Source: Lunasporangiospora selenospora (Eukaryota; Mortierellomycota; Mortierellomycetes; Mortierellales; Mortierellaceae). From it: a stretch of DNA of 60,428 bases. The notes beneath the pieces were generated by a model that was not told the DNA's origin, made no database searches, and saw only the letters and a program-made list of their open reading frames with translations. Where the stretch lies: the NCBI GenBank assembly GCA_015680635.1, contig JAABOA010000003.1, positions 1 to 60,428 of the forward strand. The letters run 5' to 3'. Of this stretch, positions 1 to 60,428 are shown one piece after another; within the stretch, counting starts at the first letter, position 1, and each line of letters begins with the position of its first letter. Position numbers and translations under genes: made by a program.

Positions 1-93
1 TATACAGATCTGTATATTATATAAAATAATATTACCTAAATATAAAGGTAAAAAACTAGTTAAGACAAGGAAGAATCAAACTTCCATCGGATC
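1..93. repeat. Left arm of long inverted repeat (with 20198-20291)
   Basis: This stretch is nearly the reverse complement of 20198-20291. It begins with the perfect 16-bp palindrome TATACAGATCTGTATA, which also ends the right arm at 20276-20291. The right arm contains the 3' half of trnM. The left arm therefore holds a trnM-like 3' half on the minus strand. The two arms enclose about 20.1 kb (rps3 to trnM), so recombination between them would invert that block. Confidence 0.85.
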
Positions 94-112
94 CTTTTGA
101 GCATTAAGCTTA
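60..112 (-). pseudogene. Truncated trnM copy
   Basis: On the minus strand this matches trnM from its 3' acceptor strand (TTGTCTTA) through an intact T arm and into the anticodon region, then diverges after the shared AAGCTT. The anticodon stem no longer pairs, and there is no 5' acceptor strand complementary to TTGTCTT. It is a by-product of the inverted repeat and not a working tRNA. Confidence 0.6.
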
Positions 113-336
113 AGAGACCATTTGACCATAAAGCCTTTATTATGACCTAATCATAAAATGCGGGGCCGACCGGGGGGGGGGCGGGTGTTAAAAGAAAGAA
201 TCTGCCGCCAGGCTGATTCCCCTGTCTGAACGGGAGAATCTTTAAAAATAAATCCGGGGGGGGGGCCATCCTCGTGGCGGGGGAATTGATTATAGTATAT
301 TAACCCCCCCCCTACGGCTTCGCATTATTGAATTTT

Positions 337-382
337 CCCCGGGGGCCGGCCGTCCCCCGTGCCGGGCCGGCCGGGGGGGGGG
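337..382. repeat. GC cluster, family B
   Basis: Palindromic GC-rich cluster of the form GGCCGGCCGTCC...GGGCCGGCCGGGG, flanked by AT-rich DNA. It lies in the decayed 3' part of a GIY-YIG gene. Another GC cluster (CCCCCCCTACGGCTTCGCAT type) lies just before it at 303-327 and recurs near 3836-3853 and, inverted, near 16494-16511. Confidence 0.7.
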
Positions 383-578
383 TTTATTTTTAGACGTAGA
401 CAAGGTCCATTGTTCTTTGAATAATTTACCATTTGAGCGACATTTTAAAATTGTTTTACTATAAGTATAAAATACCCCCCCTGCCTGTCGAGTAGAAGTA
501 AAATTATTAACTAATAAACCATCTTTGTGTATACAAAAATTGCGGCTCCTCGAGAAGGACTCATTTTTATTTTAGTTT

Positions 579-636
579 CAGCTCCCTTCGGGGGGGGCTA
601 CACCGAGGGAGCGACCCGCCCCCCCCCGGTAGCTGA
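579..636. repeat. GC cluster, family D
   Basis: Cluster starting CAGCTCCCTTCGGG, with a middle like CTACACCGAGGGAGCGACC and an end like CCGGTAGCTGA. Further copies are at 2229-2289, 3863-3913, 4571-4611 (inverted) and 56655-56707. All sit in or beside GIY-YIG remnants. Here it splits the C-terminal part of remnant 1. Confidence 0.8.
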
Positions 637-1113
637 AAGAGATTTGCCAAACATATGAATATTTTTTCCTTTATATTTTGCATAAGTTCCCTTAGACCGT
701 TTTTGACTTTTACGAATTTTACTAATTTTGGCTTTAGCTTCAGCAGAATGAGAACGACCTAGCATTCCTCGTGAATGATAATCCCAGTAACCCCATACAT
801 CAGTTTATTTATTTCTAACATCCTTATTCTTTTAACCAATTTTTATTCTTCCGGTTGTTTAGTACCTAAAGGGGAACCCGCAACTTTAAGAATGTTATAT
901 AGGGTTTTAGAGAATCTGCCCTCCGGGCGAATTCCCCCCTCCCCCTCTCTGTATCTGGTCAGTATATCCACGGGAGAATCTAAAAAATATTGTTCTTGTT
1001 CAAGAATCAATTTATATGCTTCATCCTTTGTTATATTACTAATATTAATTATTGAGATAATTGTAAGAGTAAATTTTGAATATCCATGATGAAGTAAAGC
1101 ATTACAGATATTT

Positions 1114-1164
1114 CCCCCCCCCCCGGCCGGGGGCCCCCGCCACGGGGCGGGCGGCCGGGGGGGG
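1114..1164. repeat. GC cluster, family B
   Basis: Long C run, then GGCCGG...CCACGGGGCGGGCGGCCGGGG. It separates the ALLHHGY-like coding segment of GIY-YIG remnant 1 from its N-terminal half. Confidence 0.7.
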
Positions 1165-1366
1165 TTTAATTACGATTTAAGTTACTCTTATTTAAATAAT
1201 TCTTTAATCGGTCAGATATATTAAGGGCAGAACTGATATCAGTTTTACCAGATTCATGAGTTTACTGATAAATACCACTTTTTAATTTATTATCAAATAA
1301 AATTTTAGATTTATTGGTTTCTACATCATTATATATAATTATTGGGACAAAACCCCTGTTATTATG

Positions 1367-1439
1367 AATCCCGGCCCGCTCCATATAGTTTATATATAAA
1401 TATTTAGAAGAAAGGCGGGACGGGCCTGGCGAATTATTA
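1367..1439. repeat. GC-bounded 73-bp element, copy 1
   Basis: An AT-rich middle (TTTATATATAAATAT...TTAGAAGAAA) lies between CCCGGCCCGC and GGCGGGACGGGCCTGGC. A second copy is at 57431-57500. The two ends can pair (GGCCCGC with GCGGGACGGGCC). Both copies lie upstream (minus strand) of a GIY-YIG N-terminus. Confidence 0.7.
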
Positions 1440-1545
1440 GAAGAATAATATCGAATTCCTTGTGTAATATAATTTCTGTCGCCCCTGAGATTTTCAAACT
1501 GTTAGAGCTCAGTTATAGTGGGTGTTAACTAATTTATAATGGTAT
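1437..1545 (-). pseudogene. Duplicated rps3 3' end
   Basis: The run AGAATAATATCGAATTCCTT and its extension at 1440-1471 match the sequence just below the rps3 stop codon (2421-2459). Homology continues more weakly into the last rps3 codons, including a GGGTGTTAACTAATTTA stretch matching GGGGGGTGTTTATTAATTTA. The two copies form direct repeats around GIY-YIG remnant 2. Confidence 0.75.
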
Positions 1546-2012
1546 ATTTACCCCTATCATTATGACTAGTAAATAGTCTAGTCCCTATTCCTTAGCAGAT
1601 AAAGTAAATATCACTTACCTAGGAATAATTTCTCACTTTTGATATCTCTAGAAATAGATATTATGCTACAATTAAATTGTTTTGCTGCTTCTGGACAAGA
1701 TACGAATTCATGCCCAAGAATTGTCGAAAAATTTGAATACACAAATACTCTTTTTCTTTGATGGGGGGATTCGCACCAAGTTTAGCAATACTCATTTTTG
1801 CTTGTCTCATCAGAGAGTGATTTACCAAATTTAATATGATTCTCCCCAGACATAGCTTTACTTTATTTTGCTATATGAACCTCTGACTGTTTAACCCATA
1901 AAGAAGAACCTGCTATTTTTAAGTATATTATATACAGATTTAAGCTCATCGAGATAAAATTCCTCTCGACTCAGTAGCTTCTCTGGCTCACAAAAAAAGA
2001 ATTTAATTAAAA

Positions 2013-2046
2013 TCCCCGGCCCCGCCCGTCCCCGTGTCGGGGGGCT
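2013..2046. repeat. GC cluster, family B
   Basis: CCCCGGCCCCGCCCGTCCCC followed by GTGTCGGGGGGC. It interrupts the coding part of GIY-YIG remnant 2. Confidence 0.65.
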
Positions 2047-2228
2047 AATTTGTATTTATTTATTGCTCTTTGTAGTAAAACATTAGAGTTAGATCCGTTA
2101 ACATAATTATTGAAACGAGAAGATAAAGTTTTTGAAGAACCTATGTATTATTTATTGTTAGTTTTACTAATAAACCCATAAATCCCTGATTTCATCCGTA
2201 ATTTACTTTTTAAATTTTTTTTGATTTT

Positions 2229-2289
2229 CAGCACCCTTCGGGGGGGGGGCTACCCCGAGGGAGCGACCCCCCCCGCCCCCGGGTAGCTA
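2229..2289. repeat. GC cluster, family D
   Basis: CAGCACCCTTCGGG start, CGAGGGAGCGACCCC middle, GGGTAGCTA end. It lies upstream (minus strand) of the GIY motif of remnant 2 and close to the rps3 3' end. Confidence 0.75.
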
Positions 2290-2460
2290 AATGTAAGTTC
2301 CCCATTAAGATTTCAAAGGTTGAAAAAAAGGAAGTAATCTAATCAATTTGACGTTTTTATAAATGATAGACGGGGAAAAATTAGCAAATACCTTGTTCCC
2401 TATAGAGTTCTTATTTTCGATATTAGTAGAATAATATCGAATTCCTTGTGTAATATAATT

Positions 2461-3369
2461 TTATTTTGAATAATCAGAGCTCTGAAGTAGGGGGGTGTTT
2501 ATTAATTTAGTACTTTTAACAGTACTATTATTATTAATAAACGAATTTGCAAAAGATGAAGAAAGCCAAATTTTAACTGTAATGCTACCATTCTTACCTG
2601 TAAAACTATACTTGCTAGCATCAATTAGAGTATTACTACTCAATCCAAGTGTTCCGATAGATCTTCTTACGACCCTAGTCCTGCTAGCGGCCTTACGTTG
2701 AGAAAGCCGTCCAGAGATCACGATTTTTATACCCGTTAAATATTGAGGTTGATTTATTACAGAAGAATATCTTATTAAATCTCTAAATTTACTAATAGTA
2801 GTATTATTACTCTCTATTAATTTCGCTTTTTTAAATAAAGTTCGCATTAATATATTGAAATTACCTTTTTTTATATTAAGTGCCAGATATTGTGCTAAAA
2901 TGTAAGAATTTAAATAAGGATAATGAATTCTTACAGGTTTTAATTCAACTGGTTTCCCATAAAATCTTGATAATTTTAATATTAACTTATTATATCCTTT
3001 AGCTTCAAAAGGTAATAAATTTTTATTATTGGTTGTTAAATCCCCTTGAATAATAGTTTGTATTCTTTTTGATTCTCCATTTGCATTGTATCGTTTTGAT
3101 ACTGGTATATTTAAAAAGTAATAAAAACTTATTACAACTTTATTTGAATTTTTATTAAATTTAGCTTTTGAAATTAAAGCAAATTGAAAATAATGTTTAA
3201 TTACATTTAAAGCTATTTTATCTACACCCCAATAATTATATAATTCACTCTTAGAGTTAAAATAATACGATGTTCCATTCCAATTACTAAGTGTTTTTAA
3301 CCGTAAGCTGATAGGATGTTTACTTCCCATTTTATATATATATTTCTCTTTAATCCTAAATTTGTCCAT
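2461..3369 (-). CDS. rps3: Ribosomal protein S3
   Basis: Small-subunit ribosomal protein encoded in the fungal mitochondrial genome. The frame opens at GTG (3381), but the first ATG, at 3369, gives 302 residues and is preferred. The C-terminal half has the fungal mitochondrial uS3 signature: GIKIVISGRL, then RTRVVRRSIGTLGLSS, then SKYSFTGKNGSITVKIWL. The N-terminal half is Asn- and Lys-rich, as usual for this fast-evolving protein. It is free-standing and not inside an rnl intron. The last codons run through an AAACACCCCCC tract (residues INTPLL) before TAA. Its 5' end is duplicated at 5040-5410 and its 3' end at 1437-1545, each next to a GIY-YIG remnant. Confidence 0.85.
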   Translation of the reverse strand: MDKFRIKEKYIYKMGSKHPISLRLKTLSNWNGTSYYFNSKSELYNYWGVDKIALNVIKHYFQFALISKAKFNKNSNKVVISFYYFLNIPVSKRYNANGESKRIQTIIQGDLTTNNKNLLPFEAKGYNKLILKLSRFYGKPVELKPVRIHYPYLNSYILAQYLALNIKKGNFNILMRTLFKKAKLIESNNTTISKFRDLIRYSSVINQPQYLTGIKIVISGRLSQRKAASRTRVVRRSIGTLGLSSNTLIDASKYSFTGKNGSITVKIWLSSSFANSFINNNSTVKSTKLINTPLLQSSDYSK

Positions 3370-3602
3370 AACAAGATACACTTGGGAATTGGGGGACCAA
3401 AACCAAGCAGCTTCTGACTCTAATAATTAAATAGAAGAATCAGACCTTTATCAATAAAAGAGAAAGGCAGGTTCGGCAAGCTTTTAAGATCTTATTAAAT
3501 AAAAATCTCAAAAAAGACCGGATTAGTTAAAACCCCCGCGTGTGAATGCGGGATTGAATCTTTTATATAAAATTTTGTTTAGTAATTTTCTTTTAGATAT
3601 AA

Positions 3603-3641
3603 CCCCCAGGGCCGCCCGCCCCTGTGACGGACCGGGCGGGC
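3603..3641. repeat. GC cluster, family B
   Basis: CCCCAGGGCCGCCCGCCCCT followed by GTGACGGACCGGGCGGGC. It lies in the region upstream of rps3. Confidence 0.65.
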
Positions 3642-3862
3642 TTATTTATATATCAAAAATTTGTATAAACCGGATAAATCTCACAATCTAAAAAGAAACT
3701 GATCCTAATAATAAACTATTAGTTAATTTTAAAAATTAAACCCAGAATATAGAGGATATCCTAGGGGGCCTTTTATTGGGAAGGTGGGTGTTCAGGGGTT
3801 TAAGCCATAATAATAAGTTATAATATATATACATCCCCCTACGGCTTCGCATCATTTTAGAC

Positions 3863-3913
3863 CAGCTCCCTTCGGGAGGGCTACACCGGGGAGCGACCCC
3901 CCCCGGGTACCTA
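3863..3913. repeat. GC cluster, family D
   Basis: CAGCTCCCTTCGGGAGGGCT start with a GGTACCTAAA end. It follows a short CCCCCTACGGCTTCGCAT cluster (about 3836-3853). Confidence 0.75.
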
Positions 3914-3948
3914 AAGAAAGACCTCCGTTGTTTATTGTAAAATCAAAA

Positions 3949-3997
3949 CCCCCCCGGCCGGCCCGTCACGGGGGGGGGGGGGACGGGCGGCCCCGGG
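3949..3997. repeat. GC cluster, family B
   Basis: CCCCCGGCCGGCCCGTCACG, a G run, then GACGGGCGGCCCCGGG. The arms GGCCGGCCCGTC and GACGGGCGGCC can fold back. Confidence 0.7.
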
Positions 3998-4570
3998 TAA
4001 TATAATAAAAGGAATGAATTAGAGCCATATAAATGTCTGCTAATGAGTGATAACCTCACTGATTATTCCTTAACGATTAAGGGTTCTGATAAAATCCATT
4101 GTGGCTCCGCCTTTAAATAATTCACCACTTATAGAATATCTTTTAATAGTAGAATGACAACAATTTAAAGATTCACCCGCTTTTCTAGCAGAACTAAAAC
4201 TATTAACAAGTGTGCCTTGAGAATCATAAACATAAATTATACCCCCCCTTTAACTACACTCATTTTAGTTTTTGTTCCCTCTGATTTAAGTTTTCTCACT
4301 TTAGCTTTAGTTTCTTCAGGGAGTAATTTCCCAAAATTGTAATGATTTTCACCAGAAATAGCAAGACTAATTTTTGCTTTAGTTTCTTCTGGATAAAGCC
4401 TACCTAGAGAAGAACGAGCCTCTTTAAGAATATTGCAAGTATTTGGTTTGGCCTTCGAAAAGATTATATCAAGATAAAACTCCGAGGGGGGGGGGGGTTT
4501 ACCCCCCCCTTCACTGTATCTGAAGACAGGGGGATAAAACTGCACACGTGAAAGAATCAATGTACGTGCT

Positions 4571-4611
4571 ACCCGGGGTCGCTCCCTCGGAGTAGCCCCC
4601 GAAGGGAGCTT
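4571..4611. repeat. GC cluster, family D (inverted)
   Basis: ACCCGGGGTCGCTCCCTCGG followed by AGTAGCCCCCGAAGGGAGCT. It splits the middle of GIY-YIG remnant 3. Confidence 0.75.
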
Positions 4612-4687
4612 CTTCCTTACTTAAATTTAAAATGTCAATAAGCTCAATTACAGATAAACTAAATGCTGAGTACCCTTGTTATAGAAG

Positions 4688-4734
4688 AGCTCCCCGACGG
4701 GGGGGCACCCGGCGGGCGAGCGCCCTTGGGAGCT
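4688..4734. repeat. GC cluster, family C
   Basis: A 47-bp cluster bounded by AGCT on both sides (AGCTCCCCGACGGGG start, CGCCCTTGGGAGCT end). Near-identical copies are at 14134-14180, 22291-22336 (inverted), 47252-47298 and 58376-58421, with a diverged one at 7163-7203. The near identity suggests recent spread. Here it separates the GIY domain of remnant 3 from the rest. Confidence 0.85.
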
Positions 4735-5039
4735 CTGCAAATCTAATTATCATCATTTCTTAAGTTCGAAGGAGAATAATAATTGTTTAATCGTGAAAAT
4801 AAATCAACTGCAGAACCAATGTAAAATTTTTCAGGTTTCTTATGTGCCCATTGAGATATACCAGCTTCCCCTCCCCCCCCCCCCGGGGGGGGGGTAAAGC
4901 CCCCCCCCCAGGGCTTCCCCTTTGTTATCCAATAATATCCGTGATTTGTCTGTTTCCGCATTATTATATCCCATTACAGGCATAAAACAATAAGTTAGAG
5001 TTGAATCAAAAGAATCAAAATAGATATTAATTGTAATAA

Positions 5040-5410
5040 ATATCAATGGAATTAAAGTGAATAGAAAATAATATTGTTCATTTTTAGAATTTAAATAATA
5101 AGAGGTATCCCCAATTTAGTTTTGTTTTTAATCGTAAACTGATAGGATGTTTTACACCCCCATTCCTTTATCTTTCTCTTTAATCCTAAATTTGCCCATA
5201 ACAAGATACACTTGGGATTTAACCTATTCCAAGCAGCTTCTGACTCTAATATTTTCGGGGGGGGGGGGCGGGGGGCCGGCCGTCCGCAATCAAGCGGGGC
5301 GGCGCGGGGACAATTTAAAAAATTTAGATATAATCAGACCTTTATCATATATTGACAAAGGCAGGTTCGGTAAGCTCTTAGATCTTATTATTTATAATCC
5401 CCATTAATGA
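5040..5410 (-). pseudogene. Duplicated rps3 5' region
   Basis: This copies the rps3 leader and roughly its first 50 codons (3240-3520). Shared stretches include the region around the start (CATAACAAGATACACTTGGG), the codons for PISLRLKT, and upstream blocks such as AAGCAGCTTCTGACTCTAAT and AAAGGCAGGTTCGG. A family B GC cluster (5257-5309) has entered the upstream part. The coding part is broken and runs straight into GIY-YIG remnant 3. Confidence 0.8.
5257..5309. repeat. GC cluster, family B
   Basis: G run, then GGGGGCCGGCCGTCCGC...GCGGGGCGGCGCGGGG. It is inserted in the duplicated rps3 leader and is absent from the real rps3 leader, so it arrived after the duplication. Confidence 0.7.
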
Positions 5411-5528
5411 CCGGATTCCCTAAAAATTTCATTATTTGAAGAAAAAGGTATCATTAAGATATAAGAAGGCAGAAGGAAGGTGTTAACGGAGCAATGTTAA
5501 CGATAAGTTATTATCTTTTTACAAAAAA

Positions 5529-5556
5529 GGCCCGTCACGGGGACGGGCGGCCCGGG
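5529..5556. repeat. GC cluster, family B
   Basis: GGCCCGTCACGGGGACGGGC followed by GGCCCGGG, a compact foldback. Confidence 0.65.
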
Positions 5557-5750
5557 TTTAATAATATTAATTATAACTAATTATTTTAATCTCGTTAGGC
5601 GGGACCTCTTATTTTTTTATATAAAACTTTGCCCCCTAAATTAAGGGTAAACAAAACTAAATAAAAAGAATATATTGAGCCCTCCGGCTCCTTCTGGACC
5701 CGAAGAGGTAAAGATATAACGAGAGGCGGTTCACCTTTTATGACATTTAT

Positions 5751-5824
5751 TGCCAGATGCCTGATTCGAACAAGCATATCGATGATTACAAATCATGTAT
5801 TTTACCAATTAAAATTAATCTGAC
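5751..5824 (-). tRNA. trnT: tRNA-Thr (anticodon TGT)
   Basis: The minus strand folds with acceptor GTCAGAT/ATCTGGC, a T arm GCTTG-TTCGAAT-CAGGC and anticodon loop TTTGTAA (TGT). The outer pair of the anticodon stem is C-C; the other four pairs hold. Confidence 0.8.
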
Positions 5825-5934
5825 TTATTTATTAAAAAAATCTTTGCGGGGGGGGGCCACCGAGGTATAAAATTTATTATATAGGTAATTGATCTTAAAC
5901 CCTAATTTTAAGAAAAAAATAATTAATAAGTGCT

Positions 5935-6240
5935 TTAAATACGAACAATAAAAATTAGAAAAATGCCCGGCCCGTTCCGCTTTCTCTTCGCCCGGCCCCA
6001 CCCCGCTGGGGTACTCCTTTTCTTTTTGAAATGTTTATAAATAAACTGTAGGCGAGGCCCCTTGGGAGCATTATAAATAAGCATATGGATATAACGAGTT
6101 AAATGACTTATCGGGTAATAAAATCTAAATCGCTTAGATTTATCCATTACAGAACTAACCAATATTTTGTCTGATTCTGATATGCCCATTGATAGACTTC
6201 TGCTTTTAATTTTTTATTATCTAAATTGATTTATAAGAAT
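5935..6240 (-). pseudogene. GIY-YIG N-terminal fragment
   Basis: On the minus strand, KAEVYQWAYQNQ precedes a segment like DKILVSSVMDKSKRFRFYY and HMLIYNAP. This matches the cassette pattern AGIYQW...KIYVGSAxDLSKRLxxYY...YNAL. The GIY and YVG motifs have degenerated and a GC-rich tail follows. It is a short decayed fragment. Confidence 0.5.
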
Positions 6241-6737
6241 CCGCATTAGAATAAACTATTACAGGCCCCGTTAGGAGACTATTCTGGAAGGAAGAGGGAG
6301 GGGTAAATGACAAAAATATCTCATGATTTAGACATAATAATAGTTGAAATAACTCCGTTGGGGCCTTAATATTTATACTAATAATTACATATCATATAAT
6401 AAAGTACTAAATAGAAATATTAAAAAGCAATTCTATGTATTGAGATTGTTGATAAATAAGAGAAGCTAATGATGTTGCCATTACTAATATAAAAAGATTA
6501 ATAATTACATAAACCCCGTTAAGCTCCCATTTTCCCCCCCCCCACACTTTATAAGACCAAAGGTCGGTTAATTGGAAAAGGTTAATTAATAATAGGAATT
6601 AACTTAGTTATTTATAGCCCATCAGGGGGGGGGGGGAGTTTTATAAAAAAATGGTTCGGGTCTTTCTTTAAAGGTAAACAAAGAAACCATTCAGCAAGTT
6701 AGATACCCTTTATTTAGTTTTAAGATTTTTATAATTA
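6241..6737. other. Intergenic, no gene recognised
   Basis: AT-rich DNA with short G or C runs (6533-6542, 6625-6637). I saw no tRNA fold or conserved protein segment here. Confidence 0.5.
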
Positions 6738-6819
6738 ACCTGTTTGTCGAAATTGGTATACGATGTTGAATTAAAATCAATTGCTTTTAAGCGTGTGAGT
6801 TCGAGTCTCACAACAGGTA
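6738..6819 (+). tRNA. trnL: tRNA-Leu (anticodon TAA)
   Basis: Acceptor ACCTGTT/AACAGGT, anticodon stem GTTGA/TCAAT with loop ATTAAAA (TAA), a class II variable arm (TGCTTTTAAGCG) and T arm GTGAG-TTCGAGT-CTCAC. Confidence 0.9.
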
Positions 6820-7162
6820 AAGATCAAAAAATAAATATTATAATAAAACAATATAGTCTTAATTAATTGTCTTTTAAATACAATATTTTAAAAATTCCCT
6901 GAGGGGGGGCGCTCCTTCGCGTCCCGAGGGGCTGTTAAAGTCAAGCCTGGGACATAAAAATAGAGTTACAAGCAAAATTTTATATGCCCAGATTGGAATT
7001 ACTAAAACTGATGATCATGAAGAAAAATTAGTGAAGCTAATAGTAATGAAATTTCTTGCGTAGTAATAGGTATAAATTATCCGAAATTTGGGGAAATTTA
7101 TACCACAGAAGTACGTGTAAAATAAAGTTCTATAAATAACGGGAAAATCCAAAAGTAAAAGT

Positions 7163-7203
7163 TCCCCGGAGGGATACTCCCTACGGGCGAGCGCCCTTGG
7201 GAG
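7163..7203. repeat. GC cluster, family C (diverged)
   Basis: It shares the CGGGCGAGCGCCCTTGGGAG end with the other family C copies; the left part differs. Confidence 0.6.
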
Positions 7204-7489
7204 TTTTTATTTTTGATGCATTTGTTAAATCTATTTAAATGCTTTGATATAAGATGTAACTAAATATTTTAGTTGTAATAATATAATTATTTTAATAATA
7301 TTGACACGAATAAAGTATATAATAATTAATAGATAATTAATTTTAATTTATTTTATAATGGTTAGATATTGTTTCTGAATACTTGTGTTATTTAATACAA
7401 TTTTACTGTCTTGTATTTTTATAAAACACCCCTCCTTTTCTTAAACGATAGGGCTATTTATGTTTTATTTATAAAACAATAATAAAATA

Positions 7490-7661
7490 AAAACTCTTGA
7501 CTTTTACTCTTGAAAAATAGTTATTTGTTCAAGTCTTTATCTAATTTTGTTATAACCAAAAAGTGTGTCAAATAAATAAGTATACTATTAAAATTATTTA
7601 AACCAATAATAGGTGATTAATAATCACATTGGGAACAAATAGCAATATAATAAAAAAAATT
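7490..7661 (+). promoter_or_regulatory. nad4L leader region, copied elsewhere
   Basis: This AT-rich leader includes TTGTTCAAGTCTT, AAAAAGTGTGTCAAATAAAT and GGGAACAAATAGCAATATAA just before the nad4L ATG. A diverged copy on the opposite strand (55222-55390) lies in the same position before a GIY-YIG start codon. Conservation of this block between the two places suggests it holds expression signals (inference). Confidence 0.5.
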
Positions 7662-7925
7662 ATGACTTTATCTATTACTCTTTTTATAATTGGATTGGCG
7701 GGGTTTATTTTAAATCGTAAAAATATTATTTTATTAATAATTTCTATTGAATTAATGTTATTAGCAGTAACATTCATGATATTAATATCATCATTTGCTT
7801 TTGATGATGTGCTTGGAGAGATATATGCAATATACATAATAGCAATAGCTGGGGCTGAATCTGCGATTGGATTAGGTATCGTGATCGCTTTCTACAGATT
7901 AAGAGGTTCAATTCTTATTAAATAG
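7662..7925 (+). CDS. nad4L: NADH dehydrogenase subunit 4L
   Basis: Membrane subunit of respiratory complex I. The frame is open from TTG at 7629, but ATG at 7662 gives 87 residues starting MTLSITLFIIGLAG, the normal family length. The conserved middle LLIISIELMLLAVT and the GAESAIGLGIVIAFYRLRG end are present, with three membrane segments. Stop is TAG. In many ascomycetes nad4L and nad5 overlap by one base; here 424 bases separate them, including a GC cluster, so the tight pair has been pulled apart. No intron. Confidence 0.93.
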   Translation: MTLSITLFIIGLAGFILNRKNIILLIISIELMLLAVTFMILISSFAFDDVLGEIYAIYIIAIAGAESAIGLGIVIAFYRLRGSILIK

Positions 7926-8176
7926 TCTTTTTAACAGAAGTTAAATTATTTTTTGGTGAATTAATACTTTTAAAGGAGTTAGAGAGTTTCGTAGATTCTT
8001 TTCGGACAGAAATCTCAATAATTGGATTATATATCTGTATCAAATAATATTTATTTTATAAAAACAATGATAAAGTGATTTTTATGTCTTTATTGTTCTA
8101 TTGGATCTTTTTATGTTATAATGGCATTTATTTGAAATAAGATACCATTGTTAGTGAGTTTAATATTAATTTATAA

Positions 8177-8227
8177 CCCGCCCCCCCCGGGCCGCCCGTC
8201 CCCGTGACGGGCCGGCGGGGGGCGGGG
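8177..8227. repeat. GC cluster, family B (inverted)
   Basis: CCCGCCCCCCCCGGGCCGCC followed by CGTCCCCGTGACGGGCCGGC and a G-rich tail. It lies between nad4L and nad5 and accounts for part of their separation. Confidence 0.7.
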
Positions 8228-8349
8228 TTTTCAAATAAGGGTGGTTGGGAGGGAAAATTTAAGTTTTATCTATAAAAATAAAACATAGCCGCGGTTTAGC
8301 TGGCAATAGCGTTTTATAAATAAAGAGGAATTTTATATAAAATATTACA

Positions 8350-11300
8350 ATGTATTTATCAATCATTTTAATACCATTATTAGGTTCAATAATTAGTGGA
8401 CTTTTCGGGCGAAAATTAGGAGCCCAAGGTAGCCAATTAATTACTACATTAGGGTTAATTATTACATGTATATTATCTCTAACAGCATTTGTAGAAGTTG
8501 GATTAAACCAATCTAATGTATCAGTAAATTTATTTTCTTGGATTGACTCTGAATATTTATTCGTATCATGGGGATTTTTATTTGATAGTTTAACAGTTTC
8601 AATGTTAATACCAGTTGTATTTATTTCTTCATTAGTACATATGTATTCAATTTCATACATGGGAGCTGATCCTGCCAAATATTTTGGGAAAATATTATTT
8701 GGGATAAAACTGCCAAACTCCGGGGACCCCTTAAAGCTTATGATACCAAGCCACGGCCGCAAGTCCGAAGGTGGATGGAGTAATGACCCATGTACGGTAA
8801 CAAGTCATAAGATAGACGAAAGAAAAATGGGCAATCGCGGATCTAAATCATCATTAAATTTTAATGGTGTAAAAGAGCAACGAGTATACGGTAGTTGGTG
8901 CATAGTTAAATATAATCCTATGCATTTTAGATGTACTCTAATGGGTTTCGAGAGAAACTATCAAGTCAAAATCCCTTCTAACCAATTAAATCGCAGAGAA
9001 TTTTCTACTTCTAAAGGTTCATCAAATCTAAACCCCTGGGTTTGGAGTGGTCTTATTGATGCTGAAGGTAGCTTCAGTCTTATAATAAGTAATAGTAAAA
9101 CACATAAAATAGGGTGGCGAGTTGAACCAAAATTCCAATTAGGTCTAGATAAACGAGATTTATCATTATTATTACAATTACAAGAATTTTTTGGTGGAAT
9201 CGGAACGAGATATACAAATTCCTCATCTGATATGTTAAATTATACAATTAACTCTAAAAAAGATTTAACAATACTAATAACTTTTTTAGAAAAATATCCA
9301 CTATTAACTCAAAAAGCTGCGGATTTTATTTTGTTTAAAGAAGCAATTAATTTAATGAATAATAAAGCTCATCTTTCGATAGAAGGGATTTATGAAATTC
9401 TTAATTTGAAAGCTTCAATGAATAAAGGTTTATCCGATTTTTAAAAATCTGAGTTTAAAAATTTTACTCCTGTTGAAAGAGAAATCATTAATACTGAAAA
9501 CATCCCTGATCCTAATTGGATTTCAGGATTTACTTCAGGTTCATCTGTCTAAATAGGGGGCCTGATAGATATGTTAATAATAACCTGAATTGATTAAAAG
9601 ATAGTTTAATACAAATCATGTCTTTATTGACATGATACCTAAAAAGTTCGAATCTAACATGTTAGCAATTTTTAAATTTATAGGTGCTGGTTCTGTTAAA
9701 GGAGCAGGTTTAGTAAATAGATCTTATAGTACTAAAAGATTAACTAATGTTGAGAGAAATTCTTTTACTGTTTCTCCGGATTTACATGAGGTAATAATTG
9801 GCTTATCTTTAGGAGATTTACATATTCGTAGAGATTATACAAATGCTTTATTACTATTTGAGCAAGGTTTAATTAATGAAGCATATTTATTACATTTATA
9901 CAATTTATTTAAAGATTATTGTGGTACAGGTCCTAAATACAGTGATCGAAAACCTGATTTTCGAACAGGGAAAATTTATTCTAGGGTTTCTTTTGCCACT
10001 TATTCTTTACCTTGTTTCAATTATTATCGTGATTTATTTTATGTAGATGGAGTAAAAATAATTCCTTTAAATATTGGTGAACTTTTAACTTCTAGATCTT
10101 TAGCTTATTGGTTAATGGATGATTCTTTTAAACACAGTACTAGTTTAAGCATTTGTACTGAATCTAATTCAGAACAAGAAGTATTATTACTTATATCTGT
10201 TTTAAAGGAGAAATTCAATATTAATTGTAATCCAATGAGACGAAATTCTAATAAATTAAGAATTTATGTAAAAACTAAATCCTTAAATGATTTAAGAAAT
10301 TTAGTTTCACCTTATTTTGTACCATCTATGATGTATAAAATTAGTAAGGATTAACATTGATAGTAACGAATAATCTATTTTAGGTGTAATAATTAATTCT
10401 TATTTTTATTAACACCCCCTATCAGGCCCCTATAAACTAGTCAATTTCGATATAAGAATTAGCCAATCAAGAAGTAAAACAGGTTTTCGAGTTCAATTAA
10501 GATTTAGAATTAATCAACATGATAGAGATAAAAAATTAATGGAAACTATCATAAAATATCTAGGTGCTGGAAAATTGTATAAGTATTCCGATAAAGCTGC
10601 TGTAGTAATAATGATTACTAAATTTTCGGATATCTCTAATATAATAATCCCTCTATTTAAGGAAAATCCTTTGCTTGGTGTAAAACAGCTTGATTATCTT
10701 GATTGGTGTAAAGTTGCTATGTTAATGATAGATAATTCTCATCTTACACCTGAAGGATTAAATTCCTAAATAATCACATTTAAATTTCTACTATATACAA
10801 TTAATTACATAAAATTCTATTAATCTGTATTAACTAACTTGTACTCTATCCATGAAAGATTGGAAATTTTATTTTAAAGTTAAAAGGCTGTAGGCTGAAT
10901 TATAGTTTACCACAACGGGGATGGGAAATACTTTCTTTATACTCGGGTGTCATGTGAGCACCAACGTGGGTATAGTTACTTAAAAAAAAGTTTGACAATT
11001 GCGCTTGCTAACATTTTTAAAACACTAAAAAAAACAATGACACGACTACAACCTTTTTTTACAACCATTGAAATCTCAGTGGGTTATTTACATTTAGCAG
11101 AAATTCAAAAAATTCTTAGAAAGGAGTTAAAAGGAAAATCCGGTATCTACGGATTCTTTTGCCAATCTAATAATAAATTATATGTAGGTTCTTCAAAAAC
11201 TTTAATTCTTCGTTTCAATGCTCATATTAAAGGGTCTAACTCGAATATTAAACTTCAAAATGCAATAAATAAGTATAATTTACATGATTTTATTTTTGTA

Positions 11301-14300
11301 ATTTTTGAATATTGTGATTCAAAAGATTTAATATCTCGAGAGCAATTCTATATAAATGAGCTTAAACCTGAATTTAATATACTTCTGACAGCAGGGAATA
11401 CACTTGGCTATAAACATACAGAGGAAACACTAACCAAAATGAGTCTAGCTAAGTTAGGTGAAAATCATCCAATGTTTGGTAAAACACATTCAGTAGAAAC
11501 AAAATCTGAAATGGCTTTTGCTAAAACCGGTGAAAATCATCCTATGTTTGGTAAAACACATTCAGTAGAAACAAAAACTAAAATGTCTATTGCTCAAACA
11601 GGAAAAACTCTTTCAAAAGAGATTAGAGCTAAAATGAGTGAAGCCCGTTTAGGGAAATCTCTTTCTACTCAGACTATAGCTAAAATTAGTGAAGCTTTAT
11701 CAGGAGAAAATAATCCTTTATATGGAAAAACTGGAGAGAATCATCCTATGTTTGGTCATATACATTCGACTGAAACTGTTGCGAAAATAAGTATAGCTAA
11801 GGGTGGAGGTACTATTTATGTATATGATACCCAAGGTTCTCTTGTAAATACTTTTAGTTCAGCAAGAAAAACAGGTGAATACTTTAATTGTTCATATCAT
11901 ACAATTATTAAATATGCGAAGAATTCTGATTTATTTAAAAATAATTGGATTCTATCTTATTCCGCAAATTTTTCAGATTGCATTAGCAAGAAATTTTCAG
12001 ATGATGAGAAATAAGTTATATAGTAAGAAAAATTTATACTTATTATAGTCAATAGACCATTCTTTCTATAATAGGTATAAATATTGTGATTATTAAATTT
12101 AATACGGGAAATAAAGTCTGGGATAAATAGAGGTAGAGATATTTCTAATATTTAATTGCATGATAAATTTGATTGCCATGCACACTCAGAGATTTTTTAG
12201 TTATTTATCAGCTTTTACTTTCTCTATGCTATTATTAGTATGTGGAGATAATTTATTAGTATTATTCGTAGGTTGAATTTCCCAGCCTAATTAATATTGT
12301 AAAATATTGAAAAAGTATATCACTATATGCTGGAACCCCCTTAGAACCTTAAGTACCACTGATTCTGTAAGTGGTAAAAATCTTAATGGATTGGATAATC
12401 AGCAGGAAACTTATTTGATTAAAATCTTATGGGATCCTCAGAGACTACACGTGATACTCCTTTATATTCATGAGGGATGAAGATATAGTCCTATCATAAA
12501 TGAAAATTAATGTAAGAAAATGTGGGTTATAAAATTTTTACCTTTTATAAATTTTTGGCACCATCCAAGATGGGCCCCATTGGAAAGATTTTTAATGTTA
12601 TTATTATGTATACAAACTCGAAATTATTCATCAAAAGAATCAACTAATCAAAATAATTCTTTACAAAATTCAGGTAAAAAACCTAAAAGTCCTAAAGATA
12701 ATAAAGAATATAAAAAGAATCTAAAATTATCTTCTTTTTTAAAAGAAGCTTTAATCGGATTAATTTTAGGGGATGTCTTTGTTTCTAAGTATGGACGTTA
12801 TAAAAATGCTAGATTAGTTTTTGATCAATCAAAAGATAAACATTCAGATTATCTTTATTATTTATATAGTTTATTTGAACCTTTTGTTGGTGCAGAACCT
12901 AAATCAACTAATCGTAAACCCAATGCCCGAAGAGCATTGGGGTTAGTTTATAATAGCTTAATTTTTAGAACATTTAGTTTATCTTGTTTTAATGAATATC
13001 ATTCCATGTTTTATCCAAATGGTAAAAAAATTATTCCATTAAATATAGAAGAATATTTAACAGAAATAGGTTTAGCCTTTTGGGTTATGGATGATGGAGG
13101 TAAAAATACACACGGTGATTTAATACTTCATACAAATAGTTATACTAAAGAAGAAGTAGAATTATTAATTTCAGTTTTAAATAATAAATTTAATTTATCT
13201 TCTAAAATTTATAAAAGAAGTACAAGTCAATGGGCTATTTTAATTCCTAAAAAAGAATTATCTAAAGTTAGAAAATTAGTTTCTAATTATATACATTCTT
13301 CTATGGAATATAAAATTAAAGAATAAATATTGTTATTCAACCCTTTTCCTATTTTTTTATGCATCTGTGGGAAGGTGAACAAAATTGCCTTAAATGGTGT
13401 AATATAGAAAATTTTATAATTTTATCTAATCAATTACCTATAATAGGAAAAACTATTGATAAAAATCTTAATAATTCTTCTAATAACAATATAATTCCTT
13501 TTAAAAATGGTCCTCATAATATTGACGTAGTTTCAATTATTATAGGTTCTACTCTAGGGGACACTCATTTAGAAAAACGGTCCAATGGGATTGGTACTAG
13601 AATTAAATTTATACAAAGTAATAAAAATGTAGAATATTTAATGTGGTATCATAAATTTTTCTCTGATAGAGGATATTGTAATTCTAAAATTCCACAATTA
13701 AAAACACGAATACGTAAAAATGGAGAAAATACTTTTGAATATAGTATTAATTCATATACTTATGCAAGTTTTAATTGGATTCATGAAATGTTTTATTCTT
13801 TTGATGAAGAACAAAAAAGATATATAAAAATATTGCCAAAAAATTTAGAAGAGTTTCTAACACCACAAGCATTAGCTGTATGGTTTATGGATGATGGTTC
13901 TAAATTACGTGATTCTGCAAGAATTGCTACAAATAATTTTACTAAAGAAGAAATTGAAAAATTATGTTTAATATTAGAAAATAAATATAAAATAAAAGCT
14001 TCTGTTCATTCTAGTGGTAAAACTAAAGGGCATATTTTATATATTTATAAAAATTCTATGGAGAATTTTTCTAAGATTGTGAAACCATTCATGGTTCCTT
14101 CATTATATTATAAATTAGGAAATTATTAATATTAGCTCCCCGACGGGGGGGCACCCGGCGGGCGAGCGCCCTTGGGAGCTTAAATATTTATTAAATTAGT
14201 ATTACATCATAGTAAAACAATATAAACTCATAGACAATTGTAATGAAGAATATTGAGGAAACTTATATAATAAAAATTAATTAAAATTATTTATTAATTT

Positions 14301-17300
14301 AGTAGTTTTATATTTTAATTAAACTACTTTTATGTAATTAATATTGTTTTGCGACGTTATTGAAAACGGTCAACTAAATAGATTTTGTTTATAGACCGTC
14401 GGCTGCATTTCAAGTCGCTATCGACTAGTTCAATGACGGGTGCCTGAAATGGTGCTCAATGTATAGTCAGAATCTTCACTAATGTTTTATTAGTGCCAAG
14501 GCCTACATAAATCCATAGGTAGTAGAGTACAGATTATAATAGAAAAATCATTTTTCTTGTTTTAAATTTTTTATAATATTCATATAATTTATATTTATTA
14601 TTATACATTTAAATCGGCCTCCGGCATTGATATTATAATTTTAAATAAAAAATTCTATTATAAGTAAGATTTGGTAGGTGTTTGCTCGTATTTACTTATT
14701 AGTTTTTGGTTTACAAGAATAGCTGCTACTAAATCAGCTATACAAGCTATAGTTACTAATAAAGTAGGTGATTGGGGAATGTCTATCGCTCTTTTTGCAA
14801 TTATTTTTGTATTTGGGAATTTAGATTATTCTAACATATTCTCTTTAGCTCCATATATAAATACTGATATTTTAACATTTATTAGTTTATGTTTATTAAT
14901 AGGTGTTATGGCGAAAAGTGCCCAATTAGGTCTGCATGCTTGGCTACCTACAGCCATAACTTATCTGTGGCAAATGTTAAAGTGCATTCGTAAGAATTAT
15001 TAATACATACTTAAACATAGTTAACTAGCTATATCATATTTTATGGTAACCATACCGGCAAGAACTTTGTAAAGGAAGCAAATGGTGGATGACTAGTATA
15101 CATGGGTGACAGCCCATAGAGCAATGAAAGTGAAAACGGTCAATGGCTGCCTGGCAGAAGACCGTCGGTGGTTACAAACATCGCTACAGACTGGGTCACT
15201 TTTGGGTGCCTGAAATGGTGCTTAATGTACAGTCGGAACTCGGGAAGGGACAATTTAAGGGCTATGATAAAATTTATTATACCTTTTAGTCCTACCCAAC
15301 ATCTAATGATGTAAAGCTACACAGAAGGTTATAAAAATGTGTAGTCTTATAGAGTTAGGGAGGGTCAAATAAAATATAATCTACTATTTAACCTAATAGT
15401 TATGTCTTTAATGAAAGGGGGAAATTACTTTCATTCAATTTTTATTTTTTAATAAAATCAATTCTTATTTTAAACACAAAGAAAGTGAGTCTCTTTCATC
15501 AAATAGCTCTAATTCTAATAAATCTCTAATATGGGTCTATGATATAAATTCTCAATCTATTGTTGAGGGAGCACCATTTAATAGTAAATCTGAATGGGCT
15601 AAAGTTTTAGGTATTAATCGACATACTGTAACTTCTTATTTAGATCAGGATAAAGTTTTTAGTCATAAATGGGTTTTTAGTACTATCCCCTTAAATGATC
15701 AAGATTTTGATAAATGGTCAATACCCTCATTTGTATGGGAAGCTTTAGTAGGAGATTTACTGGGAGATGGTCATATCACTAAACCCAATAATACTAATTC
15801 TTCTAGATTAGAGTTTACTTCTCTGTTCAGAATTTACCATATTTAAGCCCCCCGGCCCGCCCGTCCCCGTGGTGGCCGGCCGGGGCTTAAATTTAATGTT
15901 TATAAAAATATATGTACTTTAACTGATCCTACGCCATATCCCAATCCAGAAACAGGGAAAGAAGCTACTCAATATTGGTTTGGTTCTTTAACATTACCAA
16001 CTTTAGGTAATTTATATTCTATTTGGTATAAAAATGTTGAAGGAAAAGATATAAAAATATTACCTGATTCTATTCAGTCAATTTTAACCCCTATTGGGAT
16101 AGCTCATAGGGTTCAAGGTGATGGGTATTGGTCTGAAGGAACTGTATTACTTTCTACAGATAATTTTACTGAAGAGGAAACTAAAAGCCGGGCCGGAGCC
16201 CTGCCTCCGGCCGGGCCCCGTTAATTAATCTTTTGGGAAATAAATTTGGACTGAAAGCCGGTCTTAAAAGAAGAATAAAAGAAAATGGAGAAATTTGTTA
16301 TCGAATTAGATTTCATTTATCTAGTATTAATAATTTAAGAAATTTAGTAAGTCCATATATTATACCTGAAATGTTATACAAATTAGGATTATAATTTATT
16401 AATAGTTTTTAATGTGCATATTCTAAATTCTCGTCATTTTAGAATTAAGACAAACTCCCCCTCCCTTAAATTTTATAAAGAATTATAAAAATAATGCGAA
16501 GCCGTAGGGCCCTCCTTAAACATTGCCATATGCTGGAACATCCTTAGAGCTTTAAGTACTAGATTATAATCTGTTAAAATCTTAAAAGATTGGACAATCA
16601 GCAGGAAATTTACAAGATTTAAATCTTATAGAGACCCTCAGAGACTACACGCAATGACTAAAATTTAAAAATTTTTGGTATGATATAGTCCAACCCATTG
16701 TGAAAACAATGGTTAATAAAATTAGCCTACTCCAGTTTCAGCTTTAATTCACTCAGCGACAATGGTAACAGCTGGAATTTTCTTAATGATTAGAACTTCA
16801 CCATTATTAGAATATAGTAGTACAGCATTAATAATAATCACAATGTTAGGTTCATTGTCAGCTTTTGTCTTTGCCTCAATTGGATTGGTTCAAAATGATC
16901 TTAAAAGAATTATTGCTTATTCGACAGCAAGCCAATTAGGATATTTAGGTGCAGTTTGTGGTCTGAAAGGCTTCATTAAAACATCACTATATGCTGGAAT
17001 ATCCTTAGAGCCTTAAGTACCACCAATTATGTAAGTGGTAAAAATCTTAAGGATTGGGCAATCAGCAAGAAATCAACAAAAAGGTTTTTACTTTTATGAG
17101 TTCTTCAGAGACTACACGTGATGAATTCTACTTTTTAGAATTAAGATATAGTCCGACCATTAATGAAAGTTAATGGACAATAGCTTATTTATTATCTAAA
17201 AATTATATTATTTTTCTACTTTTTTATATGATGCAGAATTTTATAATATAATTCATTCTTTTTCCCCTATGTTAATAGTTAATAGAATTTAGATGTCACC

Positions 17301-19162
17301 TAGTGACAAAATAAATATATCAAATAATATTCCTGATTCTTTTACTGAGGTAATAACAGGATTAATGCTTGGAGACGGTAATGTCAGAATGAATGGAAAA
17401 CACGCTTTATTGAGTGTTCAACAAAAAAATAAAGAATTTGTTGAACATTTATGGTCTTTATGTAAAGAACAAGGTGTTGTTGAAAATTCCGTAAAAGAAC
17501 TAAATAGACTAGATAAACGATTTAATGTTTATAGATTAGCTTATGGATTTCAATCATTTACTTTACCCTATTTCACAGGAATTTCTAATTTGTGGAATAT
17601 AAATATAGAAGGTACTTATGTAAAAATAGTACCGAAAAATATAGATATTTTATTAACTCCTAAATCCATTGCTTATTGGATTTCAGGAACATTTGATAAA
17701 TCTAAAAATAGAGTTATTATTTGTACGGATAATTTTTTATTGAAGATACTAAATCTTTACAAACCCGGGCCGCCCCCCCCCCCGGCGGGCCGGGGCCGGG
17801 TTTTATTAAATAAATTCAATATTGATTCTTATTTAAAAAATTCTGGAAATAAATCTAAAGACCAATATAGAATAGTAATTCCTAAACGGGGATTAGTAAA
17901 ATTTCAAGAATTAATTAAACCACATATGCATAAATCTATGTATTATAAAATGCGCAGCCGGATTATAAGAATAAGATAATAAATAAATTATTACGCTTTC
18001 TCAATATAATATAGCATTCTACCACATCATCAACCATGCCTTTTTCAAAGCATTACTGTTCTTAGCAGCAGGGTCTGTAATTCATGCAATGGCTGACGAA
18101 CAAGACGTGAGAAAAATGGGTGGTTTAGCTCGCTTACTACCTTATACTTTTACGGTAATGTTCATTGCTGCTTTAAGTAACATAGCTTTCCCGTTCCTAT
18201 CAGGATTTTATTCAAAAGAAATAATTATCTTGTCAGGTTTTGGACAATTTACTTTCCATGGATCTTTCGCTTACTGGTTAACAACCTTAGCTGCGTTCTT
18301 TACATCTATCTATACAACAAGGTTACTTTATTTAACTTTCTTTTCTATCCCAAATGGGCCTAGAAATAGTTATCAAAATACACATGAAGCTCCTTTCTTT
18401 ATGGCAATACCATTAGGGATTCTTGCTATACTTTCAGTAGTTTTTGGTTATTTAAGTAAAGACCTGTTTATAGGTTTCGGTTCAGATTTCTTTGGTAATG
18501 CTATATTCATCCATCCTAATAATATAATTTTAGTTGAGACTGAATTTGCTTTACCATTATTCATTAAACTATTGCCTTCTATCTTAACTCTTTTAGGGTT
18601 TGTTGGTACTCTTATATTTTACGAATTTGCTCCTAATCTTCTAGTTGAGTTGAAATTATCTAAACTAGGTAGAGCTTTATACACTTTCCTTAACCAGAAA
18701 TACTTTTTCGATCTAGTGTACTCTCGATTAGTAGTATTAATTTTAAATCTAGGTTACGTGACACATAAAGTAGTGGATAGAGGTGCACTTGAATTAGTAG
18801 GTCCTACAGGGTTGACTAATTTATTCTCTAGTACTAGTAGAAATTTAGCTTCAGTAGATAACGGTTATATCCCGAACTATGCTCTTTATATCATACTATC
18901 TGTTATCACATTAACAGCATCAGTGTTATACCTAGATGATGCAAGATTACTATTAGTGTTTGTTTCTACTTTATTCTTATTAAATTCTCGTCGTTTTACA
19001 ACAAAGACAAACTCCCCCCCCCCGGGCTCAATGAATCTTAATAAAGTAAACAAATTTTCTTCATATAAAACTCGTAAATTAGATATTTCAAGTTTAATAA
19101 GAAAAGAAACAAAAATTAATAATACCCGGCCCGGGGTTTTATATAAAATGATAATGCTATAA
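8350..19162 (+). CDS. nad5: NADH dehydrogenase subunit 5, seven exons
   Basis: Proton-pumping membrane subunit of complex I. Exons: 8350-8673, 12181-12273, 13368-13376, 14674-14957, 15359-15365, 16726-16962 and 17996-19162, joining to about 706 residues. Junctions keep conserved segments intact: [63 protein letters not shown], and AVCG|LSQYN. Each exon before an intron ends in T and each intron ends in G. Exons 3 and 5 are 9 and 7 nt. Family proteins are usually about 40 residues shorter at the C-terminus; here the frame continues through an AAACTCCCCCCCCC tract (residues NSPPPG) into an Asn- and Lys-rich tail. No TGA codon interrupts the frame. Stop is TAA. Confidence 0.9.
9632..10354 (+). 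CDS. LAGLIDADG homing endonuclease (nested)
   Basis: 240 residues from ATG, intact. The two half-site motifs are visible as [13 protein letters not shown] (about residue 50) and [10 protein letters not shown] (about 160), the single-chain LAGLIDADG_2 arrangement. The middle has [18 protein letters not shown] and [13 protein letters not shown], also found in the genes at 20956 and 53671. This class cuts 14-40 bp DNA targets and promotes gene conversion. The second motif has MDDS where relatives have MDDG, which may weaken activity. It is the only gene in the TIR-bounded unit and probably encodes its mobility function (inference). Confidence 0.8.
   Translation: MIPKKFESNMLAIFKFIGAGSVKGAGLVNRSYSTKRLTNVERNSFTVSPDLHEVIIGLSLGDLHIRRDYTNALLLFEQGLINEAYLLHLYNLFKDYCGTGPKYSDRKPDFRTGKIYSRVSFATYSLPCFNYYRDLFYVDGVKIIPLNIGELLTSRSLAYWLMDDSFKHSTSLSICTESNSEQEVLLLISVLKEKFNINCNPMRRNSNKLRIYVKTKSLNDLRNLVSPYFVPSMMYKISKD
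10383..10419 (+). terminator. C-tailed stem-loop
   Basis: GGTGTAATAA pairs with TTATTAACACC (one bulge), followed by CCC. It lies 29 bases below the nested LAGLIDADG gene and overlaps the right terminal repeat. Confidence 0.5.
11037..12014 (+). CDS. GIY-YIG homing endonuclease, intact
   Basis: The frame is open from GTG at 10947, but the first part reads through intron core sequence; ATG at 11037 is the likelier start (325 residues). The nuclease domain has GKSGIYGF followed by [10 protein letters not shown] (GIY and YVG motifs), then TLILRFNAH with the catalytic-type Arg and [11 protein letters not shown] with the Glu region. Several NUMOD3-type repeats follow ([16 protein letters not shown] three times or more), then a C-terminal DNA-binding segment ([20 protein letters not shown]). 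This is the only full-length copy of the cassette family in the window, so it is the best source candidate for the remnants. Confidence 0.85.
   Translation: MTRLQPFFTTIEISVGYLHLAEIQKILRKELKGKSGIYGFFCQSNNKLYVGSSKTLILRFNAHIKGSNSNIKLQNAINKYNLHDFIFVIFEYCDSKDLISREQFYINELKPEFNILLTAGNTLGYKHTEETLTKMSLAKLGENHPMFGKTHSVETKSEMAFAKTGENHPMFGKTHSVETKTKMSIAQTGKTLSKEIRAKMSEARLGKSLSTQTIAKISEALSGENNPLYGKTGENHPMFGHIHSTETVAKISIAKGGGTIYVYDTQGSLVNTFSSARKTGEYFNCSYHTIIKYAKNSDLFKNNWILSYSANFSDCISKKFSDDEK
12274..13367 (+). mobile_element. nad5 group I intron 2
   Basis: The 5' exon end TAGGT pairs with internal guide AGCCTA, giving a T-G pair at the splice site after 12273. The core contains ATATGCTGGAAC, AATCAGCAGGAAA and TCAGAGACTACACG. 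The endonuclease gene follows the core. The intron ends ATGCATCTG before the 9-nt exon. Confidence 0.85.
12520..13326 (+). CDS. LAGLIDADG homing endonuclease, nad5 intron 2
   Basis: 268 residues from ATG, no breaks. Motifs are [14 protein letters not shown] (about residue 84) and [12 protein letters not shown] (about 185), LAGLIDADG_2 type with both acidic residues. The Lys-, Asn- and Ser-rich N-terminal 70 residues have no recognisable domain and may be a linker. It is not in frame with the upstream exon, so it needs its own start, and it lies after the intron core. Likely functional. Confidence 0.85.
   Translation: MWVIKFLPFINFWHHPRWAPLERFLMLLLCIQTRNYSSKESTNQNNSLQNSGKKPKSPKDNKEYKKNLKLSSFLKEALIGLILGDVFVSKYGRYKNARLVFDQSKDKHSDYLYYLYSLFEPFVGAEPKSTNRKPNARRALGLVYNSLIFRTFSLSCFNEYHSMFYPNGKKIIPLNIEEYLTEIGLAFWVMDDGGKNTHGDLILHTNSYTKEEVELLISVLNNKFNLSSKIYKRSTSQWAILIPKKELSKVRKLVSNYIHSSMEYKIKE
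13368..13376 (+). CDS. nad5: nad5 exon 3, 9-nt microexon (Trp-Glu-Gly)
   Basis: TGGGAAGGT between two group I introns. The flanking exons end in LVLFVG and begin VGVCSY, while the family has a Trp-Glu-Gly or similar triplet in between. On the 5' side the preceding base is the terminal G of intron 2. On the 3' side GAAGGT pairs with the guide GCCTT of intron 3, with a T-G pair at the cut. Direct joining of exons 2 and 4 would lose these residues. Confidence 0.85.
13377..14129 (+). CDS. LAGLIDADG endonuclease in frame with microexon
   Basis: The frame runs from the 9-nt exon straight into the intron, so translation probably starts on partly spliced nad5 RNA. Motifs [16 protein letters not shown] and [12 protein letters not shown] are spaced about 110 residues apart (LAGLIDADG_2). 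Middle landmarks are [13 protein letters not shown] and [12 protein letters not shown]. It ends [11 protein letters not shown] before TAA. Intact, probably functional as maturase or endonuclease. Confidence 0.85.
   Translation, partial: EQNCLKWCNIENFIILSNQLPIIGKTIDKNLNNSSNNNIIPFKNGPHNIDVVSIIIGSTLGDTHLEKRSNGIGTRIKFIQSNKNVEYLMWYHKFFSDRGYCNSKIPQLKTRIRKNGENTFEYSINSYTYASFNWIHEMFYSFDEEQKRYIKILPKNLEEFLTPQALAVWFMDDGSKLRDSARIATNNFTKEEIEKLCLILENKYKIKASVHSSGKTKGHILYIYKNSMENFSKIVKPFMVPSLYYKLGNY
14134..14180. repeat. GC cluster, family C
   Basis: 47-bp AGCT-bounded copy, essentially identical to 4688-4734, between the intron 3 endonuclease gene and the intron core. Confidence 0.85.
14958..15358 (+). mobile_element. 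nad5 group I intron 4, no ORF
   Basis: The 5' exon end GCCAT pairs with guide GTGGC (T-G at the cut). The core at about 15125-15240 repeats the GAAAACGGTC...GACCGTCGG...GGTGCCTGAAATGGTGCTTA pattern. It ends TAGAGTTAG before the 7-nt exon. Confidence 0.8.
15359..15365 (+). CDS. nad5: nad5 exon 5, 7-nt microexon
   Basis: GGAGGGT supplies the G of a split Met codon (AT|G) plus Glu and Gly, giving HAWLPTAMEG|PTPVSAL, the family consensus. GGAGGGT is exactly matched by GCCCTCC at about 16512-16518 (T-G at the cut), the guide of intron 5. The match makes this placement strong although the exon is tiny. Confidence 0.8.
15848..15886. repeat. GC cluster, family B, inside endonuclease gene
   Basis: CCCCCGGCCCGCCCGTCCCC then GTGGTGGCCGGCCGGGG. 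It breaks the nad5 intron 5 endonuclease just after its first motif. Confidence 0.75.
16186..16220. repeat. GC cluster, family J
   Basis: AGCCGGGCCGGAGCCCTGCC then TCCGGCCGGGCCCCG. Other copies are at 31645-31679 and 35334-35364 (inverted). It interrupts the nad5 intron 5 endonuclease near its second motif. Confidence 0.8.
16426..16462 (+). repeat. Copy of nad5 3'-terminal sequence
   Basis: TCTAAATTCTCGTCATTTTA and the following AAGACAAACTCCCC resemble the nad5 3' end at 18977-19020 (AAATTCTCGTCGTTTTA, AAGACAAACTCCCCC). It lies just below the broken endonuclease and can form a stem (TTCTAAA/TTTAGAA) before its C tract. Confidence 0.6.
17293..17979 (+). CDS. LAGLIDADG endonuclease carrying an in-frame GC cluster
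   Basis: 228 residues from ATG. The first motif is [15 protein letters not shown]. The second, [13 protein letters not shown], lacks the expected acidic MDDG, so activity is doubtful. A 39-bp palindromic GC cluster (17763-17801) is inserted in frame and encodes a Pro- and Gly-rich patch ([12 protein letters not shown]) where relatives have an ordinary helix. It ends [10 protein letters not shown]-like, as in the family. This is the only cluster insertion in the window that leaves the frame open. Confidence 0.75.
   Translation: MSPSDKINISNNIPDSFTEVITGLMLGDGNVRMNGKHALLSVQQKNKEFVEHLWSLCKEQGVVENSVKELNRLDKRFNVYRLAYGFQSFTLPYFTGISNLWNINIEGTYVKIVPKNIDILLTPKSIAYWISGTFDKSKNRVIICTDNFLLKILNLYKPGPPPPPAGRGRVLLNKFNIDSYLKNSGNKSKDQYRIVIPKRGLVKFQELIKPHMHKSMYYKMRSRIIRIR
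17763..17801. repeat. GC palindrome inserted in frame
   Basis: The ends AACCCGGGCC and GGCCGGGTT are complementary with a C-rich middle. The length is a multiple of three, so the host endonuclease frame stays open. Confidence 0.75.
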
Positions 19163-19185
19163 AAGATGAAAAGTAGCTTCAAGTT

Positions 19186-19985
19186 TTCTATAAAAATGCT
19201 CTAACAGATAAAGATAAAATTAAATCAGATAATAATGGTAAAGCTCGTTGGGCCGGGGGGGGGGGCTTTACCCCTTTCAGGAGTAAAGCTGGAATATATA
19301 TGGTTCCACATATAAAAACAGATATATATTTTATGGGTTCTGCATTTAATATAACGCCGGAGGCCGAACGAATCTATAATTATTTTTCTATAAAATTTTA
19401 GAGCAATATAAACCCCCGGCCCGCCCCCCCCCCCCGTGGGGGGGGGGTATATATTTATAATGCTCTTCGACTGCATGGTTATTCTGCATTTACTTAATCT
19501 ATATAGGGATATGTTGAAATTTCGGGTTAATCTAAAGAAGATGCTCGTAATTTTTATTTATCACGTGAGCAAGATTATTTAAATACCATCTTTTCAGGAG
19601 ATGATCCTAATATATTTAATATACTCTCAATTGCAAGATCTCGATTAGGGCTACACATTCAGAAGAATCAATTGCTAAAATGTCCGGTGTTAATAATCAT
19701 ATGTTTGGTAAATCTGTTTCTGAAGAGACTCTAGCTAGAATGAGTGAAGCCAAGAGAGCTGGAATAACCCTATGTTTGGTAGAACGCGCAGCCGGTTCTA
19801 ATAATCCTACTAGTAAAAAGATATATGTATATGATAAGGATAATCTTACGATTCTATCTTATGAATTTTATAGTTATACAGAGGCTGCCCGGGGACCCAG
19901 GCTGCTAATTTTTAGGTTGTCATAGAAAAACTATATAATTATATTGATAAAATAAATATTACAAAGATAAAAGGGTTTATCTTCT
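19186..19985 (+). pseudogene. GIY-YIG remnant between nad5 and trnM
   Basis: Plus-strand pieces SKAGIYMVPHIKTDIYFMGS, then YNALRLHGYSAFT, SREQDYLNTIFSGDDPNIFN, SGVNNHMFGKSVSEETLARM and IYVYDKDNLTILSYEFYSYT follow the cassette order. GC clusters break it at about 19249-19280, 19412-19448, 19786-19797 (CGCGCAGCCGG type) and about 19886. Stops and shifts are numerous. Confidence 0.75.
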
Positions 19986-20080
19986 ACTCTTTAGTAATTC
20001 ATTTATTAGTTTATTTTTTGTAGTTGGGGGGGGGGAAATTAACTACAATTCTTTATTTAAGAATGGCTCTTAGCCAAACA

Positions 20081-20127
20081 CCCCCCCCCCCCGGCCGGCC
20101 CCGCCACGGGGACGGGCGGCCCCGGGG
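20081..20127. repeat. GC cluster, family B
   Basis: C run, then GGCCGGCCCCGCCACGGGGA followed by CGGGCGGCCCCGGGG. It lies just upstream of trnM. Confidence 0.75.
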
Positions 20128-20161
20128 ATAAATATAGAATTTTATTCATATAAATAAAATA

Positions 20162-20232
20162 AAGACAATAGCTTAACGTAAAGCTTTCTGCTCATAACGG
20201 AACTGATGGAAGTTCGACTCTTCCTTGTCTTA
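20162..20232 (+). tRNA. trnM: tRNA-Met (anticodon CAT)
   Basis: Acceptor AAGACAA/TTGTCTT, anticodon stem TTCTG/CGGAA with loop CTCATAA (CAT), T arm GGAAG-TTCGACT-CTTCC. Its 3' half lies in the right arm of the long inverted repeat. Confidence 0.9.
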
Positions 20233-20291
20233 ACTAATTTTTTACCTTTATATTTAGGTAATATTATTTTATATAATATACAGATCTGTAT
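20198..20291. repeat. Right arm of long inverted repeat (with 1-93)
   Basis: It pairs with 1-93 at a handful of mismatches and ends in TATACAGATCTGTATA. It includes the 3' half of trnM. Confidence 0.85.
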
Positions 20292-20691
20292 ACTATTAAA
20301 TTCTTTAATTTTTTTTAATTAAGTTGAATATTTCGTAATTTTTTTATTTAAACCAATAAAAAGACTTAATTATTTTTTATAGTAAATTAAAGTGCTTATT
20401 TAGTTAAAAATTAAACCCATTATATTCTATATAAGTGAGGAAGCTAAAATAGCTCTAAATTAAAAACTAATTTATTTTGTTATTTTTCATGGGATTTATT
20501 ATTTAAAAAGTTTTCTTCTTCTAGGGGGAAGAAATACTTTAGTGCCTAATAAAAAGATAGATGTAAATAACAAAAATATTATATTTCTGTAAAGAAATAT
20601 ACCTTTTTCATTTTGTCTTAATAAAGCATTATTAATTTTGATTTTATAGTGATGGAAGATTGAGGGATATAAAAAAAATATAAAAAATATT

Positions 20692-23600
20692 TTGAAACTT
20701 TTAAAAACTCATCCATTTTTAAGTATTGTTAATAGTTATTTAATTGATTCACCTGCTAAATCTTCTGGGAAAAGATTTTTAATGTTTTATACTATTTCTG
20801 TAGTGGTAGCAATTTGTTTATTTCTTGTTTTCGTGAACAAGGTTGTAAATTTTCTTGATCCCTTATTCTTTAACATAGTAGAGTCTCAATTTGTTTACTA
20901 TTCTTTTGTTCCTTTAATGACATAATATAAAGTTGAGATAAGATCTTCTAAATTTTTGGGTATAAATTCTAGGCCTTATAATACTCAATCGGAGGACAGT
21001 AATGATCTTAAGGACAGAAAAGGTGTTAAGTATAAAGTTCCCAAAATTCAGAAGGATTCTTATAAAGTTTCTTCAGAATTAAATCAGGTAATAATAGGAT
21101 TAAGTTTAGGTGATCTTCTTATTAGCAAACGGGCTATTAATGCTTATCTAAAAATTGATCAAAGTATTAAGAATGAAGCTTATCTTGATCATTTATATGA
21201 CTTATTTAAAGATTATTGTTCTTCAGCTCCTAAATATACTTCTCGTAATCCTGATAAAAGAACAGGTAAAATATATAATACAAAATATTTTCTTACTTAT
21301 TCTTTACCTTGTTTCAATTATTACTATGATTTATTTTATGTAGATAGAGTTAAAAAGATTCCGGAGAATATTGGTGAATTCTTAACACCTATTGGTCTAG
21401 CATATTGGGCTATGGACGATGGAACAAAATCTGGTTCTGGATTTCATTTCTGTACCCATCCCTTTACTCTTAATGAAGTAGAATTATTAATTAAAGGTTT
21501 AAAGTCTAATTTTGATTTAGATTGTACTAGCCACATAGTCGTAAAAGGGAAAGATCAATATAGAATCTATATTAAATCACGGGCCCGGCCCGCCGGGGGC
21601 GGCCCGGGGTTCAATGTATAAATTTAGATCTGCCCTCTGGGCTGATCACCCCTCCGGGGGGGATCTCTTGTTACACCACATTTTCATGAATCCATGATGT
21701 ATAAACTTAGAGATTAAATATGATTAATTTAATAACACCCCCACTACTACGAAATACTATAAAACATTTATTGGGTTCATACTGCCAAATTCCGGGGACC
21801 CCCTAAAACTTATGATACCAAGCCACGACCAAAAATTCGTAGGTGGATGGAGTAATTACCCATGTATGGTAACAAGTCATAAGATAGACGAAAGAAAAAT
21901 GGGCAATCGCGGATCTAAATCAGCGTTTACGCCGTTAAGTGTATTTACATTTAATAGTGTAAACATTGTAAAAGAGCAACGAGTAGACGGTAGTAGATGC
22001 ATAATATATTTATTTATGCATTTAAGGTATACTCTAATGGGTTTCGAGAGAAACTATCAAGTCAAAAACCCTTCTAATCAATTAAATATTAAATCTCTAT
22101 TTTTACATTTTTCGCAATTTGAGGGTATTTTATATTTCTCCGTATTGTTATTTTCATTGACTAATCTCTCAATATTTGATTTTTTCTCATTATCTGATTC
22201 TTTCTTTAATTTATCATGTATTGTACCTATATTGATATATCCAAATGCTCGAACATCTAAACCTCAGATATTAAATGAAAATAAAAATAAAGCTCCCAAG
22301 GGCGCTCGCCCGCCGGGTGCCCCCCGTCGGGGAGCTAAATATTTTAAGTGTAGCTATATGAGAATTTATAGGCCTACAGATAAGAATAAATTATTTAGAG
22401 ACCAATGGATTTTATCAACATCGGGAAAATAATTCAACTCATAAAAAATGATTAATGTAATAGGTTGTTTAAGTAAATTCATTTTGCTAAAACCATTTTA
22501 TAATTTTTTATATTCTGATCCTTATAATTTATTATTGTTTGGAGTAGAATAATTCTACGATAATTTGATTATATCAGATTTTAGGGGGGAAGAAGAAAAT
22601 TCTTAATTTCTTTAAAGCCCCACCGACTTCAATAATTATTTAAAATTAAAAATTGTACTAATTTTATTAAAGATAAGATCAATATATTATTATACTAAGC
22701 CCACGGGGGCTTCGTCCGCCGTGGGTCTAGGCCCCCCGGGGACTAAGTTTAATTCAATAAATAAATTTAATCATTGTTTTCATTTATTTATAATCAATGA
22801 TATTTATTAGCTAGAAATAATAAACAACTAAAAAATCCGGCCCGCCGGGGGCGGCCCGGGATTTAATATTTAATTGCAGGATAAATTTGATTGCCATGTC
22901 TCCATCTAATATTTCATATTTATGGAATTTTGGGAGTTTACTTGGTTTTGTGTTAGTAATACAAATTGCTACAGGTGTTACACTAGCAATGCATTATGTC
23001 CCGCATGTAGATTTAGCATTTATTAGCGTTGAGCACATTATGCGTGACGTAAACTATGGGTGGATGATAAGATATTTCCATGCAAATGGGGCTGCATTCT
23101 TCTTCATCTTTATATATATCCATATGGCTAAAGGCCTTTATTACGGTTCGTACAAAGCACCTAGAATAATGTTATGGTCAATTGGTGTAATCATCTTCTT
23201 ATTATTAATTATTACAGGATTCTTAGGTTATAAACATAGCCTAAAATGGTTAGATACAATGCCGGAGGCCGATTTAAATAATATTTTCATACAAATAAGT
23301 TTTTTTACACCAATAACCCTATTTTCTAATTCTCAAAAGGATGACTATAAAGATAGGGAATCTGATATTTTAACTAATGAAAGAAAAGAATTAGATTACT
23401 GGTTAAATAAACACAAAATTAACCCAATAATTATATTCGAATCTCTTCATTTAGATGAAACTAAAGAAAAAATTAAACAAGAAACAGGTAAAAAAGGTGG
23501 TATTTATGCCATCTTTAATCTTATAACTGGTGATTTTTATATTGGTAGTGCTATTACAAATAAATTTTATAGTAGATTTTATAAACATTTAATTAAAGGG

Positions 23601-26600
23601 TCTGGGAATAAATATGTTTTTCATTCTGTAAATAAATATTTACTTGAAAATTTTGCTTTTATAATTTTAGAGTATTTTCCTGAAGAAGTTACTAGAAAAA
23701 ATAATAAAGAATTAATGGCTCTAGAAACTAAGTATCTTAAAACTTATTCCCCTACATTTAATATATTATTAGAAGCTGGGAATAGCTTTGGTTATAAACA
23801 TTCTGAAGAAACAAAAAATGAAAGAAAATTATTCAGATGAACGAAAACTTCAAACTGCTTCAATTAATAAGGGGTAAATCTCTCTCAGAAAGCACTAAAA
23901 TACTAATAAGAGTAAAAGCTTTAAACAGAGGAGATCTATTTAAAGATAAATTAAGAAAAGCATTTTCGAAACCTCTAATTCTTTATAATCAAGATTTATC
24001 TGTTTATAAAACATTTCCAGGAATTAACGTAATGGCCAAACAATTTAAATGTGATACAAGAACTATTTATAAAGCAATTAATAATAATAGTTTATTTAAA
24101 AAACAATGGTATGTTAAATTTGATATTCCACTAAAGCAGAATAAAATTTGGTTCTGTTTAAGTAGTTGAAAATATTAAAGTATTAATCTGATTATCAAAT
24201 GTATTTTAATCATAGTCTAATTCGAAAAACGATTTTTTTATTTGTGAAAAAATTGATTTATTATAAATTTACTCATTTTTATAGAGTTAATTTTTGGTCC
24301 TAACATTCTTATCTAAATATCTAATTCTTTCTTCCCAGAAATACCTAAATCAATAATCAAAAATCTCTGGGATTATTATATATTTTTAATAATAACCAAT
24401 TATTTAGATAGTTTTATGTCACGGTATTAGTTTATTCTATATTCTATCACCGAGACTTTTTAATACTTTTCTCTGCATAATACCTTAAGATTTTTATCCT
24501 CAAAAGACCTAGTCTGAAATGACTAGAAAAGCAGACAGCCTGCCCCGCGGAGCGGGGCGGCCCCCCCCCCCCCGGAGGGAGCCTGTTGAAAATTAGAAAG
24601 CCTGCCGCTATAATCAGTCTCCTAAGAATAGTAACTGCAAGCGTGAAAGCGTTATAAGCAGTGAGAATCTATACAGCGTAAAGAAGAGAGGACAACGCGT
24701 CTCGTCACTGAAGTGGAACGTTTCCTATAAAGTGCTAGGCTCTTATGCTGCTACGAGGTTATTAGGTTATTTATAATACCCGGCCCCGGCCCGCCGGGGG
24801 GCGGCCCGGGATTATATTAATCCCAGTCGTAGCTAACTCTCTTGTAAGAGGAGTGCCTTTTCGAAAAAGTGCTGCGATGCAATTCTGTATAGCGGGTTCT
24901 AGCGAAGAAAGAGTGATGTGAACCCTACTCGTAAAGAATCTAATCAGTCAGAGTAATTCGTTAAGAGATCAAAAAGCATAAAAATATTGAAGTGTGATTG
25001 ACTTCAAAATAACGGTTAGTAAATCTAGACAGGTAGTTGTATAAAAGTATTACTTGACTCATGAAGTCAAGAACCTCCCATGTATAATCCTGGTCTTATA
25101 GTAATACATGAGTTGTACGAAAAGGATAAGACGCTAAAAAATCAATGACAAATACAAACAACAACAATTCTTTTATATCTATTATTTCTTATGACAATGC
25201 TGAAACAGCAAGATCTCAAATTCTAGAGAATAACAAAGGGGAAACGCGCAGCCGGAATTTACATGTGGACCAATAAGGAATCAGGTAAAATATACATTGG
25301 TTCCGCGTACGATTTATCTTCACGATTAGGTAATTATTTCAATAAAACTTATCTTGAGAGATCTAAAACTGTGTATGTTTATAACGCACTTCTTCATGAT
25401 GGTTATTCTGCATTTAGTTTATCAATTCTTGAATTTATTGATATTAGTAAATTTTCAAAAAAAGAAGCAAAAAAAAATAATTATTGAACGTGTGCAGTTT
25501 TATCCCCCCTGTCTTCAGATACAGTGAAGGGGGATAAAACCCCCTCGGAGTATTATTTGGATCTTATCTTTAAGGAGGCTGAACCAAATACTAAGAATAT
25601 ACTAAAAGTAGCAGGGTCCTTACTTGGTTTTAATCATTCTGATGCCACTATAGTTAAATTAAGTGAAATCAATAAAGGTAAAATTCTTACTGCTGAGGTT
25701 AAATTAAAATTAAGTGAGATCCAAAGTAATATAGACAGAACAGGGGAGAATAACCCTATGTAGGGAAAAACTCATTCCGATGAGACTAAATCTTTAATGA
25801 GTGCTGCTATGTCTGGGGAGAACCACCCTATGTTTGGTAAAACCCGTTCTGCTGAAACTAAAGCTTTAAGGAGTAAAGCCAAAACAGGGGCTAATAGCCC
25901 TATGTACGGGAAAACAGGTGAGAATCACCCTGTGAGTAAAAAAGTGTTTATATACTCCTATTTAACACCAACAGTTCTTTCTCATGAGTTCCCTACTTGG
26001 TTAGAAGCAGCAAAACATTTTTATTGTAGTATCAGTACAATTTCTAGATATTTAGATAAGAATAAATTATATAAAGGCGGAGCCAGAATGGATTTTATCT
26101 TCATCTATTAATAAACAAAAAAATTTATAATATTTAATTAATTTTTCACAAAGAAAAAAAAATTCGAAGTATTTAATAATTTTCACAAAGAAAAAATACG
26201 TGTAGAATTGTATATCCTGACAGGGATTCAGAGAGTAACTTCGTCCTCTCTTGGCGACATTAGTGAAAACGGTTAAAAATTATTCTTCTTTTTCAGACCG
26301 TCGGTTATGTGAATAATCGCTACAGACTGGGTCACTGGTGGGTGCCTGAAATGGTGCTTAATGTACAGTCGGGATTCCCAAAAAAAAAATAAAGTAAAAA
26401 ATATTCTTAAGAGAAAGGGTTATAATATTTCTTTTATTGGTTCAATTACTTTATTAATTTTTCACAAGGCCTTAAATGATGCATATTAGAAAGAGTTAAA
26501 AACTTGGGGATTAATATGCTGATAAGGTACAGGTAAAATAAACTGAAGATATAATTATAACGTTATAATGTTTATTTTAGGGAATTATGTATGTTCTTCC

Positions 26601-29600
26601 ATATGGACAAATGTCATTCTGGGGTAAATTTTGTGCCCTACATGACTTAGAAAATTTAAATATAGAATCAGATAAAATTATTTATAGTACAGTTTTACCT
26701 TTTATTGCTCCTAATACAAAATCAACTAAAAGAATAGGTCCACATAATTATGATGTTCTTTCTATTTTGATTGGATCTTTATTAGGAGATGCTCATGCTG
26801 AAAAACATGGGAATGGGACAAGATTTTGTTTTCAACAAGAACATAATCATAATGCTTATTTATTATGCTTCCATAATAATTTAAGTGTATTAGGATATTG
26901 TACAGGCATAGCGCCTAAAATTACATCGAGAATAGGTAAACAAGGTAAGTTAAGATATATTTCTAGATTTAGAACTTACACGTTTTCAAGTTTTAATTGG
27001 ATTCATGACTCTTTTTATAAGAATGGTATAAAAATAGTCCCGGAAGGATTAATAAATGAATATTTATCACCTTTAGCTTTAGCAGTCTGGATTCAAGATG
27101 ACGGAGGTAAAGTCTCATCAGGATTAAAAATAGCTACTAATAGCTTCACCTATGACGAGGTTAACATATTAGCTAAAATATTAAGAGATAAGTATAAATT
27201 GAGAGTATCTGTTATTAAGGCTGGAGCTTTAAACCAGTACAATTTATATATACCAAAAAAATCAATGAAAGATCTAGCAGAAATTATCAAACCTCATCTT
27301 CATCCTTCAATGTATTATAAATTAAATGACTATATTTAAATTCTAAGTTATAGTTTTATCAATAGTAATCTTGCAATATATGGATAGAAAAGATTATGTT
27401 AAGTGATAAAGCGATATCAATGAAAACGGTTAAAAACACTCCTTGGAGCTTTCAGACCGTCGGTTATTCATATAATCGCTACAGACTGGGTCATTGATAG
27501 GTGCCTGAAATGGTGCTTAATGTACAGTCGGGATCTTTACAACATTTTGTTAAATGTTGTCATAAGGCTATCTTACGGCATTAACCCCAACTTAATGTAA
27601 CACGTTAAGTAAGCAATAGTACAGGAATAAATCCATTTACTTTAGTAAATGAAGGATTTATTAAAGATTAGGCAACTGTTATTACGAATTTAATGTCAGC
27701 AATACCATGGATTGGTAACGATTTTGTAGAGTCAAATAATATATTAAATTTAATGAGTTTACCAACAATAGGGATAGTAAGCCCTCATGCATTAAAAAAA
27801 GGTAAAAAAATTAGATCTGATAAAAGTGAGTTTCTTTCTATACCTCCTTCTTTTTTAGCTATGTTAGCAGGTTTTATAGATGGTGATGGTTATATTTTAG
27901 TTCATAAAACAGCTAAAGGTTTTATTAAAATAAATTTAGTAATTTCTTTAGATATTAAGGATTTATCCTCATTATATTTTATACAATCTATCTTAGGAAT
28001 AGGTAAAATCAATGTTTATCCTAAAACTAAATATCCGGATACTTGTAAATTAGTAATAAATCGTACTGATTTACAAGAGGTCTTATTCCCATTATTAATA
28101 CATCATAATATTTATTTTTTAATTGAAGCTCGTCGAGAACTGTTTAATAAAGTAATGTATATTTTACAAAATGATATTAAACTTTATTCTGAGATTCCAG
28201 GAATTATACCTACTATCCATCCTTTACCTAAAACTGCTTTAGATTATACAAATTTAACTTTTTTTAATAATTGGATAGTAGGATTTACTGTAGCTGAAGG
28301 TTCTTTTTTAATAAAATCAAATAATGATGCTTGTTTTCAATTAAAACAACGTACTGATGAATTGTTGTTCGATGCTTTTAAATTAGTTTTTAAAAGTAGC
28401 CGAAAATTTGGTTTAGAAAAGAGTTCTTATAATTCTTTTAGTATTAGTTCTAAATCAGGAGTACAAGAAGTGATTAATTTTTTTTCATTTTCTGGTAATC
28501 ACCCCTTGATAGGTAATAAATTAATCCAATATGAAAAATGGTTAATATCCCTAAAAGATAGTAAACGATATGCTTTCCTAAAATTTCCAAAATAAACATA
28601 ATTTATTTAGGTCCCACCAGCGGGCCGCCCCGGAGGGATGGAAATCTTTTTATACTTTTAATAATGCAATATTTGTTGTTATAACTTAGTTTAATTAAAT
28701 TGCAATATAGAGGCTCCTTAAAACAGTAATGTTTTAGTGGCAAATAGGGAGAATTGCAAGGACATCTTTATTAAAAATTTGAAGAAACTCTCCCCATCTT
28801 CAAATAAATGAAATTTAATAAAGACAATTTGCAGCGGAGCTTGATTCGGTATACATTGTTTATTAACAAATGAATCAAGAACGTTCAACGACTAACAGGT
28901 GAGTACTACCAACAATAATCCTGACACGAGCACCCTACACCAATTTATAAGTATAAATTGGTTGAAGACATAGTCTAAACCCAATGGTGACATTGGGAGA
29001 TAAAAATTAAATATTTTATCATAATTTTTCGTTCTGTGGGGAGGATTCAGTGTAGGTAATCCTACTTTAAACAGATTCTTTAGTTTACACTATTTATTAC
29101 CATTCATATTAGCAGCTTTAGTAGTAATGCATTTTATAGCTCGGGTGTAGGGCCTTTATAATAGTAATAATATAATTAGCATCAAGCTATATGCTGGAAT
29201 TTTCTAAGAGTCTTAAATACCAAAATGTAAAATATTTGGTAAATATAAAGTACCTATATCTTAAACATTTGGTAAAAATTTTAAGGATTGAATAATCAGC
29301 AGGTAACCGTTTTAAATGTATATTTATATACTCAACAGGAACCTCAGAGACTACACGCTTGACATCCTAAATTAGGATGATGATATAGTCCAGTTTAATT
29401 TTGAAAAAAATTATTAGTAACTGTTCATAACTAAACCGTATTTCCCTGACGGCAAACGACTTTCACAGTCTTGGGCCTTGTCAACCGCTAAACTTTTCCA
29501 TACTAGCATAAGTAATTCGGGTAAAAGATTGAATAAAGCTGAAAGAGAAAATTATGAACTTGATGACTACTTACGTCAAGTATTAGTAGGTAATATACTC

Positions 29601-31298
29601 GGTGATGTTCACATGAGAAGATTCTCCGAAAATTCTAACGTAAGAGTTATATTCAGACAAGGATCTACTAATGCATCTTATTTATTACATTTGTATGAAT
29701 TATTTCAAAGATTTGTGGCTAGTCCACCTACTGTTACTAATATTTTAGATACAAGAACAGGTAAAACTAGACATAATCTTAGTTTCTCTACTTTAGCTCT
29801 TCCATGTTTCAACAAATTATATGAATCTTTTTATGAAAACAAAATAAAAAAAATTCCAGATAATATTGCTGATCTCTTAACGCCAGTAAGTTTAGCTTAT
29901 TGGATAATGGATGATGGAAGTTTTACAGGTAGTGGATTGAAAATTTCTACAAATTCATTCAGTTCTAAAGATTTAGATTTATTAATAAATGCATTAGAGA
30001 AAAATTTTTCTCTTAAAGCTTCAAGGAATATTCAGTATAAAGATAGATCTCAATATACTTTATATATTACTAAAGCCCAATTACCTCTAGTTAGATCCCT
30101 GGTTAAAGATCATATGCATCCTGACATGTTATATAAACTAGGACCTAGTTTAGATCAATAATATTTTTGCTACACGAACATGGGTCTAACAACCCTCTTG
30201 GAATTACTTCAAATGTAGATAGAATTAGATTCCATCCATACTATAGTTTTAAAGATTTAGTAGGTGTTTTCGTTTTCTTCTTCTTATTTGCATATTTTGT
30301 ATTCTTTAATCCAAATTTCTTTGGAGAAAGTGACAACTATATTCCTGCAAATCCTTTAGTGACACCTATCTCAATTGTACCAGAATTTTATCTGCTCAAT
30401 GAGGGGCCTTTATTTTGGTAACAATCTGATTAGAATCAAGCTATATGCTGGAATACCCTAAAGCTTTAAATACCAATAACAATAAAATGGTAAAAATTTT
30501 AAGGATAATACAATGGGCAATCAGCAGGGAACTAAAATCAAAAGATTAATTGGGTCCCTCGAGGATGCATTAAACACTTTTATTAAATAGGATCCTCAGA
30601 GACTTCACGCTTGACATCCTTTCTATCCATAAAGGATGATGATATAGTCCAGTTTAATTTTGAAAAAGAATTATTAATAACTGTCCATTCTATGCAATTT
30701 TAAGATCAATACCACATAAACTACTTGGTGTAATCGGTATGGTAGCAGCCATATTAATATTATTAATAGCTCCATTAACTGATACTTCTAGAATTAGATC
30801 AATGCAATTCCGGCCGATTATGAAATTCTTCTACTGGTTATTTGTAGTTAACTTCCTAATCCTGGGTTAAAAAAGCCCCTTAAACCAGTAATGTTTTAAT
30901 GTAAATAGGGTGAATTGCAAGAACAAGTTTATTTAATAAACTCAATTTGCAGCGAAGCTTGATTCGGTATACATTGTTTATTAACAAATGAATCAAGAAC
31001 GTTCAACGACTAACAGGTGAGTACTACCAACAATAATCCTGACACGAGCACCCTACAACCAGTGGGATTTTTCTGGTTGAAAACATAGTCTAAGCCCAAT
31101 GGTGACATTGGGAAGGTAGAGTTAAATACTTTATCGATAATAATACTGTGGATCGGAGCTAATCATCCAGAAGAACCCTTGGTACTAATAGGTCAAATTA
31201 GTACAGTATTCTATTTCTCTTACTTCTTGGTTATTTTACCAGCAGTAGGTGTATTAGAAAACACGTTATTCGACTTAGGAACTAAAACGGCTAAGTAG
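20692..31298 (+). CDS. cob: Apocytochrome b, eight exons
   Basis: Haem-bearing core subunit of respiratory complex III. Exons: 20692-20754, 22899-23228, 26590-26625, 27672-27732, 29032-29141, 30170-30396, 30684-30867 and 31149-31298, 1161 nt in all, 386 residues, the normal length. Conserved segments join cleanly: [68 protein letters not shown], and FILG... |[10 protein letters not shown]. Haem-ligand His residues sit in [16 protein letters not shown] and ALHEHGSNN. The likely start is TTG at 20692 ([12 protein letters not shown]), because no in-frame ATG precedes the conserved N-terminus. Stop is TAG, with AACACCCCCC directly after it. No TGA in frame. Confidence 0.92.
20956..21717 (+). pseudogene. 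LAGLIDADG endonuclease, C-terminus split by GC clusters
   Basis: The open frame begins at TTG and has [14 protein letters not shown] and [12 protein letters not shown], with [15 protein letters not shown] between. It is close to the nested gene at 9632. The frame is intact to RIYIKS. There a family A cluster (21581-21609) and a second cluster (about 21628-21666) intervene and the frame closes at 21621. After them the normal family C-terminus resumes ([14 protein letters not shown], stop 21715-21717). So both motifs survive but the last 30 or so residues are displaced. Confidence 0.8.
21581..21609. repeat. GC cluster, family A
   Basis: GGGCCCGGCCCGCCGGGGGC followed by GGCCCGGGG. Other copies are at 22837-22860, 24779-24810, 31815-31847, 34277-34306, 40013-40045 and 40407-40439. 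Every copy folds around CCCGCCGGGG and all are in the same orientation. Here it cuts the endonuclease C-terminus. Confidence 0.85.
22240..22432 (+). pseudogene. GIY-YIG C-terminal fragment with family C cluster
   Basis: The tail reads [31 protein letters not shown], matching the C-terminal end of the cassette family. A family C cluster (22291-22336, inverted) sits right before it. Nothing of the nuclease domain remains next to it. Confidence 0.6.
22291..22336. repeat. GC cluster, family C (inverted)
   Basis: AGCTCCCAAGGGCGCTCGCC start, CCCCCCGTCGGGGAGCT end; the reverse complement of 4688-4734. Confidence 0.85.
22837..22860. repeat. GC cluster, family A
   Basis: CCGGCCCGCCGGGGGCGGCC followed by CGGG, 38 bases before cob exon 2. 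Confidence 0.8.
23229..24169 (+). pseudogene. GIY-YIG endonuclease in frame with cob exon 2, one frameshift
   Basis: The reading frame continues from FLGY into the intron. The nuclease domain shows [20 protein letters not shown] (GIY and YIG), [20 protein letters not shown] and [20 protein letters not shown]. After [10 protein letters not shown] the frame shifts at about 23837 into the overlapping frame, ending with a NUMOD-like tail ([20 protein letters not shown]) at 24169. It differs in detail from the dispersed cassettes and looks like the intron's own gene. One shift could be an assembly error in an A run, so function is open. Confidence 0.75.
24535..24585. repeat. GC cluster, family H
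   Basis: CAGCCTGCCCCGCGGAGCGG then GGCGGCCC and a C run, ending GGAGGGAGCCTG. The only other copy, inverted, is at 59575-59617. Confidence 0.75.
24779..24810. repeat. GC cluster, family A
   Basis: CCCGGCCCCGGCCCGCCGGG then GGGCGGCCCGGG, inserted in the structured block of cob intron 2. Confidence 0.8.
25146..26111 (+). pseudogene. GIY-YIG remnant in cob intron 2
   Basis: Starts at ATG 25146 ([20 protein letters not shown]). A CGCGCAGCC insertion at about 25245 shifts the frame inside the GIY motif (expected [20 protein letters not shown]). It continues [12 protein letters not shown] and [16 protein letters not shown], then a GC cluster (about 25499-25550), NUMOD3 repeats ([20 protein letters not shown]) and the C-terminal [20 protein letters not shown]. 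It is in four pieces, but nearly all landmarks are readable, so decay is recent. Confidence 0.8.
26590..26625 (+). CDS. cob: cob exon 3, 36-nt exon
   Basis: Encodes [12 protein letters not shown] only. Both ends are set by guide pairing: exon 2 end TTAGGT with AGCCTAA, and this exon's TGGGGT with GCCCTA of the next intron. Confidence 0.9.
26626..27339 (+). CDS. LAGLIDADG endonuclease in frame with cob exon 3
   Basis: The frame runs through exon 3 (from 26587) into the intron. The intron-coded part is about 237 residues, unbroken. Motifs are [16 protein letters not shown] and [12 protein letters not shown], with [17 protein letters not shown] between and [14 protein letters not shown] at the end. 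It is close to the nad5 intron 3 protein, and the two introns share a core type, so intron and gene probably spread together. Likely functional. Confidence 0.85.
   Translation, partial: KFCALHDLENLNIESDKIIYSTVLPFIAPNTKSTKRIGPHNYDVLSILIGSLLGDAHAEKHGNGTRFCFQQEHNHNAYLLCFHNNLSVLGYCTGIAPKITSRIGKQGKLRYISRFRTYTFSSFNWIHDSFYKNGIKIVPEGLINEYLSPLALAVWIQDDGGKVSSGLKIATNSFTYDEVNILAKILRDKYKLRVSVIKAGALNQYNLYIPKKSMKDLAEIIKPHLHPSMYYKLNDYI
26626..27671 (+). mobile_element. cob group I intron 3
   Basis: Guide GTGCCCTA pairs with exon end TGGGGT. The core at 27418-27535 has GAAAACGGTT, GACCGTCGG and GGTGCCTGAAATGGTGCTTA. It ends AAGATTAG. The endonuclease gene is upstream of the core. Confidence 0.88.
27733..28595 (+). 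CDS. LAGLIDADG endonuclease/maturase in frame with cob exon 4
   Basis: The frame is continuous with exon 4. It has two clear motifs, [17 protein letters not shown] and [24 protein letters not shown]_1 type, about 145 residues apart. The second has Val in place of the usual first Asp but keeps the catalytic-position Glu. Landmarks are [20 protein letters not shown] and [16 protein letters not shown]. The gene is complete and unbroken, ending at TAA 28593-28595. Proteins of this class in cob introns can act as maturases for their own intron (established for yeast cob). Whether this one does is inference. Confidence 0.85.
27733..29031 (+). mobile_element. cob group I intron 4
   Basis: Splits a Phe codon (T|TT) in FVEFLWGG. 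The core at 28700-29000 (AATTGCAAGGACATC, TTTGCAGCGGAGCTTGATTC, GAACGTTCAACGACTAACAG, CATAGTCTAAACCCAATGGT) is the type of cob intron 7 and cox2 intron 2. Confidence 0.85.
29142..30169 (+). mobile_element. cob group I intron 5
   Basis: The start contains GGGCCTTTATAATAGTAATA then AAGCTATATGCTGGAA, as in cob intron 6 and cox2 intron 1. The core ends with CTCAGAGACTACACGCTTG and GATGATATAGTCCAG. The gene follows the core. It ends AATATTTTTG. Confidence 0.85.
29478..30161 (+). CDS. LAGLIDADG endonuclease, cob intron 5
   Basis: 227 residues, unbroken; the annotated start is not ATG (GTC/TTG context), so the first codons are uncertain. Motifs are [15 protein letters not shown] and [12 protein letters not shown], with [17 protein letters not shown] between and [12 protein letters not shown] at the end. 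The upstream [16 protein letters not shown] recalls the linker of the nested gene at 9632 ([11 protein letters not shown]). Free-standing within the intron after the core. Likely functional. Confidence 0.8.
30397..30683 (+). mobile_element. cob group I intron 6, no ORF
   Basis: 287 bp. AAGCTATATGCTGGAATACC, ATCAGCAGGGAACT and TCAGAGACTTCACGCTTG mark the core. Splits the second Leu codon of EFYLLPFYAI. Confidence 0.85.
30868..31148 (+). mobile_element. cob group I intron 7, no ORF
   Basis: 281 bp, nearly the same core as cob intron 4 (ACCAGTAATGTTTTAATGTA, GAACGTTCAACGACTAACAG). Inserted between LILG and [10 protein letters not shown]. Confidence 0.85.
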
Positions 31299-31644
31299 GA
31301 TAACACCCCCCTCTGGGTCCTATAATATTTTATTTGATATAATTTAAATATTTGTTTCCTCTATGTTCACAGAAAGGGAAACAAATTTAGGTAACAGGGG
31401 CAATTTTTTATTTCATTAACTTTTCTTATGGTTTAAAAAAGTTTTTTAAATTTTTATAATCTCTAGTATTGTTATTGTATTTTATATCAAATTTATATTT
31501 ATATATAAGTAATAATTTTCAGGAGTTTTTTTAGAGTGTATTGATTTATTTAAGAAATTAGACTTAGATTTAACTAAATTAAAAGATTTAATAAATAAAT
31601 TAGACTTAGATTTAACTAAATTTAAAGATTTCACTATATTTAAA

Positions 31645-31679
31645 GCCGGCCCGGAGCCCTGCCTCCGGCCGGCCCCCGT
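31645..31679. repeat. GC cluster, family J
   Basis: AGCCGGCCCGGAGCCCTGCC then TCCGGCCGGCCCCCG, inside the unidentified frame. Confidence 0.8.
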
Positions 31680-31814
31680 ATATTTCCAAAAAAAATAGAA
31701 TCCCGAATTTCCCTGAAATACCTAATATTAAAAATTTTTATGAATTATCGCTTGTTTTTGGTAATGATGCATTTTACCTAAACGACCTAGAAAATATCTA
31801 TCATTTTTTCAAAT

Positions 31815-31847
31815 GCCCGGCCCCGGCCCGCCGGGGGGCGGCCCGGG
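31815..31847. repeat. GC cluster, family A
   Basis: Essentially identical to 24779-24810 and 40013-40045. Confidence 0.8.
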
Positions 31848-32439
31848 ATTCTATTAAAAGCAGCGCGCAGCCGATTTACATATTTGGGATATTTTGTATA
31901 AACAAGAAATTAATCTAATTTATATGATTATCTATGCTGAAATGGAAGTTCATGAAATTTCTTCTATATTTACGCGTATTTGGGATTTTCCTTTAAATGA
32001 AGAATGGTTTAAATCTTATGAGAATTATTTACGCTCATATTTAAAATAAAAAATACTTAAACAAAATTAGATTTATTAATTTTAGTAATATTGATACCAT
32101 TAGCTTCTCTTATTTATCAACAATCTTAATTAGATTTTCCTTTTAAATATTTTAATTTAGTGCTTTACTAATAGAAATATTGGAAGGGTTATACCCTGCT
32201 CGCATCTTATTATTCAAACTATTAAGCTATCCAGCTCATAACGCTTAATTTTTATTTATTCTTGTAATAGTTTATTCAAAGGCTTATACAGATAAATTGT
32301 GTATTAATCTGATAATAGAGGTAAGCCTCGGCGCCCACGGCCGGGGATGACTCATGAATCGAAACTTCGAAATAAATTAATACAAAATACTAATAAAATT
32401 TTTAAGAGGTGTTTGGTTTAACACTTCTAATGTGTTAAT

Positions 32440-32670
32440 TATTCCTATTTATACGGGTTCTTAAGCATCGCCTAAGGCCCCCCCTGAGAAGAAGATAAAG
32501 GCGTAGCAGCCCGTACCAGGGTATCGTTGTGCCGGAGGTAAGGTGATTCAAGGTGTATAAACAAACCAGAGAATGGTTCTACGGGTAGAGTAATAGCAGT
32601 CGTAGTGGTCCATGTATTAGGACGATACATCTATTTAGCTTACTGCGCAGCTATATAGATTAAATATGCA
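32440..32670 (+). ncRNA. Structured noncoding block, possible group II fragment
   Basis: Even base composition and dense pairing potential. ACGGGTAGAGTAATAGCAGT and CGTAGTGGTCC recall a stretch found late in group II introns, but the match is by eye and no domain V follows. A family G cluster follows at 32670-32720. No open frame. Confidence 0.25.
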
Positions 32671-32720
32671 GACTGCCCGCAGGGGCGGCCCACCCCCCCC
32701 CCCCCGGGGGGGGGGTAGAC
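32670..32720. repeat. GC cluster, family G
   Basis: AGACTGCCCGCAGGGGCGGC start and GGGGGTAGACT end. Other copies are at 47673-47722 and, inverted, 49548-49597. The ends AGAC/TAGAC flank each copy. Confidence 0.75.
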
Positions 32721-32729
32721 TATAATAAA

Positions 32730-33817
32730 AAATAAAATGGCAATCTTTAAATTTAACTTTAATTTCATAGGTCCTTTAAAAAGAGTTATGCCTTTATCCC
32801 CCCCACTTTCTACCTAGTTTAGATTCTACTTTAGGAGAATTCAAGAGTTATCATATTTCTAGCCCATTAAAAATTAATGAAATTCCAAATAATGAAGTTC
32901 TAAATAATGAGGAATTAGATATTAAACTTAAACAATGGCTTATTGACAATAAACCAGCAAAAGTTTATTTAAATAGTGCTGGATCTAAAAAATTTAATTT
33001 ACAAAGAAAATAATAATAAGTCCCCGGGCCCGAGGACGTTGCCGGGCCGGCCGGGGGTATTTATGGTTTAATACAATCAATAAAAAATACTATGTTGGTT
33101 CTGCAGTAAATTTATCAAGAAGATTTTCTCAGAATTATAGTGAAAAATATTTAACTAATACTGGATTGCTAATACATAAAGCTCTCCTAAAAAATAGACT
33201 AGAGACGGGGAATTTACCCTATATAATTTAGAGTATTGTGATATTGACAATATTCTTGAAAGGCGGAGCCGAACAGTTTTATTTAGATTCTCTTACTCCA
33301 CCTTATAATACCTCGAAAACAGCAGGATCTACTCTGGGATTTAAACATTCAGAAGAGTCTTTAGTTAAGTTTAGTCTTGCCAAAACTGGTAAAAATCATC
33401 CTATGGTAAAGATCATTCTTCTTATGGTAAAACTCATTCTGAGGAAACTCGAATAAAAATTAGTAAAGTCTTGTCTGGTGAGAAGAATCCAAACTTTGGG
33501 AAAACTTTCTCTCATTCAACTGAAACTAGGGCTAAAATAAGTAAAGCTATGACTGGTGAAAATCATTTCAATTTTGGGAATCACTCTCTGAAGAGACTAA
33601 AGGGGGGATGAATATGTCTCGAACAGGAGAGAATACCCCTGTTAGTAGGAAAGTATTTGTTTATTCAAGTTCTACTCCAACTATTCTTTCTCATGAGTTT
33701 GTCTCTTATACAGAAGCTGCGAAACATTTTTATCGCAGCATTATATCTATTTCTAGGCATATCAAGAGTGGGAAAATATTTAAAGGCGGAGCCAAAATGG
33801 ATTTTATCTACTTCTAA
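32730..33817 (+). pseudogene. GIY-YIG remnant downstream of cob
   Basis: After an N-terminal AT-rich part, a GC cluster (about 33021-33057) sits in the GIY motif (expected KAGIYGLIQS). The rest reads NKKYYVGSAVNLSRRFSQNY, LIHKALLKN, then a GGCGGAGCC cluster, EQFYLDSLTPPYNTSKTAGS, NUMOD3 repeats (SGEKNPNFGK, TGENHFNFG) and VFVYSSSTPTILSHEFVSYT near the end. Broken in several frames. It ends just above a C-tailed stem-loop (33898-33926). Confidence 0.75.
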
Positions 33818-33897
33818 AAAATAACCATAAATAATAGTAGGGGTCATCAATATACTATCTGTGTTGGGGTTTATGAAGGTAAACAGAGCAATAATTA

Positions 33898-33926
33898 GTT
33901 AAAAGTAATCTTTTTAACACTCCCTC
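33898..33926 (+). terminator. C-tailed stem-loop
   Basis: GTTAAAA pairs with TTTTAAC around GTAATCT, followed by ACTCCCTC. It lies about 80 bases below a GIY-YIG remnant. Confidence 0.5.
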
Positions 33927-34039
33927 TCACTTCGGTTATTTAGGTACAAAAACTTAATAGTATGAGACCCCCATATTAGTTGGCCCTTATATGAACTACT
34001 TCTGAGCCCCGGGGCTCCCCCCCCCCCCCGCGGGCACAG

Positions 34040-34375
34040 GCCCTAAGAGACTGAGGCTAAAGCAAAACTTCGTGATGCTAACTTAGGTTAGAAAAATCCT
34101 AATTTTGGTAAAACGCGCAGCCGGTTTTATTCATTCTGCTGAAACTCGAGCTAAATTTAGTGCAACATAAGGAGCCGCAATTTATGTATATTCAAAGGAT
34201 CTTATTTTTATAAATAAATCTTCTGCTCGAGAAGCTGCGATATATTTTAATTGTTCTCACCCTACTATCAGAAAATCCGGGGCCGGCCCGCCGGGGGCGG
34301 CCCGGGATTGTAACTGGGGAATTATTTCAATGCGGAGCCACAATGGTATTTATCTTTTTCTAAAGATTTTTAGTA
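34040..34375 (+). pseudogene. GIY-YIG C-terminal fragment
   Basis: NUMOD-like pieces (NPNFGK, then HSAETRAKFSAT) and a C-terminal AAIYVYSKDLIFINKSSARE plus AAIYFNCSHPTIRKS are readable. It is interrupted by a CGCGCAGCCGG cluster at 34114, a family A cluster at 34277-34306 and a GCGGAGCC cluster at 34332. No nuclease domain remains. Confidence 0.65.
34277..34306. repeat. GC cluster, family A
   Basis: CCGGGGCCGGCCCGCCGGGG then GCGGCCCGGG, inside a GIY-YIG C-terminal fragment. Confidence 0.8.
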
Positions 34376-34709
34376 AGCCCAAACAAAGACTCTTCAGATA
34401 ATGATTTACTATATATAATTAATATTGTTAATTTAATCAATAGAAAATGATCCATAAATCGGTCAGCTTTCTATGTAAACGTTACCCAGATTGGTATAGA
34501 AAAACTGAAAGAATGAGTGAGAATACATCACAACGTTCCATGTATTATAGGTGAATTATCTGAAAAATCAGTTAACACCCCCTCTGACCCAGCTATATTA
34601 TAAGGTAGTAGCTTACCTAAAATAATAAATAAGTTTATTACATTATAAATGTTTCGTGTTTAAATAAATTAGTAAAAAGTTCGATTCTTTTTTTGGATAA
34701 ATTATATTA

Positions 34710-34782
34710 GCTCTGATAGCTTAATAGGTTAAAGTAGAGGTTTGAAAAACCTTTGACGGTTGTTCGATTCAACCTCAGGGCA
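34710..34782 (+). tRNA. trnF: tRNA-Phe (anticodon GAA)
   Basis: Acceptor GCTCTGA/TCAGGGC, anticodon stem GAGGT/ACCTT with loop TTGAAAA (GAA), T arm GGTTG-TTCGATT-CAACC. Confidence 0.9.
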
Positions 34783-35333
34783 AAATTTAAAAAGGTAAAT
34801 TGAAAAATATTAAATTTTACCACCGCCCCCCGTTGGCCCCCCCCCCCCCCCCCCAACTTGAAAATGTTTATATTAATATAATAAGAACATAATCAATTTT
34901 TATTAAGGTCATTTAGATTAAGGTTATTTTTCTAAGATAGTTCAAGTATATTTTTTTATAATTAATTTAATTATAATAATTATTTTCATCAATATTAATT
35001 TTGTGCACACAATTTTTATTTCGAAGTTTTAATACCTTTCGTAGTACATAGCTCTAAAATATAAAGGTTCAGCTTCGTGATATCTAAGGTTCAGCTTTAT
35101 GGGAAAGTAATATTTAGGGATAATTAGCTATAAAGTACCGGGGCCTCAAAAAATAAAGATATTAAAATAATACCGGGTTACTATTAAAAATTATAACTAT
35201 ATTTACGATACCCTTAGTTTCTCTTTATCAACAATCTTAATTAGCGGAATTGCTTTTTTAAATTTTCTAAAGCCTTGAGTAAAACGGGGATTAATGTATT
35301 TTTGATCCCATTCCAATTGATAAACTATTAAAA

Positions 35334-35364
35334 CGGGGGCCGGCCGGAGGCAGGGCTCCGGCTT
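35334..35364. repeat. GC cluster, family J (inverted)
   Basis: CGGGGGCCGGCCGGAGGCAG then GGCTCCGGCTT; the reverse of the copies at 16186 and 31645. Confidence 0.75.
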
Positions 35365-35794
35365 TTGATAATAAACAGAAGTGTCTTTATGCTTTAATTG
35401 CCCCTACATTGTTTAAATATGTAGATAAACCAAGTTATTTAAAGAACAATGGATTTTATCAATAAAAGAATACTCATAGATTCTTTGGGGGGGGGGATAA
35501 AAATATCTAGGGGGTAGCCGGAGGAATAGTTATTATCAATATTAGGTTATTATCTAGCCAATAATAGAAACACTTAATAAAATTTTACTTAATTATTTTT
35601 TGTCCCCGTGCCGGCCCGCATAAGTACGGACGGCCGGAATTAACATAAATACATTATTTTATTTAGAGTAATAACAAATAATTTAATACCCCCACAAGGC
35701 CCGTCAAGGCATCATATTGCGGTAGTGCTTAATGTGAAACTTTAGTTTTTCTATAAATTATGTTCAGGACCAGCTCTATTTGGTAAAAATAATA

Positions 35795-35870
35795 AGCACT
35801 TGTAACTTAATTGGAAAAAGTATAGGTCTTCTAAACCTAACAATAATGGTTCAAATCCATTCGAGTGCTT
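35795..35870 (+). tRNA. trnR: tRNA-Arg (anticodon TCT)
   Basis: Acceptor AGCACTT/GAGTGCT, anticodon stem TAGGT/ACCTA with loop CTTCTAA (TCT), T arm ATGG-TTCAAAT-CCAT. It resembles trnR(TCG) at 41641-41715 closely enough that one probably derives from the other. Confidence 0.9.
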
Positions 35871-36180
35871 TATCAGTTAAGCTAAATGAATTTTAGTAAA
35901 AACTAGTTTTAGAGATTAGACCTTCAGTAGCCAGAATTAAATCCCTCCGTTATTCCCAAAACTTAATGTTTGGCTTTCATGCGTTTGAAGGTCAATAACC
36001 TGTACAATAACACTTCACAGTGTCCCTAATTAGTTTTTAGTAATGATAATACTAATAGCTTTTTCTCGAGGTAAGACTAGTTATATAAGAAAAATTTATC
36101 CCTGCGTATATCTTAATAATTAATTCCCTTTTTTCTAATGATTTTAAGAAAAAGGGCAATAATTAGTATATTGTTAATAA
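35871..36180. other. Intergenic, no gene recognised
   Basis: AT-rich. The inverted AAAAAGGG/CCCTTTTTT pair at about 36126-36158 is a hairpin of unknown role. No tRNA or protein segment seen. Confidence 0.5.
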
Positions 36181-36253
36181 GGCGATTATAGTTCAATTGG
36201 CAGAACGGTAGATTGTGGATCTATATACCAAGGTTCGAACCCTTGTTTTCGCC
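36181..36253 (+). tRNA. trnH: tRNA-His (anticodon GTG)
   Basis: Anticodon stem GTAGA/TCTAT with loop TTGTGGA (GTG), T arm CAAGG-TTCGAAC-CCTTG. It has the extra 5' G opposite C73 expected of His. The lower acceptor stem has two T-T mismatches. Confidence 0.88.
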
Positions 36254-36767
36254 CAAATCAAATAAAAAATTTGGGGCTTTAAATTATAAAGACTTTAAGA
36301 GTTTATGAGTTCATTACTGACTATTAAATATAAAATATTTGATAAACAAAGTTAGGTTTTATAAAATTAGCCCCCGAAATCTTAATAATAAAATTAAATA
36401 TAAATGTAATAAACTAGTCCTCGGGTCTAGTAATTAAAACTTGTTACAGATTAATTAGTCTTTGGTAAGTTATAGATAATTTGTTCTAGGAATTAAGGGG
36501 TCCAACGGGGATTTTTAATCGGGCTTTATCAGTCTGCATTGAAATAAACAATTCCACTATCTGATATACAAATAATTTTCGAGAATATATTGCTAAAGTT
36601 ATGCTACGTCACAATTAACAGTAGGTAATAAAAAAAAATAAATTAAATCCCCGGAGGGATCATTCTCAATAAATTATTATTCTCCCCCCCCCCCCCCCGG
36701 AGGCCCCCATTAAAATTGTTCTTTCTCAAAAACAGACCTGAAGACCAAAGCTTTATTAGCTAAGGAA

Positions 36768-36870
36768 TAACATGAATGATGTTTTCAATCCAAGAGATAA
36801 CCCTGTCATTAAACCATTTGATTCAATCCCAGGTACTAAATAACCTCCTAAGAATAGGATAGAACTAAGA
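36768..36870 (-). pseudogene. Duplicated fragment of nad1
   Basis: About 90 bases are identical to 38256-38345, the nad1 codons for LVPGIESNGLMTGLSLGLKT. Similarity fades after AAGAATAG. It lacks both gene ends, so it is not expressed as a protein. Identity this high points to a recent copy event. Confidence 0.85.
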
Positions 36871-36899
36871 GTTCTTAAAAAACTATTGAACCAAACTCT

Positions 36900-38098
36900 G
36901 CTAAGAAAAAGAATAAAGGGGAGGCACTGTATTACGGGGGGGGGGTGTTTAATTTAAAGCTTTTTCAAGGGATTTTTATATAAACTCTAACCCTATCTAT
37001 AACACTAATGAGCATTATAGATATATTAGATAAAGAATAACCCGAAGATGTGATTAATCCTAAATGCAAGGTTGCATATTATAAAACTTAATGCAAGGTT
37101 GCATAAGAGAAACAATATAACCTTTGATTAATATAATTAAATAGTGGTGAACTCCCATTTATTTAGATATAATCTATCAGTGTTAACACGTCGACTTATT
37201 GTATCGGTATGACACTTAAAGAACTTGCTTCCTTAATACTGTTAAATACCATAGAACTATTATCAATATTTTTAGCTAGAATCCTATTATCATAAATTCG
37301 GGTTTTGAATTCAAAGAATTACCTTACTTATCTCCATGTCCCTCGGAATTTAGGGCCCTCTAACATGGTTCTGCAGCATTGAGGACGCTGTTTCCCAATA
37401 ACTAATTACTAGCAAGAAAAATTATCTTCAAGAAGAAGGTAGGGGTATTAGCCGCCTTAACATTTTGTTGATAAATTTAATCATAGAGTTACACCCCCTC
37501 CTATCTATTACACCCATATAGATAAAATGATCTACTAGGGCCAAAGGGCTCTCGTCGACCCTGATCGTTTTAAAGACCAGGGACAACTAAATATATTATT
37601 ATAGGTCTCTAGGGAATATAATATTTATTAATAATTGTTTATATAATAGAGCAAAAAGAGAAGCTAATGGTATCATCGGGCGACACAAAAAATATTCGTA
37701 TCTATGTGAGAGGTGAGAATAAAAATTAACCAAGGAAGAATATCAGAGGAGAGACTTGAACTCTCATTAGTATTACTACTAACCCATAATAATTATATGA
37801 CCATTATGTTAATATTTTCCTAATTAAAAAGAATTAGATATTTTAGGCCACTAAATCAATAGGCTTTGCATACCCTTACCAGTATTAGTAAAAGACACTT
37901 GCTTAATAATCTTATGTTTCTAGGTTCTATTAGGGGACTGTTAACTTTTAAGGTACACTCTTATAGAGAGAAAAATTAAGATTTACAGAAAGCCTTGGCC
38001 TGCTCTACCTTGCGGGACGGGCCGGGCATTAGCAATGGAATTAATTCTAGTTATCGCAAAATGGTTAAAATTTTTGTTAATGTATATCATCGTTTTAT
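36900..38098. other. Intergenic with tRNA-like remnant
   Basis: Apart from G runs at about 36936-36945, the stretch holds a tRNA-like sequence on the minus strand at about 37740-37825: a perfect T arm (GAGAG-TTCAAGT-CTCTC) but no matching acceptor and an irregular anticodon arm. A related sequence is at about 39295-39365. I could not assign an amino acid. No protein gene seen. Confidence 0.4.
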
Positions 38099-39079
38099 TT
38101 ATATAACTCGGGGGGTGTAAATATCAAAAGCCTTGATAATACACGGTATTAAAATTGAGAACGCAATAACGATAGGAAGCATGTTACACCAAATAGCTGA
38201 CATTAACTGATCGTATCGTAATCTCGGGAAACTTGCTCTAATCCAGATTATTAAGAATAACATGAATGATGTTTTCAATCCAAGAGATAACCCTGTCATT
38301 AAACCATTTGATTCAATCCCAGGTACTAAATAACCTCCTAAGAATAGTATAGAAGATAAAGTACTTAAGAACACAATACTACCATATTCGGCTAAGAAGA
38401 AGAACACGAATGGAAACGCAGAATATTCTGTCATAAACCCTGCTGTTAATTCAGATTCTGATTCTGGTAAATCAAAAGGAGCTCTATTACTCTCTGCCAG
38501 TATAGCTATTAAAAACATAAGGGCGATAGGGAATAGAGGAAAAATGTACCAAATAGCTTTTTGAGATTCTATAATAGTAGTTAAATTAAATGAACCTACA
38601 AAAAATATTACTAATAAAATTATTAAGCCAAAAACTACTTCATAACTTATTAATTGTGCTGTAGCTCTTAAAGAACCTATAAATGAATATTTATTGTTTG
38701 AGGCCCAACCCGCTAATATAATCCCATAAGCTGCTACTGAAGATATAGCTAAAATTGTTACAATACCTAAAGAAAAATCAGCAATTACTAAACCTTTTCC
38801 ATACGGTATTAGAGTCCAAACTAATAAACCACAAACTAAAGAAATCATAGGCGCTAATACAAAAAGTATTTTATCTGTATTTGAAGGTAATACTAATTCT
38901 TTAACTAGTAATTTTAAAGCATCTGCAAATGCTTGTAATAAACCAAAGTAACCTACCTTGTTTGGACCGATACGTCTTTGCATCGATCCCATTATTTTAC
39001 GTTCAGCAATTGTAACGTAAGCTATAGAACCCAATAAAGGTCCTATTACAATTAATGCTTCTAATAAATAAATTATCAT
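38099..39079 (-). CDS. nad1: NADH dehydrogenase subunit 1
   Basis: Membrane subunit of complex I near the quinone site. 326 residues from ATG to TAA, intronless, normal length. Conserved blocks: AERKIMGSMQRRIGPNKVGY, LLQAFADALKLLVKE, LAGWASNNKYSFIGSLRATA, SYEVVFGLI, AILAESNRAPFDLPESESEL and GFMTEYSAFPFVFFFLAEY, and WIRASFPRLRYDQLM near the end. The final codons (TPRVI) run across a TACACCCCCC tract, with a short stem TATCAA/TTGATA just upstream of it. A fragment of the gene is duplicated at 36768-36870. Confidence 0.96.
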   Translation of the reverse strand: MIIYLLEALIVIGPLLGSIAYVTIAERKIMGSMQRRIGPNKVGYFGLLQAFADALKLLVKELVLPSNTDKILFVLAPMISLVCGLLVWTLIPYGKGLVIADFSLGIVTILAISSVAAYGIILAGWASNNKYSFIGSLRATAQLISYEVVFGLIILLVIFFVGSFNLTTIIESQKAIWYIFPLFPIALMFLIAILAESNRAPFDLPESESELTAGFMTEYSAFPFVFFFLAEYGSIVFLSTLSSILFLGGYLVPGIESNGLMTGLSLGLKTSFMLFLIIWIRASFPRLRYDQLMSAIWCNMLPIVIAFSILIPCIIKAFDIYTPRVI

Positions 39080-39480
39080 ATTATTTTTATTGTTATTTCT
39101 TTATCTCTATTGAACCAATAATTGTTTTACTTTATAGGATTCCCATATTTTTATATAAAAAGGGGCCTATAAAATATGGACCTTATTCGGTAAGAGCCAC
39201 AAAATAGTAAAACAGTGAGACCAACAACATTATTTTGTTGTAGAGAGACCATACTTATCATCTAATATACCGAAAGTTACCAGAAATTTTAATAGAATGA
39301 AAGAATTGAACTATCATTATCTAATTTTTAATAAACATAATACCATAAAAGTATTTTCCTGGTTATATAATTTTTCGGGGGGGGGGGGAGCTTATTAAAA
39401 GATAATATCTAGAATAAAACCCGTTGACCCCCCCCCCCCTAATTTATGGTTGTTTATGTTTTTTTTTATAAATAAGAACG
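39080..39480. other. Intergenic upstream of nad1, with tRNA-like remnant
   Basis: Leader side of nad1. It contains a degenerate tRNA-like sequence (minus strand, about 39295-39365) beginning AGGAAAATA like the one at 37825, and G and C runs at 39376-39389 and 39428-39440. Confidence 0.4.
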
Positions 39481-39491
39481 GGGAAAGCGTA

Positions 39492-39550
39492 GAAAACACT
39501 TGAATGGATTTGAACCACTATTGTTAAGTTTTGAAGAAATTCTTAGGATT
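39492..39550 (-). pseudogene. Partial trnR copy
   Basis: On the minus strand TTCTTCAAAACTTAACAATA and GTGGTTCAAATCCATTCAAG match the 3' two thirds of the trnR genes. The 5' half and acceptor partner are missing. Confidence 0.55.
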
Positions 39551-40012
39551 TTTAATATATTCTTTTATTACCCCGTCTTAGCTTAAAATAGAGGCATAAA
39601 AAAAAAGATTCTTATATATTAAATCCTGGTTAAATTAAATAAATAGTGGTTCATCATTATTTAATAGTGGTTCATAATTAGGGTAAAATTTAATCAATAG
39701 TTTAATGTAAAACAGCGGACCTTTTAGGTATTTAAAAGATGGAAGTCCCATTATTCCTTGGTTAATTTTTATCCTACCTCTCTACTCACCTAGATTCGAG
39801 TCACTTTGCGCCGCCCACAATACCGTTAGCTTCTCTTATTTCATTTCTCTGATTTTTTTATTAATAGATTTCCTTTGGGGGGGTTCTTCTTGTTTAGTTA
39901 CGAATAAATTGATCGGCTCCGCCTATTATTGATTAAATTAATTGCGCCAGAGAACCTTTACAATATATTCAGGTTAACCATTCTTTATTGGCAATATTCT
40001 AAAATATATAAA

Positions 40013-40045
40013 CCCCGGCCCCGGCCCGCCGGGGGGCGGCCCGGG
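40013..40045. repeat. GC cluster, family A
   Basis: CCCCGGCCCCGGCCCGCCGG then GGGGCGGCCCGGG, in noncoding DNA. Confidence 0.8.
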
Positions 40046-40406
40046 ATTCTAAGATAATAAAAAATCTTGACGGAGGGCCCTTTTTATAATTTATTTTTAT
40101 TATTAACAATGCGGGCCCGATTCTTTTTTGTTAAAAAAGGGATCATTTAAATTAAAAATTAACTAAAGATAAACAAAATCTTGACCGGCTCCGCCTTTTT
40201 TTATTTTGTAATTAACATTAATACTATATTCTACATAAAAGGACCATTAAATTAAAGCAATTAAATCTTTTTTGTTCAAGTCTTCAATTTATAAAATTTG
40301 TTAATCGCAATTTATTTTTTTTTATAACTTAAGCCGGCGTAGCTTTCTTAAAAATAAATTTTACGGCTATGTTAGGCTAATTTTTGGTTATTATATATTA
40401 TTTTAT

Positions 40407-40439
40407 GCCCGCCCCCGGCCCGCCGGGGGCGGCCCGGGG
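40407..40439. repeat. GC cluster, family A
   Basis: GCCCGCCCCCGGCCCGCCGG then GGGCGGCCCGGGG, 13 bases above the ATG of the GIY-YIG remnant at 40453. Confidence 0.8.
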
Positions 40440-40452
40440 TTAACAATATTTA

Positions 40453-41515
40453 TGTCTGGTTTTCTTAATACTTCTAATATTAGTGTTTTTAATCTTATAA
40501 ATCAATCTTCTATAAAGTCTTCTCTTATTCATAGAGGTTTTTGTATAAATAAACATATAGATCCATCCTTAATTTTTGATAAGGTTAATCCTAATTTGTC
40601 CTCTTTGTGTCTGTAATGATTTACTCTAATGCGGAATCAGAGAAATCTAAAAATTTATCTGATAATAAGTGCAAGGCTGGTATTTATCAGTGGAAACATA
40701 AGGATTCAGGGAAAATTTATGCCGGTTCTGCATATGATTTATCTTTACGGGTCGAAAGTTATTTTTCTAAACATTACATTAATAATGTAAAAGGAAATAG
40801 TTATATAAATAAAGCTTTATTAAAATGCGGAGCCGAATTATTCTGGATTTAGTGTTATTGAGTATATAGATATTTTGGGTTTATCTAAGAAGGACGCTAA
40901 AAATTTAATTCTTGAACGGGTACAATCTTATTTAGATACTCTTAGACCAGAGTACAATATTCAAAAAAGAGCCCCCCCCCCCTTTGGGGGGGGGGGGCCG
41001 CCGGGGGCAGCCCCCCCCGGGCGCTTTATTTTTCAGAATGTTTAAAAATAAAATTTTAAACTCCGCACAGGGGGCCCCTGGGGCTGGTAGTTGTTTAGGG
41101 GGTAAACGATCTGAGGAAACTATAGAAAAATTAAGAATTATTAATAGTGGAAAAAAATAACCCCTCTTTTGGTAAGAGCCATTCAGCTGAAACTAAAGCT
41201 TTAATGAGTTTAGCTCGATCTGGTAAAATCCTATGTTGGTAAGACTGGATTAAATAATCATATGTTTGGTAAGCGCGTTCTGATGGGACTAAATTAAAAA
41301 TTAGCAAAACTAGAGGAACTGCCGCAGGCAGTCCCCCCGGAGGGGAGGAACTGCTATTTTTGTTTATGATTCTCAAGGTTCATTAGTAAATACTTTTAGT
41401 TCTGCAAGAAAAGCTGCAGAATATTTTGATGTCACTCATGTTTCTATTATGAGATATACAAAAAATGGCCGACATTTTTAAGAGAAATGGATTTTATCTA
41501 TTTCCTTAAAGACTA
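40453..41515 (+). pseudogene. GIY-YIG remnant upstream of cox2
   Basis: Starts ATG (SGFLNTSNISVFNLINQSS), then after a TAA and shift YSNAESEKSKNLSDNKCKAG, IYQWKHKDSGKIYAGSAYDL and SLRVESYFSKHYINN, then a GCGGAGCCG cluster (40826). It continues SLVIEYIDILGLSKKDAK-like, ERVQSYLDTLRPEYNIQK, a family I cluster (40970-41025), NUMOD3 pieces and [21 protein letters not shown] further cluster at about 41315-41345 inserts inside the GGGTAIFVY motif. Good conservation between breaks. Confidence 0.75.
40970..41025. repeat. GC cluster, family I
   Basis: C run, TTTGGGG and G run, CCGCCGGGGGCAGCCCCCCC, then GGGCGCTTTA. The only other copy, inverted, is at 56000-56052. Confidence 0.75.
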
Positions 41516-41640
41516 AGGGATAATTATAATAAGGTAATAATATACTATAACGTCCCAATTATGCTAACGTTTAATCAAAATTTTTTATTAACACCTCCGT
41601 CCCCCCCCCCCCGCGGAGGGGGGGTTAAATAATAAATTAT

Positions 41641-41715
41641 GAACACTTGAATAGATTTGAACTATTATTGTTAAGTTTCGAAGACTCATACTTTTCCAGT
41701 TAAGTTACAAGTGCT
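41641..41715 (-). tRNA. trnR: tRNA-Arg (anticodon TCG)
   Basis: The minus strand gives acceptor AGCACTT/AAGTGTT, anticodon stem TGAGT/ACTTA with loop CTTCGAA (TCG), and T arm ATAG-TTCAAAT-CTAT. It shares long runs with trnR(TCT) (AGCACTTGTAACTTAA), so it looks like a duplicate that changed anticodon and now reads CGN codons (inference). The stems are intact, with compensated pairs relative to trnR(TCT). Confidence 0.8.
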
Positions 41716-41749
41716 TAATTAAAAATCGTCAGCTCCCTATATTGTAGGT

Positions 41750-41833
41750 TATTGATTAAAAGTGGCTATAACCGTTATGAATATATAAATGATTAAATTT
41801 CATTTTTTTGTACAAGATTCTTAATTTTTAATT
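41750..41833 (+). promoter_or_regulatory. cox2 leader, duplicated downstream
   Basis: TTAAAAGTGGCT, AATGATTAAATTTCATTTTT and TTGTACAAGATTCTTAATTT precede the cox2 ATG. The same block recurs at 43155-43229 before the cox2-HEG fusion. Retention in both places suggests it matters for expression (inference). Confidence 0.45.
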
Positions 41834-43107
41834 ATGTTATCAATACTTTTCAATTTTAATGTTGCTTATTGTGACATGCCAGAGCCCTGGCAATTTTCTT
41901 TCCAAGATGGAGCATCACCATCTTTTGATGGAATTGTAGATCTTCATGATCAAATTATGTTTTATTTAATAATAATTCTTATTCTTGTATCTTGGATGTT
42001 AGGTACAATTATTATTAAATTTAATACAGCTAAAAACCCTATTGTATACAAATATTTTACACATGGTACTGTTATAGAATTAATTTGGACAATTACTCCT
42101 GCATTAGTTCTAGTTGCCATAGCATTCCCAAGTTTTAGATTATTGTATCTGATGGATGAAGTAATAGATCCTGCTATTACTGTTAAAGCTGTAGGTTCTC
42201 AATGGTTCTGGAGCTATGAATACTCTGATTATATCTCAGATTCTGGTGAACCAATAGCTTTTGATAGTTTTATGGTACCAGAGGCAGACTTGGAGGAAGG
42301 GCAGTTCAGACTTCTTGAGGTAGATAATAGAGTTGTTCTACCTGTAGATACTCATGTTAGATTTATTTTAACAGGAAGTGATGTAATCCATTCTTTTGCT
42401 ATTCCTGCTTTAGGTCTTAAATTAGATTCGATCCCAGGAAGATTAAATCAAACTTCAACGTTTATTAACCGAGAAGGGTTATTCTATGGTCAATGTTCAA
42501 ATTCTGGACCTTTATATTAGTAACAATATAATTTGCATTAAGCTATATGCTGGAACATCCTTAGAGCCTTAAGTACCATTTATTAAGAGTAAAGGTAAAA
42601 ATCTTAATGGATTGGACAATCAGCAGGAAACCCATTTGGAGCTTGGTGGGGATCCTCAGAGACTACATGCTTAACATCCTTTATGGGAAAGGATGATGAT
42701 ATAGTCCAGTTTTATTTTGAAATAAATAATTAATACTGCAGAGTTATGTGGTGTAAATCATGGGTTAAATAAAGCTCCTTAAAACAGTAATGTTTTAATG
42801 TAAATAGGGTTAATTGCAAGGACGAGTTTTAATAAAACTTTATTTGCAGCGAAGCGTATATCAGTGCCTTTATAGGTATACGAACGTTCAACGACTAATC
42901 GGTGAGCAGCACTAGCAATAATCCGGACACGAATACCCTACAGCCAATCTAGAATAGCATTGGTTGAAGACATAGTCTAAGCCCAATGGTGACATTGGGA
43001 GGATAGAGTTAAATACTTTATCGGTAATAATATCTGTTATGCCTATAGTTATCCAAGCAGTTTCTCTTGAGAAATATCTAGCTTGGCTTAACGAACACTT
43101 AAGCTAG
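41834..43107 (+). CDS. cox2: Cytochrome c oxidase subunit 2, three exons
   Basis: Subunit II of complex IV, carrying the CuA site. Exons 41834-42497, 42739-42765 and 43037-43107 join to 253 residues. The N-terminus has the short leader before CDMPEPWQFSFQDGASP. Two membrane helices follow. The CuA region is complete only after splicing: SDVIHSFAIPALGLKLDSIP, then [20 protein letters not shown]. The 27-nt middle exon supplies ELCGVNHG, with the second CuA Cys and His. The C-terminus is EKYLAWLNEHLS, TAG. A 12-bp stem and C7 tract follow at once (43116-43147). Confidence 0.94.
42498..42738 (+). mobile_element. cox2 group I intron 1, no ORF
   Basis: 241 bp. AAGCTATATGCTGGAACATC, AATCAGCAGGAAACC and CTCAGAGACTACATGC mark the core. 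The sequence around GGACCTTTATATTAGTAACA matches the starts of cob introns 5 and 6. Splits a Ser codon. Confidence 0.88.
42739..42765 (+). CDS. cox2: cox2 exon 2, 27-nt exon
   Basis: CA|GAG...GGG|T encodes ELCGVNHG plus parts of the flanking codons. It carries a CuA Cys and the His ligand. Boundaries are set by the T end and G end rule and by protein conservation on both sides. Confidence 0.9.
42766..43036 (+). mobile_element. cox2 group I intron 2, no ORF
   Basis: 271 bp, same core as cob introns 4 and 7 (AACAGTAATGTTTTAATGTA, CGAACGTTCAACGACTAATC, CATAGTCTAAGCCCAATGGT). Splits a Phe codon in HGFMPIV. Confidence 0.88.
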
Positions 43108-43115
43108 TTTATATA

Positions 43116-43147
43116 GAGTTTGGCTTATTTAAGCTAAACTCCCCCCC
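43116..43147 (+). terminator. C-tailed stem-loop after cox2
   Basis: GAGTTTGGCTTA and TAAGCTAAACTC form a 12-bp stem (one G-T pair) with loop TT, followed directly by CCCCCC. It lies 8 bases below the cox2 stop. Confidence 0.75.
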
Positions 43148-43154
43148 TTGTATT

Positions 43155-43345
43155 AAAAGTGGCTGTATCCGATTCATATTATATAAATGATTAAATTTCA
43201 TTTTTTGTACAAAATTTTTAATTTTAATAATGTTAAAAATACTTTTCAATTTTAATATTACTTTTTGTGATATATTAATACCTTGGCGATTTTCTATCCA
43301 AGATGGAGCATTACCATTTTTTGATGGGATTATTAATCTTGATGC
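43155..43345 (+). pseudogene. Duplicated cox2 leader and N-terminus
   Basis: The leader (43155-43229) and first 38 codons (MLKILFNFNITFCDILIPWR) repeat 41750-41950 with scattered changes; about two thirds of the residues match. After IINLDAELLKFY the frame leaves cox2 and enters a LAGLIDADG gene. The copy cannot give a working cox2. Confidence 0.85.
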
Positions 43346-44253
43346 CGAATTATTAAAATTTTATGCTTCTGTTCCTTTAATTATTCACTATTCAAAAGAT
43401 CGTGAAAAATCTTTTACTATAGACAAACCTCTAATTCCTAATAATTTCTCTCCTTGGTTCATAACTGGTTATTCAGATGCTGAAGCATGTTTTGATTCTA
43501 ATATATTGAAATCTAAAACAACAACTACAGGATTTAGTGTTATACCTCGATTTAGAATTACTGCTCATAAACGAGATATAATTTTTCTATATACGATTAA
43601 AGAGTATTTCGGTTGTGGTAGCATAGGGGAATAGACGCTAAGGATTGTTTAGAATATACGGTAGCTGATCAAAGTAGTATCTTTAATATAATTATCCCTT
43701 TTTAATAAATATCCATTAAGAGGTACTAAACAATTAGAGGTACTAAACATTAGATTACTTGAATTGGGTTAAAGGATTACAAATTATTAAAAATAAAGGA
43801 CATTTAACTATTGAGGGTTTTAATGAGATCAATTTTATTAAATCTTCTTCTAATACAGGACGATTAACTAATAATAGTACTAATCTACACTGTAATCCTA
43901 ACGGTGCCGGGTATTTTCCTTTAGACCCTAATTCTATTAGCGGTTTTCTTACAGGTGATGGTAATTTATCTTTAATTACTAAAATAGATTCTCCAAGTTT
44001 TGGTAGAATGAGAATCGGGTTAACACAACAACAAGATAATTACTTATTATTACAATCAATTAAAGATTACTTTAATATTGATAATTTTGTTATTTCAAAA
44101 GTTAATGATAAAGCAATTTCATTAAATTGTGGTTCTGAAGATTCTATCTATAACATTCTTCTTCCTTTCTTTGAGAAATATCCTATTTATGGAATTAAAG
44201 CTATTACATTAGTAAAACTTCTTAAGATTCGGGATTTAATTTTAAAGGAGTAG
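43230..44253 (+). pseudogene. cox2 N-terminus fused to LAGLIDADG endonuclease, broken
   Basis: The frame starts in the duplicated cox2 N-terminus. The first motif is SPWFITGYSDAEACF, then RFRITAHKRDIIFLYTIKEY. A shift at about 43630, and further breaks to 43760, interrupt the middle, including a short duplication (GAGGTACTAAACA twice at 43716-43750). It resumes with GHLTIEGFNEINFIKSS, the second motif NSISGFLTGDGNLSLI, and ends ITLVKLLKIRDLILKE. LAGLIDADG_1 type, with both motifs keeping the acidic residue. Related in order to the nad5 intron 1 resident gene, but it is not in an intron here. Confidence 0.8.
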
Positions 44254-44300
44254 CTTTGCATCTGAGGTATTACCTTCTTTTAAAAAAATTTTAATAGCAA

Positions 44301-44850
44301 TTAATAACTCTTTTCTGAGGCTGTAAGATGTGTAAGAAATTGAGGTCTATTATTAATAATACATAAACTACCATCCCCCTCAATAAAACCTAATAACCAA
44401 TTCCAATCAATAAAATTTTCTGGGTGAGACGCACCGTTTAATCTCAATGAATACATTCCCGTTTTTATCTTTAAGATCTTCTCTTTATTTTCTGCTAAAA
44501 ATTGTGCTTTATTCTCTCTCATCTCAAGTACTAATTTTAAATCCTCATAATTTAGGTATTTAGAGGTATTAAGATGAAATCCTTCAAAAATTGGTATTAT
44601 AACCCGGGATTTTTATTGGTTATAATCGGATATAATCTATTTAACACTATTAATTTTACTTTCTAATGAGATACCCCCCCCCCCTCCTAACAAATCTTTT
44701 AATTTATTGAATAATGGGAGTTCATCTATATGACAATGAAAAGTTAAAGATTGAATTTAATGTTGTTATATCTAACTATAAAACTACCCTCAGCATCAGT
44801 GAATCCTACAAACCAAGACTTAAATTCAGGAGTTAAAGAAGAATACAAGC
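44301..44850 (-). pseudogene. LAGLIDADG remnant downstream of nad4
   Basis: Right after the nad4 stop, in the same frame, the minus strand reads SLYSSLTPEFKSWFVGFTDAEGSFIVRYNN, a first LAGLIDADG_1 motif, then breaks. A second motif (NWLLGFIEGDGSLCI) is in a separate piece at 44301-44522. A C run and stops lie between. This is a decayed gene that once followed, or was fused to, nad4. Confidence 0.75.
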
Positions 44851-44854
44851 TTTT

Positions 44855-46387
44855 TTATTCTTCAATAGATTTTCCTTTATTAGATTCCTTTTTACCCTCG
44901 TTTAAAACTACAAAAGCAGGGGATAGCTTAATAATGCTTCTTGGGGGGGGGGTGTTTACACCAATTAGTAAAGAACTTAATCCTAAATGAAGGGAGTCTA
45001 ATACTACATTTGGATAAACACCTAAAATAAATGATACTAAAATAAGAGGAAGAACTACAAAGAACTCTCTTCTATTAATATCAGGCATAGTACTCATATA
45101 TCTTGAAGCAGACCCAAAAGAAATCTTATTAAATAACCAGATTGAGTATGCTGCTGACAGAAACATTCCCGTTGCACCAAGTATAGTAATCACAGGGTTT
45201 AATTGGAAGGCCCCAGCATAACTCATAAACTCTCCTATGAAATTCCCAGAGAAAGGAGTCCCAATATTTGCAAGAGTTGCGAAAAAGAAGATAAGAGACA
45301 ATATAGGCATACTTGTAGCTATTCCTCTATAGTATTTAATAACTCTTGTATGAGAACGAACGTATAAGATCTCACCAGCTATAATAAATAATAAAGGAGA
45401 AATAACTCCATGCGCTAATCCTAATATAACAGCACCCTCAAGTCCTTGAAGATTGTTAGAGAATAAACCTAATACTACCACCCCCATATGCGAAACAGAA
45501 GAGTAAGCGATAATAGCTTTAACATCAATTAATCGTAAACAAGTTAGAGAAGCATAAATGATACTAATAACAGCTAAAGTATATATAAGAGGAGTGAAAT
45601 ACAAGGTAGCCTCAGGGAAATATGGAATCATAACTCTTAAGGCTAAATAAGTTGCTAATTTAAGGATTACACCAGCTAATAAAACTGACCCCCCAATTGG
45701 ACTAGCTACATGAGCAAACCCTAGCCAGATGTGAGTTGGTATTAAAGGAGTTTTAACCATAAAAGCTATAAGGAATCCAGAAAAAAGTAAGATTTGTATT
45801 TCAGTACCAAATTCAACAGTAGATAAGATTTGAAAATCAGAAGTTCCCGTCAAGATTAAGATAGATACTATAGATAGTAGCATGAAAAGAGATCCTCCTA
45901 ATGTATATAAAAATAATAAGTACCCAGCTTTTTCCTTAGTTAACAAATCTCCAAAACTTATAATAATGAAGAATAATGGGATTAATATACTTTCAAAGAA
46001 GATATAGAATAATAATAAATCTAAAACTATGAAAGTTGCTATTAATAAACTTTCTAAAATTAAAAAATTTAATAAATAATGTTTAAGATTATTTTTATGA
46101 TCCCAACTTGTTAATATAATAATAGGGAAAAGAAATGTTGTTAATAATACAAAAAATAAGGATATACCATCTATTCCCACATTAAAATGACAGAACGATA
46201 TTTCTGCCCATTCTTGTACAAATTGATATTCATGAGTATTATTATCAAATTTCCCCCAAATAATCAAACTAAGGAAAAAGTTAACAATAGTAGTACCTAA
46301 TGTTATTTGTTTAATTAAAGATTTGTTATTTACAAATAATAAGGATAATGCACCTATTAAAGGTATAAAAATTAAAGATGTAAGCAT
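44855..46387 (-). CDS. nad4: NADH dehydrogenase subunit 4
   Basis: Proton-pumping subunit of complex I. 510 residues from ATG to TAA, intronless, no TGA. Conserved blocks: FFESILIPLFFIIISFG, VKTPLIPTHIWLGFAHVASP, GGSVLLAGVILKLATYLALR, SLTCLRLIDVKAIIAYSSVS, HMGVVVLGLFSNNLQGLEGA and GTPFSGNFIGEFMSY. The first 480 residues make a normal protein. The last 30 pass an AACACCCCCCCCC tract (NTPPP) and continue into SPAFVVLNEGKKESNKGKS, which looks like the linker of the LAGLIDADG remnant just downstream. The natural end probably lay near the C tract (inference). Confidence 0.95.
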   Translation of the reverse strand: MLTSLIFIPLIGALSLLFVNNKSLIKQITLGTTIVNFFLSLIIWGKFDNNTHEYQFVQEWAEISFCHFNVGIDGISLFFVLLTTFLFPIIILTSWDHKNNLKHYLLNFLILESLLIATFIVLDLLLFYIFFESILIPLFFIIISFGDLLTKEKAGYLLFLYTLGGSLFMLLSIVSILILTGTSDFQILSTVEFGTEIQILLFSGFLIAFMVKTPLIPTHIWLGFAHVASPIGGSVLLAGVILKLATYLALRVMIPYFPEATLYFTPLIYTLAVISIIYASLTCLRLIDVKAIIAYSSVSHMGVVVLGLFSNNLQGLEGAVILGLAHGVISPLLFIIAGEILYVRSHTRVIKYYRGIATSMPILSLIFFFATLANIGTPFSGNFIGEFMSYAGAFQLNPVITILGATGMFLSAAYSIWLFNKISFGSASRYMSTMPDINRREFFVVLPLILVSFILGVYPNVVLDSLHLGLSSLLIGVNTPPPRSIIKLSPAFVVLNEGKKESNKGKSIEE

Positions 46388-47240
46388 TTAAATAATATAT
46401 ATTTTGCCTCGACTATAAATTTCTAATTTTCATCTAATTACTTTATTTTATTAGAGGAATTTTATATAAAAGACTTAAGCTTAATTCCGTAGAATTAAGC
46501 GATATTTATAAAAATATCTTAAATGAGAGATATATTTATATAATATATTTAACTATAAATTATAGTTTTGCCCACTCAGTCCCTCCGGCCCTACGCCTGC
46601 GGCCCCCCCCGGCTCAGTTGATAAACTATGCTAAATATCTTGGGGAGGTATTAGGTGTTAACTGATTGTACTGATAATTAACCTTATGTTATTAAAAAGA
46701 ATTAATTTTTTTTTTATTTTGACAAAAGAAAATAAAAATTCCTTAACGTTTATACAACACTTAGAAAATAAATTAAGAACAGAAATCGTTTGCTTATTAT
46801 TAGCTTGGTCTTTATAAAATAAAATTTTTATTAATTTTACCTGTATCTTTTTATAAATAATACCGAGGGCCGATTACTACATTTAAAATAAATTGATACA
46901 TCTGTGAATTAAAGGGTTTAAATTATATACTTGGTTATCATAATTTATACTTTTTACTCAAGATATTTTTATTCCCGGTTCCCCCCCCCCCATTTATAGG
47001 ATGATTTACCCCCCGTTTTTAATTTAGAGAATTTGGGCCAGACATGGCTTAGTAAAACTTAGTTTACCGAAAAAAAGATTTTACCAGTTGTTCCATACAT
47101 GAGATTATTTTTACCAGTTGTCCCATACATGAGATTATTTTCACCATTTTTTGTTAATGTTTTAGGTAATTGTTTAAATCCTAATTAATTCCCAACTCTC
47201 CCGGGGGAGCTATAATTTGTAATTTATTAGTCTCTGCATT
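46388..47240. other. Intergenic upstream of nad4
   Basis: The AT-rich nad4 leader side, a GC cluster (about 46573-46617: CAGTCCCTCCGGCCC...GGCTCAGT) and a short tandem repeat (47082-47147). No gene recognised. Confidence 0.5.
47082..47147. repeat. Tandem repeat, two units of about 32 bp
   Basis: TTTTACCAGTTGTTCCATAC with ATGAGATTATT, repeated with one change (GTCCC). Confidence 0.85.
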
Positions 47241-47298
47241 TGAATAAACATAGCTCGCCGTCGAGGGGCACCCGGCGGGCGAGCGCCCCCTTGGGAGC
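47225..47298 (-). pseudogene. GIY-YIG N-terminal scrap with family C cluster
   Basis: On the minus strand, VYSNAETNKLQI matches the N-terminal YNNAETDKSxI of the cassettes. A family C cluster (47252-47298) adjoins it. Confidence 0.45.
47252..47298. repeat. GC cluster, family C
   Basis: Slightly diverged copy (AGCTCGCCGTCGAGGGGCAC then CCGGCGGGCGAGCGCC). Confidence 0.8.
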
Positions 47299-47672
47299 AG
47301 GGATAAAGGATAATAATAGTATATCAGATATTAAGATTGAGAAAAATATTCTAGGTCTACGAATTAAAATTTTATATGAATATTATATTACCAAATATAA
47401 TAAAATTAATAATTGTTGATCCTAACATTATTCGTTTGATTCATTATTTACAAAAAGTAAAGATTGCACTAACTAAAGATATAAATAATAATTCTGTAAG
47501 CATATTTATATAAAATGCCTTTAAGGTAATATAAATTTATAATTTTCATTTAATTTTTTAATAAAATTCTAAACTTTATAAATAAAATTCTAAACTTTAG
47601 AAATTTTATATAAACCTTTAGCTCCCAGGGGGGAGGGGGGAGCTAATACTTGAAATAAATTAATAAAAACCG

Positions 47673-47722
47673 AGACCTGCCCCGCAGGGCGGTCCACCGC
47701 CTCCGGGGGGGGGGGGTAGACC
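47673..47722. repeat. GC cluster, family G
   Basis: AGACCTGCCCCGCAGGGCGG start, GGGGTAGACCT end. Confidence 0.75.
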
Positions 47723-47833
47723 TGAGATTAACTTTGCCTATATTAGTAATTAACTTAAACCCGCCAACTCTTAAGATTAACTTAGAACTTCCAGCACCTG
47801 TGAGAATGTTAGACTTTTTGGAATTTTATTATT

Positions 47834-47873
47834 CCCCCGGGGCCGCCCGCCCCCGTGGCGGGGCCGGCCGGGG
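47834..47873. repeat. GC cluster, family B
   Basis: CCCCCGGGGCCGCCCGCCCC then CGTGGCGGGGCCGGCCGGGG. Confidence 0.7.
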
Positions 47874-47989
47874 TCTTGTAATTCATATTAATTTGGTTGA
47901 TTCGGATATATTAAATTATACCTCCCTTCGGGGACCAGAAGGTGCTCGGAGGGCTTATTTTTATTATAAAATGACACCTAATCTAAAAG

Positions 47990-48022
47990 AGGGGGGGGGG
48001 TGTTCATTATTGTAATGAACAC
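47990..48022 (-). terminator. C-tailed stem-loop after cox3
   Basis: On the minus strand GTGTTCATTA and TAATGAACAC form a perfect 10-bp stem with loop CAA, followed directly by a run of C. It lies 35 bases below the cox3 stop. Confidence 0.75.
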
Positions 48023-48057
48023 AAATAAAATGTTAGGGGGGAGTTCATGAAGCATTA

Positions 48058-49205
48058 TTATGAACCCCAATAGTAGAAGAATATAAATAATAATAACCAT
48101 ACAACATCTACAAACGTTTTCACCTACTTTAGCCTTTACATCTAATGTTTAGGCTCAGCTGTAAGTATACCATTAAGTCACCTTTACTTATTTTCGAAGT
48201 GACAGATCTTTCGACCCGGCTAGAGCACACCTTAACTCTTTCGAGCCATAACCATCTGCTCGTTGCTCTTTTATTGAAATTTCGTCCAATTTCAAATTTA
48301 GATCCGCGATAGCCCATTTCCTTTCGTCATCTTTCTACTTATTACTCTACCTGAATAGCTAGTTCAGCCGCCTCATCCTCTCAGATGAGGTTTAGTATAG
48401 AAAGCTTTAGGGGGTCCCCGGAGTTTGGCTATGAGGCACCAGAGAGGGTGCTGACTCTTCTCTAATGCCAATAGATGATTGCTGCCTCCATTCCAACGTG
48501 ATGGAAATCCGTGAAATGATAATTTATCATTCTATATAAACCTACAGATAAGAATATAGTTCCAATAATAATATGTAAACCATGGAACCCAGTACCAAAG
48601 AAGAATACAGATCCAAAAACACTATCTGCAATAGTAAAAGGAGCATGAGCATACTCAAATACTTGGAACCCTGTAAATATTAATGCTAAGATTATAGTAA
48701 AGAAAGTACCATAAATAGTGAATTTTCTGTTACCATGGATCAGCCCATGATGAGCTACAGTAATTGTTGCACCAGATGATAAAAGAATTATCGTGTTTAA
48801 TAAAGGGATTTCCCAAGGATTTAATGGTTCTATACCCGCTGGAGGCCACATACAACCTAATTCTACTGTTGGGCTTAAAGCTGAATGGAAGAAGGCCCAA
48901 CCGATAGAAATAAAGAAGAATACTTCAGATATTACAAATAAAATAAATCCTAATGTTAATCCTTGTTGTACTTTAGAAGTATGTGACCCTTGAAATGTAC
49001 TTTCAATAATTATATCTCTAAACCATAATGACATTGAAAATACAGTAGAAATTAAACCTAATGTTAAGAATAAACCACCATTAGCATAATTATTAAAATA
49101 CATAACACCTGAAATCGTTGTAGTTAATAATGCTAATGAAGCCGCTAAAGGCCAAGGTGATGGTTCCACTAAATGGAAAGGATGAGCTTGAATATTTTTA
49201 TACAT
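48058..49205 (-). CDS. cox3: Cytochrome c oxidase subunit 3, two exons
   Basis: Membrane subunit III of complex IV. Exon 1 is 49205-48465 (247 codons, ATG start) and exon 2 is 48114-48058 (FVDVVWLLLFIFFYYWGS, TAA), giving 265 residues, near the usual 269. Conserved blocks: HPFHLVEPSPWPL, FRDIIIESTFQGSHTSKVQQ, EVFFFISIGWAFFHSALSPT, GCMWPPAGIEPLNPWEIPLL, GTGFHGLHIIIGTIF and HVGMEAAIIYWH|FVDVVW. Exon 1 ends in T and the intron in G. A GAACTCCCCCC tract, then a C-tailed stem-loop, follow the stop. Confidence 0.95.
48115..48464 (-). mobile_element. cox3 group I intron, no ORF
   Basis: 350 bp. On the minus strand, GCCAAACTCCGGGGACCCCC, GACGAAAGGAAATGGGCTAT and CGCGGATCTAAAT match the cores of nad5 intron 1 and cob intron 1, then AAAAGAGCAACGAG as in both. 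Inserted between YWH and FVDVVW. Confidence 0.88.
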
Positions 49206-49547
49206 ATTATAATTAATATAAATCCCATAATTACAGCTTTCTACTGAGCCCGGGGGGGGCGCAGGCCCGGAGGGACTGAGGAAATATAAATTCTTCCTAG
49301 AAAACTTCCCCAGTAGAAATTCTTATTAGAAAACTGATTTATATAAAAATTTTATAAAATGATTTTTATATTATAGTAATTTTGCACTTAACTTGATTAT
49401 ATTGATTATAATTTTTATAATCTTTACCCGACAAACTCGTCATTGGTTAATCAATTTATAAATTAAATAGGGCTCACTACAGAACCTTGTAAATTAAAAA
49501 ATCGTTGGCCCCATATATTATACTTTATAAAAATATAAAATAAAGCC

Positions 49548-49597
49548 AGTCTACCCACCCCCCGGGGGCGGTGGCCCGCCCCTGCGGGGCAGTCTAT
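49548..49597. repeat. GC cluster, family G (inverted)
   Basis: AGTCTACCCACCCCCCGGGG start, GCCCCTGCGGGGCAGTCTA end. Confidence 0.75.
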
Positions 49598-49652
49598 TTC
49601 TTTTTATTATCCTACCCTTAAGGTAACAAAATTATGTAAAGCTGGTTTATTA

Positions 49653-49725
49653 CAGGACGGGGAAGACTTGAACTTCCAGTTTCTCAGTTTGGAGCCAAGC
49701 GCTTTACCAATTAAACTACCATCCT
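49653..49725 (-). tRNA. trnW: tRNA-Trp (anticodon CCA)
   Basis: On the minus strand: acceptor AGGATGG/CCGTCCT, anticodon stem CTTGG/CTGAG with loop CTCCAAA (CCA), T arm GGAAG-TTCAAGT-CTTCC. CCA reads TGG only. Most code-4 mitochondria have TCA, which also reads TGA. This agrees with the absence of in-frame TGA in every core gene here. Confidence 0.9.
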
Positions 49726-49889
49726 TTTATCTTTATGATAAACATATGAACACCCTCCCCCCCTCACTATCTCTTGACTCTTATTACTCTTTGATTAAAT
49801 CATATTGTATAACTTGACTATATAGAGACAATATATTTGGCTTGAGTCTGCTCACGGTTACTCTGAATTTTCTCTTACGATACTTAAGT

Positions 49890-50340
49890 ATAATAAGATT
49901 ACAGGTTTATCAAAAATGCCCCATCCTCCCTGCATGCTTTCCTCAGAAACACGTAAATTGATTCTTTCAAGTGAACAGCAATTTTGATATTTTAATCCTT
50001 ACTATACTAAAAAGCAGGTAATATTCTAGGCTATATTTATACAATTTCCCTCCCTTCGGGAGGGGGGCCCCCAGAACAATCCTCAAAACTAGTGGGGAAT
50101 AACCATTTCTATGGGAAGATACATTCAACTGGAATTAAAATGAAAATGAGTGAATCTATAAGTATTGCTAAAGGAGGAGGTACTATTTATGTTTATGGTA
50201 TTAATGGCTCACTTGTTAATTCTTTCTGTTCAGCTAGAAAAGCGGCTGAATTTTTTATAGTCCCCATGCTACTATTTTAAGATATGCTTCAAATGGGGGA
50301 TTATCCAAAAACAAATGGATCTTATCTACATCTAATTTAT
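49890..50340 (+). pseudogene. GIY-YIG C-terminal remnant
   Basis: Pieces include SSETRKLILSSEQQF, NNHFYGKIHSTGIKMKMSES, then [18 protein letters not shown] with CSARKAAEFF, and ATILRYASNG plus NKWILSTSNL. The nuclease part upstream is unreadable. A CCCTTCGGGAGGGGGG cluster interrupts at about 50051-50071. A C-tailed stem-loop follows (50394-50430). Confidence 0.7.
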
Positions 50341-50393
50341 AATATCCATCTCTATTATAGTAGGGGTTAATATTCTATAATCAATAAGAATTA

Positions 50394-50430
50394 GTTTACA
50401 AAAAGTTTAACTTTTGCTAAACATCCCCCT
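50394..50430 (+). terminator. C-tailed stem-loop
   Basis: GTTTA/TAAAC and AAAAGTT/AACTTTT form one long stem with a C-C mismatch, followed by ATCCCCC. It lies about 55 bases below a GIY-YIG remnant. Confidence 0.6.
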
Positions 50431-50652
50431 CCACAGGGCCAAGTCGCAAAAATTCAAACCCGCAGCAAGACCTGCAGCTTTGATAGATCTCTCGGGGTTT
50501 TCTTAATTTAGACTTGGCAGTGGTATACTAATTATCAATGAACATTTTTTATAAGAGGTATTTATTGAATACCTATATAAAATTTAGAATTTACTTAATA
50601 ATTTAATTTTACAATATTAGCATATAAATCTTTTTCGATTTTATTATAAAAA

Positions 50653-50733
50653 ATGGATGTGGCGGAAAGGTATACGCGAGTTATTTAGGCTAACTTGATT
50701 TTTATCGTGTGAGTTCAAGTCTCACTATCCATA
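50653..50733 (+). tRNA. trnL: tRNA-Leu (anticodon TAG)
   Basis: Acceptor ATGGATG/TATCCAT, anticodon stem AGTTA/T-AACT with loop TTTAGGC (TAG), a class II variable arm (TGATTTTTATCG), T arm GTGAG-TTCAAGT-CTCAC. Reads CTN Leu codons. Confidence 0.9.
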
Positions 50734-51234
50734 ATCAGGATAAATATCAAAAAGCCTGTTGTGCACCCGACGGGGAACTGAAACTTTAGTTTCTTTGTTA
50801 GGAACATCTTGAGAATCCTGTGAGTTATTCTCTGTATTACAAATAAAAGTAGAAAGAAAAGAATAAATTATAACAAATTCCGTATTATTTACGGAGTCAA
50901 AAATTATAAACTCCCCTCAGGGGAGTAAGAATATTTGAAAAATTAAAGCAAAATTCTCAATCATATTAGCAGTTAATCATAACCCTAAACTTAAAGCTCT
51001 AGCTAAATATGAAAAAAACTATAGCAATTTATTTCGAGAATCGGATTCGAACAATTAATGTAAACAGTATTATTTAAAGTTGTCATTTTATTATAAATAT
51101 AATTGTACCCCCCCCCCCGAGGGGGCTGTTATTAATTTTATGTGTCCGGACATTATTCTTTGTCCGGCGACCTCCCAGATGGAGTGAATAATATTGATGA
51201 ATAAAACCTTATCCAAATTAATTTACATAATAAA
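50734..51234. other. Intergenic, no gene recognised
   Basis: AT-rich with short foldbacks (AAATTCCGTATTATTTACGG, CCCCTCAGGGG) and a C run at 51108-51118. No protein or tRNA seen. Confidence 0.5.
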
Positions 51235-51308
51235 TGGGTTCTAGTCTAATCAGGTAGGACACTTAATTTTGATTTAAGAGATTGGTAGTTCGAATCTACC
51301 GAACCCAG
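51235..51308 (+). tRNA. trnQ: tRNA-Gln (anticodon TTG)
   Basis: Acceptor TGGGTTC/GAACCCA, anticodon stem CTTAA/TTAAG with loop TTTTGAT (TTG), T arm GGTAG-TTCGAAT-CTACC. Confidence 0.92.
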
Positions 51309-52067
51309 AATGTGATCCCTCCTCTATTAGATTTGAAGGGTGATTCCGGCATTGTTTATTTATTATTACCACTTATAGAGGTAATCAGTGCCCGCCTTGG
51401 CCGTTGCTCTTATACCTTGATTTATATTACCCGGTTGATTTCATACTATCTTCTCCCAAACGGATTAAGACTTAACTCGTGCGTTTTTCTTTAGAAAAAA
51501 AAATTAGATGGAAAATTTTTTTATTTGTGAGGAGGGAGAGAAAAGGATAAAACATATGAAAGGATAAAACATATGAAAGGAATCACCCTTATATCTTTTA
51601 TATGAGTTAAGGAAAAGAGAAGAAAATTTGTACTTTTATAAATAGTGAATCTATCGAGATCTTTCGACCATTTAAGTATTATCACATCCCCTCTCCTACT
51701 CAAAGATGTGAAAGGCATCATTTTTAAAATCTACCTCCGTGGGATCACGAAGTTATTATAACATAAGTCTAATAGTTAAAAAGATGAATATTTCTTCTAT
51801 AGGTGATACGGAAAAATAGGGAAAAGACAAAAAGAGATGACAAATACAGTAAAGGGGATAAAATACATTAGAACAAAGTCATAAAGGGATGAATACATGT
51901 AACTATATCCTAATTTAGAAGGTTATTCTTTGCTCTTGTTCTCAGTATATCGAGCTACAATTCTAGATAATTTCATATTAATTTTTAAATTCGGTATTCT
52001 CCCACGGATATCTGTTTATAAAAATGCGAAGCCGAATTTTTTTCTTGCAAAGAATTATATTATTTGG
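51309..52067. other. Intergenic with a 17-bp tandem repeat
   Basis: Contains AGGATAAAACATATGAA twice in tandem (51544-51577) and a run of A/G-rich sequence. No conserved protein found in the short frames here. Confidence 0.5.
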
Positions 52068-52230
52068 TCTTATAGATCTTTTTATCGGTATATTCATTCT
52101 CAGAGAGAGTAGTCAATATTAGTTTATTAATTTTGCGGCTCCGCCTTTTAATAATTAAATTTATAATATTCGGATAGATCCTTAATATAAGATTTATTTT
52201 TATAAATATAGATAGATTTCTGGGTGAAGA
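52068..52230. repeat. Direct repeat, copy 1 (with 59721-60000)
   Basis: GGTCTTATAGATCTTTTTAT and the next 60 bases to TTTATTAATTTTG recur at 59721-59792 with one or two changes. Further along, GGATAGATC...AAGATTTATTTTTATAAATA recurs too. Each copy is followed by a tRNA or tRNA-like sequence on the minus strand. Confidence 0.8.
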
Positions 52231-52241
52231 AAATCACCTAT

Positions 52242-52318
52242 AGACAAATCGTGAGATTCGAACTCACATTTATAGTAAAACAATTTACTATTACTTTTAC
52301 TGGATTAAGTTAGATTCC
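52242..52318 (-). pseudogene. tRNA-like sequence, anticodon unclear
   Basis: On the minus strand it has a D-arm-like ACTT...AAGT, a T arm GTGAG-TTCGAAT-CTCAC and a partial acceptor (GGAATC/GATTTGT). The anticodon arm is an 8-bp stem (ATAGTAAA/TTTACTAT) with only four loop bases, so it cannot present a normal anticodon. It holds the position of trnK in the other copy of the flanking repeat. Confidence 0.45.
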
Positions 52319-53306
52319 GATGAGATCCCCCATTATCTAATTAATATAAATAATTTACTACTACTTACTGATTAAGATCTTAGGATATTAAATTATTAAA
52401 ATAAAAGGGATCAAAAATTCTGAAGATTTAGCAAATACAAAATATAATTTAGGGCGATCCTCCCGTACATAATTATATAGATTATTATATATGTTATATT
52501 TATAAATATGTAAAAGAGCCTATCTAATATAAATTTAATCGGCTGGCCCAACGGGATTATTATAATTTAATTTTTTAGTAACAGCCCTCTCGGGGACGTG
52601 GGGGGGGGGCGCCCCTCCGGGGATATTTTATTAACGCGGAGCCGATTTATTCAGTATAAAAATGCTTTTGATGTCTTGAATTAATACTAAATTTTAAATA
52701 ATCTTTATCTCATAAGATTTATCCTTTTTTCAAGATTTAATGAATTAAATAAAATTTGGAAAATTTTAGATATATTTATATATCTATTATTGGGATTTAT
52801 TTATTTTACTTCAGGAGATTTTTTTAATCTATTAGGTAATTGTCAGTCTAGCTTCTGCGTTATCCCGCTATAAAACAATTTTATCCATTAATTTTTTAAA
52901 AATTAATGGACGAACCGGAGGCGCCTCCTGAAAATCCTTGTTAGTATCTCTTTACCCTCAACCTGCCTTCGGAGGGGGGGGGGGGGGTCTCATTTAACCC
53001 CAAAAGGTACCACCTTATTAAGTAATGCGCAGCCGGGTTTAATTCGTATATTTAGGCCATAACCGAAAAACATATTTAAAATAGATTCTCTCGACTTGAG
53101 TGCAAAATAATGGACGTTGTGATGAACGGGATTAAGATGTAAACGCAGTTACATTTATTAATCTGTAAGTATCCGTAGGGTACCAGCGAATGACTTATAA
53201 CTGAGGTCCCCGAAGGAGACAGTTTACGTGATTTAGATCGGTAGTACTCCCAGTCAAAAGACATTTCTGGTTACTCAGAACATAGTAGGGGTGTGGAAAT
53301 AAAGAG

Positions 53307-53379
53307 TGGAGACAAAAAGACTCGAACTTTTCTCTTTGGTATGCAAAACCAATGTATTACCTAGATATACGATGTCCCC
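53307..53379 (-). tRNA. trnA: tRNA-Ala (anticodon TGC)
   Basis: On the minus strand: acceptor GGGGACA/TGTCTCC, anticodon stem TTGGT/ACCAA with loop TTTGCAT (TGC), T arm AAAAG-TTCGAGT-CTTTT. Confidence 0.92.
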
Positions 53380-53559
53380 TTTTTTATGTTAATTTATACT
53401 TTACGTAAACAGCTAGTTTAATTTTTAAACTTTCTATTTTTCATAATAAAATATAAGTTTCAACTATAATATAAGTGCCTATCTTTTAATAGACATAAGA
53501 TTTATTTTTTATCGCTCACTTCGCGAGCACCTGAGGCCTTATCCTGTTGATACTCGAGA

Positions 53560-53599
53560 GGGGGGTGTTTAGTAGCTCCAATTATACTTTTCTAAACAC
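53560..53599 (-). terminator. C-tailed stem-loop
   Basis: On the minus strand GTGTTTAG and CTAAACAC form an 8-bp stem with a 19-base loop, followed by CCCCC. It lies about 70 bases below the LAGLIDADG remnant. Confidence 0.55.
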
Positions 53600-53670
53600 C
53601 TGTTATTTTCAGTTGTCTCCACAAATTAAGAAAAGGAAACTTGTAAATAACAAAAATTAAATAAATTTAA

Positions 53671-54390
53671 TTAAGCTTGTAATTTATACACCATAGATTC
53701 ATGAAAATACGGAGAAACAAGAGATCGAAATTTATCCATTGAATCTAACATAATGTAAATTCGATATTGAGATTTTATTTTGTGATAAGAACAATTTAAA
53801 TAAAAATTTTCCTTTAAAACTTTAATCAATAATTCTACTTCACTTAAAGAATAACTATCTGTACATAATATAATACTCTTATTTTTTTTACTTCCATCAT
53901 CCATAGTCCAATATGCTAAACCTAAAGGTGTTAAGAATTCACCAATATTTAAAGGAATTGTTTTAACACCATCTACATAAAATAAATTATAATAAAAATT
54001 AAAACAAGGTAGAGAATAAGTAGCAAAATAAACTGAAGTATATACTTTGTTAGTAATTTTATTAGAATAATTATAATGTTTAGGTTTATCCATATTAGAA
54101 TAACTAGAAAATAACTCAAATAGATGATAAATATAATCCTTATGTACTAATCCTTGAGAAAATTTTAATCTAGCATTATTCCCTTTTTTTGTTAATATTT
54201 AAATCCCCTAACAGACTACCTATCAATATGCTATGTAAATCCGGAGTAATAGAAAAAGAATCTCTTTGAGCATTAGTTAATTTTTTAGAACTATAATATC
54301 TAAAAATCAAACCTGTCCCTTTAACAAAACCTGCACCTTTAACAGAACCTGCTCCAATATATATATTAGACTTGAAGATACTTTATAAAA
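53671..54390 (-). pseudogene. LAGLIDADG remnant, relative of the nested unit
   Basis: The C-terminal 140 residues are open ([34 protein letters not shown] with the second motif, FHESMVYKLQA at the end). Upstream on the same strand, KKLTNAQRDSFSITPDLHS and [14 protein letters not shown] (first motif) lie in another frame, separated by a shift in an A run at about 54185-54192. The leader GAATTGATTAAAAGATAGTT matches the unit at 9555-10431. It is inserted at the C-terminal end of a GIY-YIG remnant. Confidence 0.8.
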
Positions 54391-54467
54391 TTATTATATC
54401 ATGTCAATTAAGACTTAATTGTATTAAACTATCTTTTAATCAATTCTTGTTATTTAACTAAAATCGG

Positions 54468-55221
54468 TTATAGCCTTTTTAGTGTGGTACAATCAAAGAA
54501 ATTAGCAGCATCTATACAAGAATTAAAAAATTTATATAAAATTAGATCCTTCGAGTCAGAATCTAAAGTATAAACAAATACCCCGGGTATTTTATTTTTT
54601 GCTAAAGACATTAAAGCTTTAGTCTCAGCAGAAACACATTTACCTTTATGGACTTTACCTATTAAGGCCTTAGTTTCAGCAGAATGAGTTTTACCTGTCA
54701 TAGCATTACTAATTTTAGCAATAGTCTCAGGTAAACGAGATTTCCCAAATAAAGGATGATTTTTTCCACTAAATTTTGCTAAAGCTTCTTCAGTATGTTT
54801 ATAACCTATCGGAGAACCAGCTACCTGCAGTATATTCTAAGTATTAGGTTTATCTAACGAAAAGATAATATCCAGAAAAAATTGTTCTGATTGTAGAATT
54901 AATTTTTGTGCTTCTTTTTTATCTAAATTAAAAATGTCAGTATATTTTAGAATCGATAAACTAAAAGCAGAATGAGTGATGAAGAAGTGCTCTGCAAATA
55001 TAGTAGTTATCTTTTTTTAATGATGAAACTGAATAATATAGAGATAGTCGTTTCGATAAATCAAAGGCAGAACCAACGTAAATTCTATCAGTTTCAATAT
55101 GGGTCCACATATACACACCAGCCTTACCTTTATTATCTAATAAAATTTAATTTTTCTCAGAATCGGCATTATGATATATTATAACCGGTGTAAAAGATAC
55201 ATTGTTATTTGTATTATTCAT
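54468..55221 (-). pseudogene. GIY-YIG remnant behind a copied nad4L leader
   Basis: ATG at 55221 (minus). It reads NNTNNNVSFTPVIIYHNADS, a TAA, then LLDNKGKAGVYMWTHIETDR and IYVGSAFDLSKRLSLYY, with GIY and YVG motifs intact. After shifts it continues QVAGSPIGYKHTEEALAKFS, TGKTHSAETKALIGKVHKGK and VFVYTLDSDSKDLILYKFFN, ending FFDCTTLKRL where the LAGLIDADG unit begins. The 170 bases above its ATG copy the nad4L leader, with the ATG in the same position. Few breaks, so decay is recent. Confidence 0.8.
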
Positions 55222-55390
55222 ATTTTTTGTATTTTATAATTGTTATTTGTTCCCAGAATGATATAAAATCACCCATCGACTAATATAATGTTTTGATGGT
55301 ATACTTATTTGTTTGACACACTTTTTGTGTTATAAGACTTGAACTTTAATAATGATCTATTATGAGTAAAGAGCTTTATGAATAATTCTT
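55222..55390 (-). repeat. Inverted copy of nad4L leader
   Basis: On the minus strand GTTCAAGTCTTATAA, AAAAAGTGTGTCAAACAAAT, AAGTATAC and GGGAACAAATAACAATTATA line up with 7525-7661. The spacing to ATG is the same within a few bases. Confidence 0.85.
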
Positions 55391-55477
55391 GTCTTATTAT
55401 ATATTACTTATCAAAAATAATAAAATATTTATAAAGATTTAAGTGTAAAAAGAGAAAGTAATGATCAAACCAATATA

Positions 55478-55502
55478 TTACCAGATATACGAGGTCCCCT
55501 TC
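55478..55502 (-). pseudogene. 5' half of a trnA-like sequence
   Basis: GGGGACCTCGTATATCTGGT and AATATATTGGTTTG on the minus strand resemble the first half of trnA (GGGGACATCGTATATCTAGG). No 3' half follows. Confidence 0.5.
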
Positions 55503-55559
55503 CAATTCCTAAGGGAATTATAACAAGGGATAATTTAGATAGTACGGGTATAAAAGGCT

Positions 55560-56000
55560 CGAATTAGGTATTTAAAATTTTACCGAAACGATTGTAAAAC
55601 ACGACTAAATATAAAATATTTCTCTATAAGAGGTTGTAAAGTTTTTAAGTTGGTGTCCCGGCCCACTCCCGCATTATTGCGGAGGCCCCCGGCTCGAAAA
55701 AAAAATATTAAGGGCTAAAAGGTGTGGCGGGTTTCAGGAGGGTTGTGGTTTACTACTATATTACCCCTTTATCCGTATCTCTATCTGTTTATCACACTCC
55801 TCTTAACAGCCCCGCGCCCCGATGGGGAGCTGAGCCTACATTAAATTCCCCAACTGGGCGTAGCCCCGTCTGCCCAGTCGACCTGCCTGGGCAGACTCTA
55901 AATGAGTCCATTGGCAAATCCCGCTTTTACCTTTATTGTCAGCTCCCAGGGGACCCGTGCGGAGTTTAAAATTTTATTTTTAAAAATTATGAAAAATAAA
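55560..56000. other. GC-enriched intergenic stretch
   Basis: Contains several cluster-like segments (about 55658-55695, 55810-55905). The short open frame across it has no recognisable domain. Confidence 0.4.
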
Positions 56001-56052
56001 GCGCCCGGGGGGGGCTGCCCCCGGCGGCTTCCCCCCCTTTGGGGAGGGAGCT
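56000..56052. repeat. GC cluster, family I (inverted)
   Basis: AGCGCCCGGGGGGGGCTGCC then CCCGGCGGCTT, a C run and TTTGGGG. Confidence 0.75.
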
Positions 56053-56171
56053 AAATTTTTACTTCTCACTATCTGCATTAGAATAAATCATAATAGGAAC
56101 AAAGATTGATAATAATATCTCATGAGTTTGGTATGACTCTTCAGATAATCTAATCCCAACAAATAATAATT

Positions 56172-56208
56172 CCCGGCCGGGCCCGCCACGGGGACGGGCG
56201 GCCCCGGG
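56172..56208. repeat. GC cluster, family B
   Basis: CCCGGCCGGGCCCGCCACGG then GGACGGGCGGCCCCGGG. Confidence 0.75.
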
Positions 56209-56293
56209 TAAAATAATAAAATATAGTTGAGAAACATTTGTACTTGGTTTATTTTATTAGCTGAGGCTTCAGGTAGGAGGGTGTTCAGGTAGG

Positions 56294-56323
56294 TGGGTAT
56301 TAGACTCCTTTTTAGAGTCTAAC
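56294..56323 (-). terminator. Third copy of nad6-type hairpin
   Basis: On the minus strand TTAGACTC pairs with GAGTCTAA, followed by TACCCACC. It lies below the second GIY-YIG cassette, and the C tract has eroded. Confidence 0.6.
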
Positions 56324-56654
56324 GTAAGTATAAGGATTTCAGCTTATAGTATATTACTCCCTATTATAATCCCTTAGTAGTTAAGGATCCTGATAAGATT
56401 CATTTTTCTTTAAATGTCCCCCCCATTTCTTACATACCTTAAATTTAAAATTTTAGAAACCTCAAATGTAATCCAGCTTTCTTGCTGAACTAAAAGTATT
56501 TACAAGAAAACCTTGAGTATCATATGCATAAATAGCAGTTCCTCCCCTCCGGGGGGACTGCCTGCGGCAGTCCCTTTAGTTTCACTCATTTTAACTTTAG
56601 CTTCAGTCGAAACAGTTTTACCTTTATGGGCTTTACTAATTAAATCTTTAGTTT

Positions 56655-56707
56655 CAGCTTCCTTCGGGGGGGGGGCTACACCGAGGGGAGCGACCCCCGG
56701 TAGCTGA
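56655..56707. repeat. GC cluster, family D
   Basis: CAGCTTCCTTCGGGG start, CCGAGGGGAGCGACC middle, CGGTAGCTGA end. Confidence 0.8.
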
Positions 56708-57187
56708 ATGAGTTTTCCCAAACATTGGGTGATTTTCACCAGTTCCCCCAAACATGGATTATCCCCATCTCTTCTGTCAATGGAACTCTAAACTTCTCTC
56801 ATTTTTGCTATTGTTTCTTCAGAATGAATTTTACCTAAAAAGCCTCGAGGATGATTTTGTTTTGTTCTACCAAACATAGGATTATTTTCACCTCATTTAG
56901 CGATACTCATTAAAACTAAAGTCTCCGCTGAAATAATTTTACCTGTATGGGCTTCACTCAATTTAGATTTCGATTCATCAGAATGATTAAACCCTAGCGA
57001 AGAACCCACTATTTAAAGTAGGTTAGAATTAGGCGAAAGTGTATCAAGATTTAGTTGTTCGGCTTCGCCTTTCAAGAATTAATTTTCTTGCTTTATCCTT
57101 AGATAATTGAGAAATATCTATATTCTCATAAATTGTTAGAGAGAATGCTAAATACCCGTGAGTAAGTAAAGCATTAGATATATACTC

Positions 57188-57223
57188 GCGGCCGGCCCCG
57201 CCACGGGGACGGGCGGCCCGGGG
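57188..57223. repeat. GC cluster, family B
   Basis: GCGGCCGGCCCCGCCACGGG then GACGGGCGGCCCGGGG. Confidence 0.75.
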
Positions 57224-57430
57224 TTTTTATTACGATTTATAAATACTTTATAAAAATAATCTCTTAAACGTAAAGATAAATCAACGGCGGGACCTAAATA
57301 TCTTTTATCTGAGGGGTTAGGAGTCCACATATTAATCCCGGCTGCGCGTCTTACCTTTGTTATCCGACAGGATCTGAGATCTGCCCGTATCGGCATTATG
57401 ATGTATTATTACTGGAACAAAAACAGATAA

Positions 57431-57500
57431 AACCCCGGCCCGCATCACACAGTTTATATATAAATATAAACATTTAGAAGAAAGGCGGGACGGGCCTGGC
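57431..57500. repeat. GC-bounded element, copy 2 (with 1367-1439)
   Basis: Same architecture and nearly the same AT middle as copy 1 (AGTTTATATATAAATAT, TTAGAAGAAAGGCGGGACGG). Confidence 0.7.
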
Positions 57501-57590
57501 TATTCAGAAAATAATGAAGAAATCTCGGAAAATAAAAAAATAACCCTACTAATATTGTTTAGTAGTTTATTTGAGCTACTTTCGAGGTAA

Positions 57591-57625
57591 GGGGGGGGGG
57601 GTGTTAGACTCTTTTTGAGTCTAAC
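57591..57625 (-). terminator. Second copy of nad6-type hairpin with C tail
   Basis: On the minus strand GTTAGACTC pairs with GAGTCTAAC around AAAAA, then ACCCCCCCCC. Compared with the nad6 copy, the inner two pairs changed on both strands (AC/GT to TC/GA), so the stem is kept. Confidence 0.75.
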
Positions 57626-57682
57626 GTTATGATTATCAAAAAGTTTATTATGGCTTATAGTATATTATAACCCTACTATATA

Positions 57683-58510
57683 TTATTCTTTAGTTATTAA
57701 CTTAGAGGATAAAACCCATTTACCTTTAAATGCTTTATTTGTATCAATGTTATTCGCAATTGTTTGTCTACTACAATTAAAATAAACTTTTGCATAAGTA
57801 TAAGAAGAGAATTCAAATAAAAAAATTGAAGGATTCTCGTTTGAATAGACAAAAACTTTTTTAGCCTGTAAAGCCTTTGTTTCTTCACTATGAAGTTTTC
57901 CGTATCTTGGAGAATTTTCACCCGTCTTAGTTTTTTGAATTTCACTAAGTCTTAATCGAACTTCAGGAGTATGGTTTTTACCAAAAAAAGAATTACTCTC
58001 ACCTGTATATTTTCCCTTTTTTGATTCACTTATTAAGGAGATTGATTCCTTACTGTGTTGTGCACCTAATCGTGAGCCAGCTATTGGATTAATATTGTAC
58101 CCTGGTTCCAAAAGATCTATATAAAATTGTTCACATTCAAGTATTTTTTTCTTGCTTTATCTTTAGATAAATTATCTATTTCAACATAATCAAGAATTGA
58201 TAAACTAAAAGATGAATATCCATGTAAGAGTAACGCACGGGTTATATACATCTTCCCGTGTTTCTCCAAGTAATTTAGACTAAAATATAATCTTAATCTT
58301 TCAGAGAGACTAAAGGAAGAACCGACATATAATTTTCCGGCTGCGCGTCTTATTATTTATAAAAAGATATATACCAGCTCCCCGACGGGGGGCACCCGGC
58401 GGGCGAGCGCCCTTGGGAGCTTTATTTTTATTAGCCTTAATAATTTGTAATTTTTCTAAATCTACGTTATCATAGATCATAACTGGTACACAGACTGAAA
58501 ATAAAATATC
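57683..58510 (-). pseudogene. GIY-YIG remnant, first cassette behind nad6
   Basis: From about 58510: VPVMIYDNVDLEKLQIIK, a family C cluster (58376-58421) in the GIY motif, IYLFINNKTRSRKIICRFFL-type reading shifted by a CGCGCAGCCGG cluster (58340), LSERLRLYFSLNYLEKHGKM and ITRALLLHGYSSFSLSILDY. The last 142 residues are open: LEPGYNINPIAGSRLGAQHS, TGESNSFFGKNHTPEVRLRL, TGENSPRYGKLHSEETKAL, VFVYSNENPSIFLFEFSSYT and KGKWVLSSKLITKE. It is the best-preserved C-terminus after the intact gene at 11037. Confidence 0.8.
58376..58421. repeat. GC cluster, family C
   Basis: 46-bp AGCT-bounded copy inside the GIY motif of the first nad6 cassette. Confidence 0.85.
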
Positions 58511-58637
58511 ATAAGTTTGAGAGAATAAAGTTGTAAAGATTAACTCCTTATTTATTCCAATTATAGCAAGTAAAATAAAATAAAATAAAATTCTATTTAT
58601 AGATCCACCAACTGGATTAGAATTATTAACTGAGACC

Positions 58638-59252
58638 TCAAGGGGGGGTGTTAGACACTTTTTTAGTGTCTAACGTGATGATGATAGGACCTATCATAGC
58701 AAGTAATAATATAAATGATGCAAGTACAAGATATAATCCATAAGTAGAGTATAATATTGCACCTACAGCTTGGATTTGATCGTAATTAACAAAAATATTG
58801 TTAAGTACAGTATTAAACCCTGCATTAACATAATTTTGTGAAGAATCGATACCTAAGAACCAATAATTTAATTTATCAAAAATAGTTGTAGCTAAATAAA
58901 CATTATCTAATTTTGATAAAGCCGTATTTGAATTTATCAAATAACTTAAAGAAGATGCAATTATAATTGCTAATGGCACATTTTTACTGTAATTAGCTCC
59001 TATTTGATTAATCTCTGTTAAACGTACATTCAACATCATAATTACAAATAAAAATAATATAGCAATTGCCCCGATGTAAACCATAATATAAGCTAAGGCA
59101 ATAAAATTAATACCTAATAAAATTAAGTAACCAGATATATTTATAAATACTGCTATTAAGAACAATATCGAAACTATAGGACTTCTAGCAGTAATAACTA
59201 AAAGAGCTGATAGAATAGAAGTGAATGTTAATAAATGTAATAAGATATTCAT
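58638..59252 (-). CDS. nad6: NADH dehydrogenase subunit 6
   Basis: Small membrane subunit of complex I. 204 residues from ATG, intronless, five membrane segments. Conserved: ARSPIVSILFLIAVFINISG, FIALAYIMVYIGAIAILFLF, VIMMLNVRL and AVGAILYSTYGLYLVLASFI, LLLAMIGPIIITL. The last codons (TLDTKKVSNTPP) are encoded by the 3' hairpin and C tract, and the stop is TGA. If TGA were read as Trp the protein would gain only four residues before TAA. Two GIY-YIG cassettes follow on the same strand, each ending in a copy of this hairpin. Confidence 0.93.
   Translation of the reverse strand: MNILLHLLTFTSILSALLVITARSPIVSILFLIAVFINISGYLILLGINFIALAYIMVYIGAIAILFLFVIMMLNVRLTEINQIGANYSKNVPLAIIIASSLSYLINSNTALSKLDNVYLATTIFDKLNYWFLGIDSSQNYVNAGFNTVLNNIFVNYDQIQAVGAILYSTYGLYLVLASFILLLAMIGPIIITLDTKKVSNTPP
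58642..58674 (-). terminator. C-tailed stem-loop at the nad6 3' end
   Basis: GTTAGACAC pairs with GTGTCTAAC (9 bp) around TAAAAAA, followed by ACCCCCCC. It overlaps the final codons of nad6. Copies are at 57591-57625 and 56294-56323. Confidence 0.75.
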
Positions 59253-59574
59253 TTTTTTTATTTAGAGCTCCTTTATGGGTAATGGTGAATTAATTTAATA
59301 ATCAATAACCAAAATATATAAATCCTAGCCTTAGGTAATTATTCTTTATCTTTTGCTTCCAGAATATTGGCTTCGCTAATAAAAAGAAAAAGATCTCACT
59401 AATCCTGGTAGGGTCCACTTATATGAAAAGTTACTATTTATCTATAGAAACTCAGGGTCTTTCAGCCCGGAGGACAGAAACTTGAATTAGTCTCTTGTTA
59501 AACAAGTAATTCTCATTATAAAAGAATTAATCAAGTTTTATTTTTTGTATATAAGGCATATTACTTTATTTAAG

Positions 59575-59617
59575 CAGGCTCCCTCCGGGGGGGCCGCCCC
59601 GCTCCGCGGGGCAGGCT
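59575..59617. repeat. GC cluster, family H (inverted)
   Basis: CAGGCTCCCTCCGGGGGGGC then CGCCCCGCTCCGCGGGGCAG. Confidence 0.75.
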
Positions 59618-59720
59618 TATTTAAATAAAAAATTTATTATTGATCAAATAAAGTAGTCAAAGGTTTTGTGAAAAAATAATAATCAGCCCCTTTGGGAATA
59701 AGTATTATTATATTAATTAA

Positions 59721-60000
59721 GGTCTTATAGATCTTTTTATCGGTATATTCATTCTCAGAGAGAGTAGTCAATATTAATTTATTAATTTTGATCCTTAGCA
59801 AATCTAATAGCTTATTGCATAGCAAGATCTACGGCAACGTCGCTGATCAATGATTCGAGTCTCTCAATTTACCCCAAAGAGACTGATCATCTAATTTAAA
59901 TAAGGGCGGAGCCACAAATAAGATTTGTTTTTAATAAATAATTTATTAATATCCCGGATAGATCTTTTATTATAAGATTTATTTTTATAAATATAGTCAT
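59721..60000. repeat. Direct repeat, copy 2 (with 52068-52230)
   Basis: Longer than copy 1 because about 110 extra bases (including GCGGAGCC cluster DNA) separate its two conserved blocks. trnK follows. Confidence 0.75.
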
Positions 60001-60046
60001 ATATATAGTTATATATGGTTATAAAAGATACATTAAATGTATCTAG

Positions 60047-60119
60047 TGAGAACGCAGAGATTCGAACTCCGATATTACTAAATAAAAACTAGTTACTTTA
60101 CCAATTAAGTAACATTCTC
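60047..60119 (-). tRNA. trnK: tRNA-Lys (anticodon TTT)
   Basis: On the minus strand: acceptor GAGAATG/CGTTCTC, anticodon stem ACTAG/TTAGT with loop TTTTTAT (TTT), T arm CGGAG-TTCGAAT-CTCTG. Confidence 0.9.
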
Positions 60120-60428
60120 AAAATGGGGGGGTGGCCCCTCGCTTCGCTGGTAATTTTAAAAATCCTTACACTATAAAGAAGAATCAAACCTTTTACTTCA
60201 ATTTTTTACTAAGCTATAACTATATATTTATTTCATATATCAATACTGTATTTATATAAACCCGGCGGCCCGGGAAATTACTTCATGTAGTTCTTAATGA
60301 GTATAATAAAAAAGCTCTATAATTCAGTATGGCTGTGGGAGGGGTGCCCCGATACAGACAGGGGGGGGGGGGGGTTAACGTGTTGTCACACGGGATAGTT
60401 CCCTTCTTTCCTTCATCTGGGTTAACTT
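60120..60428. other. Window end, no gene recognised
   Basis: Short GC clusters and, at 60361-60392, a G run with GTTAACGTGTTGTCACACGG. On the minus strand this is a short stem CGTGT/ACACG followed by TTAAC and a long C run, like the 3' motifs elsewhere. The gene it would serve lies outside the window. Confidence 0.4.

Follow-up and report, generated by a model that had tools for sequence, protein, structure and literature searches.

Among the closest described systems are mitochondrial genes joined to mobile endonuclease reading frames. Mobile-ORF gene hybrids are reported for atp6, atp9, cox2 and nad3 of Glomus sp. and for atp6 of Allomyces macrogynus (Beaudet et al. 2013, PMC3630166), and the excerpts of that paper also name R. 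oryzae atp9 and M. verticillata cox2 as gene hybrids. In Ophiostoma, rps3-LAGLIDADG fusions are described in PMC7902536 and PMC12308204 (Sethuraman et al. 2009 as cited there). Excerpts of PMC7315562 on Tremella fuciformis describe introns with an 'N-terminal duplication'.

The window analysed here, a stretch of 60,428 nucleotides, is fungal mitochondrial DNA; the nearest named relative of its rps3 is that of Entomortierella parvispora. The arrangement around this gene suggests that homing endonuclease genes, no longer functional, probably invaded rps3 from either end, the 5' side being a case of a genome-wide carriage of host leaders. On the 3' side an endonuclease ORF (remnant 2) lies directly after the gene and a second 3' end lies past it (1536-1430), an arrangement that fits a known kind, the mobile-ORF gene hybrids. 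More unusual is the 5' side, which departs from the known hybrids in that the leader and start are duplicated there instead of the carboxy-terminal end.

The rps3 gene and its 3' side

PF05316 has a single match across the whole assembly, the minus-strand rps3 gene (Table 1), whose start, MGSKH, is common to its relatives. The earlier note had placed on the minus strand, in this order, an rps3 5' copy, GIY-YIG remnant 3, rps3, remnant 2, a 3' copy and remnant 1, and blastn, PF05316 and tblastn searches returned the same order. They also agree with its view that rps3 is flanked on both sides by cassettes lying between partial copies of the gene ends and that the gene itself was kept whole, its reading frame being open. 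The three remnants all have internal stops or frame breaks; by tblastn they span about 5028-4112 (remnant 3), 2192-1623 (remnant 2) and 1363-392 (remnant 1). GIY-YIG and NUMOD domains are both recognized in remnant 2 and NUMOD3 is recognized by Pfam in remnant 3, while remnant 1 has no Pfam GIY-YIG match and was detected only through tblastn with related GIY-YIG proteins. That the remnants are copies of one another was considered and rejected: in every case the best DNA match lies outside the set, and one 87-nt stretch common to remnants 2 and 3 is the only link among the three.

Table 1. Features of the rps3 locus and host 5'-end copies with their endonucleases in the window
Feature	Coordinates	Strand	Description
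GIY-YIG remnant 1	392..1363	-	frame broken; tblastn with P0045, P0046
rps3 3'-end copy	1430..1536	-	about 48 nt of rps3, 14-nt insertion, 41-nt linker
GIY-YIG remnant 2 (KSGIYGF type)	1623..2420	-	frame broken; PF01541 at 2189-2067; NUMOD3 at 1892-1797; tblastn
linker NYITQGIRYYSTN	2421..2461	-	in rps3 frame, directly past rps3 stop
rps3 (VAR1/S3 family)	2461..3330	-	289 codons and stop, open; PF05316 E 2.4e-41
GIY-YIG remnant 3	4112..5028	-	broken frame with GIY-YIG, NUMOD3 and C-terminal parts; five tblastn segments with P0045; NUMOD3 by Pfam
rps3 5'-end copy	5067..5425	-	about 200 nt 5' of ATG and about 32 codons; broken frame, internal GC cluster
GIY-YIG remnant behind nad2 copy	6058..6265	-	tblastn
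nad2 5' coding-end copy	6396..6486	-	+25 to +117; 85% over 93 positions
atp9 leader part copy	9574..9614	+	-83 to -40; 89%
LAGLIDADG_2 frame, atp9-like N-terminus, NRSYSTKR junction	9605..10354	+	PF03161 E 9e-42; atp9 likeness by eye
cox2 5'-end copy	43152..43353	+	-79 to +124; 82%; ATG at 43230 in register
LAGLIDADG frame fused to copied cox2 N-terminus	43230..44229	+	PF00961; stops further in
nad4 5'-end copy	47402..47555	-	-52 to +110; about 1 kb upstream of nad4; 71%, E 5e-18
atp9 leader copy	54382..54472	-	-93 to -2; 83%; precedes LAGLIDADG_2 frame 54192-53728 (PF03161)
GIY-YIG remnant starting at copied nad4L ATG	54486..55221	-	one stop within first 25 codons
nad4L 5' leader copy	55218..55335	-	-112 to +3; 77%; ATG in register

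The strongest part of the 3' repeat is a stretch identical at 40 of 41 positions (1475-1435 and 2461-2421), which opens at the final base of the rps3 TAA. Read in the rps3 frame it gives NYITQGIRYYS(T/S)N, a linker that also joins rps3 in frame to a GIY-YIG start in the relatives P0003, P0014 and P0029. The roughly 48 nt of rps3 end that precede it in the 3' copy reach a local score of 37, a value attained by none of 2000 shuffles and none of 532 genomic stretches. The 3' repeat, which had been taken for a copied rps3 end, does hold these 48 nt, but its best-conserved part is the endonuclease linker. The same layout is found in this mitogenome at atp9 (85 bp, 94%) and atp6 (46 bp, 89%). Probably, a short linker served to fuse GIY-YIG genes in frame with the rps3 end. 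A later 3' invasion would have supplied its own rps3 end and linker and displaced the older end and endonuclease downstream, leaving two end-plus-endonuclease units in tandem.

The copied 5' end of rps3

The 5' copy matches the gene in two blocks separated by the GC cluster, 5254-5067 against 3428-3234 (78% over 197 positions, E 7e-38, blastn) and 5425-5332 against 3532-3438 (78% over 95 positions, E 4e-15, blastn). In the register of the gene it extends from -202 to +96, over half of its length lying before the ATG. Of the repeat sizes proposed earlier, about 110 and about 280 bp, the 3' figure was roughly right and the 5' figure too small, the repeat measuring about 360 bp.

The lineage of the copy was assessed over 30 residues using 36 of 46 proteins, the other 10, with fewer than 28 aligned positions, being left out. 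The copy shares 25 of 30 residues with each of P0004, P0010, P0014 and P0019 and only 22 with rps3 of its own genome, a difference carried by three informative residues; 8 of the 36 relatives match the copy better than the resident rps3 does. These values suggest that the copy is older than, or foreign to, the neighbouring gene. The N-terminus of the real rps3 has NSKSEL, common to 3 of the 36 relatives compared, and its best match, P0001, is also that of the rps3 body. Since N-terminus and body agree, it is the copy and not the gene that looks foreign.

This result bears on a mirror image of the gene-hybrid process, in which a cut near the 5' end of rps3 would have been repaired from a donor that added an endonuclease and its own 5' end, so that the old end was pushed upstream, a hybrid rps3 was left and leader capture was not needed. 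Such a process would account for the position of an endonuclease and copy directly upstream of the parent at rps3 and nad4, and for two rps3 5' ends that look of different lineages. However, the lineage signal is the opposite of the one it predicts, as the real N-terminus goes with the body, and there is a large distance between parent genes and the units that have nad4L, atp6, atp9, nad6 and nad2 leaders. We thus consider it unlikely.

Host 5' ends and endonucleases across the genome

Of 13 host genes tested, 9 have copies of their 5' ends, at 21 merged places in total. At 12 of these places a homing endonuclease follows on the same strand at a distance of up to 300 bp, compared with a mean of 2.2 and a maximum of 10 in 5000 circular shifts, none of which reached 12. 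Within 600 bp the count is 13 of 21, reached by one shift in 5000. The 21 places are not independent, because the two nad4L units on contig C74 are copies of each other (74%). Cob does not enter the count: a 'cob leader' at C3:12146 was rejected, the assumed cob start being the start of exon 2 and the match preceding a nad5 exon. Among the nine places with no endonuclease within 300 bp, the cox2 place at C3:35793-35823 shows tRNA likeness only and the nad2 place at C317:1665-1752 revealed no endonuclease on translation. Other misses are technical, due to cluster merging at 9574 and to the absence of the nad4 remnant from the endonuclease list; behind the nad4 copy, a GIY-YIG-like YSNAETNKLQI was recognized by eye and a weak tblastn match that includes NUMOD3 was obtained (E 0.003).

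Copying is much more frequent at gene starts than inside genes. Off-locus matches numbered 25 for 14 five-prime windows (2588 unmasked bases), one of them being the later-rejected cob row, and 12 three-prime windows (2116 unmasked bases) gave 6, while 36 interior windows (7089 unmasked bases) gave 4, two being repeats inside nad2. This excess, together with the shift control, makes it rather improbable that the copies arose through ordinary tandem duplication and deletion by recombination, with endonucleases as bystanders because they are common. In favour of that reading, GC clusters and dispersed repeats abound in the genome (513 self-matches after masking), and its endonucleases are dense, with 58 clusters on 133 kb.

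The ATG of the gene is aligned with an endonuclease-side ATG for nad4L (C74:24940, C3:55221), atp6 (C74:12985), cox1 (C74:17088) and cox2 (C3:43230), and in several units the endonuclease frame begins at the copied host ATG. At rps3, nad6 and one atp9 unit this register is broken or not evident.

Endonucleases with rps3 N-termini occur uninterrupted in relatives (P0042, P0044 and P0045). P0045, a GIY-YIG protein of 277 residues, resembles the rps3 start over its first 19 residues with a score of 62, reached by 0 of 1000 shuffles, the control P0046 scoring 21. After this N-terminus it is 78% identical to the linker and GIY-YIG start of P0003. In P0042 and P0044 the rps3 N-terminus is joined to LAGLIDADG_2 proteins. 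Aligned with the window's atp9-leader LAGLIDADG, these are identical to it at 100 of 214 and 100 of 218 positions; by this comparison, similar endonucleases appear with different host N-termini. No rps3 relative in DNA was found in two viral-contig scans and one genome-contig scan (31 stretches, none confirmed; 339; 209). A P0045 search of viral contigs returned 51 loci with distant GIY-YIG matches.

P0042, P0044 and P0045 may themselves be intron frames attached to a first exon. A further reading takes the units for remains of group I introns with in-frame endonucleases, the copies being first exons of intron-bearing gene copies. In its favour, group I introns are frequent in this genome, and P0042 and P0044 leave rps3 at the same point, near codon 36. 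It is nevertheless highly improbable, since no group I core was found near the cassettes (all 7 matches at gathering score lie above 16 kb), the copies include the leader before the ATG, and downstream of remnant 3 the real gene keeps a leader and a start codon to itself.

A proposed capture of host leaders and comparison with known systems

Direct observation covers the copies with their ATG register, the association of copies and endonucleases and, in relatives, both the rps3 fusions in frame and the endonucleases with rps3 N-termini. We read the 5' copies with their endonucleases as a sign that homing endonucleases have captured the 5' leaders of host genes. Free-standing endonucleases would carry a host 5' leader, with or without the first codons, and would thereby gain a ribosome-loading leader and a start codon; at rps3, a GIY-YIG gene would have been placed behind a copied rps3 leader and first codons. 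The copied leaders may drive translation, the units may travel together with them, and P0045-like units may have come from an rps3-endonuclease fusion through loss of the rps3 core. At rps3 itself, insertion on the 5' side explains the copy as well as leader capture does, because the copy adjoins its parent. The earlier proposal, insertion with simple copying of the boundary, is not supported, because the 5' copy looks older or foreign (on three informative residues), the longest-conserved 3' repeat is endonuclease linker and not host gene end, and 5'-end copies before endonucleases also occur far from parent genes.

A wider reading, to which we would give slightly less than even chances, is that homing endonucleases exist in this mitogenome as free genes by means of captured host 5' leaders, starting at the host ATG or a few codons later. 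Related endonucleases would wear different leaders, of atp9 here and of rps3 in relatives, and the choice of leader would be separate from the landing site; nad4L leaders, for example, would drive endonucleases situated behind atp6.

Fungal mitochondrial translation is generally considered to rely on gene-specific leaders, and the route by which homing endonucleases located outside introns are expressed there is not obvious. Captured leaders are a candidate answer. If it holds, every unit amounts to a leader swap carried out by nature, and the 5' copies point to a route, open to testing, for the duplication of gene starts and perhaps for their exchange between species. Genome annotation and phylogenetics would then also need caution, since partial gene starts in genomes of this kind would be parts of mobile elements.

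In the literature searched, largely by title or excerpt, no description was found of 5' leader copies before endonucleases. A published atp9 copy without stop likewise runs into an unrelated reading frame, but it is a full-length atp9 and the excerpts name no endonuclease as partner. In Tremella fuciformis, endonuclease elements likewise carry partial host-gene copies and can swap gene fragments; the copy there is the exon after the element, with a length set by how far away the insertion site is, and the excerpts of PMC7315562 gave no description of copies of leader and start codon before the endonuclease. The Ophiostoma fusions, as excerpted in PMC7902536 and PMC12308204, share the in-frame joining of the rps3 C-terminus to a homing endonuclease, but there rps3 lies inside an rnl intron and its partner is LAGLIDADG, whereas the rps3 of the window stands free of introns and has a GIY-YIG partner. 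In the hybrids in the excerpts of PMC3630166, as here, an endonuclease ORF comes after the gene and a second gene end lies beyond, sometimes with fusion in frame; their ends are of different lineage, as may also be the case here. Those hybrids are carboxy-terminal, whereas this mitogenome also has 5' copies, two tandem end-plus-endonuclease units and leaders away from their parents.

Gene content of the mitogenome

The mitochondrial genes rps3, nad1, nad4, nad4L, nad5, nad6, cob, cox2 and cox3 were named in the window by reading translations, with Pfam in addition for rps3 and part of nad5. Four further contigs carry cox1, nad2, nad3, atp6 and atp9. The ends of two of them (C357 and C74) share 55 identical bases, as expected for pieces of one genome, and the five contigs total about 133 kb. 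The search for protein relatives of rps3 gave 43, among them that of Entomortierella parvispora (61% identical). GC-rich cluster families occur at many places in the window, and one cluster of 47 nt recurs on several contigs, unchanged or nearly so.

Copies of gene starts and their association with endonucleases

Matches away from the locus of origin numbered 25 for windows at gene 5' ends (14 genes) and 6 for windows at 3' ends (12 genes); the 36 windows from gene interiors, which held nearly three times as much sequence, yielded 4. Association with homing endonucleases was analysed on 13 genes, cob being removed, with widened windows and an endonuclease list extended by tblastn. After merging, 21 places with 5' copies were obtained from 9 of the 13 genes, and 12 of them have an endonuclease at most 300 bp downstream on the same strand; when the endonucleases were shifted circularly 5,000 times, this count averaged 2.2 and never exceeded 10. 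The other 9 places stay in the 21 and are listed in the table. On visual inspection, the stretch between the nad4 copy and nad4 holds NUMOD3-like repeats and a GIY-YIG-like start, backed by a single weak match (E 0.003). The units, each a leader copy plus endonuclease, are not all independent, as the two nad4L units of C74 are 74% copies of each other.

The host ATG is exactly aligned with the endonuclease-side ATG for nad4L, atp6, cox1 and cox2; for nad4L this register is found at two places with readable frames and at one with a broken frame (C74:26475). Behind the atp6 and cox1 leaders, the C74 units hold open GIY-YIG frames of more than 300 codons each. The nad6 copy stops 28 nt short of the ATG, and the atp9 leader copies end before it or are shifted. 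We infer that the leaders act in expression.

Coordinates of the copies, repeats and junctions (C3, contig of the window; C74, C317 and C357, further contigs of the assembly)
Feature	Position	Remarks
atp6 5' copy	C3:51039	no endonuclease within 300 bp
Broken atp6 copy	51108-50728 (-)	start (leader + ~44 nt) and later gene part, middle apparently missing
atp9 5' copy	C3:9574	scored without endonuclease; two endonucleases there merged into one cluster
cox1 5' copies	C3:29240, C74:8663	no endonuclease within 300 bp
cox2 5' copy	C3:35793	no endonuclease within 300 bp; match is a tRNA likeness
nad2 5' copies	C3:32066, C3:35162, C317:1665	no endonuclease within 300 bp
nad4 5' copy	C3:47402	scored without endonuclease within 300 bp
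41-nt linker, two copies	2461-2421, 1475-1435
Closest match, remnant 1	C357:956-779
Closest match, remnant 2	C3:33534-33780, C3:11136-11278
Closest match, remnant 3	C317:7616-7524
atp9 3' side		GIY-YIG frame, 85-bp atp9-end copy (94%), further GIY-YIG remnant
atp6 3' side		LAGLIDADG gene, 46-bp atp6-end copy (89%), further LAGLIDADG copy
nad1 3'-part copy	36913-36765 (-)	150 bp, 89%; one 57-nt stretch identical
Junction motif, window	2449-2421, 1463-1435, 9605-10354, 8341-9444, 12511-13323
Junction motif, relatives		P0042, P0044, P0003, P0014, P0029
Endonuclease pile	9043-13263	several frames, both families, between nad5 exons; one with atp9-like start
Inverted repeat	1-111 / 20181-20292	92% identical; second copy overlaps tRNA-Met gene
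GC-rich cluster, example	4688-4734

The two sides of rps3

The earlier note had described a whole rps3 with a GIY-YIG cassette between the gene and a copied 5' end. The gene is indeed complete, and both the copy and remnant 3, in five pieces, are present upstream of it; the copy, 78% identical, holds about 200 nt before the ATG besides about 32 codons, and its reading frame is broken just past the start. In our view, remnant 3 acquired this copy as a captured leader. Alternatively, insertion at the rps3 start, instead of leader capture, would have produced a mirror-image gene hybrid. The lineage signal weakly favours capture, or arrival together with the cassette, because the odd one is the copy and not the gene.

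On the 3' side, a 41-nt stretch starting at the last base of the rps3 stop codon reads NYITQGIRYYSTN in the rps3 frame and runs into remnant 2. This linker recurs about 1 kb further on, where it comes after about 48 nt from the end of rps3 and runs into remnant 1. Three relatives, P0003, P0014 and P0029, continue from rps3 into the corresponding linker with no intervening stop, and a GIY-YIG start comes next; P0005, P0013 and P0015 contain the linker and end before any endonuclease. Since the linker joins rps3 to the GIY-YIG start in the first three, the strongest part of the 3' repeat, taken before as copied rps3 end, belongs to the endonuclease side of a fusion, and the reading as gene end holds for the 48 nt. 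The two linker copies are identical at 40/41 positions and their surroundings are far less alike. With the neighbourhood decayed to an assumed 72% identity, the chance of such a match is about 2 × 10−5; the linker has thus either undergone a recent conversion or been retained for some reason, possibly as a cleavage site.

Remnants 1, 2 and 3 are ruled out as mutual copies, the closest DNA match of each lying elsewhere; judged by these matches, they appear to be independent arrivals.

Host peptides on endonucleases and 3' layouts of other genes

The motif R-x-(Y/F)-S-(T/N/S) was observed where host peptide and endonuclease meet, in LAGLIDADG and GIY-YIG fusions alike. It stands at the junction in 4 of the 30 own reading frames listed, and no match was found among 2,579 residues of host proteins. 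It is similar to a mitochondrial processing peptidase site of the R-3 type and is a putative cut site.

The relatives P0042 (253 residues) and P0044 (254) begin with the N-terminal part of rps3, up to about codon 36, which is followed by R-S-Y-S-N and a LAGLIDADG_2 domain. Their endonuclease parts share 100/214 and 100/218 residues with the window LAGLIDADG at 9605-10354, whose N-terminus is atp9-like; one LAGLIDADG type thus seems to lie behind two different host N-termini. P0045, a GIY-YIG protein, has the rps3 start at its N-terminus (score 62, reached by none of 1,000 shuffles), followed by the linker and endonuclease found behind rps3 in P0003, 78% identical. By this likeness, a single endonuclease type stands behind both the end and the start of rps3. 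P0003 and P0045 hint at a route in which an endonuclease would have fused at the rps3 end, with subsequent duplication and loss of the rps3 core.

Between nad1 and its 3'-part copy, one weak match to a GIY-YIG C-terminus was found (E 0.006). The 3' layout of atp9 and atp6 is the same as that of rps3, whose 3' side we see as stacked in-frame invasions of a known kind. This layout corresponds to the gene hybrids published in PMC3630166.
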